NCBI GenBank assembly: GCA_021824625.1 | Contig: JAKAKE010000147.1 | Span: forward strand, 1-34,416 | DNA from: Bacteroidota bacterium | Lineage (GTDB): Bacteria; Bacteroidota; Ignavibacteria; Kapaibacteriales; UBA2268 | DNA: 34,416 nucleotides | Direction: 5' to 3' | In this document: piece after piece, positions 1-34,416 of the stretch | How positions within the stretch are numbered: position 1 is the first letter of the stretch | Layout of the letters: the number at the start of each line of letters is the position of its first letter | The notes under the pieces: model-generated | What the model was told of the DNA's origin: nothing | Database searches by the model: none | Seen by the model: only the letters and a program-made list of their open reading frames with translations | Made by a program: the position numbers and the translations under genes

Positions 1-34
1 TTGATCGTGTTACTTTTAATCTTGATTTTGGCAT
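1..34 (-). CDS. 5' end of an unidentified gene running off the left edge
   Basis: On the minus strand an open frame runs off the left edge. It can start at the ATG at 58-56 (MLNNAGIQMPKSRLKVTRS) or at the in-frame ATG at 34-32 (MPKSRLKVTRS). I prefer the inner ATG because a TATATTTG promoter-like element at 70-63 would place transcription start near 57-55, which makes the outer ATG too early. Only about 11 codons are visible, so no family can be assigned. The short sequence is basic. Confidence 0.35.
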   Translation of the reverse strand, partial: MPKSRLKVTRS

Positions 35-62
35 TTGTATACCTGCATTGTTTAACATAATG

Positions 63-70
63 CAAATATA
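63..70 (-). promoter_or_regulatory. Bacteroidota-type -7 promoter element (TATATTTG)
   Basis: The minus strand reads TATATTTGC, an exact match to the TAnnTTTG -7 consensus known for the Bacteroidota primary sigma factor. It lies just before the partial gene at the left edge. I do not see a convincing -33 TTG at the usual spacing, so this is a motif match only. Confidence 0.35.
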
Positions 71-122
71 CAAAATTTTATTCATTGTGTAAATTATTAT
101 TAGACTTTATATAATGTAACAA

Positions 123-143
123 TATAATCGCATAGCGATTATA
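123..143. repeat. Palindrome, 9-bp stem with 3-base loop
   Basis: TATAATCGC, loop ATA, GCGATTATA form a perfect inverted repeat, extendable by one more A-T pair. There is no T-run after either arm, so it does not look like a terminator. It lies about 60 bases upstream of the -7-like element of the left-edge gene, where an operator would be possible. Confidence 0.55.
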
Positions 144-210
144 TATTAGTTGTAAACGAATCACCCCAACCCACCTAATCCATTAATTTCGGGATTAATA
201 TTGAAATATG

Positions 211-233
211 GGGACAGAACAGCGTTCTGTCCC
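211..233. repeat. Perfect GC-rich palindrome, 10-bp stem with 3-base loop
   Basis: GGGACAGAAC, loop AGC, GTTCTGTCCC is a perfect 10-bp hairpin, and it extends by ATA/TAT if one G is bulged. It sits 9 bases past the stop codon of the minus-strand oxidoreductase gene and is far more GC-rich than its surroundings. It may end that transcript, but no strong T-run follows on the minus strand. An alternative is a dispersed REP-like palindrome. Confidence 0.6.
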
Positions 234-242
234 ATAATAAGA

Positions 243-890
243 TTATTTTTTTAATATTTTGAAAGCGTGAGACCATTCATTTCTTAAGAAACCGGGGATG
301 CACCAAAGTATGCAAAGGTTTTCGATAGTGCCGGATGCATTTGCTTTACCCATATCTTCGACATCCCAGCCGAATTTTTCAAGTATTTTTGTTACTTCTT
401 TTCGAGCATTATCATCATTACCGCAAATCACCATTGTCGGTCTTATGTCTCCGAAGTCAGGATTAACCATAAATAACGCACCTACACTGTTGAAAGCTTT
501 TACAAATTTTGCTTCGGGTACATGAGCCTGTAATTGCTCCATAAGCGATTTTTCACTGTTTGTAAAGAAATTAATAACTCCGTTTTCGGGAGGTTTTGTA
601 TCGTCAATCGGGTTGGTTGTGTCAATGACTATTTTTCTTTTGAAATTGTCAACTCCTGATAAATTTATAGCTTCAATTGCTTTTGAACCTTTTACGGATA
701 GTACAATTATTTCAGCGTATTTTGCTGTTTCTTCAAATGTTCCAACCGAACCTTTATAACCGGATTCGTTTTTCCATTCTTCTAACTTCTTTGTATCACG
801 GCTTCCAATCATTACTTCATAAGAGTGATTTGAAAAACCTTGTGCAAGTACTTTGCCAACCATACCAGAACCTAAAACACCAATTTTCAT
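243..890 (-). CDS. NAD(P)-binding oxidoreductase of the F420-dependent NADP reductase-like family
   Basis: This 215-residue protein opens with a Rossmann beta-alpha-beta motif (MKIGVLGSGMVG, Gly-rich turn at residues 7-12) followed by GSRDTKKLEEW, where a basic residue after the second strand favours NADP(H). The fold and length match the COG2085 dinucleotide-binding family, which includes NADPH:F420 oxidoreductase domains and many uncharacterised reductases. The IDTTNPIDD segment near residue 90 and the KAFNSVGALFMVNP segment near 132 are typical of that family. The substrate cannot be deduced. There is no signal peptide, so the protein is cytoplasmic. The start is supported by an AGGAG Shine-Dalgarno sequence 6 bases upstream of the ATG. 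It appears to be a single-gene unit, separated from the next minus-strand gene by 131 bases. Confidence 0.8.
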   Translation of the reverse strand: MKIGVLGSGMVGKVLAQGFSNHSYEVMIGSRDTKKLEEWKNESGYKGSVGTFEETAKYAEIIVLSVKGSKAIEAINLSGVDNFKRKIVIDTTNPIDDTKPPENGVINFFTNSEKSLMEQLQAHVPEAKFVKAFNSVGALFMVNPDFGDIRPTMVICGNDDNARKEVTKILEKFGWDVEDMGKANASGTIENLCILWCIPGFLRNEWSHAFKILKK

Positions 891-1021
891 CTTATCTCCT
901 ATTTTTTTTTATTTTATGATATTTAATTGAATTAGTTGATATTAACGAAATGCAGAAATAATTAGTATAGACTAACATTATATTTCACAGATACGAATTG
1001 TTGATTAAAGTTATAAGAAGT

Positions 1022-2263
1022 TTACATTTCGATAGTAATTTTAAGATAAGAATTTTCATCAAAGCTATTAATTTTTTCTAAATCATATCCTCCATATTGT
1101 GCAGTCGAATGTGGAGTGTATCTCTCTTTGTATTCAAATTGAATATTTTTTGATAACATTTTATCCCGAAGTTCTTTATCCTCTAGATATAGGATAAATT
1201 TATCACCTTGAAACTTAAAATCAATATCACTAATTTGCAGGTCGAAACATTTATCAGTGTTAATGCTATTATCTGATAATCTTATTGCATCCATAAATCG
1301 GAAGTAATTAATTTTATAATTAATTTCATCGAAATTAAATTCAAAGATCCTATATGAAGCATAGTCGCAATAAAAAATTAAATAATAAGGATTACTTGAA
1401 ATTGTTATAAAATCATTTCTAAAACTAATATTATAATTCGAAATATTATCATCAAAAAACTTTTTAAATAAAATAGTATCATAAGTTTCTTTATGAGGAG
1501 GAATAGAAAAATACCACCAATCTCTAAACACTGAATGGGGGAGATTAATTTCAATTTGAAGTCTTTTTATTGGAAACGTATTTGTATCGAGAATAAAATG
1601 AAATTGATAATTATCATAATTATTGGGCATTACATTTCTTATTGTATCGGGGATACAATAACGGGAATATCCTATAAAATTAAAAACATCATCGGACTGT
1701 ATTGAAATACCTTTTTCTGATTGAATTGAATTTTGAAATTGTTTATGTATAGTAGGGTACTCATCTATTATTAATATTTTTTTTGTTAAACACTTATCAA
1801 TAGTTTTAAAAGTAATAAAGTATAAACCTGGAATTTTGGTTAATTGGTCTAATAGAAGTTTATTTTCCCCGGAATTAAGAGAGTATTTATTTTCATTAAT
1901 TATTTTACCTAGAATATCAGAAATTATAATCGAAATATCTTTATCTTTTGATGTTCTAATAACAAAATAAGGATTTTCGGAACTTATGGATTCAGATACT
2001 TCAAAATTGTTTGATTCATTAAATTGATTAACACTTGTTATAGTTGAAAGATTAATTGATGTAGTATTTATCAATAATGTATCAATATGTTTTTCATGAT
2101 TCTGAATTCTGATACTGTCAATTTTTTTGCTTTTTCCATTATTATCAACACCAGAGAATTGAATAGTCTGTGAGTAAGTAGGCGTTAATAGGAAAAAAAA
2201 TAAAAAGGCGGATATTATTTTAAATATTTTTTTCATTTTATTTTTTAAATGATAAAAATTCAC
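1022..2263 (-). CDS. Secreted protein of unknown function with an internal T9SS-tail-like domain
   Basis: This 413-residue protein has a signal peptide. The better start is probably Met10 (ATG at 2236-2234), giving MKKIFKIISAFLFFFLLTPTYS with cleavage near TYSQ. After it come a small beta-rich segment (residues about 33-75, FSGVDNNGKSKKIDSIRIQN) and a stretch at about 98-167 that reads like a type IX secretion C-terminal domain (ISDILGKIINENKYSLNSGE, then IPGLYFITFKT), although it is internal rather than terminal. Then comes DDVFNFIGYSRYCIP, which parallels the 'GDRLKFTGTSGNYS' segment of Bacteroidota proteins built as beta segment, internal Por tail and C-terminal domain, such as those carrying FISUMP domains (recalled from memory). 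Residues about 200-413 are not recognised; they are rich in Tyr, Phe and Asn. The function is unknown. The gene has its own unit, because a terminator at 2302-2327 separates it from the upstream gene. Confidence 0.7.
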   Translation of the reverse strand: MNFYHLKNKMKKIFKIISAFLFFFLLTPTYSQTIQFSGVDNNGKSKKIDSIRIQNHEKHIDTLLINTTSINLSTITSVNQFNESNNFEVSESISSENPYFVIRTSKDKDISIIISDILGKIINENKYSLNSGENKLLLDQLTKIPGLYFITFKTIDKCLTKKILIIDEYPTIHKQFQNSIQSEKGISIQSDDVFNFIGYSRYCIPDTIRNVMPNNYDNYQFHFILDTNTFPIKRLQIEINLPHSVFRDWWYFSIPPHKETYDTILFKKFFDDNISNYNISFRNDFITISSNPYYLIFYCDYASYRIFEFNFDEINYKINYFRFMDAIRLSDNSINTDKCFDLQISDIDFKFQGDKFILYLEDKELRDKMLSKNIQFEYKERYTPHSTAQYGGYDLEKINSFDENSYLKITIEM

Positions 2264-2301
2264 TAGGATTTAATACACTAATCTGAGAAATTTATTGCAT
2301 T

Positions 2302-2327
2302 AAAAAAACCGCAGCCATAAGACTGCG
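2302..2327 (-). terminator. Rho-independent terminator after the ChaN-M1 gene
   Basis: On the minus strand CGCAGTC, loop TTAT, GGCTGCG (one T-G wobble) is followed by G and a run of seven T. It begins about 18 bases after the stop codon of the ChaN-M1 gene, the expected position. Confidence 0.8.
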
Positions 2328-2344
2328 ATTGATTTATAAAAATT

Positions 2345-5329
2345 TTACTTATCACACATAAAATAATATTGCAATTCCTTTTTGTCTTCAATGTTTGGGA
2401 AAATTTCCATATCTGCAACAGGCCTTCCTGTCTTTGTTTTGCTGAGCAGAACCATAGAATAGCTCAGGTAATGGAAAAGTCTTCTGAACTGTTCGGGTGA
2501 TTCCATGTTCCTGCAATAAAGTATTGTCATCAGTTTATCCTTATTAGTAGGATGTGAAGTATTTAGCAGAAGAATGTTTTCATTTGCCGAATATTTCTGT
2601 TCTCTTATTGTGATAGTAGTATCTTTCAATTTAATTGTTTCAGGATAAATGCTTTTTATATTCTTGAAGAAGAAGTTTGATTTAGTATCACCCAAAACAA
2701 TTAAATTTCTATCCATCCATCTTGAATCCTTAACAAAATCATCGGCTGATTTATAGTCAATATCATACTCGCTTTCCTTAACCATTTCAGCAAATTTTAC
2801 GGATACTTCATAATCAGGAGATTTCTTGGATGGAAGTATCAGTAAAGGTTTTTCTGCAAGAATTCTGCCGAAGCTATACGGAATTTCCCATTTATTGAGA
2901 TTTCGAAGCACCTGGTAATCAGGGTCAACAAATACTGATTTGACCTTTGAATCGGTTTTAATCGCAAATTTGTTTGTCTTTCCTGTAAGAGTGAAATTCT
3001 GCCACAGTTCCCCCGCAAAAGTATTAATTTTTACAGGTACACTTGTAATAATAGTCATATCCTGACTGATTTCCAGATAAAGTGAATCATTTGCAATTTT
3101 GGCATTATCTAATTTCAGAGTTGGGATATTTGTAGAATTCAGCCACTGGCTCATTATTTTTCTGACAGGAATATTAAGGCTGTCCTTTTGAGCGACTTCA
3201 TCAAAAGCTGACATTAAGCCGAACCACAATGCTTTTTTTCCCTTGTATTTTTTTGCGAAGTTTTTCAGTGCATTGAAAAATCTTTCCTCGCCGATTAATT
3301 TATATATTTCATAAAATATGAATCCACCTTTCTGATAGCCTATTGTTGCATCGTCATTATTGGATTGATACTTGAACTTCATTACGGGATAATTGCTTTT
3401 TTCAGGCAATGATTCAAGTGAGAGCAGGGCTTTTTTGCGCCAATCGAGTGCTTTATCATTTTTCTTAGTCAAAACATTATAATAGTAGTTGCTGCAAAAT
3501 GTTGTCAGAGCTTCACACCAGTTGCCAAGTTCATAATCCACATAAACGCTGTTGCCCCACCAGTTATGAACAAATTCGTGGGCAAGAGAGCCTGGTGCAA
3601 GTACAATCCAGGGCATTGCCATAAGTTTGTTGGATAAAAGTGTGTAGCCTGGCATACCAAATCCTGTTGCAAAGAAATTTTCAACTATACTGAAATTGCT
3701 GAATGGGTAAGGTCCCAGCAAAGGTGTGTAAAGTTTGTAATATTCGATTGACGCATTCAGGTATGAATCCCCTGCCGGACTGTTATTAAAAGTATATAAG
3801 CTGAATGTTTTTCCATCATAGTTAGTATCTTTTCTTATATATCTTCCGCCAACAAGAACCATATCATCAAGGGGGAGCTCTGATTTGAAATTAAAATTTC
3901 GGACAGTTGTTGTTGATGTTTCAGGTCCCTGTGTACCGCTTGTAATCATCGTAAATTCTTTCGGAACACTAACATTAAGCTCAAAATTAGCAATGTCTTT
4001 GCCTGTTATGGGATAACAGCTTCCCCCCGGGAGATATATGCCTTCGGTTTTTTCATTTGATATTATACCCGGTGTGTTTGAATGTTTCTGATTGAACAAA
4101 GTTACGCTCGGAGAGTAATAAACTTTGCCGGAGTATTCAACTTTTAATTTAGTTATTTCTTTTCCTTTTGAAGTTACTATGACTTCTTTATACATGCTGT
4201 CATCGCTTGCGATTTTTATATCATAATCGAATCCTTCAGTAACTGCATTTGTGATTTTAATATCGAGGTCTTTAATGATTTTGAAGCTGCCTTTTTTTGC
4301 AATGGGATTAAAAAAATTTATTTCATCAACTCCATTAAGAGATTTATTCGGAGGGTCAAGTTTTAAATCCACTTTATGGTTTGCTATGTAATTTTGTACA
4401 AGGTGTCCTCCCATCATAGATAATGCAATATCCTGCTTGGGTTTTTCATCCATAACTATCAAGAAATCACAACGGTTTTTATATGAACTATCAAAATCAA
4501 GGGCTTTTCCCGAATCAGCATATGTTGGAGTTATGACGGCAATTTTCACTTCTTTATTTCTATCACGAACCTTCTGTACTGTTCCCAAATAATTATTTGA
4601 GTGGAAATCTCCGTTAAAATGAATAATCTTATAATCATCATCTTTTGCCCATTGTTCAAGAATAGCTTCAGCCATTGTTTCATCTTTAAGAGATTGGGCT
4701 CCGTAATAAAGATACAAAGTGTTTTCTTCGTTTGGACTCAAAATGGTATTAGAATCCATTCCCATATTGTTCATCATGGTTTTGTAAAATTCCTTTTGAT
4801 AAAGGTCTTCCCTGATGTTCAAATTTTTCGCAACATAAATTCTATCATCCTGAGGAAGCTTTTGTATGCCTGTCCAGCCTTCACGTGTATAAACAGCGGC
4901 ATATTTTCTTGGAATATTTGCGGCGATAACCGGTGCTTCGTAACTTTTTGCTAATTCGACCAATGGTTTATAGAAAATGTTGTAATCACCCCAGTGCCGT
5001 GAATTTTTAAGGAATTCTTCTTCAGAAATTTTATTTTGTAAATATTCATCCAAATATTTCTGAACATCCCTTTCGAACATTTCCATAGAAACCGCAATTT
5101 CATCATCCTTTTCATACATAGCTGCCAGTAGGTCTTTTTGGATAACATGCAAAAGAGTGTCGTCGTGAAATTCGCCGAAAAAGATTATATCATATTGCAG
5201 AGACTTTTCTGCGAGTTTTGAAACCGTTAGTTTTTCACCTGTTTTTGAATCATAAATTGAATATTGCCTTTCGGCTAATACTGCTGTTGAAGTTAAAATA
5301 AAACTTATTAATATTAAAAAAATTTTCAT
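2345..5329 (-). CDS. ChaN-like haem-binding domain fused to an M1-type metallopeptidase, exported
   Basis: This 994-residue protein begins with a signal peptide (MKIFLILISFILTSTAVLA). Residues about 45-300 match the ChaN family, known as iron-regulated haem-binding lipoproteins: IIFFGEFHDD at 48-57, SMEMFERD at 81-88 and FNGDFHSNNYLG at 238-249. The rest is an M1 (gluzincin) peptidase-like domain with zinc site HEFVH at 584-588 and downstream Glu606 in GNWCEALTTF, and a YQKGG segment carrying the likely catalytic Tyr. Two departures from classical M1 enzymes are visible: 17 rather than 18 residues lie between the second His and the Glu, and the GAMEN substrate-binding motif is replaced by GFGMPGYTLL. 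Both features occur in a divergent M1 branch, so activity is likely but classical aminopeptidase specificity is not assured. Linking the domains suggests degradation of haem-proteins or haem scavenging in the periplasm; that is inference. A TAAGTTTG promoter-like element precedes it and a terminator follows. Confidence 0.85.
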   Translation of the reverse strand: MKIFLILISFILTSTAVLAERQYSIYDSKTGEKLTVSKLAEKSLQYDIIFFGEFHDDTLLHVIQKDLLAAMYEKDDEIAVSMEMFERDVQKYLDEYLQNKISEEEFLKNSRHWGDYNIFYKPLVELAKSYEAPVIAANIPRKYAAVYTREGWTGIQKLPQDDRIYVAKNLNIREDLYQKEFYKTMMNNMGMDSNTILSPNEENTLYLYYGAQSLKDETMAEAILEQWAKDDDYKIIHFNGDFHSNNYLGTVQKVRDRNKEVKIAVITPTYADSGKALDFDSSYKNRCDFLIVMDEKPKQDIALSMMGGHLVQNYIANHKVDLKLDPPNKSLNGVDEINFFNPIAKKGSFKIIKDLDIKITNAVTEGFDYDIKIASDDSMYKEVIVTSKGKEITKLKVEYSGKVYYSPSVTLFNQKHSNTPGIISNEKTEGIYLPGGSCYPITGKDIANFELNVSVPKEFTMITSGTQGPETSTTTVRNFNFKSELPLDDMVLVGGRYIRKDTNYDGKTFSLYTFNNSPAGDSYLNASIEYYKLYTPLLGPYPFSNFSIVENFFATGFGMPGYTLLSNKLMAMPWIVLAPGSLAHEFVHNWWGNSVYVDYELGNWCEALTTFCSNYYYNVLTKKNDKALDWRKKALLSLESLPEKSNYPVMKFKYQSNNDDATIGYQKGGFIFYEIYKLIGEERFFNALKNFAKKYKGKKALWFGLMSAFDEVAQKDSLNIPVRKIMSQWLNSTNIPTLKLDNAKIANDSLYLEISQDMTIITSVPVKINTFAGELWQNFTLTGKTNKFAIKTDSKVKSVFVDPDYQVLRNLNKWEIPYSFGRILAEKPLLILPSKKSPDYEVSVKFAEMVKESEYDIDYKSADDFVKDSRWMDRNLIVLGDTKSNFFFKNIKSIYPETIKLKDTTITIREQKYSANENILLLNTSHPTNKDKLMTILYCRNMESPEQFRRLFHYLSYSMVLLSKTKTGRPVADMEIFPNIEDKKELQYYFMCDK

Positions 5330-5358
5330 ATCTACTCCATTTGTTCAAATAAGATTAG

Positions 5359-5366
5359 CAAACTTA
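5359..5366 (-). promoter_or_regulatory. Possible -7 promoter element (TAAGTTTG) for the ChaN-M1 gene
   Basis: The minus strand reads TAAGTTTG, matching TAnnTTTG, 29 bases upstream of the start codon. No TTG at the -33 position was found, so the support is weak. The same octamer occurs upstream of plsY. Confidence 0.25.
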
Positions 5367-5483
5367 ATCAAAAGGAGATAAAAGGTAAAACCATATAAAG
5401 AATCTAAAATATTAAAATTTTGGAATCAGTGGCGCCCAAAACAAGAAATTTATTGAAATTTTATCATTGTATAAATAAGTTAG

Positions 5484-5505
5484 TTCCCACTTTTTTAAAG
5501 GGGAA
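5484..5505 (-). terminator. Hairpin downstream of the asparaginase gene, possible terminator
   Basis: TTCCC-A-CTTT, loop TTT, AAAG-GGGAA forms a 9-bp stem with one bulged A, about 50 bases after the asparaginase stop codon. No clean T-run follows on the minus strand, so termination is uncertain. Confidence 0.35.
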
Positions 5506-5554
5506 TTATTCACGGGTATTAGTGGGCGATTCTTATATAACAAATGTTGCTGAT

Positions 5555-6553
5555 TTATATTAAAAAAGAATTTGAGTCGAGCAATTGATTTTGATTATTA
5601 CGAAATAATGCAAACTGAAAGCCTTTGTTTATGCTATATGCTCCATATCTTCCTTTTTTGTCGAGAGCTATGAATCCAACCTGAAATTCTTTGTGGTCGG
5701 ATTGTTTTTTCACTATTCTTTGTATAGCAATTTCGCAAGCTTCCTGTGGGGATTTGCCGTTTCTCATTAATTCAACAATAAGAAAACTACCAGCCATTTT
5801 AATTACGGCTTCACCTTTGCCTGTTGCAGCGGCACCACCAACTTCATTATCTACAAACATTCCTGCTCCGATAATGGGTGAATCTCCGACCCTGCCGTGA
5901 TATTTCCAGGCTAAGCCGCTTGTGGTGCAGGCTCCGGATATGTTCCCTGCTTTATCTATTGCTATCATCCCAATGGTGTCATATCCTTTTGATTTCTTTG
6001 AATTATATTTTGATTCTTTTTTCCATTTTAACCATGCTTCCTTAGCTTCTTTTGTCAGGAGGTTTTCTTTCTTAAAACCATTTACCATGGCGAAGTCAAA
6101 CGCACCTTTGCCGGCAAGCATAATATGAGGTGTTTTTTCCATTACCATTCTTGCTACTGAAATCGGGTGCTTAATATTTTGAAGGAAAGCAACCGAACCG
6201 CAGTTTCCTTTTTCATCCATGATGCAAGCATCTAATGTTACAAAACCGTCTCTGTCGGGCAATCCGCCATACCCTACACTTGTTACTTTAGGATCTTCTT
6301 CGGGTACACGAACACCTTGTTCGACCGCATCGAGTGCCCTGCCATTGCTTTGAAGCACTTTCCATGCGGCTTCATTAGCAGGAATACCGTGTTTCCATGT
6401 TGAAATAACAACTGGTATTAATTCTTCTGTTTGCTTTGATTTTCCCAAGTCAGCAGTTTCTTCCTGAAGAAAAGAAGAAGAAGATTTTGATAGAGCAATT
6501 GTACCAACAGTTGCTAAGGCTGCTTTTTTTAGGAATTCTCTCCTGTCAATCAT
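5555..6553 (-). CDS. Glycosylasparaginase / isoaspartyl-peptidase-type Ntn hydrolase with a Tat signal
   Basis: This 332-residue protein starts with a twin-arginine signal (DRREFLKKAALATVGTIAL), so it is probably exported folded to the periplasm. The body matches the N-terminal-nucleophile asparaginase family and, within it, the N4-(beta-N-acetylglucosaminyl)-L-asparaginase branch: YGGLPDRDGFVTLDACIMDE at about 95-114 and IKHPISVARMVMEKTPH at 127-143. Autocleavage would occur before Thr193 in YDTIGMIAID, where family members often have HDT. Glycine-rich binding segments GRVGDSPIIGAGMFVDN and GGAAATGKGE follow. Enzymes of this branch cut the GlcNAc-Asn bond of N-linked glycopeptides. It lies upstream of the ChaN-M1 protease on the same strand, but 225 bases and a possible hairpin separate them. 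A general L-asparaginase or isoaspartyl peptidase role remains possible. Confidence 0.85.
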   Translation of the reverse strand: MIDRREFLKKAALATVGTIALSKSSSSFLQEETADLGKSKQTEELIPVVISTWKHGIPANEAAWKVLQSNGRALDAVEQGVRVPEEDPKVTSVGYGGLPDRDGFVTLDACIMDEKGNCGSVAFLQNIKHPISVARMVMEKTPHIMLAGKGAFDFAMVNGFKKENLLTKEAKEAWLKWKKESKYNSKKSKGYDTIGMIAIDKAGNISGACTTSGLAWKYHGRVGDSPIIGAGMFVDNEVGGAAATGKGEAVIKMAGSFLIVELMRNGKSPQEACEIAIQRIVKKQSDHKEFQVGFIALDKKGRYGAYSINKGFQFALFRNNQNQLLDSNSFLI

Positions 6554-6659
6554 AATAATCCTTCTTTATTTTAATTAATAATTTTCAAAATAGAAAAAAA
6601 ATATTTTGAAACCAATTTATAAGGTATTTTTGAATATAAATTTGAATCTATAATATTTT

Positions 6660-8030
6660 TTGAGAAAAACCTTTTACATATCAATATTAATTCTGTTCCA
6701 AATTCTGAATAATGAACTTTATTCAGAATTTCCCGGAAGGAATTGGTTAATGTATCAAACACCCGAAGAAGCCGGCTGGTCATCCGGAAAATTAAAGGGA
6801 GCCAAAAAACTTATTGAAAATATGAATGCATCGGCTGTCATGGTCATTTATGATGGAAATGTACTATTGACTTACGGTGAAGTTAACAGGAGGTTTCTTG
6901 TTCATTCAATAAGAAAGAGTATAATATCGGCTTTATATGGTATTCATGTTTCAGAAGGTAAAATTAATATAAATAAAACACTCGATGATTTGGGTATTGA
7001 TAAAGATTCATTAACTAATTATGAGAAGGGGGCAAAAATCAGCGACTTGCTCAAAGCCCGTTCAGGCGTATATATTCCTGCAGCAAACGAAATTGGAAGC
7101 GTGATAAATAACCGTCCAAAAAGAGGAACTTATAAACCGGGAGAATTTTGGTATTATAATAATTGGGATTTTAACACTCTCGGCGCCATTCTTGAAAATG
7201 AAACAGGGATGAGTGTATTTGAAAATATCAAGATACATTTAGCAGAGCCACTTCAAATGGAAGACTTCAGGCTTTCAGACGGTTTTTATAATTACAAAAA
7301 AAACGGTTCTAAATATCCTGCCTACCTGATGAAAATGTCGGCAAGGGATTTGGCAAGATTCGGATTACTTTACCTGATGGATGGGAAATGGAACGGTAAA
7401 GAGATAATTAAAGAATCATGGATAAAAGAGAGCATATATCCTTATACTGAGATGCCGGGCAGTTCAAATTTTGCAGGTTACGGATATCTGTGGTGGCTAT
7501 CAAAACCTTATCATGAACTTGGTGCTTATTGTGCTTCAGGATTAGGCGGCCAATTTATATATATAATTCCTAAAGCAAATCTTGTCTTTGTTTTCAGAGC
7601 AAATACCTATCAGGGGAAATTTGTACCCGATTCACTCAGATTAAAATTTATGAACTTGATATTAAAATCAAAAGTGGGAAAGCTCAAATCCAATCCGAAA
7701 TTAATTTCGTTGCCTGTCAGCAAACTCCCTTTTTCAAAAGTAAAACTAACAATTGATTATTTAAAAAAGTTTGAAGGTAAATACCATTTTAAAATTGGAA
7801 GCGATACTACAATTGCCGAATTGAAAACTTATGGAGATGTTTTGTTATTGAAAAACAACATAATTGGAAATGATATTTTACTGGCACAATCAAAAAATAA
7901 ATTCATTATGGAAGATATTGACTGGCAAATAGAGTTCAGGGGTATAAAAGGGTCCAAAACTGATTCGATAATAATATCCTGGGTGGATGGGAAAAAGAAA
8001 AATAAGATAATTGGAAAACCTTTAAAATAA
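6660..8030 (+). CDS. Serine hydrolase of the class C beta-lactamase / penicillin-binding-protein-like family
   Basis: This 456-residue protein has the three motifs of the beta-lactamase/transpeptidase-like fold: SxxK at Ser83-Lys86 (HSIRKSIIS), a Tyr-x-Asn motif in WYYNNWDFNTLG, and the third motif as SGLGGQ in the place of KTG. This arrangement is typical of the broad COG1680 group of esterases, D-aminopeptidases and related hydrolases, so antibiotic resistance should not be assumed. The C-terminal 110 residues are an extra domain that I do not recognise. A signal peptide (MRKTFYISILILFQILNNELYS) is complete only if translation starts at the TTG at 6660; a stop codon lies three codons upstream and the next ATG (6750) would remove the signal. 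The gene is divergent from the asparaginase, with 106 bases between them. Confidence 0.85.
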   Translation: MRKTFYISILILFQILNNELYSEFPGRNWLMYQTPEEAGWSSGKLKGAKKLIENMNASAVMVIYDGNVLLTYGEVNRRFLVHSIRKSIISALYGIHVSEGKININKTLDDLGIDKDSLTNYEKGAKISDLLKARSGVYIPAANEIGSVINNRPKRGTYKPGEFWYYNNWDFNTLGAILENETGMSVFENIKIHLAEPLQMEDFRLSDGFYNYKKNGSKYPAYLMKMSARDLARFGLLYLMDGKWNGKEIIKESWIKESIYPYTEMPGSSNFAGYGYLWWLSKPYHELGAYCASGLGGQFIYIIPKANLVFVFRANTYQGKFVPDSLRLKFMNLILKSKVGKLKSNPKLISLPVSKLPFSKVKLTIDYLKKFEGKYHFKIGSDTTIAELKTYGDVLLLKNNIIGNDILLAQSKNKFIMEDIDWQIEFRGIKGSKTDSIIISWVDGKKKNKIIGKPLK

Positions 8031-8031
8031 T

Positions 8032-8280
8032 TTATTGAAATATTGAAATTTGTCCTTTGTTTTTTTTCTTGCTTCTAACGCCACCTTTATTTTTTCGTAT
8101 ATCCTGGACCTCAAATCTTAGGTTTTTTGCATAAGCTCTTATTGCCTGCATATTCTTTCGCAACTTGACACCTGCTGATTTTTGTCCTTTTTTGTAAAAG
8201 TTTATGAAATTAGTTTCAAAACTTTTAACCATTTGTTGTAATTCCTGGTAGCGGTTTACTTCGATTTCTGTCTTTTTCAT
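8032..8280 (-). CDS. Small Hc1-like histone H1 homologue
   Basis: This 82-residue, strongly basic protein is mostly helical, with a Lys/Arg-rich tail (RKNKGGVRSKKKNKGQ). The core FYKKGQKSAGVKLRKNMQAI follows the pattern of the small Bacteroidota/Chlamydia Hc1-type proteins, in which a short helix is followed by a 'GNKAAGxRARKA' turn and a further helix. Members bind DNA and compact the nucleoid. The assignment rests on this pattern and the composition. Its stop codon lies one base from the stop codon of the convergent hydrolase gene, with no room for a terminator between them. Confidence 0.65.
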   Translation of the reverse strand: MKKTEIEVNRYQELQQMVKSFETNFINFYKKGQKSAGVKLRKNMQAIRAYAKNLRFEVQDIRKNKGGVRSKKKNKGQISIFQ

Positions 8281-8452
8281 ATTAATTTATTAATTATATT
8301 TACAAAAAAAAAAGATTTCTAAGCTGTATTCAACGAAATATCTAATAAAATTAGAATTATTACAATTAATTATGTAAAAATTAAAAAATATTTCATTAAA
8401 ATCATTATTAAAACTTAACGTTTATTATAAAAAAAGAAAGAACAGGGAGTTT

Positions 8453-11329
8453 ATGTATATAAAAATTGTGACTAAATCATTTTTACTTTTGATAATTTTT
8501 AGCTTTTTCTATACCATTACTTATGGGAATGAATACAAAAGTCAAACTGTGGTTGTCAAATTTAATAACAACTTTACAGGGTATAATAACTGGCTCATGC
8601 AGAGCAGGAGCGGTGAAATTGAAGCATTATTACCTGTTATAGGAGCAAATAAAAGCAAAGGATTTATCTCAAATTCAAATATTAACCTCATCCGCAAGAG
8701 ATTAAATAAACAAAATAATATTCTTATCTCTGGCCCAACATCAATAGCAGAAAATCTATTGAAGATTTGTGTCATAGAGTATGAATTTGATATTGACCCG
8801 TTAATTGCATCTAAGAAAATATCAACAATTCCCGGTATTGATTACGCAGAGCCTTTGTATATTCAACATCTTCTCGATATTCCAAATGATTCACTGGTCA
8901 GCTTTCAGTCTCACTTAAGCAGGATAAAAGCTTTTGAAGCCTGGGATATACTCGATACAAACATAAATTCTATTATTGGAATCATTGACACCGGTGTTGA
9001 TTATTTGCACGAGGATTTGAAGGATAATTTATATATTAATTCAGGTGAATCCGGAGTTGATGAACGAGGAAACGATAAAAGAACTAATAAGTTAGATGAC
9101 GATTCGAACGGATATATAGATGATTGGATGGGTTGGGATTTTGTAAGCTTTGATTCTATTGAAGGCGATAATGACCCACATCCCGGTAATGGGCATGGTA
9201 CACACGTTGCCGGAATTTGTGCGGCAGTAATAAATAATGGAGTAGGTATTGCGGGAGTTGCTAAAAAAGCAAAATATCTACCTGTAAAAGTCGCTCCTGA
9301 CGAAGCATTTAATACTTCTGTTATAAGCGGTTATGATGGAATAATGTATGCAGCCGGAATGGGTGCTAATGTAATAAATTGTTCATGGGGAAGTTCGAGC
9401 AAATCCGAAGCCGAGCAGGAAATTATTGATGCTGCTGTAAGCCTCGGCTCAGTGGTAGTAGCAGCAGCCGGTAATGATGGCAGAAATATAGCATTTTACC
9501 CATCATCACATTCAAGCGTTCTTTCTGTTACCGCAGTAGATTCTGAAGATAAGAAAGCCGGATTTTCAAATTTTCATAATACTATTGATGTATCTGCTCC
9601 GGGTGTTGATATTATATCTACAATACCGGATAATCAGTATTCATATTTGAGCGGAACTTCTATGGCGGCACCTGTCGCCAGTGGTGTTGCGGCATTAGTG
9701 TGTGAGCAATATCCCGAATATAAACCGATTCAAATTATTCAACAAATTAAATCAACTACTGATAATATTGATACTCTGAATCCATACCTTAATGGAATGC
9801 TCGGTACGGGTAGGGTAAATGCTCTGAAAGCATTAACTGATTCAAATATCAAATCAATTCTGGTGAAATCATATAAAACCGAAGATAATAACGATGAGAT
9901 TTTTGACAGAGGGGATACTATCAGGCTAAGCCTTTCATTGCTGAATGTACTAAGGCCAGTAAAGGATGGATGGGTAAAATTGAGCATCAGTGATAATAAT
10001 TTTATAATTTTAAAAGATAATTCATTTATTGGAGGGATGGCTTCACTCGAACTTAGGGAATTGGCGGATACTTTGTTTTTCATTGTTCCTGATAATATTC
10101 CCGCTGACAGCAAAGTCATGCTCGAATTTAGAATGTTTGACGACACGAGTTACTGCAACAGCGAATTTATCGAAATGACCTTTAGGCCGACTTACAAAAC
10201 GATGAATGCAAATAACATTACTGTTACATTCAATAACATTGGGAATATCGGTTACAACGATTATCCGAATAACAACCAAGGGGATGGATTTAAATATAAA
10301 GACAGTCCAAATCTAATGTTTGAAGGTGCATTAATGGTTGGAACATCTGCTGAAAGACTGTCAAATGTAGCTCGTGGACTATCTCAGATTGAGCAAGACC
10401 GCTCCTTTCAGTCAGATGATATTTTCAAAGTGTTTAAGAATGGTTCTGTTGCAGCACAGGATGGATACTCGAATTTTTATGATTTGAATTCAGTTTATGA
10501 TGCAGGTGTTAGTGTTAGTCAGAAAGTTTACCAGTTTGATGACAGCATAAGCCGCGATTTTATTTTAGTTGTGTATGATATAATTAATATCTCGGGTTAT
10601 GATACTGATTCTTTGTTTGCATCTTTGTTTTTTGATTGGGACATAGGCCCTTCAGGAAGTTATAACAAGGCTGAATACGATAATCAGCAGGTATTCGGAT
10701 ATGTAAGAAATGTCAGAGATACAAGTTATCCAATGGTTGGTGCCTCGATGTTATCTTCACATAAATTGAATTTTTATGCAATTGATAATGATGGAAGGCC
10801 CGGCATCTGGGACGGTTTCCCGAGGAATGAGAAATGGATGTTTATGAGCAGCGGCATACTTCAGAAGGAGTCTGGAATTACTGATGTTTCAATGGTAATT
10901 GGAGCCGGACCCATAAAGATGATGAATGGAGATACAACCAGGGTCACATTTTGTTTATTCGGGGGTAAAACATTGGATGACTTGAGAGCCACTGCCAAAT
11001 CATCACGTGAAAAAGCAATTTCGCTTCACATTGCCGACAGCACTTTCAATCCTCTTCCAAATAAGGATTCAATTTTTATTATATATCCAAATCCAACCGA
11101 CAAATCTACCTTGAGGATGGATTTTGGTTTGACAAACAGTTCATATATAAAAATTGAAGTTATTGATATTTCAGGAAAAATCATTGAAGCACCGGTGCCT
11201 GAAAAATACTTTTCTGCAGGTTATTATACTGAATTTATTCCTGTGCAGAACCTTAGCCAGGGGCGGTATTATCTTAAACTGACTACAGGATATGGAAAGA
11301 TTGTTGAGCCGTTTGAGGTGGTGAGGTAA
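8453..11329 (+). CDS. Secreted S8 (subtilisin-like) serine protease with a T9SS type A sorting domain
   Basis: This 958-residue protein has a signal peptide (residues 1-25), a propeptide-like region to about 140, and a peptidase S8 domain at about 165-465. The catalytic triad is visible: Asp179 in GIIDTGVD, His248 in GNGHGTHVAG and Ser403 in LSGTSMAAP, with the oxyanion Asn341 in AAGNDG. The stretch 465-870 is beta-rich and probably forms Ig-like or jelly-roll domains. The last 80 residues (IYPNPTDKSTLRMDFGL, IEVIDISGKIIEAP, then GRYYLKLTTG) are a classical T9SS type A C-terminal signal. The product should therefore cross the outer membrane by type IX secretion and be released or anchored at the surface. 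A GGGAG ribosome-binding site precedes the ATG. An AATTNNN heptad tract starts four bases after the stop codon. Confidence 0.95.
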   Translation: MYIKIVTKSFLLLIIFSFFYTITYGNEYKSQTVVVKFNNNFTGYNNWLMQSRSGEIEALLPVIGANKSKGFISNSNINLIRKRLNKQNNILISGPTSIAENLLKICVIEYEFDIDPLIASKKISTIPGIDYAEPLYIQHLLDIPNDSLVSFQSHLSRIKAFEAWDILDTNINSIIGIIDTGVDYLHEDLKDNLYINSGESGVDERGNDKRTNKLDDDSNGYIDDWMGWDFVSFDSIEGDNDPHPGNGHGTHVAGICAAVINNGVGIAGVAKKAKYLPVKVAPDEAFNTSVISGYDGIMYAAGMGANVINCSWGSSSKSEAEQEIIDAAVSLGSVVVAAAGNDGRNIAFYPSSHSSVLSVTAVDSEDKKAGFSNFHNTIDVSAPGVDIISTIPDNQYSYLSGTSMAAPVASGVAALVCEQYPEYKPIQIIQQIKSTTDNIDTLNPYLNGMLGTGRVNALKALTDSNIKSILVKSYKTEDNNDEIFDRGDTIRLSLSLLNVLRPVKDGWVKLSISDNNFIILKDNSFIGGMASLELRELADTLFFIVPDNIPADSKVMLEFRMFDDTSYCNSEFIEMTFRPTYKTMNANNITVTFNNIGNIGYNDYPNNNQGDGFKYKDSPNLMFEGALMVGTSAERLSNVARGLSQIEQDRSFQSDDIFKVFKNGSVAAQDGYSNFYDLNSVYDAGVSVSQKVYQFDDSISRDFILVVYDIINISGYDTDSLFASLFFDWDIGPSGSYNKAEYDNQQVFGYVRNVRDTSYPMVGASMLSSHKLNFYAIDNDGRPGIWDGFPRNEKWMFMSSGILQKESGITDVSMVIGAGPIKMMNGDTTRVTFCLFGGKTLDDLRATAKSSREKAISLHIADSTFNPLPNKDSIFIIYPNPTDKSTLRMDFGLTNSSYIKIEVIDISGKIIEAPVPEKYFSAGYYTEFIPVQNLSQGRYYLKLTTGYGKIVEPFEVVR

Positions 11330-11333
11330 ATGT

Positions 11334-11389
11334 AATTACTAATTACTAATTACTAATTACGAATTAATAATTTCGAATTAATAATTACT
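11334..11389. repeat. Heptameric AATTNNN tandem repeat, 8 units
   Basis: AATT recurs every seventh base for eight consecutive units (AATTACT, AATTACG, AATTAAT and AATTTCG variants), beginning four bases after the protease stop codon. A ninth, imperfect unit (AATGATT) follows. It is one of four such tracts in the window. Confidence 0.85.
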
Positions 11390-11557
11390 AATGATTTAAG
11401 AATAATTGATTTATATCTCAATTAAATTATCCTAAAATATGATAAATAATTTTAAATATTTTTCATATTAATATTATACTCAATTTATATTTTTTTCGTC
11501 TATTTTCCCATAATTAAAACAACTTTGTAATATTTAATAATTTTAAGTGGTTGTTGA

Positions 11558-12598
11558 ATGTTCCGATTTGAAAATAGTATTTTTTTATATACGCTGGTTC
11601 TTGTACCGGCGTTTGCATTACTTTATTTTCTTCTTAGAAATTACAGGAAGAATTTACTTAAAAAATATGGGGACATCAGTCTCCTGAATCAGCTAATGCC
11701 TGAAGTATCGAAATATAAAAATGTGTTGAAGATTTCGTTACTGCTATCAGGCCTGGCTTTTCTTATACTTGGAATTGCTAATCCGCAAATAGGTACTAAG
11801 CTCGAAAATTTCAAGCGGGAAGGCATTGATGTTATAATAGCTATTGATGTGTCGAACAGTATGAAAGCTGAAGACGTAAAACCAAACAGGCTTGAACGGG
11901 CTAAGCAGTATGTATCGAAATTGATTGATAAAATGTATAATGACAGAATCGGTTTGATTGTCTTCGCAGGAGATGCTTTCATTCAATTACCCTTGACTAC
12001 TGATTATTCTGCCGCTAAGCTGTTTCTTAGTACTGTTGACAATGACCTTGTCTATAATCAGGGGACTGCAATAGGCAAAGCAATTGAACTCGCGATGAAA
12101 TCTTTTAAACAAGAAGAAAAGAAATACAAGGCTTTGATAATTATTACTGACGGCGAAAATCACGAAGACGATGCTATTTCTATGGCTGGTGAAGCCGCTA
12201 AGACCGGTATTGTAATATATACAATCGGAATGGGTTCTGTGAATGGTGCTCCGATCCCAATATATTCGGGAAATCAAAGAGTGAATTTCATGACCGATAA
12301 TGAGGGTAATACTGTTGTAACCAAACTTGATGCAAGCATGCTTGAACAAATTGCATCCGCCGGGGATGGAAAATTTATCCGCTCCACAGGAGATGACCCC
12401 GACCTTGCATCTATGCTCGATGAAATTGCCGGTATGGAAAAGAAAGAATACAAAGCACAACTTTTTACTGATTATGTTGATTATTTTCAGTATTTATTTG
12501 GGTTGGCTTTGGTATTGCTCCTGGCTGATATTTTTGTTTCGGAAAGAAAGAATAAATTTATTGAATCCTTGAATTTGTTTGGGGAGAAAAAAGTATGA
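11558..12598 (+). CDS. batB: BatB-like membrane protein with a von Willebrand factor A domain
   Basis: This 346-residue protein has two N-terminal membrane helices (residues about 9-27 and 55-75), a VWA domain (about 88-290) and a C-terminal helix (about 312-332). The metal-binding MIDAS motif is intact: Asp97-x-Ser99-x-Ser101 (AIDVSNSM), LTTDYS and ITDGENHEDD. The layout and the downstream order identify it as the BatB type of the Bacteroides aerotolerance operon, which forms a periplasm-facing complex with BatC and others. The first gene(s) usually found upstream (a MoxR ATPase, a DUF58 protein and BatA) are absent here, because the preceding gene is the protease. Its stop codon overlaps the batC start (ATGA), so translation is probably coupled. 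Confidence 0.9.
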   Translation: MFRFENSIFLYTLVLVPAFALLYFLLRNYRKNLLKKYGDISLLNQLMPEVSKYKNVLKISLLLSGLAFLILGIANPQIGTKLENFKREGIDVIIAIDVSNSMKAEDVKPNRLERAKQYVSKLIDKMYNDRIGLIVFAGDAFIQLPLTTDYSAAKLFLSTVDNDLVYNQGTAIGKAIELAMKSFKQEEKKYKALIIITDGENHEDDAISMAGEAAKTGIVIYTIGMGSVNGAPIPIYSGNQRVNFMTDNEGNTVVTKLDASMLEQIASAGDGKFIRSTGDDPDLASMLDEIAGMEKKEYKAQLFTDYVDYFQYLFGLALVLLLADIFVSERKNKFIESLNLFGEKKV

Positions 12599-13329
12599 AA
12601 AATCTTATTATTATTTTATTTTTGCTGCCATTAATTTGTACAGCACAGTCATATAAGGATTACCTGCGGAAAGGCAACAATCTTTATGAGCAGAAGAAAT
12701 ACAATGATGCTGAAATAAATTATTTAAAATCACTGGATAAGAAGAAAAATTCAGATAAGTCTGTTTTCAATATCGGTGATGCACTCTATAAGCAGGAACA
12801 ATATGACAAAGCAGCAGAAAAATTTAACGATTTGACTAACAGGAAAATTGACAAAGATACTCGTGCAATGGCATATCATAATCTTGGAAATTCCCTTCTA
12901 AAAGATAAAAAGTATGCCGAGAGTATCGAAGCCTATAAAAATTCGTTGAGAAATACTCCCGAGGATTTGGAAACAAAATATAATCTTGAATATGCAAAGA
13001 GAATGTTGATTCAGCAGCAACAAAAACAAAACCAGCAAAATCAAAATCAGAATCAGAACCAAAAACAACAACAGAAGCAAAAACAAGAAAATCAGGATAA
13101 TAAAGATAATAAAGATAATAAAGATAAAAACAAGCAAAACCAACAACAGCAGAATCAACAGGAACAAAATAATAAGGAACAACAGAAACAGCAGCAACAG
13201 CAGCCAAAAATTTCTAAGAAGGATGCTCAGAGAATGTTACAGGCTCTGGCAAACGAAGAAAAAAATCTTCAGAAGAAGCTTAATAAACAAGTTGGTACCG
13301 GCAGAGTGAAGACAACAAAACCATGGTGA
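12595..13329 (+). CDS. batC: BatC-like tetratricopeptide protein with a Gln/Asn/Lys-rich linker
   Basis: This 244-residue exported protein has a signal peptide (MKNLIIILFLLPLICTAQS), about three TPR units at residues 20-125 (KGNNLYEQKKYNDAEINYLK, then YHNLGNSLLKDKKYAESIEAY) and a low-complexity linker at about 139-204 made almost entirely of Gln, Asn, Lys and Asp. The C-terminal segment SKKDAQRMLQALANEEKNLQ, ending in KPW, is typical of BatC. TPRs probably bind partner Bat proteins in the periplasm. The linker is encoded by nearly pure A/C/G codons, so long open frames appear on the opposite strand without being genes. It overlaps batB by 4 bases. Confidence 0.88.
   Translation: MKNLIIILFLLPLICTAQSYKDYLRKGNNLYEQKKYNDAEINYLKSLDKKKNSDKSVFNIGDALYKQEQYDKAAEKFNDLTNRKIDKDTRAMAYHNLGNSLLKDKKYAESIEAYKNSLRNTPEDLETKYNLEYAKRMLIQQQQKQNQQNQNQNQNQKQQQKQKQENQDNKDNKDNKDKNKQNQQQQNQQEQNNKEQQKQQQQQPKISKKDAQRMLQALANEEKNLQKKLNKQVGTGRVKTTKPW
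13096..13122 (+). repeat. Triple 9-bp in-frame repeat (GATAATAAA) within batC
   Basis: GATAATAAA occurs three times in a row and encodes Asp-Asn-Lys units, followed by a partial fourth. The unit is a multiple of three, so copy-number change would alter linker length without a frameshift. Confidence 0.85.
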
Positions 13330-15203
13330 AAAATAATTTGATACATGAATATAAATTGAATATGAAGGGTTTATTTTTTTTGACAATCATTGCTTTTTTA
13401 TTTTTAAATAGAGCAGTTCAGGCACAGTTTTCAGCATCTGTGAGTAAGAATCCTGTTTCAGTCGGTGAACAGTTCCAGGTTACATTTTCATTATCTAATA
13501 TGAACGGAAATAACTTTCATGCTCCCGGATTCAAAGGTTTTACTGTGCTTATGGGACCCAGCACATCACAGCAGATGAGTTTTGTTAATGGCCAGATGTC
13601 GAGAAGCATATCATATACTTATATCCTTCAGGCTGATGCTGAAGGCTCATTCCAGATTGGTTCGGCTTCTATTGACGCTGATGGAAAAACACTCAGGACA
13701 AACCCTATAAACATGACTGTAGCCAAGGGCAGTACTCAACAGCAAAAACAAACCCAGGGACAAGGACAGGACCAGTCACATGGTGCCCTAAACAATCAGG
13801 CAGATGATATTATAAGTAAGAATTTATTTTTAAGATTGAATGTCAGTAAAAAGGATGTGTACCAGGGAGAGCAGATAATAGCTACTTACGTTCTGTATGT
13901 ACATCCTGAATTGAGGCTTGTACAGTTAGTCCCTTCGCAAAATGCACCCACTTTCACAGGATTTTGGACACAGGATATTGATATTGGCAATCTACAGTTT
14001 CACACTGAAAATGTGAATGGCGTTGCATTTAATGCGGCGGTTGTCAAGAAAGTTGTATTGATTCCACAGCAAACCGGAAAGCTGACAGTAGAACCTTTTA
14101 TTTTTGAAACTGTATGCAGGTTGATTGTTCAGAATCAAACTAAAAAGCGGAGAAGTATTTTTGATGATTTCTTTTCATTCGGAAACCAGTATCAGGATTT
14201 TAAGTATAATGCAAGCTCCGGTGCTGTTACGATTAATGTTAAGCCGCTACCCGCAGGGGCTCCGCCTGACTTTAACGGAGGAGTTGGGAACCTCTCTATG
14301 AAAGCATGGATTGATAGACCTAAGACAAAGGCCAACGAGCCTGTTAATTTGAAGATACAGATTTCAGGAAATGGAAATTTGAAATTGGTTGAACCATTTG
14401 AACTCAAGCTGCCGCCTGATATTGAAACTTATGACCCAAAGGTGAATGATAATATTTCTGTGTCCGGTTCAGGTGTTTCCGGCTCAAGAACTTTCGAATA
14501 CCTGCTTATTCCGAGACATGAAGGTGAATATAAAATTGAGCCTGTTGGCTTCTCATATTTTGATTTATCATCCAAGCAGTACAAAACACTAACATCGCAG
14601 GAATTTATTATCCATGTAGAGCAGGGGACAGGTGAAGATGCCTACCAGTCAGTCGGAGGAGTGAAAAAAGAAGACATTAAGTATATCGGGAAGGATATAA
14701 GATTTATAAAAAATTTATCGGCAGGCTTATCTAAGAAAAGCAATACATTCTTTGGTTCCGCCGGGTTTTATGCTTTGTTCTTTTCACCAATGTTTTTGTT
14801 TCTTTTGTTTTATATTTATTTAAAAAGACAACAGAAATTGGAAGGCAATCAAGCTTTGCTGAAAAATAAAAGAGCAACAAAGATGGCAAGGAAACGCCTC
14901 CAGACTGCTAAATTATTACTTAATCAATCCAATGATGATAAATTTTATGAAGAAGTATCCCATGCTTTGTGGGGATATCTGAGCGATAAGCTGACAATTC
15001 CAATATCAGAATTGAACAAGGACAGTGCTTCATTTGCAATGAGTCGAAGGAGTGTTGGTGAAGAAAAGATACAGCAATGCATTTCAACCATTGATTATTG
15101 CGAATTTGCACGCTTTTCAAGTTCATCGAATGATGTAAGTCAACAAAATATATATGATGATGCTGTAAAAGTTATAACAGAATTGGAAGGGGCTTTAAGA
15201 TGA
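13323..15203 (+). CDS. batD: BatD-like membrane protein with a large extracytoplasmic region
   Basis: The open frame has 626 codons, but the real start is probably Met14 (ATG at 13362), because it places MKGLFFLTIIAFLFLNRAVQAQ as a clean signal peptide. The extracytoplasmic part (to about 485) contains repeated beta-sandwich segments such as SASVSKNPVSVGEQFQVTFS and LNVSKKDVYQGEQIIATYVL, characteristic of BatD. A membrane helix follows (about 487-507, FYALFFSPMFLFLLFYIYL), then a helical cytoplasmic tail. With BatB, BatC and BatE it probably forms one envelope complex. Reported phenotypes of Bat systems include oxygen tolerance and stress fitness, but the molecular role is still unclear. The 3' end overlaps batE by 4 bases (ATGA). 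Confidence 0.9.
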   Translation: MVKNNLIHEYKLNMKGLFFLTIIAFLFLNRAVQAQFSASVSKNPVSVGEQFQVTFSLSNMNGNNFHAPGFKGFTVLMGPSTSQQMSFVNGQMSRSISYTYILQADAEGSFQIGSASIDADGKTLRTNPINMTVAKGSTQQQKQTQGQGQDQSHGALNNQADDIISKNLFLRLNVSKKDVYQGEQIIATYVLYVHPELRLVQLVPSQNAPTFTGFWTQDIDIGNLQFHTENVNGVAFNAAVVKKVVLIPQQTGKLTVEPFIFETVCRLIVQNQTKKRRSIFDDFFSFGNQYQDFKYNASSGAVTINVKPLPAGAPPDFNGGVGNLSMKAWIDRPKTKANEPVNLKIQISGNGNLKLVEPFELKLPPDIETYDPKVNDNISVSGSGVSGSRTFEYLLIPRHEGEYKIEPVGFSYFDLSSKQYKTLTSQEFIIHVEQGTGEDAYQSVGGVKKEDIKYIGKDIRFIKNLSAGLSKKSNTFFGSAGFYALFFSPMFLFLLFYIYLKRQQKLEGNQALLKNKRATKMARKRLQTAKLLLNQSNDDKFYEEVSHALWGYLSDKLTIPISELNKDSASFAMSRRSVGEEKIQQCISTIDYCEFARFSSSSNDVSQQNIYDDAVKVITELEGALR

Positions 15204-15958
15204 TAAATAAAATATCTTATTTGGTTTTATTATTTATTTTAACTTCAACATCATTCGCAAGCGAAGCTCTCGAAACATTTAAAAAAGCAAACATGCTTTA
15301 CCAAAACGGTTATTATTCAAAAGCTGCTGTCAATTATGAAAAGATAATAAATAATGGTTATAAGAATGCAGAGCTGTACTATAATTTGGGGAATGCATAT
15401 TTCAGGATGAATAAAATTCCCAATTCCATAATCAACTATGAAAGAGCATTAAGATTAACTCCTGACGATGAAGATGCTATGATGAACCTGAATGTAGCTA
15501 ATCTGAGAATAGTTGATAAAATAGAACCCGTACCCAAATTTTTTCTTGTGGAATGGTATGAGGGTATAAGAAATTTATTTACATCAGGGAATTGGGCTAT
15601 CATATTGGTTGTTACCTTGTGGGTTGTTTTTATTTCACTCGCTGTATTTGTATTTCTTGAATCACCTTTTATTAAAAAAATAATATTCGGAACATTGGTT
15701 ATTTCAATATTTATTTCTGTCATGTCATTAATTTTCGCAATTCAACAGGGCGGCATTGAAAATTACCGAAATTCAGCCATAGTATTTGAGCCGACAGTAT
15801 ATGTAAAAAGCTCTCCCGAAGAGGATGGTAAAGACCTTTTCATTCTACATGAGGGTACAAAAGTCAACATTGTCGATGCTGTCGGAAAATGGAGAAAAAT
15901 AAAACTTGCAAACGGCAACATAGGCTGGGTGCCGGGTGAATCAGTCGAACTTATTTAA
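15200..15958 (+). CDS. batE: BatE-like TPR, membrane and SH3 domain protein
   Basis: This 252-residue protein has a signal peptide (about 1-20), TPR units (about 22-105; KANMLYQNGYYSKAAVNYEK, then YYNLGNAYFRMNKIPNSI), two membrane helices (about 128-152 and 155-180) and a C-terminal bacterial SH3 domain (about 193-252, VYVKSSPEEDGKDLFILHEG and GNIGWVPGESVELI). This order is the known BatE architecture. It is the last gene of the operon. No hairpin terminator follows; instead an AATTNNN heptad tract fills the 47-base gap to the convergent gene. Confidence 0.9.
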   Translation: MINKISYLVLLFILTSTSFASEALETFKKANMLYQNGYYSKAAVNYEKIINNGYKNAELYYNLGNAYFRMNKIPNSIINYERALRLTPDDEDAMMNLNVANLRIVDKIEPVPKFFLVEWYEGIRNLFTSGNWAIILVVTLWVVFISLAVFVFLESPFIKKIIFGTLVISIFISVMSLIFAIQQGGIENYRNSAIVFEPTVYVKSSPEEDGKDLFILHEGTKVNIVDAVGKWRKIKLANGNIGWVPGESVELI

Positions 15959-15971
15959 GAATAATAGAACA

Positions 15972-16006
15972 AATTATAAATTCGTAATTCACAATTCGTA
16001 ATTGGT
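15972..16006. repeat. Heptameric AATTNNN tandem repeat, 5 units
   Basis: Units AATTATA, AATTCGT, AATTCAC, AATTCGT and AATTGGT follow each other without gaps. The tract lies between the convergent stop codons of batE and the DUF5686 gene and touches the latter's stop codon. Confidence 0.8.
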
Positions 16007-18405
16007 TAGAAGGGTAGTGTTATACCCAAACCCCAACCGAAACTATCATGAGCCAATGGCCCCAGGCCCCATCTTGCATCGAATGAAAGATACCCGACAT
16101 TACTGATGAAAGTCGGTATCCTGCTTAAGCCGAAACCGATTTCAGAATACAAGTCATTCCCTGTTTGTTTGTAATATGAGGAAGGATGTGATATATACCT
16201 GCCTGAAGAACCGGAAAGAATCAAATCCATACCACGGCCTTCAAATCTCGGCAAACCAATTGCCCGCCACCATAAATCAGTAAGATTATAATTTAGATGT
16301 ACGGTATAATATTCATTACCTCCATAAACCCCAATCGGTGCAGAGTAAAACACTCCGGACTGTCCGATAATACTCAGTCGAGTTGGCATCCTGAATTGAA
16401 ATTGATAGGGTGTTGACCAACAGCTTTTACCGCCAGCTAATAATAATTCAAGATTCATTGGTGAGTAGCCTGTATAGAAAGTTGGAATTACAAGTTTCAA
16501 TTCACCTTCAAATAATCTGAAAAGAGTATTTTGCTTTTCCATATCACCATACATTGCATTCAGTTTTACAGATGCATTGAAATCTGTATTCCTTAAAAAA
16601 GATGAAGAATTTAGAGTAAAGCCTCCGGCTATTATACGATAATTATCCTGCTTGATAGCAGGATTATCTCTCCAATTGCTTGATGAGAAAATTGAATTAT
16701 TTGTTGTCCTTTGAAGTGAATCATGTTTTGCTATTTCAACGAAACCGGATAATTGAACAAATGGCAGTCTTGCACTTAAACCTGCTCTCCATCCCTCTTT
16801 CTTATAGTAATCGAAATAATCTTCGTGGAACAAGGCGGATGTCAACGAATTTATTAAAAAAGGATAGTCCGGTGTGCTTGTGATGTTTTCCATTGTTGAA
16901 AAATATTTCCCATAAATGTTAAGGTTTATATCACTTGAATCGAAAATATTTGCCAGGTTCAAACTTACTTCACCGTAGGGTTTCTTTTGACCGAAACTAT
17001 AATAGCCTCCAAAATTAAGACTTACTTTTTTATAAAACAGGCTTGCTAATGCGCCAAGTCCAATTGAACAAACTCTGTTGAATCTTATATCAGGAAAATA
17101 ATCAAAAAACTCAGCGGATTTTTCTTTCTCTATTGAATCTGAAATTGCCGATAAGCTGTCAACTTCATGGTACATACTCAATTCACGGGGAGTGATTTCA
17201 CGAAGTGAGTTATTTTCCCAGAACTCTGTCCGCATTGAATCGGCACCTTTACTTACTGAAATAATTCTCGGCTTTTCAGCTTTATAAATAGAATCAGGCA
17301 GCGGTTCATTGATTTTAGTTTCGCTGTAAATACTCGTAGCAGTGGCAAACGCAGTTGCACTAAGCATACCTTTTATAATATCCACTCTTGCTTTTGCAGT
17401 TACTTCAAGAAATGAAGGATACCATACTCCTAGTGAACTTTCCTCGAATTTCTGTAAAAATTTCAGACTATCAAGGAAAGGTATTGACGTGTTTTGACTT
17501 GGCTGAAGCGATACTTCAATAAGATTGTATGTGCCTTCTACTATACTTACCGTACCGGTAAATGCAGGGTAGGTAGTAGTTACCGGTTGCACTTTTATCA
17601 GATATACAAACCTGTCATCTAATGTATTTCTTTCGATAAGCTCGAAATTATAATAGCTAAAGGCAGAACTGCTCAATGGTGTGGGTATTTTTGTATTAAG
17701 CATTTCAATTTCATCGTCATAAAAATTCATAAAATTTCCAATAGCGAGCAGGTTCTGTTGGGGAGGTATATTTGAAGTTTGACGCCTTTGAATTATATCA
17801 GTATGTGAGATATTTTTCTCGAAATCCTTATAGGTATGTGAAAATGTTTCGAGGACAAACATTTTAAATTTCTCTGGTGCAGTTTCACCAATCGTACTTC
17901 CGACCTGAAATCCGCTTCGAGTAGGACCGCCGAAAATGCTTCCTGCAAGCTCGAGAACAAGCTTGGAATAAAGCATGCCGCTGAATGTTTTAAGTTTCTT
18001 TAGGTTTTCCTCTTTACTCTCAATAGCACGTTTAATGATTTCATTAGCATCAATTTTACCTGTTACTTCGACTGATTTCATTTTGATTGAAGATGGTTTT
18101 AATCCGATATTTAAAGTGTCAGTCATTCCTTCAATGTCCAAAAGTTTAGTTCCATAACCAAGAGATGATACTTTTATTTTTTTTGCACCAAAAGGTAATG
18201 GCAGTCTGAATTTTCCGGAAGATGAAGAATAAGTACCCCGTCCTGTATTTAATACTCTGATTGTAGCTCCCGGAATAGGCTTTTTTGTTTCGTAGTCAAT
18301 AACACTGCCAATTAAAACATTCACATTTTGAGATTGAAGGTTGGTTATTGAAATAGTAAGAAGTATGGTTATTATTAGAATAGATATAATTTTAATACTT
18401 GACAT
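16006..18405 (-). CDS. DUF5686-type outer-membrane protein with a carboxypeptidase-regulatory-like domain
   Basis: This 799-residue protein has a signal peptide (to about residue 25), then a carboxypeptidase-D-regulatory-like beta-sandwich (about 28-115, GSVIDYETKKPIPGATIRVL and SSGKFRLPLP). The following segment (EVTGKIDANEIIKRAIESKE) is a hallmark of the DUF5686 family common in Bacteroidota. The rest is beta-rich and ends in Phe (WGLGITLPF), as expected for an outer-membrane barrel. No TonB-dependent plug domain is evident, so this is not a SusC-type receptor. Its exact role is unknown. It follows the ion-channel gene on the same strand after 152 bases that include an AT-rich palindrome (ATTTTGT, loop, ACAAAAT near 18460). 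Confidence 0.85.
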   Translation of the reverse strand: MSSIKIISILIITILLTISITNLQSQNVNVLIGSVIDYETKKPIPGATIRVLNTGRGTYSSSSGKFRLPLPFGAKKIKVSSLGYGTKLLDIEGMTDTLNIGLKPSSIKMKSVEVTGKIDANEIIKRAIESKEENLKKLKTFSGMLYSKLVLELAGSIFGGPTRSGFQVGSTIGETAPEKFKMFVLETFSHTYKDFEKNISHTDIIQRRQTSNIPPQQNLLAIGNFMNFYDDEIEMLNTKIPTPLSSSAFSYYNFELIERNTLDDRFVYLIKVQPVTTTYPAFTGTVSIVEGTYNLIEVSLQPSQNTSIPFLDSLKFLQKFEESSLGVWYPSFLEVTAKARVDIIKGMLSATAFATATSIYSETKINEPLPDSIYKAEKPRIISVSKGADSMRTEFWENNSLREITPRELSMYHEVDSLSAISDSIEKEKSAEFFDYFPDIRFNRVCSIGLGALASLFYKKVSLNFGGYYSFGQKKPYGEVSLNLANIFDSSDINLNIYGKYFSTMENITSTPDYPFLINSLTSALFHEDYFDYYKKEGWRAGLSARLPFVQLSGFVEIAKHDSLQRTTNNSIFSSSNWRDNPAIKQDNYRIIAGGFTLNSSSFLRNTDFNASVKLNAMYGDMEKQNTLFRLFEGELKLVIPTFYTGYSPMNLELLLAGGKSCWSTPYQFQFRMPTRLSIIGQSGVFYSAPIGVYGGNEYYTVHLNYNLTDLWWRAIGLPRFEGRGMDLILSGSSGRYISHPSSYYKQTGNDLYSEIGFGLSRIPTFISNVGYLSFDARWGLGPLAHDSFGWGLGITLPF

Positions 18406-18557
18406 CTAAACACCTTTTTTAAATAAGATAAACCGGATTCAGAAAGAGAATACGCAGGTATTTATATTTTGTTTCAAACAAAATACATCTATCTAAAAAA
18501 TTTTAAAAAAGAAAATTATAGATAAGAAAATTTATAATATTTCTTAATAAAATAAAT

Positions 18558-20516
18558 TTATCCTAACTGTTCTTCATCTGAGATAATGATTATTTTATCG
18601 CCTTCGGAGAAGAACATCTGGTTTGACTTTTTCGGATTTACAACAACTCCATAAGCAAGGAAACTTTTCCCATCAGCCTGCTTTCTGGACTGATGAAGTT
18701 TGTAGCCGATTGCAATCTGATTCCTCTGCCTTGCTGATTCCATAACGGTATAGAAGTTAACAGGCCTGCCAAGTTCCACATAAAACTCCGCAGGTTTAAT
18801 ATATATTGCAGGTCCTCCGGCACTGAATAAATCCTCGAAAACTGTCTTCAGTTCTTTGTTCTCAGATATTTGGGAAAGCATTAAACTATCCAGTTTAACG
18901 CTTACGATAAAGTCATCGGTATATGTGATTTCAGCCAGTTGTCTGTTTCTGTCGTCTAACATTTCGCTGACGATTGAAAATGTATGTCCTTTCAGGTCTG
19001 CAATATCCCTTAAATGTAAAAGAGTACTTAGTGTCTTTGCATCTGTTGACTGAACATCTGTCAGTTCTGTTTGGCTTAAAACAATAATATGGTCGTATTG
19101 TTCGATTTGAAGGTCATCCAAAATTCTTCTGTTGGTTGTGTCACCAAGCCAGAAAGTTACAGTTTGATGAGTAATGCCTGAACAGTGAGTAGCGAGTTCT
19201 TTCTCGACTGCCATGCTATCGGCAACGACTGTAATTTTAGAACCGGGCCAGACATAGTTATCGAGTTCATTGAGAATCAAGGGAGCACGCCTGTTCCAGC
19301 CAAGAATTAAAGTTGATTCGGCTTTTGGGGGTATGTATTTCGGAGCAATCCTGATTGCACCCGGGTCAATGCCAAATTCTGTCAATCCTGAAAGTATGAC
19401 GGTATCATCATCTTCGGAAACAGCAATAACCATGTCACCTTTTTCTATCTTAGTGGTCATCGGAGGTTTTATCATTATTCTGCCGTCATGGCGGCGTAAT
19501 CCTATTATAGCTGATGTTTCATAAGCGAACATAGCTTCGACGAATGTCTTTCCAACGATTTTTGATTCCTCCTGGAAATAGATTTCATCTCCCTTGAAAT
19601 CGAGTAATTCGGTAAATACGACAGATAGGCCTGGCTGACGGCATGTTTGTGCTGTGATTCTCGAAATCAGATAATCAAAAACAACAAGCTGAACTTCGTT
19701 TTTACCTGCAATTTCAGCTATTCTGACATTTCTCGGGTCTCTTACTTCTGCAACAATGTGATATCTAAGAGGAGCAGGTTTTCTGTGAGGATTGTTCGTA
19801 ATGGCAAGAATTGTTTTGATGACAATTGAGTCCGGGTCGCCGGTTTCGGGCGCAAGAATGATAATTGCTTTAGCTTCATTCAGGTTAATAATCTCAAGGT
19901 CCTGAAGGTCAATAGGATTTCCGGTTCGACAAATCAATTTTGTATTTTCGGTACTGCCGCATTTCGATTTGATTTCATCTTCCATTTCAACTTTATCTTT
20001 TTCGGCAAGAATAGCAACGCTTGGATTTTTCTGATTTTCATTTGCTATTACAAGTTCAGAAACAATCTGAAAAACCTGGAAAGACCAGCCGAGTACGACA
20101 GTGTGATTTTTCTCGACAACAAAAGATTTGCCTTTTCTGAGGTCGCTGATTTTTCTTACGACACCGCTATTGACAATACCGATCAAGGTACTTAACATGA
20201 ACAAGCCGCCAATAGTTGCGAGGAACATAAAGAAAACAAACAAAGTGTTTAAAGGGTCATATGCGATAACACCACCGTCGAGTGTTCTTAAAATGGTAAC
20301 CCATATTGTCTCGAAATAACCAATTCCATGAGAATTTTGCAATCCCTGTATTGTCTGGTCTTTGGGTATAGCACCCGTAATATAAACAAAGAAAGCCAGT
20401 ACAAATATTAACAGAACGGCTGCAAAAATAAGTAAAAGAATAGGAGCAAATGTTCCTTTTGACATTAAATTATCAAATTCGTATTTCAGCCGTTGGTATA
20501 ATGTTACTTTTTTCAT
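18558..20516 (-). CDS. CASTOR/POLLUX/SYM8-type ion channel with two RCK-like domains
   Basis: This 652-residue protein has membrane helices at about 22-47 and 85-115, with a pore-loop region between (GYFETIWVTILRTLDGGVIA). Two nucleotide-binding RCK/TrkA-N-like domains follow: HTVVLGWSFQVFQIVSELV at about 133-151 and STLILGWNRRAPLILNELD near 395-413. This layout and length match the bacterial relatives of plant CASTOR/POLLUX and SYM8 channels, which are cation channels (K+ or Ca2+) gated by the cytosolic domains. I cannot infer selectivity, since no TVGYG filter is present. The gene is divergent from the methyltransferase, and the 220-base gap between them holds an inverted-repeat element. 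Confidence 0.85.
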   Translation of the reverse strand: MKKVTLYQRLKYEFDNLMSKGTFAPILLLIFAAVLLIFVLAFFVYITGAIPKDQTIQGLQNSHGIGYFETIWVTILRTLDGGVIAYDPLNTLFVFFMFLATIGGLFMLSTLIGIVNSGVVRKISDLRKGKSFVVEKNHTVVLGWSFQVFQIVSELVIANENQKNPSVAILAEKDKVEMEDEIKSKCGSTENTKLICRTGNPIDLQDLEIINLNEAKAIIILAPETGDPDSIVIKTILAITNNPHRKPAPLRYHIVAEVRDPRNVRIAEIAGKNEVQLVVFDYLISRITAQTCRQPGLSVVFTELLDFKGDEIYFQEESKIVGKTFVEAMFAYETSAIIGLRRHDGRIMIKPPMTTKIEKGDMVIAVSEDDDTVILSGLTEFGIDPGAIRIAPKYIPPKAESTLILGWNRRAPLILNELDNYVWPGSKITVVADSMAVEKELATHCSGITHQTVTFWLGDTTNRRILDDLQIEQYDHIIVLSQTELTDVQSTDAKTLSTLLHLRDIADLKGHTFSIVSEMLDDRNRQLAEITYTDDFIVSVKLDSLMLSQISENKELKTVFEDLFSAGGPAIYIKPAEFYVELGRPVNFYTVMESARQRNQIAIGYKLHQSRKQADGKSFLAYGVVVNPKKSNQMFFSEGDKIIIISDEEQLG

Positions 20517-20581
20517 TATTGTATCTGCATATTAATTGTTAAATTTTTCTCTTTTTATTCCAATTGAATTTATTTACTAAA

Positions 20582-20658
20582 GCCTTAAATTATGAAAAAA
20601 TTAACGAAAATTCAATATCAAATATGCTTAATTGAAAAAATACTTTGTAATTTAAGGC
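20582..20658. repeat. Element with perfect 11-bp inverted ends
   Basis: GCCTTAAATTA at 20582-20592 is exactly inverted as TAATTTAAGGC at 20648-20658, with 55 bases between. Both arms are flanked by short A-runs. It lies in the divergent gap between the ion channel and the methyltransferase. It could be a pair of operator half-sites, a long-loop RNA stem or a tiny MITE-like element. Confidence 0.7.
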
Positions 20659-20672
20659 AAAATCTAACATTA

Positions 20673-20706
20673 TTGGAAAAAATTAAATTTATAATAGTTA
20701 TTTTTG
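20673..20706 (+). promoter_or_regulatory. Candidate Bacteroidota-type promoter for the methyltransferase pair
   Basis: TTG at 20673-20675 and TATTTTTG at 20699-20706 match the -33 and -7 consensus, with 23 bases between, slightly longer than the usual 19-21. The -7 element ends 40 bases before the preferred ATG at 20747. Confidence 0.4.
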
Positions 20707-20746
20707 CAACTCATTTTATTTAGGACTACACTCATAATTGATAAAT

Positions 20747-21712
20747 ATGCATAAATGCAGAATTTGCGGTAATTCTGATAATAATTCTACTTTTGAAGCA
20801 GAAGAGAAAATGTTTGGCACAATGGCGAAATTTCTCTATTTCGAGTGTTCCACCTGTCATTGCATTCAGATAAGTGAATTTCCGGATGACTTATCTAAAT
20901 TTTATCCTGGAGGATATTTTTCTTTGAATTTACCTGATTCAAATATTTTTAAAAAATATTTTAAAAGAAAATGGTTCCGACATTCGGCAGGCCATAAAAA
21001 CCTAATAGGTAAATTTATCAGCTCAAAAAGAGGTACAGCATTATTCAATGTTTGGTTAAAATATACAAATGTGAATTTTAATTCTTCTATTTTGGATGTT
21101 GGAAGCGGGCAGGGATTAAGGTTATATGAATTAGAGCTTGCCGGTTTTAATAATTTGACAGGAGTTGACCCGAATGTTGAATGTGATTCTACAATAGGAA
21201 AGAATATTAAAGTTTATAAAAAATATCTGAGTGAACTTGAAGGCAAATATGATTTAATAATGATGCATTATTCCTTCGAACACATGCCGAATCCAAAGGA
21301 TATTATGGGAGATTCAAATAGACTTCTGAATGATGATGGTACTTTGTTGATTAGAATACCTGTAACAGGTTCTTATGTCTGGGAAAAATACGGAAACAAT
21401 TGGGTGCAATTAGATGCTCCGAGGCATTTATTCATTCATTCTAAGCAAAGTATGGGAATACTTGCTGAACACACAGGTTTTAAGATTGATAGAATTATTT
21501 ATGATTCAACCGATTTTCAATTTTGGGGAAGTATTTTATACAGTAATAACATACCACTTACAGCGACAAAGCTATTTTCTTCTGACCCGATGCAGGATTT
21601 CAGGCATCTGATTTCAAAAGAGGATATGAAGAATTTTGCGGAACAATCCGGGAAGCTGAATAAAGAGAGCAGGGGAGACCAGGCAAGTTTTTATTTGAGA
21701 AAGAATGTATAG
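20747..21712 (+). CDS. Class I SAM-dependent methyltransferase with an N-terminal zinc-ribbon-like segment
   Basis: The frame could start at TTG 20738, but ATG 20747 (MHKCRICG) is more likely, giving 321 residues. Two CxxC pairs (residues 4-7 and 34-37) form a probable zinc ribbon. The methyltransferase core follows, with motif I LDVGSGQGLRLYE and an acidic strand end in LTGVDPNVE. MMHYSFEHMPNP and LIRIPVTGSY match the Methyltransf_23 style. Similar zinc-ribbon methyltransferases often act on sugar nucleotides or surface glycans, but the substrate cannot be read from the sequence. The second methyltransferase begins 6 bases after its stop codon, so the two are co-transcribed. Confidence 0.85.
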   Translation: MHKCRICGNSDNNSTFEAEEKMFGTMAKFLYFECSTCHCIQISEFPDDLSKFYPGGYFSLNLPDSNIFKKYFKRKWFRHSAGHKNLIGKFISSKRGTALFNVWLKYTNVNFNSSILDVGSGQGLRLYELELAGFNNLTGVDPNVECDSTIGKNIKVYKKYLSELEGKYDLIMMHYSFEHMPNPKDIMGDSNRLLNDDGTLLIRIPVTGSYVWEKYGNNWVQLDAPRHLFIHSKQSMGILAEHTGFKIDRIIYDSTDFQFWGSILYSNNIPLTATKLFSSDPMQDFRHLISKEDMKNFAEQSGKLNKESRGDQASFYLRKNV

Positions 21713-21718
21713 TGTTAT

Positions 21719-22546
21719 ATGTCAGTTAGTCAAATAAAAAATATTGAATTTGATGTTAAGGAATTGAAGGAGTTTCCTGAACACGATATTTCTAATCGAA
21801 TTAAACTTTCTTTCAAATGGCTTCCTGAAGGAATTGAAAATTTACTTGATGGCGGTTGTTCTTACGGATATGGTACAAGGTATTTCAGGGCAAAAAGCAA
21901 AAAGGTTTTTGGGATTGACCTGAATCCTAAGCATATAGAAATAGCTGTTAGGCGATACAAAGATATTATATTCAAATGCTGTAGTCTTGAAAATACTGAA
22001 TTTGAAGAACTATTTTTCGATGCTGTTGTGATTAATGATGTTCTTGAACATACCCATGACAAAATTCAAACTCTGAATGAGATGAACCGGATATTAAAGC
22101 CGGGTGGAACTATAATAATTTCAACTCCTCATAAGGGATTGTTCACTTTACTTGACCCGTATAATTATGGATATTATCTCAGGAAATGCTTCCCATGGCT
22201 TTATAAAGGCATGTTTAAATTTATCAGATTAATCAAAGTAGGAAAGATACCCAAAGAATTTAATCCCGAGCATCAGGAAAAACATTTTCATTATTCTCTG
22301 AAAGATTATATTAAAATGCTGAACCAATCGGGCTTTTCAGGAAATTACACAATTGAAAAAGTCTTTCATTCAGGATTGTTTATTGAAGTATTCACTATGA
22401 ACCTCGAAAGTATATTAAACATTTTGCTACCGATTCGGGTAGTCAGAATATTATTAAAACCGTTCTATTGGCTCTCACAAATAGATTACTGGATACCCTA
22501 TGGAATATTTGCTTATAATATTGCAGTAAAATTGAAAAAGAAATAA
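21719..22546 (+). CDS. Class I SAM-dependent methyltransferase
   Basis: This 275-residue protein carries the SAM-binding motif LLDGGCSYGYGTRYF at about residues 42-56, the next acidic strand end VFGIDLNPKH, and VVINDVLEHTHD followed by LKPGGTIIISTPHKG. These are the Methyltransf_11-type hallmarks. The C-terminal third is hydrophobic and basic (SILNILLPIRVVRILLKPFY) and may lie on the membrane surface, as in some methyltransferases of lipid or glycan pathways. It follows the first methyltransferase after 6 bases, and its stop codon runs straight into a bidirectional terminator. Confidence 0.85.
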   Translation: MSVSQIKNIEFDVKELKEFPEHDISNRIKLSFKWLPEGIENLLDGGCSYGYGTRYFRAKSKKVFGIDLNPKHIEIAVRRYKDIIFKCCSLENTEFEELFFDAVVINDVLEHTHDKIQTLNEMNRILKPGGTIIISTPHKGLFTLLDPYNYGYYLRKCFPWLYKGMFKFIRLIKVGKIPKEFNPEHQEKHFHYSLKDYIKMLNQSGFSGNYTIEKVFHSGLFIEVFTMNLESILNILLPIRVVRILLKPFYWLSQIDYWIPYGIFAYNIAVKLKKK

Positions 22547-22572
22547 AAAACCTCACCAAAATGATGAGGTTT
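22545..22572. terminator. Bidirectional terminator between convergent genes
   Basis: AAACCTCACCA, loop AAA, TGATGAGGTTT forms an 11-bp stem with one C-A mismatch. On the minus strand it is followed by six T, giving a good terminator for the dehydrogenase. On the plus strand only TTTAATT follows the arm, but the stem starts at the methyltransferase stop codon. Confidence 0.7.
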
Positions 22573-22607
22573 AATTATTAATTTTCAATTATCAATTTTC
22601 AATTAAA
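22573..22607. repeat. Heptameric AATTNNN tandem repeat, 5 units
   Basis: Units AATTATT, AATTTTC, AATTATC, AATTTTC and AATTAAA are contiguous, lie directly next to the terminator hairpin and overlap the stop codon of the dehydrogenase gene. Confidence 0.75.
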
Positions 22608-23574
22608 TAAGTCCTTTTTTATGCTTTTCAGTTAAATTCGCAAGCATATCTTTTGTCATCGAGTCGAGGTCGTAAGAAGGCTTCCAGCCCCATTCTTCAC
22701 GGGCGGCAGTGTCTTCAACGTCATCGGGCCAGGAATCTGCAATAGCCTGTCTGAAATCTGGTTCATAGTTGATTGTAAATTCCGGGATGTATTTTTTTAT
22801 GGAATCAGCAAGTGTTTTTACATCAAAACTCATCGAACCGACATTGAAATCATTATGATGTTTGAGATTTTCAAAAGGTGCTTCCATCAAATCCATCGTT
22901 GACTTAAGACAGTCAGGCATATACATCATCGGAAGCTTTGTCTGCTCATTAACAAAGCAAGTATAGTGCTTATTTTTGACTGCTTCATAATAAATAGCAA
23001 CAGCATAATCTGTTGTTCCTCCGCCGGGCATTGTTTCGGATGAGATTATACCGGGATAACGTAAACCACGGCTGTCCAATCCGAATTTCTTTACATAATA
23101 ATCGGCTAACAACTCTCCTGCAACTTTTGTAACGCCGTACATGGTAGTCGGCTTCAATGCTGTCTCCTGTGGAGCCTTTGCAGGAGTGCCGGGTCCCCAA
23201 ACTGCAATTGAACTTGGTATAATCACTCTTGCCATTTCATATTGTACGGCAAGGTTGAGTATTACAATTGTACCATTCATATTGACATCCCAGCAAAGCA
23301 TAGGATTTTTCTCCCCGACACCGGAAAGAATAGCTGCCATGTGGATAATTGTATCAATATTATATTTTTTTATCATTTCTTCTACTGATGCAGGGTCATT
23401 AACATTAATAAAATGAAAAGGGCCAGATTCGCGAAGTTCTTTACTCGGTTCGGTTTTTCTACCAGTAGCTATTACATTTTCAGCACCGTATTTTTTTCTC
23501 AGGGTGAGTGTAAGCTCAGAGCCAATCTGTCCAACAGAACCCGTTACGAGTATCTTTTTAATTTCTTTTTTCAT
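22603..23574 (-). CDS. SDR-type L-threonine 3-dehydrogenase (NAD-dependent epimerase-like)
   Basis: This 323-residue extended short-chain dehydrogenase has an NAD-binding motif TGSVGQIG at residues 11-18, the catalytic pair Tyr146 and Lys150 (MYGVTK), and a Ser pair at 121-122 (PSSIAVWGP). The segment RYPGIISSETMPGGGTTDYA is characteristic of the epimerase-like threonine dehydrogenases that oxidise L-threonine to 2-amino-3-oxobutyrate, as distinct from the zinc-dependent type. The neighbouring upstream gene encodes the partner KBL, which supports this assignment over a sugar epimerase. It is separated from kbl by 88 bases containing a strong terminator, so expression depends on read-through or on a promoter of its own. 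Confidence 0.9.
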   Translation of the reverse strand: MKKEIKKILVTGSVGQIGSELTLTLRKKYGAENVIATGRKTEPSKELRESGPFHFINVNDPASVEEMIKKYNIDTIIHMAAILSGVGEKNPMLCWDVNMNGTIVILNLAVQYEMARVIIPSSIAVWGPGTPAKAPQETALKPTTMYGVTKVAGELLADYYVKKFGLDSRGLRYPGIISSETMPGGGTTDYAVAIYYEAVKNKHYTCFVNEQTKLPMMYMPDCLKSTMDLMEAPFENLKHHNDFNVGSMSFDVKTLADSIKKYIPEFTINYEPDFRQAIADSWPDDVEDTAAREEWGWKPSYDLDSMTKDMLANLTEKHKKGLI

Positions 23575-23614
23575 ATAAAATCCTTATTTAAATTTTCTAA
23601 ATGTATTCACTTAT

Positions 23615-23641
23615 AAAAAAGGCTTCACAAAAAGTGAAGCC
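23615..23641 (-). terminator. Rho-independent terminator between kbl and the threonine dehydrogenase gene
   Basis: On the minus strand GGCTTCAC, loop TTTTT, GTGAAGCC forms a perfect 8-bp stem followed by six T. It starts 21 bases after the kbl stop codon and ends 40 bases before the dehydrogenase start codon. Confidence 0.85.
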
Positions 23642-23662
23642 CAGTATAAAAATCAATATATA

Positions 23663-24910
23663 TTATTTAATCATTCCAAGCTCTTTACCGACTTTTGTGA
23701 ATTTTTCAACAGCGAAAGCAACGTTTTCAGTCGAGTGTCCGGCTGAAAGCTGAACCCTGATTCTGTCCATTCCACGGGGAACAACCGGGAATGAGAAAGC
23801 TATTACATAAATACCTTCTTCGAGCATCTTATTTGCAAAATCAACTGCAAGCTTCGAACAATCGGGATATTTACCAAACATTATTGCAACTATTGGATGA
23901 ACACCGGGAATAATATCAAATCCGGCGGCAGTCATTTCGTTACGGAACTTCATTGTGTTAGCTTCGAGCTTGTCTCTTAACTCGGTTGAAGCAGTGAGTA
24001 AGTCCATAACTTTAATTGTTGCACCAACAGTTGATGGAGGAACCGTATTTGAGAAGAGGTAAGGACGTGCTTTATTACGCATCCAGTCAACAATTTCTTT
24101 ACGGCCTGATATGCAACCGCCGGATGCACCGCCGAGGGCTTTTCCGAATGTTGTCGTTATAACATCAATTTTACCCATAACTCCGCGAAACTCATGCGTG
24201 CCGCGACCGGTTTTACCCATGAAACCGGATGAGTGGCTATCGTCAACCATAACGAGAGCATCATATTTTTCTGCGAGTGCAACTATTTCATCCAATTTGG
24301 CAATGTCACCGTCCATAGAGAAGCAGCCGTCAGTTGCAATCATTTTAAAGCGGCAGCCTTTTTCATTTGCTTCGATAAGGCATTTCTCAAGCCCTTTAAG
24401 TTCCTTGCCTGTTGACGGGTCTAATCCGATTTCGTTACTCATGTTCCCGTGGCTGTAAATCCACCTCTGTGCTTTGCAAAGTCTGATGCCGTCAATGATT
24501 GATGCATGGTTCAATGCGTCTGTGATAATGGCGTCATTTTCCTGAAGAAGCGGTTCAAATACAGCACCGTTTGCATCGAAGCATGATGAAAACAGGATTG
24601 TGTCTTCAGTACCTAAAAATTCCGAAACTTTTTTCTCGAGTACTTTGTGAATGTCTTGAGTACCACAGATAAATCTGACTGAAGATAATCCGTATCCTCT
24701 GTCGTCTATTTCTTCGTGTGCCGCTTTAATCAAATCAGCATGTGATGACAAACCGAGATAGTTGTTAGCACAAAAATTAAGTACTTTTTTTCCTTTCACG
24801 ATAATTTCTGCTCCCTGGGGACTCTCGATAATTCTTTCATGCTTATACAATTTTTGCTCATGAAGTTTTCCAAGCTCCTCTGACAGATATTCCTTCATTT
24901 TACCGAACAT
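23663..24910 (-). CDS. kbl: Glycine C-acetyltransferase (2-amino-3-ketobutyrate CoA ligase)
   Basis: This 415-residue cytoplasmic enzyme of the alpha-oxoamine synthase family depends on pyridoxal phosphate. The cofactor Lys257 is in TTTFGKALGGASGG, the ring-binding VDDSHSSGFMG is at 222-232, and the start-region signature is LNFCANNYLGLSSH. It cleaves 2-amino-3-oxobutyrate with CoA to glycine and acetyl-CoA, the second step after threonine dehydrogenase, encoded next to it. Length and sequence are standard for KBL rather than for BioF or SPT, which differ in these segments. An AAGGAG Shine-Dalgarno sequence precedes the ATG, and a promoter-like TTG/TAATTTTG pair lies about 110 bases upstream. 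Confidence 0.94.
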   Translation of the reverse strand: MFGKMKEYLSEELGKLHEQKLYKHERIIESPQGAEIIVKGKKVLNFCANNYLGLSSHADLIKAAHEEIDDRGYGLSSVRFICGTQDIHKVLEKKVSEFLGTEDTILFSSCFDANGAVFEPLLQENDAIITDALNHASIIDGIRLCKAQRWIYSHGNMSNEIGLDPSTGKELKGLEKCLIEANEKGCRFKMIATDGCFSMDGDIAKLDEIVALAEKYDALVMVDDSHSSGFMGKTGRGTHEFRGVMGKIDVITTTFGKALGGASGGCISGRKEIVDWMRNKARPYLFSNTVPPSTVGATIKVMDLLTASTELRDKLEANTMKFRNEMTAAGFDIIPGVHPIVAIMFGKYPDCSKLAVDFANKMLEEGIYVIAFSFPVVPRGMDRIRVQLSAGHSTENVAFAVEKFTKVGKELGMIK

Positions 24911-25017
24911 ACATAACTCCTTAAATGAAAATTAGAAATATTACATTTTATTATAATCTGAAAAAATGATTTATTAATTAAATATTAATTTCCAAAATTT
25001 TGTCAAATTACAGACTT

Positions 25018-25048
25018 CAAAATTAATTAAGGAATACAATTCAAGCAA
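25018..25048 (-). promoter_or_regulatory. Candidate Bacteroidota-type promoter for kbl
   Basis: The minus strand reads TTG (25048-25046), 20 bases, then TAATTTTG (25025-25018), matching the -33/-7 consensus and spacing. It would give a leader of about 100 bases before the kbl start codon. Confidence 0.45.
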
Positions 25049-25134
25049 GGTATTTCTTTATGAAAAATAAAAAGTTATGAAAATGAAAATATTATAACAA
25101 TGTAGCGAAACCAAGATAAAATTTTAGCTTATAC

Positions 25135-27051
25135 TCAAGCAATAAATTTCTTGTACCAGAGGTTTAACATAAGTAGAGAATACAGTTCTAATCCGAGATT
25201 TTGTCTGCCCGTTTCATGTAGCTTGAAGATTTTATTTATATATTCTTTATTAAAAATTCCGGTTTTCATTAACGGAGAATCAAATATTTCAGAGTAAGCA
25301 TAATTCTTCCATTCATTGCGAAGCCATTCATTGACAGGAGCCCAAAAGCCCTGCTTCTGCCTATTTATTATCTCATAAGGAAGAACGGATTCAACGGCTT
25401 TCTTTAGAATATGTTTTGAACTTTTTTTGTCAGGCGTTTTTATATCATCCGGGATAGATAAAACAAATTCCACTAAGCGATGGTCAAGAAAAGGGACTCT
25501 TGCCTCGATACTGTGTGCCATTCCGATTTTATCAACCCTCATTAATAATAGTTCAGGAAGCCTGTGCTGAAGCTCAAGGAATGTCATTTTCTTGAGATAA
25601 CTTGAATTGTTGTTTAAAATATCAGCCTGTTCATAGTGTTTGGAAGCATATTTCCAGGGATTATCAATCAATGAGTAATAGTCTTTATTTAGCAAACTAT
25701 TCTGATGGGAAGTTGTATAAATCGGAACACCGCTCCAATACAGTTCCTCATTGAAAGTTCCCCGTCTGAGATATTCAAGTGCAAGAAATTGATTTAATCC
25801 TTTGAATATTGGTTTGGATGCATGATATATGGATTTTCTCATGAAAGAAGGCATAAGAGTAAAATACTTCCAATATGAATTGTAAAAATTATAATCCCTG
25901 AGCATCCATTTATAACCTATGAATTGTTCATCACTGCCTTCACCAACCTGAATTACAATTGTACCTGAATCCCTTGTCAGTTTGCTCAGGAAATATAGGG
26001 GCATGCAGACCGGGTCAGCATTAGGCTCATCTTCATGCCATACCAAATCTTCTAGAATAGGGAAAACATCATTGCTGTCAATCAGGATTTCATGATGATT
26101 TGTTTTATATATGCCGGCAATTTTTCTTGCATAATCGAGTTCATTGTATTTTTCCAGTTCTTTGAATCCGACTGTGAAAGTATCAACAGGGCGGTTCATC
26201 AGTTCAGCCATCAGAGCCACATTCAGACTTGAATCAATCCCCCCGCTCAGAAAAACCCCGAATGGAACATCGCTCATCATCCTATCTTTGATTGACTGTT
26301 TAAGTAGTCGAAGTACTTCGGATTGAATTTCATCGAAGCTCATGCCGTATGAATTTAAATCCGAATTAAACGGGCTCCAATACCTTTCAATTTTGATTTC
26401 ACCCTTACTATTTATTGTCAGACAATGAGCCGCAGGTAGCTTCTTAATGTTTTTAAATAAGGATTCACTTCCAGTCATTCCATAGTTCAGGTAATTTGGC
26501 AGTTCTTCTAAGTTGAGTTCTGCATTGACAGAAGGATGCTGAAGTATAGCTTTGATTTCTGAAGCAAAAATGAATCTTCCATTTGAAACGGTATAATAAA
26601 GTGGTTTAATACCTATCCTGTCGCGAGCAATGAATAATTCTTTATTTTCGCTGTTCCATATTGCCATTCCCCACATACCAAGCAATCTGCTAAGAATTTC
26701 TTTTCCATATTCGCGATATCCATAAAGAATAGTTTCGGTATCGGAACGAGACCTGTACTTATATCCGGATTTTTCCAGATTTTCTCTTATAGAAGGATGA
26801 TTATAAACTTCACCGTTATAAACAATGGAATATTTACCATCGGGTGTATGCATCGGCTGGTTGGCGGCTTCGCTAAGGTCAATGATTGCAAGCCGTCTAA
26901 AAGATAAACCGCATCTTCTGTCGTCTGAAACCCATTGCCCCTCAGAGTCGGGACCGCGATGTGTAATAACATCACTCATTGATTTCAGGATTTTCTCGTT
27001 TATCCGGCTATCAGATACATTGTATTCAAATATTCCTGCTATTCCGCACAT
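25135..27051 (-). CDS. asnB: Asparagine synthase (glutamine-hydrolysing)
   Basis: This 638-residue enzyme makes asparagine from aspartate, ATP and glutamine. The N-terminal glutaminase domain starts with the nucleophile Cys2 (MCGIAGIF) and contains HRGPDSEG at 31-38 and FRRLAIIDLS at 51-60. The synthetase domain contains the ATP pyrophosphatase loop SGGIDSS at 269-275. ARVPFLDHRLVEF and RQKQGFWAPVNEW near the C-terminus are also typical. The length suits the long AsnB type often found in polysaccharide loci, though here the upstream partner is pdxJ, 36 bases away on the same strand and likely in the same transcript. A role in modifying surface glycans is possible but unsupported by this context. 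Confidence 0.93.
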   Translation of the reverse strand: MCGIAGIFEYNVSDSRINEKILKSMSDVITHRGPDSEGQWVSDDRRCGLSFRRLAIIDLSEAANQPMHTPDGKYSIVYNGEVYNHPSIRENLEKSGYKYRSRSDTETILYGYREYGKEILSRLLGMWGMAIWNSENKELFIARDRIGIKPLYYTVSNGRFIFASEIKAILQHPSVNAELNLEELPNYLNYGMTGSESLFKNIKKLPAAHCLTINSKGEIKIERYWSPFNSDLNSYGMSFDEIQSEVLRLLKQSIKDRMMSDVPFGVFLSGGIDSSLNVALMAELMNRPVDTFTVGFKELEKYNELDYARKIAGIYKTNHHEILIDSNDVFPILEDLVWHEDEPNADPVCMPLYFLSKLTRDSGTIVIQVGEGSDEQFIGYKWMLRDYNFYNSYWKYFTLMPSFMRKSIYHASKPIFKGLNQFLALEYLRRGTFNEELYWSGVPIYTTSHQNSLLNKDYYSLIDNPWKYASKHYEQADILNNNSSYLKKMTFLELQHRLPELLLMRVDKIGMAHSIEARVPFLDHRLVEFVLSIPDDIKTPDKKSSKHILKKAVESVLPYEIINRQKQGFWAPVNEWLRNEWKNYAYSEIFDSPLMKTGIFNKEYINKIFKLHETGRQNLGLELYSLLMLNLWYKKFIA

Positions 27052-27087
27052 TAAATATTATTACTGATTGTGAAAAAGAGGGTGCAA

Positions 27088-27828
27088 TTATCTATTTAAA
27101 CTCCTGTGCAAAGTGGAAGTGTTGATTATTTCAATCATTTCTCTTGTTGCTCTTTCGATGCCAACATGAATCGCCCTGCTTATAATAGAATGGCCAATGC
27201 TGAACTCACCGATTTCAGGAATAAGGCAGAGAGGTTTGATATTCAAATAATTTATTCCATGTCCTGCGGCAATTTTCAATCCTGCTTCGCAGGCAAATAG
27301 CGAAGCTGATTTAATTTTATTAAATTCTTCGCCGAATAAATCACCTTCAGAATTTGCATAAATGCCGGTGTGGAGTTCAACCATATCGGCACCTGTGATT
27401 AATGATGCTTCAATTTGTTTTTTATCAGGCTCGACAAAAAAGCTGACTTCTATTGCTTTGCCGTGCATTCTTTCGACAAGAGATTTGAACTTATCCGGAT
27501 TACCTGCTACATCCAATCCTCCTTCAGTTGTAAGTTCCATTCTGCCTTCAGGGACGATTGTAACCATATCCGGCTTCAAGTTGAGAGCGATTTTAATTAT
27601 TTCTTCATGTGCAGCCATTTCCAAATCGAGCTTTGAATGAACGACTTCACGAAGAATTTTAACATCTCTGTCATTAATATGCCTGCGGTCTTCACGGAGA
27701 TGGCATACAATGCCGCTTGCACCGGCTAATTCGGCTAATACAGCAGCAGCGACAGGGTCGGGTTCATTACCACCCCGTGCTTCCCTTACAGTAGCCACAT
27801 GGTCAATATTTACGTTTAATGTTTTCAT
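27088..27828 (-). CDS. pdxJ: Pyridoxine 5'-phosphate synthase
   Basis: This 246-residue TIM-barrel enzyme condenses 1-deoxyxylulose 5-phosphate with 3-amino-2-oxopropyl phosphate, the last ring-forming step of DXP-dependent vitamin B6 synthesis. The opening LNVNIDHVATVREARGG (residues 4-20), CHLREDRRHI (42-51), catalytic Glu70, VPEGR (92-96) and the phosphate-loop His190 (AGHGINYLN) are all present, and the length is standard. It implies that the organism makes B6 de novo by the DXP-dependent route. It is probably the first gene of a two-gene unit with asnB. Confidence 0.95.
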   Translation of the reverse strand: MKTLNVNIDHVATVREARGGNEPDPVAAAVLAELAGASGIVCHLREDRRHINDRDVKILREVVHSKLDLEMAAHEEIIKIALNLKPDMVTIVPEGRMELTTEGGLDVAGNPDKFKSLVERMHGKAIEVSFFVEPDKKQIEASLITGADMVELHTGIYANSEGDLFGEEFNKIKSASLFACEAGLKIAAGHGINYLNIKPLCLIPEIGEFSIGHSIISRAIHVGIERATREMIEIINTSTLHRSLNR

Positions 27829-27995
27829 ATTTGTCTCATTCTATTTCAAAAAGAAGTACAAAATTATCAATAATTGTAATATTAGGAAAATAGGAGGGTT
27901 AACTTGAGGCTTTTGAAAGATGGTTTTCTAAAATTTTCACCATTCTTCTGATGATTGGTGTTATTCTTATAAGGTCAAATCATTTTCAAAATAAT

Positions 27996-30014
27996 TCATT
28001 TGTTTTTTAATATTACAAATTCAACCCTGCGGTTTTGTTGTCTTCCTTCGTCTGTTTTATTATCGGTTATAGGTTTTGTATCTCCAAATCCAAGTGTAAT
28101 TAAACGGTCATTCGGAACACCGTTTGAATGAAGATATTCAGCAACTGCATCAGCCCTGTTTTGGGATAATATCATATTACTTTTTTTATTGCCGATATTA
28201 TCAGTATGGCCGTTTATCTGAATTTGAAATGTAGGGTTATCTTTCAAAAACTTTATTATTCGATTTAATTCAGGATATGAATCAAGAAGGATTTCATATT
28301 TCCCAAATTCAAAGAACAGGTTATTCATTTTTACAGTCTGGCCTTCTTCGATCGGAACGAGATAAAGATTCTTTTTTTGTTCTTCATATTTTTTTATATC
28401 CCTTAGGTCAAGGTTTTCATCAATAGCTATATAATCCTTGGCTTCGGCAATAACGCCATATTTTTCTCCGGCTGGGAGAACAATTTTATATTCGCCGCTT
28501 ATTGGATTTGTTCTCGCAATACCTGCTTCTTTTCCATCGGGGAGAGTTTCGTATTTGACTAAGGCATCGAGTGGTTCATTTGTTTTAGCATTTACAACTT
28601 TTCCGGAAATAAGCATAACTGATTTAGGTTTCATTTCCGATGGTAATTTGATGCGGTATATATCATGTAAATTACCATCATTATGGGTTGAAACGAAGTA
28701 TGCATATTCACCTGATGCAGGTATTGTATAATAAGCATCCCACCCTGACGTATTGATTGAAGGACCAAGATTTTCAGGCTCAGACCATTTCAACCAGGTA
28801 CTGTCGAGCCTCCTTGACAGAAACATATCATTAAATCCAAATCCTGGATAACCGGCTGATGAAAAATAAAGTGTTTTTTCATCGGAGGCTATAAATGGTG
28901 AAACTTCATCGGAGGCTGTATTAATTCCATGACCAATATTTATAGGTTCAGACCAGCTTCCATCCTGCTTATGAAAACTAACATAAATATCAAGACCGCC
29001 ATAAGAATCCTCCCTTTCCAAAGACATCAGAAGAACTTTCCCGCTTGAAGCCAGGCAATAAGTAACAGATTTGCTCTTCGTATAAAATTTCTTAATTTTC
29101 AGGCTGTCAGGCATTGTCCATTTATCTCCTTTGAAGTAGCTGATTGATATGCCGGGTTTCATTAATCCATTCGGTAAATAAATATTTCCGACAAGAAGTG
29201 AATTTCCATCAGGAGTGATTGAACAAGCAAAATTATTATTATCGTTGTTTATTGGAGAGCCGAGATTGACAGCCTCTCTAAAATTTTCTAAGCTATCTAC
29301 TTCGGACATCCAGATGTCTTCCTTTTTTTGAATTCCGATATTTTCGGGATGTGATTCCCTTGTAAAAAATAATTTTTTTCCATCTGGAGATATAATAGGC
29401 GATAGTTCATCATACCTTGAATTGACAGATGTACTAAGCCTTTCAGGTGTTGCTGAATAGTAATTTTTTGATACGTCATTTATACCAAATTTGATTGTAT
29501 CCGACTCATCGGAAATTGCAATAGCATCAATTTGGGTTAGTGATTCATCTTTTCCTGGTTTTAATAACAACTTTAATTTATTTGTTTGAAATGACGGCTT
29601 ATTAATAAATATATGAAACAAACTACTTTTCTTAGAAGCGTCAGTCTGATTATCTATTTTATAAACCGTAAGTTCTTTATCAGAATTATCAATTAATCTT
29701 ATTTCTGAAATATTTCCGGGATTGAAATTTTCGTTGATTGCAATTTGAGTAACGAATATAGCAGAATCAAATTCCACTGTTATGTTTTCGTTAATGAATT
29801 GGCCCCTGTTCTTTGGAGTCCATGCACAGGGGGTCATCCCAAATTCGGGCATAACACTTGGTTTGCCTGTGATTTGTTGTGCAGAATATAATTTTGTTCC
29901 ATATTGAGTTGAAAATGAATATACCCTTGAAACCCATTGAACAATGCTATAAGTATTATATGAAGCGGTTATACTAATAGCTAAATGAAGTAATATTATT
30001 TTTAAATTTTTCAA
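27996..30014 (-). CDS. PorE-like envelope protein: PD40 beta-propeller, carboxypeptidase-regulatory-like and OmpA domains
   Basis: This 672-residue exported protein has a signal peptide (about 1-22), an N-terminal beta-sandwich (about 40-170) that may be discoidin-like, then WD40-like/PD40 propeller repeats: DELSPIISPDGKKLFFTRES, NFACSITPDGNSLLVGN and DEVSPFIASDEKTLYFSS. A carboxypeptidase-regulatory-like domain follows (VMLISGKVVNAKTNEPLDAL), and the last 115 residues are an OmpA peptidoglycan-binding domain (INGHTDNIGNKKSN, FGDTKPITDNKTDEGRQQNR). Propeller, regulatory-like and OmpA modules in this order match PorE of the type IX secretion apparatus, but the N-terminal TPR of PorE is replaced here. 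A structural T9SS or peptidoglycan-anchoring role is therefore plausible but not proven. Translation starts at TTG (30014-30012); a stop codon lies just upstream in frame and the next Met is internal. Confidence 0.85.
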   Translation of the reverse strand: MKNLKIILLHLAISITASYNTYSIVQWVSRVYSFSTQYGTKLYSAQQITGKPSVMPEFGMTPCAWTPKNRGQFINENITVEFDSAIFVTQIAINENFNPGNISEIRLIDNSDKELTVYKIDNQTDASKKSSLFHIFINKPSFQTNKLKLLLKPGKDESLTQIDAIAISDESDTIKFGINDVSKNYYSATPERLSTSVNSRYDELSPIISPDGKKLFFTRESHPENIGIQKKEDIWMSEVDSLENFREAVNLGSPINNDNNNFACSITPDGNSLLVGNIYLPNGLMKPGISISYFKGDKWTMPDSLKIKKFYTKSKSVTYCLASSGKVLLMSLEREDSYGGLDIYVSFHKQDGSWSEPINIGHGINTASDEVSPFIASDEKTLYFSSAGYPGFGFNDMFLSRRLDSTWLKWSEPENLGPSINTSGWDAYYTIPASGEYAYFVSTHNDGNLHDIYRIKLPSEMKPKSVMLISGKVVNAKTNEPLDALVKYETLPDGKEAGIARTNPISGEYKIVLPAGEKYGVIAEAKDYIAIDENLDLRDIKKYEEQKKNLYLVPIEEGQTVKMNNLFFEFGKYEILLDSYPELNRIIKFLKDNPTFQIQINGHTDNIGNKKSNMILSQNRADAVAEYLHSNGVPNDRLITLGFGDTKPITDNKTDEGRQQNRRVEFVILKNK

Positions 30015-30099
30015 ACTATTTTTTTTTTCAAAATTTTAGTCTTTCATATTCTTAATTGTATAAAGGCAGTATTAAATTTAATAACATTCTAACATTTAA

Positions 30100-30150
30100 A
30101 ATTAAAAATTGATTGAAAATTGCAAAATTGAAAATTAATAATTTAAAATG
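30100..30150. repeat. Degenerate heptameric AATT repeat tract
   Basis: AATT recurs at 30100, 30107, 30118, 30126, 30133 and 30140, mostly seven bases apart with two slips. It lies between the gpsA stop codon and the PorE-like gene, in the same kind of position as the other tracts. Confidence 0.5.
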
Positions 30151-30187
30151 AATAAAAAATCGAAACATCAGTTTGTATATATAATGA

Positions 30188-31207
30188 TTACCACCACCAT
30201 TCCCTTTTTGATTGTCTTGTCATAAGGTCTTCGATTGCTTTGGATGGTTTTTTGGCTTTGAATAATATATTATACATCTGCTCGATAATCGGAACTTCGA
30301 CATTATGTTTCTTAGCCAGGAAATAAGCAGATTCGGTTGTATATATACCTTCGGCAATCATTTCCATACTTTTTTGAATTTCATTAACACTTTTACCTCT
30401 ACCTATTTGTTCGCCCACGAACCTGTTCCTGCTGAGCTTGCTGTTGCATGTTACGAATAAATCACCAAGCCCGGATAAACCGGAGAATGTAATTGCGTTC
30501 GCTCCGATTGCCACACCCAATCTTGTAATTTCAGCAAGTCCACGTGTGATTAATGCGGCTTTTGTGTTATCTCCGAGTTTTAATCCGTCAATGATGCCTG
30601 CCGCAATTGCAATCACATTTTTTAATGACCCGCCAACTTCACATCCGATCACATCATCGGAAGTGTAAATCCTGAAATATGGTGTCATAAAGATTGATTG
30701 AATTTCTTTAGCATTCGCAATGTTTTCTGAGGCGGCTACAACTGCTGTCGGCTGTTTTCTTGCAACTTCTTCTGCATGACTTGGGCCAGTTAATATCACA
30801 AATTGTTCATTGGGCAGCTTGATTGTTTTTGTTATCACTTCGGAAACCCTCATCAGTGTATCTTTTTCTATTCCCTTAGCTACACTCAATACAACTCTAT
30901 CTTTTATCTTAGGAAAGCTTTTCGATCTTAAAACACTTCTTATATGCTGTGTCGGTATCGCAATAACAAAAAGGTCGGAGTCTTTTAAATCATCTAATTT
31001 TGTTGTTGCAGATACATTTTTGGGAATAGACACACCTTTTAAAAAAATAGAATTTGTATGTTGCTTATTGATTTCTTCAGCAACATAATCTTCATAAGTC
31101 CAGAGCTTGATTAAATGATGGTTGTTGTTTAGTGTAATTGAAAGTGCAGTTCCCCAACCGCCTGCACCGAGTATGCCAATCTTATAAGTTTTTTTTTTCG
31201 GTTCCAA
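30188..31207 (-). CDS. gpsA: NAD(P)-dependent glycerol-3-phosphate dehydrogenase
   Basis: This 339-residue enzyme reduces dihydroxyacetone phosphate to sn-glycerol 3-phosphate, the backbone for phospholipids. The dinucleotide motif GILGAGGWGTA is at residues 11-21, LTGPSHAEEVA at about 139-149, the catalytic Lys196 is in VGGSLKNVIAIAAG, and GLSGLGDLFVTCNSKLSRNR follows. The start is TTG (31207-31205): no ATG is available before the Rossmann motif, and AAGG lies upstream as a weak ribosome-binding site. A run of ten A lies just after the start (31189-31198), encoding KKK. It follows plsY by 19 bases, and the two functions are consecutive in phospholipid synthesis. Confidence 0.95.
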   Translation of the reverse strand: MEPKKKTYKIGILGAGGWGTALSITLNNNHHLIKLWTYEDYVAEEINKQHTNSIFLKGVSIPKNVSATTKLDDLKDSDLFVIAIPTQHIRSVLRSKSFPKIKDRVVLSVAKGIEKDTLMRVSEVITKTIKLPNEQFVILTGPSHAEEVARKQPTAVVAASENIANAKEIQSIFMTPYFRIYTSDDVIGCEVGGSLKNVIAIAAGIIDGLKLGDNTKAALITRGLAEITRLGVAIGANAITFSGLSGLGDLFVTCNSKLSRNRFVGEQIGRGKSVNEIQKSMEMIAEGIYTTESAYFLAKKHNVEVPIIEQMYNILFKAKKPSKAIEDLMTRQSKREWWW

Positions 31208-31226
31208 GTTTTACCTTCAATGAAAG

Positions 31227-31922
31227 TTAGGTAGAACCCTTTGATTTACATTTTATTACTTGCAATTTCGAAAAACGGTTCTCTGTTCCTTTGATTAATC
31301 TTTTTATATTCGCACGGTGAGTATATAATATCAATAAGGCTAATCCAATACTAAAATAAAGTAAAATTTGATAACTTGGAATGTAATCCCTAAGTATATT
31401 ATATCTAAATATCATTGAAAGAGGTATTGCTATTGCCGCAGAAATCGAACCTAAAGAAATATATCCCGATAATAAAACAGCAATAATAAAAATTCCTATT
31501 GAAATAATAACATCAATTGGAAGAATTGCAATCAGCATACCTGCTGTTGTGTTGATTCCTTTTCCACCGCGGAATCCTGCAAACACAGACCATACATGTC
31601 CAGCTACGGCACTGATTCCTGCAATCATTCTGACTATGGTTATGTGTTCAAAAAAACCCCCGGAGCTGATTTGAATATCTCTCCCTAAAAGATTTGCAAA
31701 TATGACGACAGGTAGGACACCTTTTAAAATATCGGCGGCTTGTACGAACAATCCCCATTTCCAGCCAAGAATACGAATTGCATTTGTACTTCCCATATTG
31801 CCGCTACCGCGTTCCCGGATGTCGAAGCCAAATACTCTTTTACTCACAATAATTGCTGAAGGAATAGAACCCACAAGATAAGACAAAACAATTATGACGA
31901 ATAAATTTATTAACTGTTCCAT
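31227..31922 (-). CDS. plsY: Glycerol-3-phosphate acyltransferase
   Basis: This 231-residue multi-span membrane protein transfers the acyl group of acyl-phosphate to the sn-1 position of glycerol-3-phosphate. The three cytoplasmic PlsY motifs are seen: ERGSGNMGSTNA (about 37-48), AVAGHVWSVF (105-114) and GFRGGKGINTTAG (116-128). Its C-terminal tail (residues 205-231) is basic and polar. It is the first gene of a plsY-gpsA unit, which couples glycerol-3-phosphate production to its acylation. Upstream, in the 175-base gap, are three copies of an 11-bp direct repeat. Confidence 0.95.
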   Translation of the reverse strand: MEQLINLFVIIVLSYLVGSIPSAIIVSKRVFGFDIRERGSGNMGSTNAIRILGWKWGLFVQAADILKGVLPVVIFANLLGRDIQISSGGFFEHITIVRMIAGISAVAGHVWSVFAGFRGGKGINTTAGMLIAILPIDVIISIGIFIIAVLLSGYISLGSISAAIAIPLSMIFRYNILRDYIPSYQILLYFSIGLALLILYTHRANIKRLIKGTENRFSKLQVIKCKSKGST

Positions 31923-31941
31923 TTATTTCAACTTTGAATTA

Positions 31942-31975
31942 CTTAACAATTTCTTAACAATAACTTACAAACTTA
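31942..31975. repeat. 11-bp-period direct repeat upstream of plsY
   Basis: CTTAACAAT at 31942-31950 and 31953-31961 recurs exactly 11 bases apart, with a related CTTACAAAC at 31964-31972. The spacing is one DNA turn. The minus strand reads TAAGTTTG at 31975-31968, a possible -7 element for plsY-gpsA, so the repeats would lie on or just after the promoter, 20-53 bases upstream of the plsY start codon. Confidence 0.55.
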
Positions 31976-32021
31976 GTTTATAAACTTCATAATTAAAATA
32001 TTTATTTACATATTAAAGCAT

Positions 32022-32036
32022 TACCGTTATACGGTA
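32022..32036. repeat. Short palindrome TACCGT-TAT-ACGGTA
   Basis: A 6-bp perfect stem with a 3-base loop lies in the gap between the RNA methyltransferase and plsY. Its function is unknown. Confidence 0.4.
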
Positions 32037-32097
32037 CAATTACGATAAATTAACGTAAATATCAATATTTAATTGTAATTAACAGCCTATTCATATT

Positions 32098-32874
32098 TCA
32101 AATTACGTTTCCTTTTTTTTGGAAGTAATACATTGAAATTCCTGCCGAAACAGCAACATTCAATGAATCAGCACCTGAGCCGGGAATGATATATTCATTG
32201 GTTAGAATTGCTTTTACTCTTTTTGAAATCCCATGTGTTTCACTTCCGAAAATTAAACCGAATTTTCCTTTTACCTGAATTGTATCTATTGATTTTTTTG
32301 TATCCAAAGATGCACCGAATAATTCATGTTTCGGAAAAAGTGTTTTCAAATTTTTTTCAAAATTAATTCCTGTAATAATGTCCATTCTGAATATTGAACC
32401 CATTGTTGCTCTGACGAGTTTAGGATTATATTTTTCGATGCAGTTTTCTGAAAATATAACCTGTTTAAAACCGAACCACTCTGCAGTTCTGATGATTGTT
32501 CCAATATTACCCGGATCTGAAATTTGGTCAAGTGCTATGAATGATTCATTGAATAAAGGCTTATCATTTTTAAAATTCACAACAGCAATAATATCTTGTG
32601 GAGATACGGTTTCACTGATTTTTTTAAAAGTTTTATCATTTGTGTAATAAATAGGGATTCTAATTTGAGAGTATTTTTCAGCCAGCTTCAAAGATGCAGG
32701 AGATGCTTCATTCTTAAGTATTAGAAATTTTGTAATGTATGTGCTTTTGTAAAGTTCATCACAGAGTTTATTACCTTCAACGAGGAACAGACTATTTTCA
32801 TCCCGTTTTTTTTTATTTTTTAATGAGCTTATTAGTTTAATTAAACCGGTTGAAAGATTGTTAGATTTATTCAT
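32098..32874 (-). CDS. SpoU/TrmH-family RNA 2'-O-methyltransferase
   Basis: This 258-residue SPOUT methyltransferase has the three classical motifs: ALDQISDPGNIGTIIRTAEW at about 114-133 (motif 1, with the conserved Arg129), GLIFGSETHGIS at 206-217 (motif 2) and IPGSGADSLNVAVSAGI at 230-246 (motif 3). An N-terminal segment (about 20-105) resembles the RNA-binding (L30e-like) domain found in rRNA-modifying members. It should transfer a methyl group from SAM to a ribose 2'-OH in rRNA or tRNA, but the target cannot be told. The gene follows the CNNM-type gene by 3 bases, so the two are co-transcribed. Confidence 0.9.
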   Translation of the reverse strand: MNKSNNLSTGLIKLISSLKNKKKRDENSLFLVEGNKLCDELYKSTYITKFLILKNEASPASLKLAEKYSQIRIPIYYTNDKTFKKISETVSPQDIIAVVNFKNDKPLFNESFIALDQISDPGNIGTIIRTAEWFGFKQVIFSENCIEKYNPKLVRATMGSIFRMDIITGINFEKNLKTLFPKHELFGASLDTKKSIDTIQVKGKFGLIFGSETHGISKRVKAILTNEYIIPGSGADSLNVAVSAGISMYYFQKKGNVI

Positions 32875-32877
32875 AAC

Positions 32878-34197
32878 TTATTCATCAATGTTTAGAGTTT
32901 CTTTACCAGGAAAAAATTTTAGAGAAACCAATTCAATAGAGCGTTCTGACCTTTTAATTATTTTACATTGATAATTCCGGAACTCAATCATTTCATTTTC
33001 AAGCGGAATACGTCCGACCTCGCTTGTAATCAACCCGCCAATCGTTTCATATTCTTCACTTTCGGGTAGAGGTTCAGGCAAATATTCATTAGCATCGCTG
33101 ATTGCAGCGAGAGCATTCACCCTGAAAGTCAACTCATCAATTTTTTCAACGATTGGCATTTCCTCATCATATTCATCCTGAATTTCACCGAAAATTTCTT
33201 CCATTATGTCTTCTAATGTAATCAGCCCGGCAGTTCCGCCGAACTCATCAAGTACGACAGCAAGATGTACTTTTTCTTTTTGCATCCTCCGAAGGACGAT
33301 ATTAATTTTTTCTTCTTCCTGTATAAAGAATGCAGTCCTTATTATATCCTGGATAACAAACAGATTATTATGGTGCATTAGATTAATCAAATCCTTTGCA
33401 TAAACGACACCGAGAATATTATCAATCGAACCTTGATAAATGGGCATTCTGGAATAACCTTCATCTATGAAAGTTTCGAGTACCTTTTTTATTTCCATTG
33501 AAATTTCCACTCCAATAATCTTTCCTCTTGGAATCATTATTTGTTTGACAGGTGTGTCTGAGAACTCGAAAACATTTTCAAGAAGTTCGTGTTCGGAAAC
33601 ACCAATGACACCGCTCTTCTGGCTTTCTTCCAGCAGGTATCGGATTTCTTCGGCACTATGAAGCTCGTATTCTGTGGCAGATGGGTCAAGTCCAAACACT
33701 TTTAATAAAAGTGTAGTTAAAATGTTTAATAACCATATAAATGGTTTAAATGTGAAATAGAAAATTCTAAGGGGTACCGTTATACCTAATGATACCGACT
33801 CAGGTTTTTGAATTGCCATTAACTTAGGTGCTTGTTCGCCCAACACAATATGAAGTGTCGTAATGGTAATAAAAGCAAATGGGAGCGATATAGAATGTAT
33901 TGTTTGAGGTTGTAAATGCAAGCCGAAAACATACATTATACTTTTTATAATTTCAGCAACTACAGGTTCGCCAATCCATCCGAGTCCAAGACTTGCAAGT
34001 GTTATTCCCAATTGACTTGCTGATAAATAGGCATTCAGATTTTCAATTAAATGCTGGGTTATTTTTGCAACAACACTCCCTGTTCTGACCATTAACTCAA
34101 TTTGAGATGAACGCACTTTTACGAGGGCGAATTCAGCGGCAACGAAGAATCCGTTTAGGAGGACGAGTAACAATGTCAGAGTAATATTTAATAGCAT
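32878..34197 (-). CDS. CNNM/CorC (haemolysin C-like) membrane protein with CBS domains
   Basis: This 439-residue protein combines a DUF21-type membrane domain (about residues 1-170, starting with LLNITLTLLLVLLNGFFVAAEFALVKVRSS) with a CBS pair (about 205-330, MIPRGKIIGVEIS, SRMPIYQG and DNILGVVYAKDLINL) and a C-terminal CorC_HlyC/transporter-associated domain (IGGLITSEVGRIPLENEMIE). Relatives are implicated in Mg2+ or Co2+ efflux or in ion homeostasis. The haemolysin name is historical, and no toxin activity should be inferred. The start ATG lies 4 bases past the end of the partial gene at the right edge, so a common transcript is likely. Confidence 0.9.
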   Translation of the reverse strand: MLLNITLTLLLVLLNGFFVAAEFALVKVRSSQIELMVRTGSVVAKITQHLIENLNAYLSASQLGITLASLGLGWIGEPVVAEIIKSIMYVFGLHLQPQTIHSISLPFAFITITTLHIVLGEQAPKLMAIQKPESVSLGITVPLRIFYFTFKPFIWLLNILTTLLLKVFGLDPSATEYELHSAEEIRYLLEESQKSGVIGVSEHELLENVFEFSDTPVKQIMIPRGKIIGVEISMEIKKVLETFIDEGYSRMPIYQGSIDNILGVVYAKDLINLMHHNNLFVIQDIIRTAFFIQEEEKINIVLRRMQKEKVHLAVVLDEFGGTAGLITLEDIMEEIFGEIQDEYDEEMPIVEKIDELTFRVNALAAISDANEYLPEPLPESEEYETIGGLITSEVGRIPLENEMIEFRNYQCKIIKRSERSIELVSLKFFPGKETLNIDE

Positions 34198-34201
34198 ATA
34201 T

Positions 34202-34416
34202 TTACTTCAATAATCTGAAGGTTTTGTATCCGTAAGACTTTTCCAAATGAAAGCTAAAATAACTTACAAAAAAATCTTTAATTTGTTTTCGATATGAAAT
34301 AGAAATATTCACATTTAAAACATCCTTTAAATTAGTTTTTTCAATTTGATGTAAAATTGATAGAACTTCATAATCTAGTCTAAAAAAATATTTACTTTTG
34401 TTATTAATTTTATTTT
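34202..34416 (-). CDS. 3' end of a gene, probably DNA repair protein RecO (partial)
   Basis: An open minus-strand frame of 70 codons enters from the right edge and stops with TAA at 34204-34202. The visible end, EVLSILHQIEKTNLKDVLNV then RKQIKDFFVSYFSFHLEKSY and YKTFRLLK, resembles the C-terminus of RecO, where a helical segment with an Arg-Lys pair is followed by a terminal helix ending near 'LKSRRFL'. RecO helps load RecA in the RecFOR pathway. The remaining N-terminal part lies outside the window, so the identity is tentative. Confidence 0.45.
   Translation of the reverse strand, partial: NKINNKSKYFFRLDYEVLSILHQIEKTNLKDVLNVNISISYRKQIKDFFVSYFSFHLEKSYGYKTFRLLK

Follow-up and report, generated by a model that had tools for sequence, protein, structure and literature searches.

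Eight AATT tetranucleotides set at exact 7-base intervals just past the stop codon of a protease gene are one of many arrays of the form AATTNNN in the genome of a bacterium of the phylum Bacteroidota. On balance, and with a good deal of reserve, we take these arrays to be a degenerate satellite of heptanucleotide units, gaining or losing 7 bases at a time and tolerated at the edges of open reading frames (ORFs). The period, the constancy of the core, the likeness of neighboring spacers, whole-unit differences between relatives and placement at stop codons all support this reading; for the single tract at 11334 no dedicated function is expected. The window – the whole stretch of 34,416 nucleotides that was analyzed – is contig C37 of a draft genome (G000; 3.58 Mb, 231 contigs).

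Table 1. AATT arrays of the window and the genes around the longest of them
Feature	Position	Strand	Description
Subtilase gene	8453–11329	+	958 aa; PF00082 and Por secretion C-terminal tail PF18962
AATT heptamer array	11334–11386	+	8 AATT in 7-base steps; orthologous array with fewer units in G003
VWA-domain gene, downstream	11558–12598	+	Anchor for the orthologous region
BatD-domain gene	13323–15203		After the VWA-domain gene
Second array	15972–16003	no strand	5 AATT; 32 of 47 bp between convergent genes
Third array	22573–22604	-	5 AATT, between convergent genes; overlaps stop of minus-strand gene 22603–23574
Short chain	30126–30143	+	3 AATT, spacers GAA and AAT; upstream of minus-strand gene 27996–30014; GAA-like class

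The tract and its surroundings

The tetranucleotides of the tract begin at positions 11334, 11341, 11348, 11355, 11362, 11369, 11376 and 11383 and are separated, in order, by ACT, ACT, ACT, ACG, AAT, TCG and AAT; the last is followed by ACT and then by AATG. A 4-base gap (ATGT) divides the tract from the TAA stop codon (11327–11329) of the upstream gene, whose product is, as predicted from its two domains, a T9SS-type cargo protease. The exact 7-base phase and the position four bases past this gene, both described in the initial annotation, are thus confirmed (11334–11386). The intergenic gap that holds the tract has a GC content of 15%; 300 dinucleotide shuffles of the window never gave a chain of eight: the maximum was three AATT in 43 of them and two in 257. 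That the tract marks transcript ends, as had been suggested, was not borne out: no terminator-like site was found within 11200–11700, and in folding, the RNA of the tract has only a modest advantage over shuffled sequences (z = -2.1). Further along, positions 13015–13127 contain 18-nt and 9-nt tandem repeats within an ORF (12595–13329).

The window also holds two other chains of at least four AATT (15972–16003 and 22573–22604) and one of three (30126–30143), which the initial annotation did not mention. Each of the longer chains is situated between convergent genes, against the stop codon of the one on the minus strand. The first, 2 bp from that stop, has spacers without A/T direction and is present with changed spacers in G003, a sister species of the same genus. 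The stretch from the plus-strand stop codon to the array at 22573 contains a hairpin (22549–22571; AACCTCACCAAAATGATGAGGTT). Both its stem and its loop are variable in G003 and in another relative, G001, while the AATT phase of the adjoining array is constant.

Abundance, period and core

A hit was defined as four AATT in 7-base phase, with overlapping starts counted, so that arrays are fewer than hits. The whole draft yields 337 AATT hits compared to 22 for the reversed control TTAA. Chains were studied in a sample of 982,717 bp in 67 pieces (contigs picked by number, plus the window). Its 535 intergenic gaps (117,749 bp) contain 39 chains of at least four AATT, whereas 200 dinucleotide shuffles of the same gaps gave a mean of 0.06 chains and a maximum of 1: the comparison with shuffled intergenic sequence that the initial annotation had proposed shows clear enrichment.

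Seven is the favored step. In the sample there are 52 AATT chains of at least four units at period 7 and 0 or 1 at the other periods from 5 to 12 (single chains at each of 9, 10 and 11), which bears out the identification as a heptameric satellite; in a smaller sample chains were also found at 14 and 21, multiples of 7. Among all 256 tetramers at period 7 the next best is AAAT with 16 chains, and such chains may arise within AATT arrays that have A as the last spacer base. When noncoding tandem arrays were counted regardless of unit (983 kb of G000), period 7 had 68 and periods 5, 6 and 8–12 had 0 or 1 each; 43 of these 68 are of the AATT kind, the rest being other heptamers (AACACTC, AAGTCGG and others). 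Period 7 leads in the other sampled genomes too, though other periods occur: G003 has 5 arrays at period 11, G066 has 9 at period 9, and G090 has 6–11 at each other period, part of which are masked N. AATT is the top period-7 word even in a 54% GC genome, the genome and its regions having been preselected for such arrays; it does not lead in the sample of G018, where AATT and TTAA have 4 chains each.

Perfect repetition of one unit was not found: AATT alone is constant and the NNN spacers vary. Adjacent spacers are nevertheless identical in 40 of 136 cases, compared to an expected fraction of 0.08 from pooled frequencies. Other heptamer families (units like GAGTGTT, GACTTCC and CATTTTA) share intergenic spaces of G000 with AATT arrays and are also degenerate at some positions (for example L187 1639–3152; L172 2422–2533 and 17026–17141).

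Placement at gene ends

Genes were called in this analysis as hexamer-scored ORFs; nine of the 52 chains lie outside gaps between two called genes and were omitted from the placement test. Of the remaining 43 arrays, 23 are within 8 bp of a stop codon compared to 10.2 under uniform placement in the same gaps (p = 0.0005) – an enrichment at stop codons, rather than random placement, in the comparison that the initial annotation had proposed. Near starts (within 8 bp) there is no significant excess of chains of at least four AATT (10 vs. 8.2); for chains of at least three, starts are enriched also (16 vs. 10.1, p = 0.008). Past 297 stops of G000, AATT belonging to arrays peaks within 30 nt of the stop, while single AATT words show no such peak. 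An artefact of ORF calling at stops was considered and rejected: an array cannot make a stop that precedes it, although some arrays run into the stop codon, for example C33_8971. Because GTG and TTG starts fall inside arrays, start-side counts were redone with ATG starts.

A stop-proximal excess is also seen, in small numbers, in five other sampled genomes: 6 of 20 arrays vs. 3.4 under uniform placement in G003 (p = 0.05), 3 of 4 vs. 0.1 in G018, 5 of 13 vs. 1.3 in G066, 3 of 10 vs. 0.9 in G086 and 7 of 18 vs. 1.4 in G090, where G066, G086 and G090 came from a search for long AATT arrays and the stretches of G003, G010, G018 and G066 were partly selected where hits or orthologues lie. Pattern loci in other taxa gave 63 of 165 chains within 15 bp of a stop and 20 of 165 within 15 bp of a start, with mixed direction at stops (37:20); since these loci (at least 116 matches, 80 listed and all 116 used) were preselected for long arrays and their genes called by longest ORF, no weight is placed on them.

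Direction of arrays

Because AATT is its own complement, the direction of an array resides in its spacers. The statement in the initial annotation that the phase exists on both strands therefore holds for AATT and fails for the spacers, which give the array a direction; in both this genome and the sister species that direction is skewed with respect to the gene. Read outward from the gene, near-stop arrays of G000 have spacers with A>T in 24 cases, T>A in 3 and neither in 4. The corresponding A>T to T>A ratios are 12:1 in G003, 7:0 in G066, 2:1 in G018, 0:5 in G086 and 1:3 in G090; ordinary post-stop sequence is little biased (194:171 in G000, 60:61 in G003).

A second count, with ATG starts, a 50-bp limit and arrays of a GAA-like class set apart, extends to both ends of ORFs (of the 98 chains of at least three AATT, 46 lack either an ORF end within 50 bp or an A/T direction). 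For non-GAA arrays the outward ratio at stops is 25:4 in G000, 11:2 in G003 and 8:0 in G066, and at starts 7:4, 5:1 and 7:0, respectively. The Nostoc genome G086 has the opposite sign at both ends (0:7 at stops, 0:2 at starts), and G090 gives 1:3 at each; in the near-stop count neither G018 nor G090 shows a clear direction. The GAA-like arrays of G000 deviate (0:6 at starts, 3:3 at stops). It thus seems that each lineage and class has its own sign of direction, under what looks like a rule of symmetry about the ORF. Direction as a signal at the level of RNA was also considered; it is weakened, since the sign is opposite in Nostoc and starts show direction too.

Change between related species

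G003 is about 84% identical to G000 over the aligned part of the window, and the sequence covered for both comprises about 76 kb of overlap. At the 11334 site the flanks match and the array of G003 is four units shorter, less one base; G001, G002 and G015 have the same gene and no array at this site. Relative to G000, G003 has one unit more at C32_23413, one more at L187_3174 and two more at C33_8971. Unit number, which the initial annotation had suggested comparing, does vary between relatives: it differs by whole heptamers (1–4 units) at four of six orthologous sites. At two further loci (L246_2273 and L244_268) a chain is present in G003 and none in the mapped stretch of G000.

Substitutions were counted in five orthologous arrays of clear register, leaving out the 11334 array (register ambiguous), L187_4759 (8-nt units), and L187_2626 and C32_34268 (AATT heptads in both species, spacers of another class). 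One of the 84 AATT bases has changed, compared to 16 of the 48 spacer bases (Fisher p = 1.8e-7, with bases taken as independent and arrays chosen by AATT in one of the two species). As a control, the 45 nt past 26 orthologous stops that lack AATT arrays (a few of which carry other heptamers) are 62% identical, with 11 of 28 AATT words kept. The choice of arrays is one caveat; another is homogenization among units that all bear AATT, which would preserve AATT without selection. Neither caveat accounts for the same core tetramer recurring in distant genomes.

The array at 22573 has the same number of units in G000, G003 and G001. Between G000 and G003, 7 of its 12 spacer bases have changed and no AATT base, while between G003 and the more distant G001 only 1 of 12 spacer bases and one AATT base differ. 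Such a burst on one branch, with no change in unit number, looks more like replacement from another array or rapid turnover than slow drift, although selection on AATT would also produce the pattern.

Flanking sequences and Y1 transposases

Many arrays of the GAA class in G000 come after a shared AT-rich head like TTTATTAAAAATTCATTG (C32 34268, C32 34737, L180 1094, L187 2626, L190 4095 and others). Thirteen of the 34 GAA-class chains in gaps are nearest to a start, in sense direction; this class may be a dispersed element of its own. A small number of ACG arrays lead into GTGGTTATA (C12 2327, C43 11565, C52 1227 and L242 in G000; L259 19439 in G003), and in some of these a palindrome, TCATTCTGAA...TTCAGAATCC, comes next. 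REP-like palindromes adjoin only some arrays, and the 11334 array has no such tail. In G066, a Blastocatellia MAG, AATTGAG arrays (L203–L207) occur in inverted pairs about 60–100 bp apart, whose interiors show no likeness by eye. Enriched 9-mers in the flanks number 40 on one side, compared to 6–18 in background draws, and 21 on the other, compared to 7–27.

G000 contains seven matches to Y1 transposases. Across 59 relatives, genomes with more Y1 matches tend to have more array hits (Spearman 0.51, or 0.40 after correction for genome size), and Y1 is present in 11 of the 13 genomes with at least 20 hits vs. 19 of the 46 others. Within the family (35 genomes) the size-corrected correlation is a weak 0.22 (permutation p = 0.106), and three genomes without a Y1 match (G015, G024 and G034) yet have 23, 52 and 15 hits.

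Distribution across taxa

Hits were found in 26 of the 59 relatives: 187–431 in the three congeners, 0 to 428 in the other 32 genomes of the family and 0 to 13 in 24 genomes of other families. Among 197 other genomes of the phylum 86 have hits, with totals over the 197 genomes of 1000 for AATT, 261 for TTAA, 46 for ATAT and 34 for TATA. Of the 93 of these genomes with any hit, AATT exceeds TTAA in 79 and falls below it in 14. AATT is also behind TTAA in G075 (6 vs. 26). The Nostoc center genome, the MAG G086, has 636 AATT hits, and 28 of 97 other genomes drawn from its phylum have hits, with 4219 for AATT vs. 181 for TTAA. The remark in the initial annotation that the unit differs from that of cyanobacteria therefore does not hold: AATTNNN chains are abundant in some members of the phylum. 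Eight AATT in phase were found in at least 116 stretches of named genomes; among the 80 matches listed of these are Cyanobacteria, Bacteroidetes, Treponema, Acidobacteria, Desulfobacterales, Planctomycetota and others.

Origin and maintenance of the arrays

If the arrays are a satellite, units would be gained and lost in 7-nt steps by slipped-strand pairing or unequal exchange. With AATT as their common register, units of unlike sequence would be able to misalign, and spacers would be swapped by the same turnover or from other arrays. Arrays may persist at the edges of ORFs because a 7-nt insertion there would break no reading frame and, usually, no promoter. Among the suggestions of the initial annotation, expansion by slippage fits best. 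Plain slippage, however, predicts no single favored tetramer, and AATT outnumbers TTAA, ATAT and TATA in the phylum (1000 vs. 261, 46 and 34) and leads at period 7 in the preselected 54% GC genome as well; nor does it predict array direction at ORF ends, yet non-GAA arrays at G000 stops stand at 25:4. The preference for AATT, the step of 7 and the direction are left without an explanation by the satellite reading. A further point concerns retention: AATT is better kept within arrays (1 of 84 bases changed) than as single words (11 of 28 kept), which could reflect selection instead of turnover. The arrays might then be selected elements at gene ends, acting in the mRNA 3′ region or at ORF boundaries, in which a protein reads AATT in 7-bp phase on DNA or RNA and the spacers are free because unread. 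The contrast between AATT and spacers in the five orthologous arrays, the peak of array AATT in the first 30 nt past stops while single words are flat, and the near-stop direction (24:3 in G000, 12:1 in G003) all speak for such an element. Nonetheless we hold it only as a tentative possibility: direction tends to be outward at starts too (7:4, 5:1, 7:0) and so is not simply that of the sense strand, the sign is reversed in Nostoc G086 and unclear in G018 and G090, three relatives (G001, G002 and G015) lack the 11334 array, the 11200–11700 region is without a terminator-like site, and both the picking of arrays by AATT in one species and homogenizing turnover could mimic the AATT/spacer contrast.

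Alternatively, small dispersed elements of a REP or MITE kind might insert next to ORFs, with the arrays as their components or remnants; placement and direction would then be theirs. The shared flanks of some arrays (head, tail and palindrome), the inverted pairs of G066 and the correlation with Y1 across the 59 relatives, including 11 of the 13 high-hit genomes, point this way; the dissimilar interiors of the G066 pairs, the enrichment of flank 9-mers on one side only, the family-level link of 0.22 (p = 0.106), hits in three genomes without a Y1 match and the lack of such a tail at 11334 make it rather unlikely as the general explanation. Self-complementarity suggests a different route, by which AATT-NNN-AATT forms a mini-hairpin (4-bp stem, 3-nt loop) and single-strand structure, not sequence, matters; the modest fold score of the tract (z = -2.1) is consistent with this. 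TTAA, ATAT and TATA, however, could pair in the same way, yet their hits are fewer by factors of about 4, 22 and 29 in the 197 genomes compared, and the other heptamer families of G000 are not self-complementary, so that such a hairpin is a very improbable cause. Chance in AT-rich intergenic DNA, which a gap of 15% GC might invite, is refuted by the 39 chains found against a shuffle mean of 0.06, and its probability is negligible.

Comparison with known heptamer repeats

According to two papers (PMC4679880, PMC4692102), long SSRs in most genomes are built most often of heptamers, with polymerase slippage as a proposed cause; the exact 7-nt tandem unit of the heptanucleotide long SSRs (Mrazek et al. 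2007, via the same two papers) is also found here. As the nearest published parallel, Rehm et al. 2015 report GGGNATC / GGGGA(C/T)T heptamers in Xanthomonas and Nostoc, with GGGNATC no more than 50 bp from a stop when on the sense strand, or no more than 50 bp ahead of an ORF when on the antisense strand (PMC4692102). By that account GGGNATC and AATTNNN have in common a 7-nt unit, variable position, mostly intergenic location, genome-wide dispersal and length variation between relatives. The outward-from-ORF placement of GGGNATC is likewise seen for non-GAA AATT arrays in G000, G003 and G066, and is reversed in G086. GGGNATC is G-rich and G-quadruplex-capable, with a preference for four units, whereas AATTNNN has an AT-only core and three variable positions; a G-tract is absent from the family and from the 11334 tract, whose core is AATT. 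A sequence-specific activity common to several phyla that builds or preserves 7-bp-phase AATT arrays at ORF edges, directed outward, is a speculative proposal that we regard as improbable. If true, it would, with the placement rule of GGGNATC, amount to one general gene-boundary-decorating system with lineage-specific unit sequences.

AATTNNN arrays are themselves common in Nostoc and in some other members of its phylum. The T9SS and Bat genes of the window suggest that its own genome is not cyanobacterial. Cyanobacterial STRRs are described as fixed units; the AATT family, unlike them, mixes spacers within and between arrays. The two are alike in being 7-bp tandem units, and for STRRs function is called unknown (PMC2670836). 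The TAACTGA direct repeats of marine Beggiatoaceae (MacGregor 2015, PMC4679880) resemble AATTNNN as mostly intergenic heptamer arrays with a patchy distribution across phyla including Cyanobacteria and Bacteroidetes, and their indels between two Cyanothece strains are mostly of 7-nt steps. TAACTGA is one fixed unit, described as lying mostly just upstream of starts in the Beggiatoa genome, whereas AATTNNN lies mostly just past stops; the unit of the 11334 tract is AATTNNN and not TAACTGA. The survey in PMC4060949 scores perfect repeats of one unit, and AATTNNN arrays, being degenerate, would largely escape such a search. No paper naming the AATTNNN family was found in the open-licence literature.

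Together these comparisons show that the AATTNNN family shares period, intergenic place, length changes and direction rule with known heptamers and departs from them in its three free positions and AT core. What bacterial heptamer repeats do is called unknown in the literature cited. With a fixed four-base core beside three free bases, the conserved part can be told from the drifting part, and the question of "why 7?" therefore becomes a set of testable ones: what favors AATT, why the step is 7, and why direction is set at ORF ends. Such set direction occurs in distant lineages: this genome, an acidobacterial MAG, Nostoc and, by publication, Xanthomonas.

Larger repeat units were seen in two genomes. 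In G377, of the Nostoc phylum, an identical 25-base AATT string recurs at C1:390120, 390211 and 390302, a spacing of 91 bp (13 × 7). In G010 (L215 6373–6540), AATTACG-type arrays are themselves repeated, in larger units with a spacing of about 34 bp, as a higher-order satellite.
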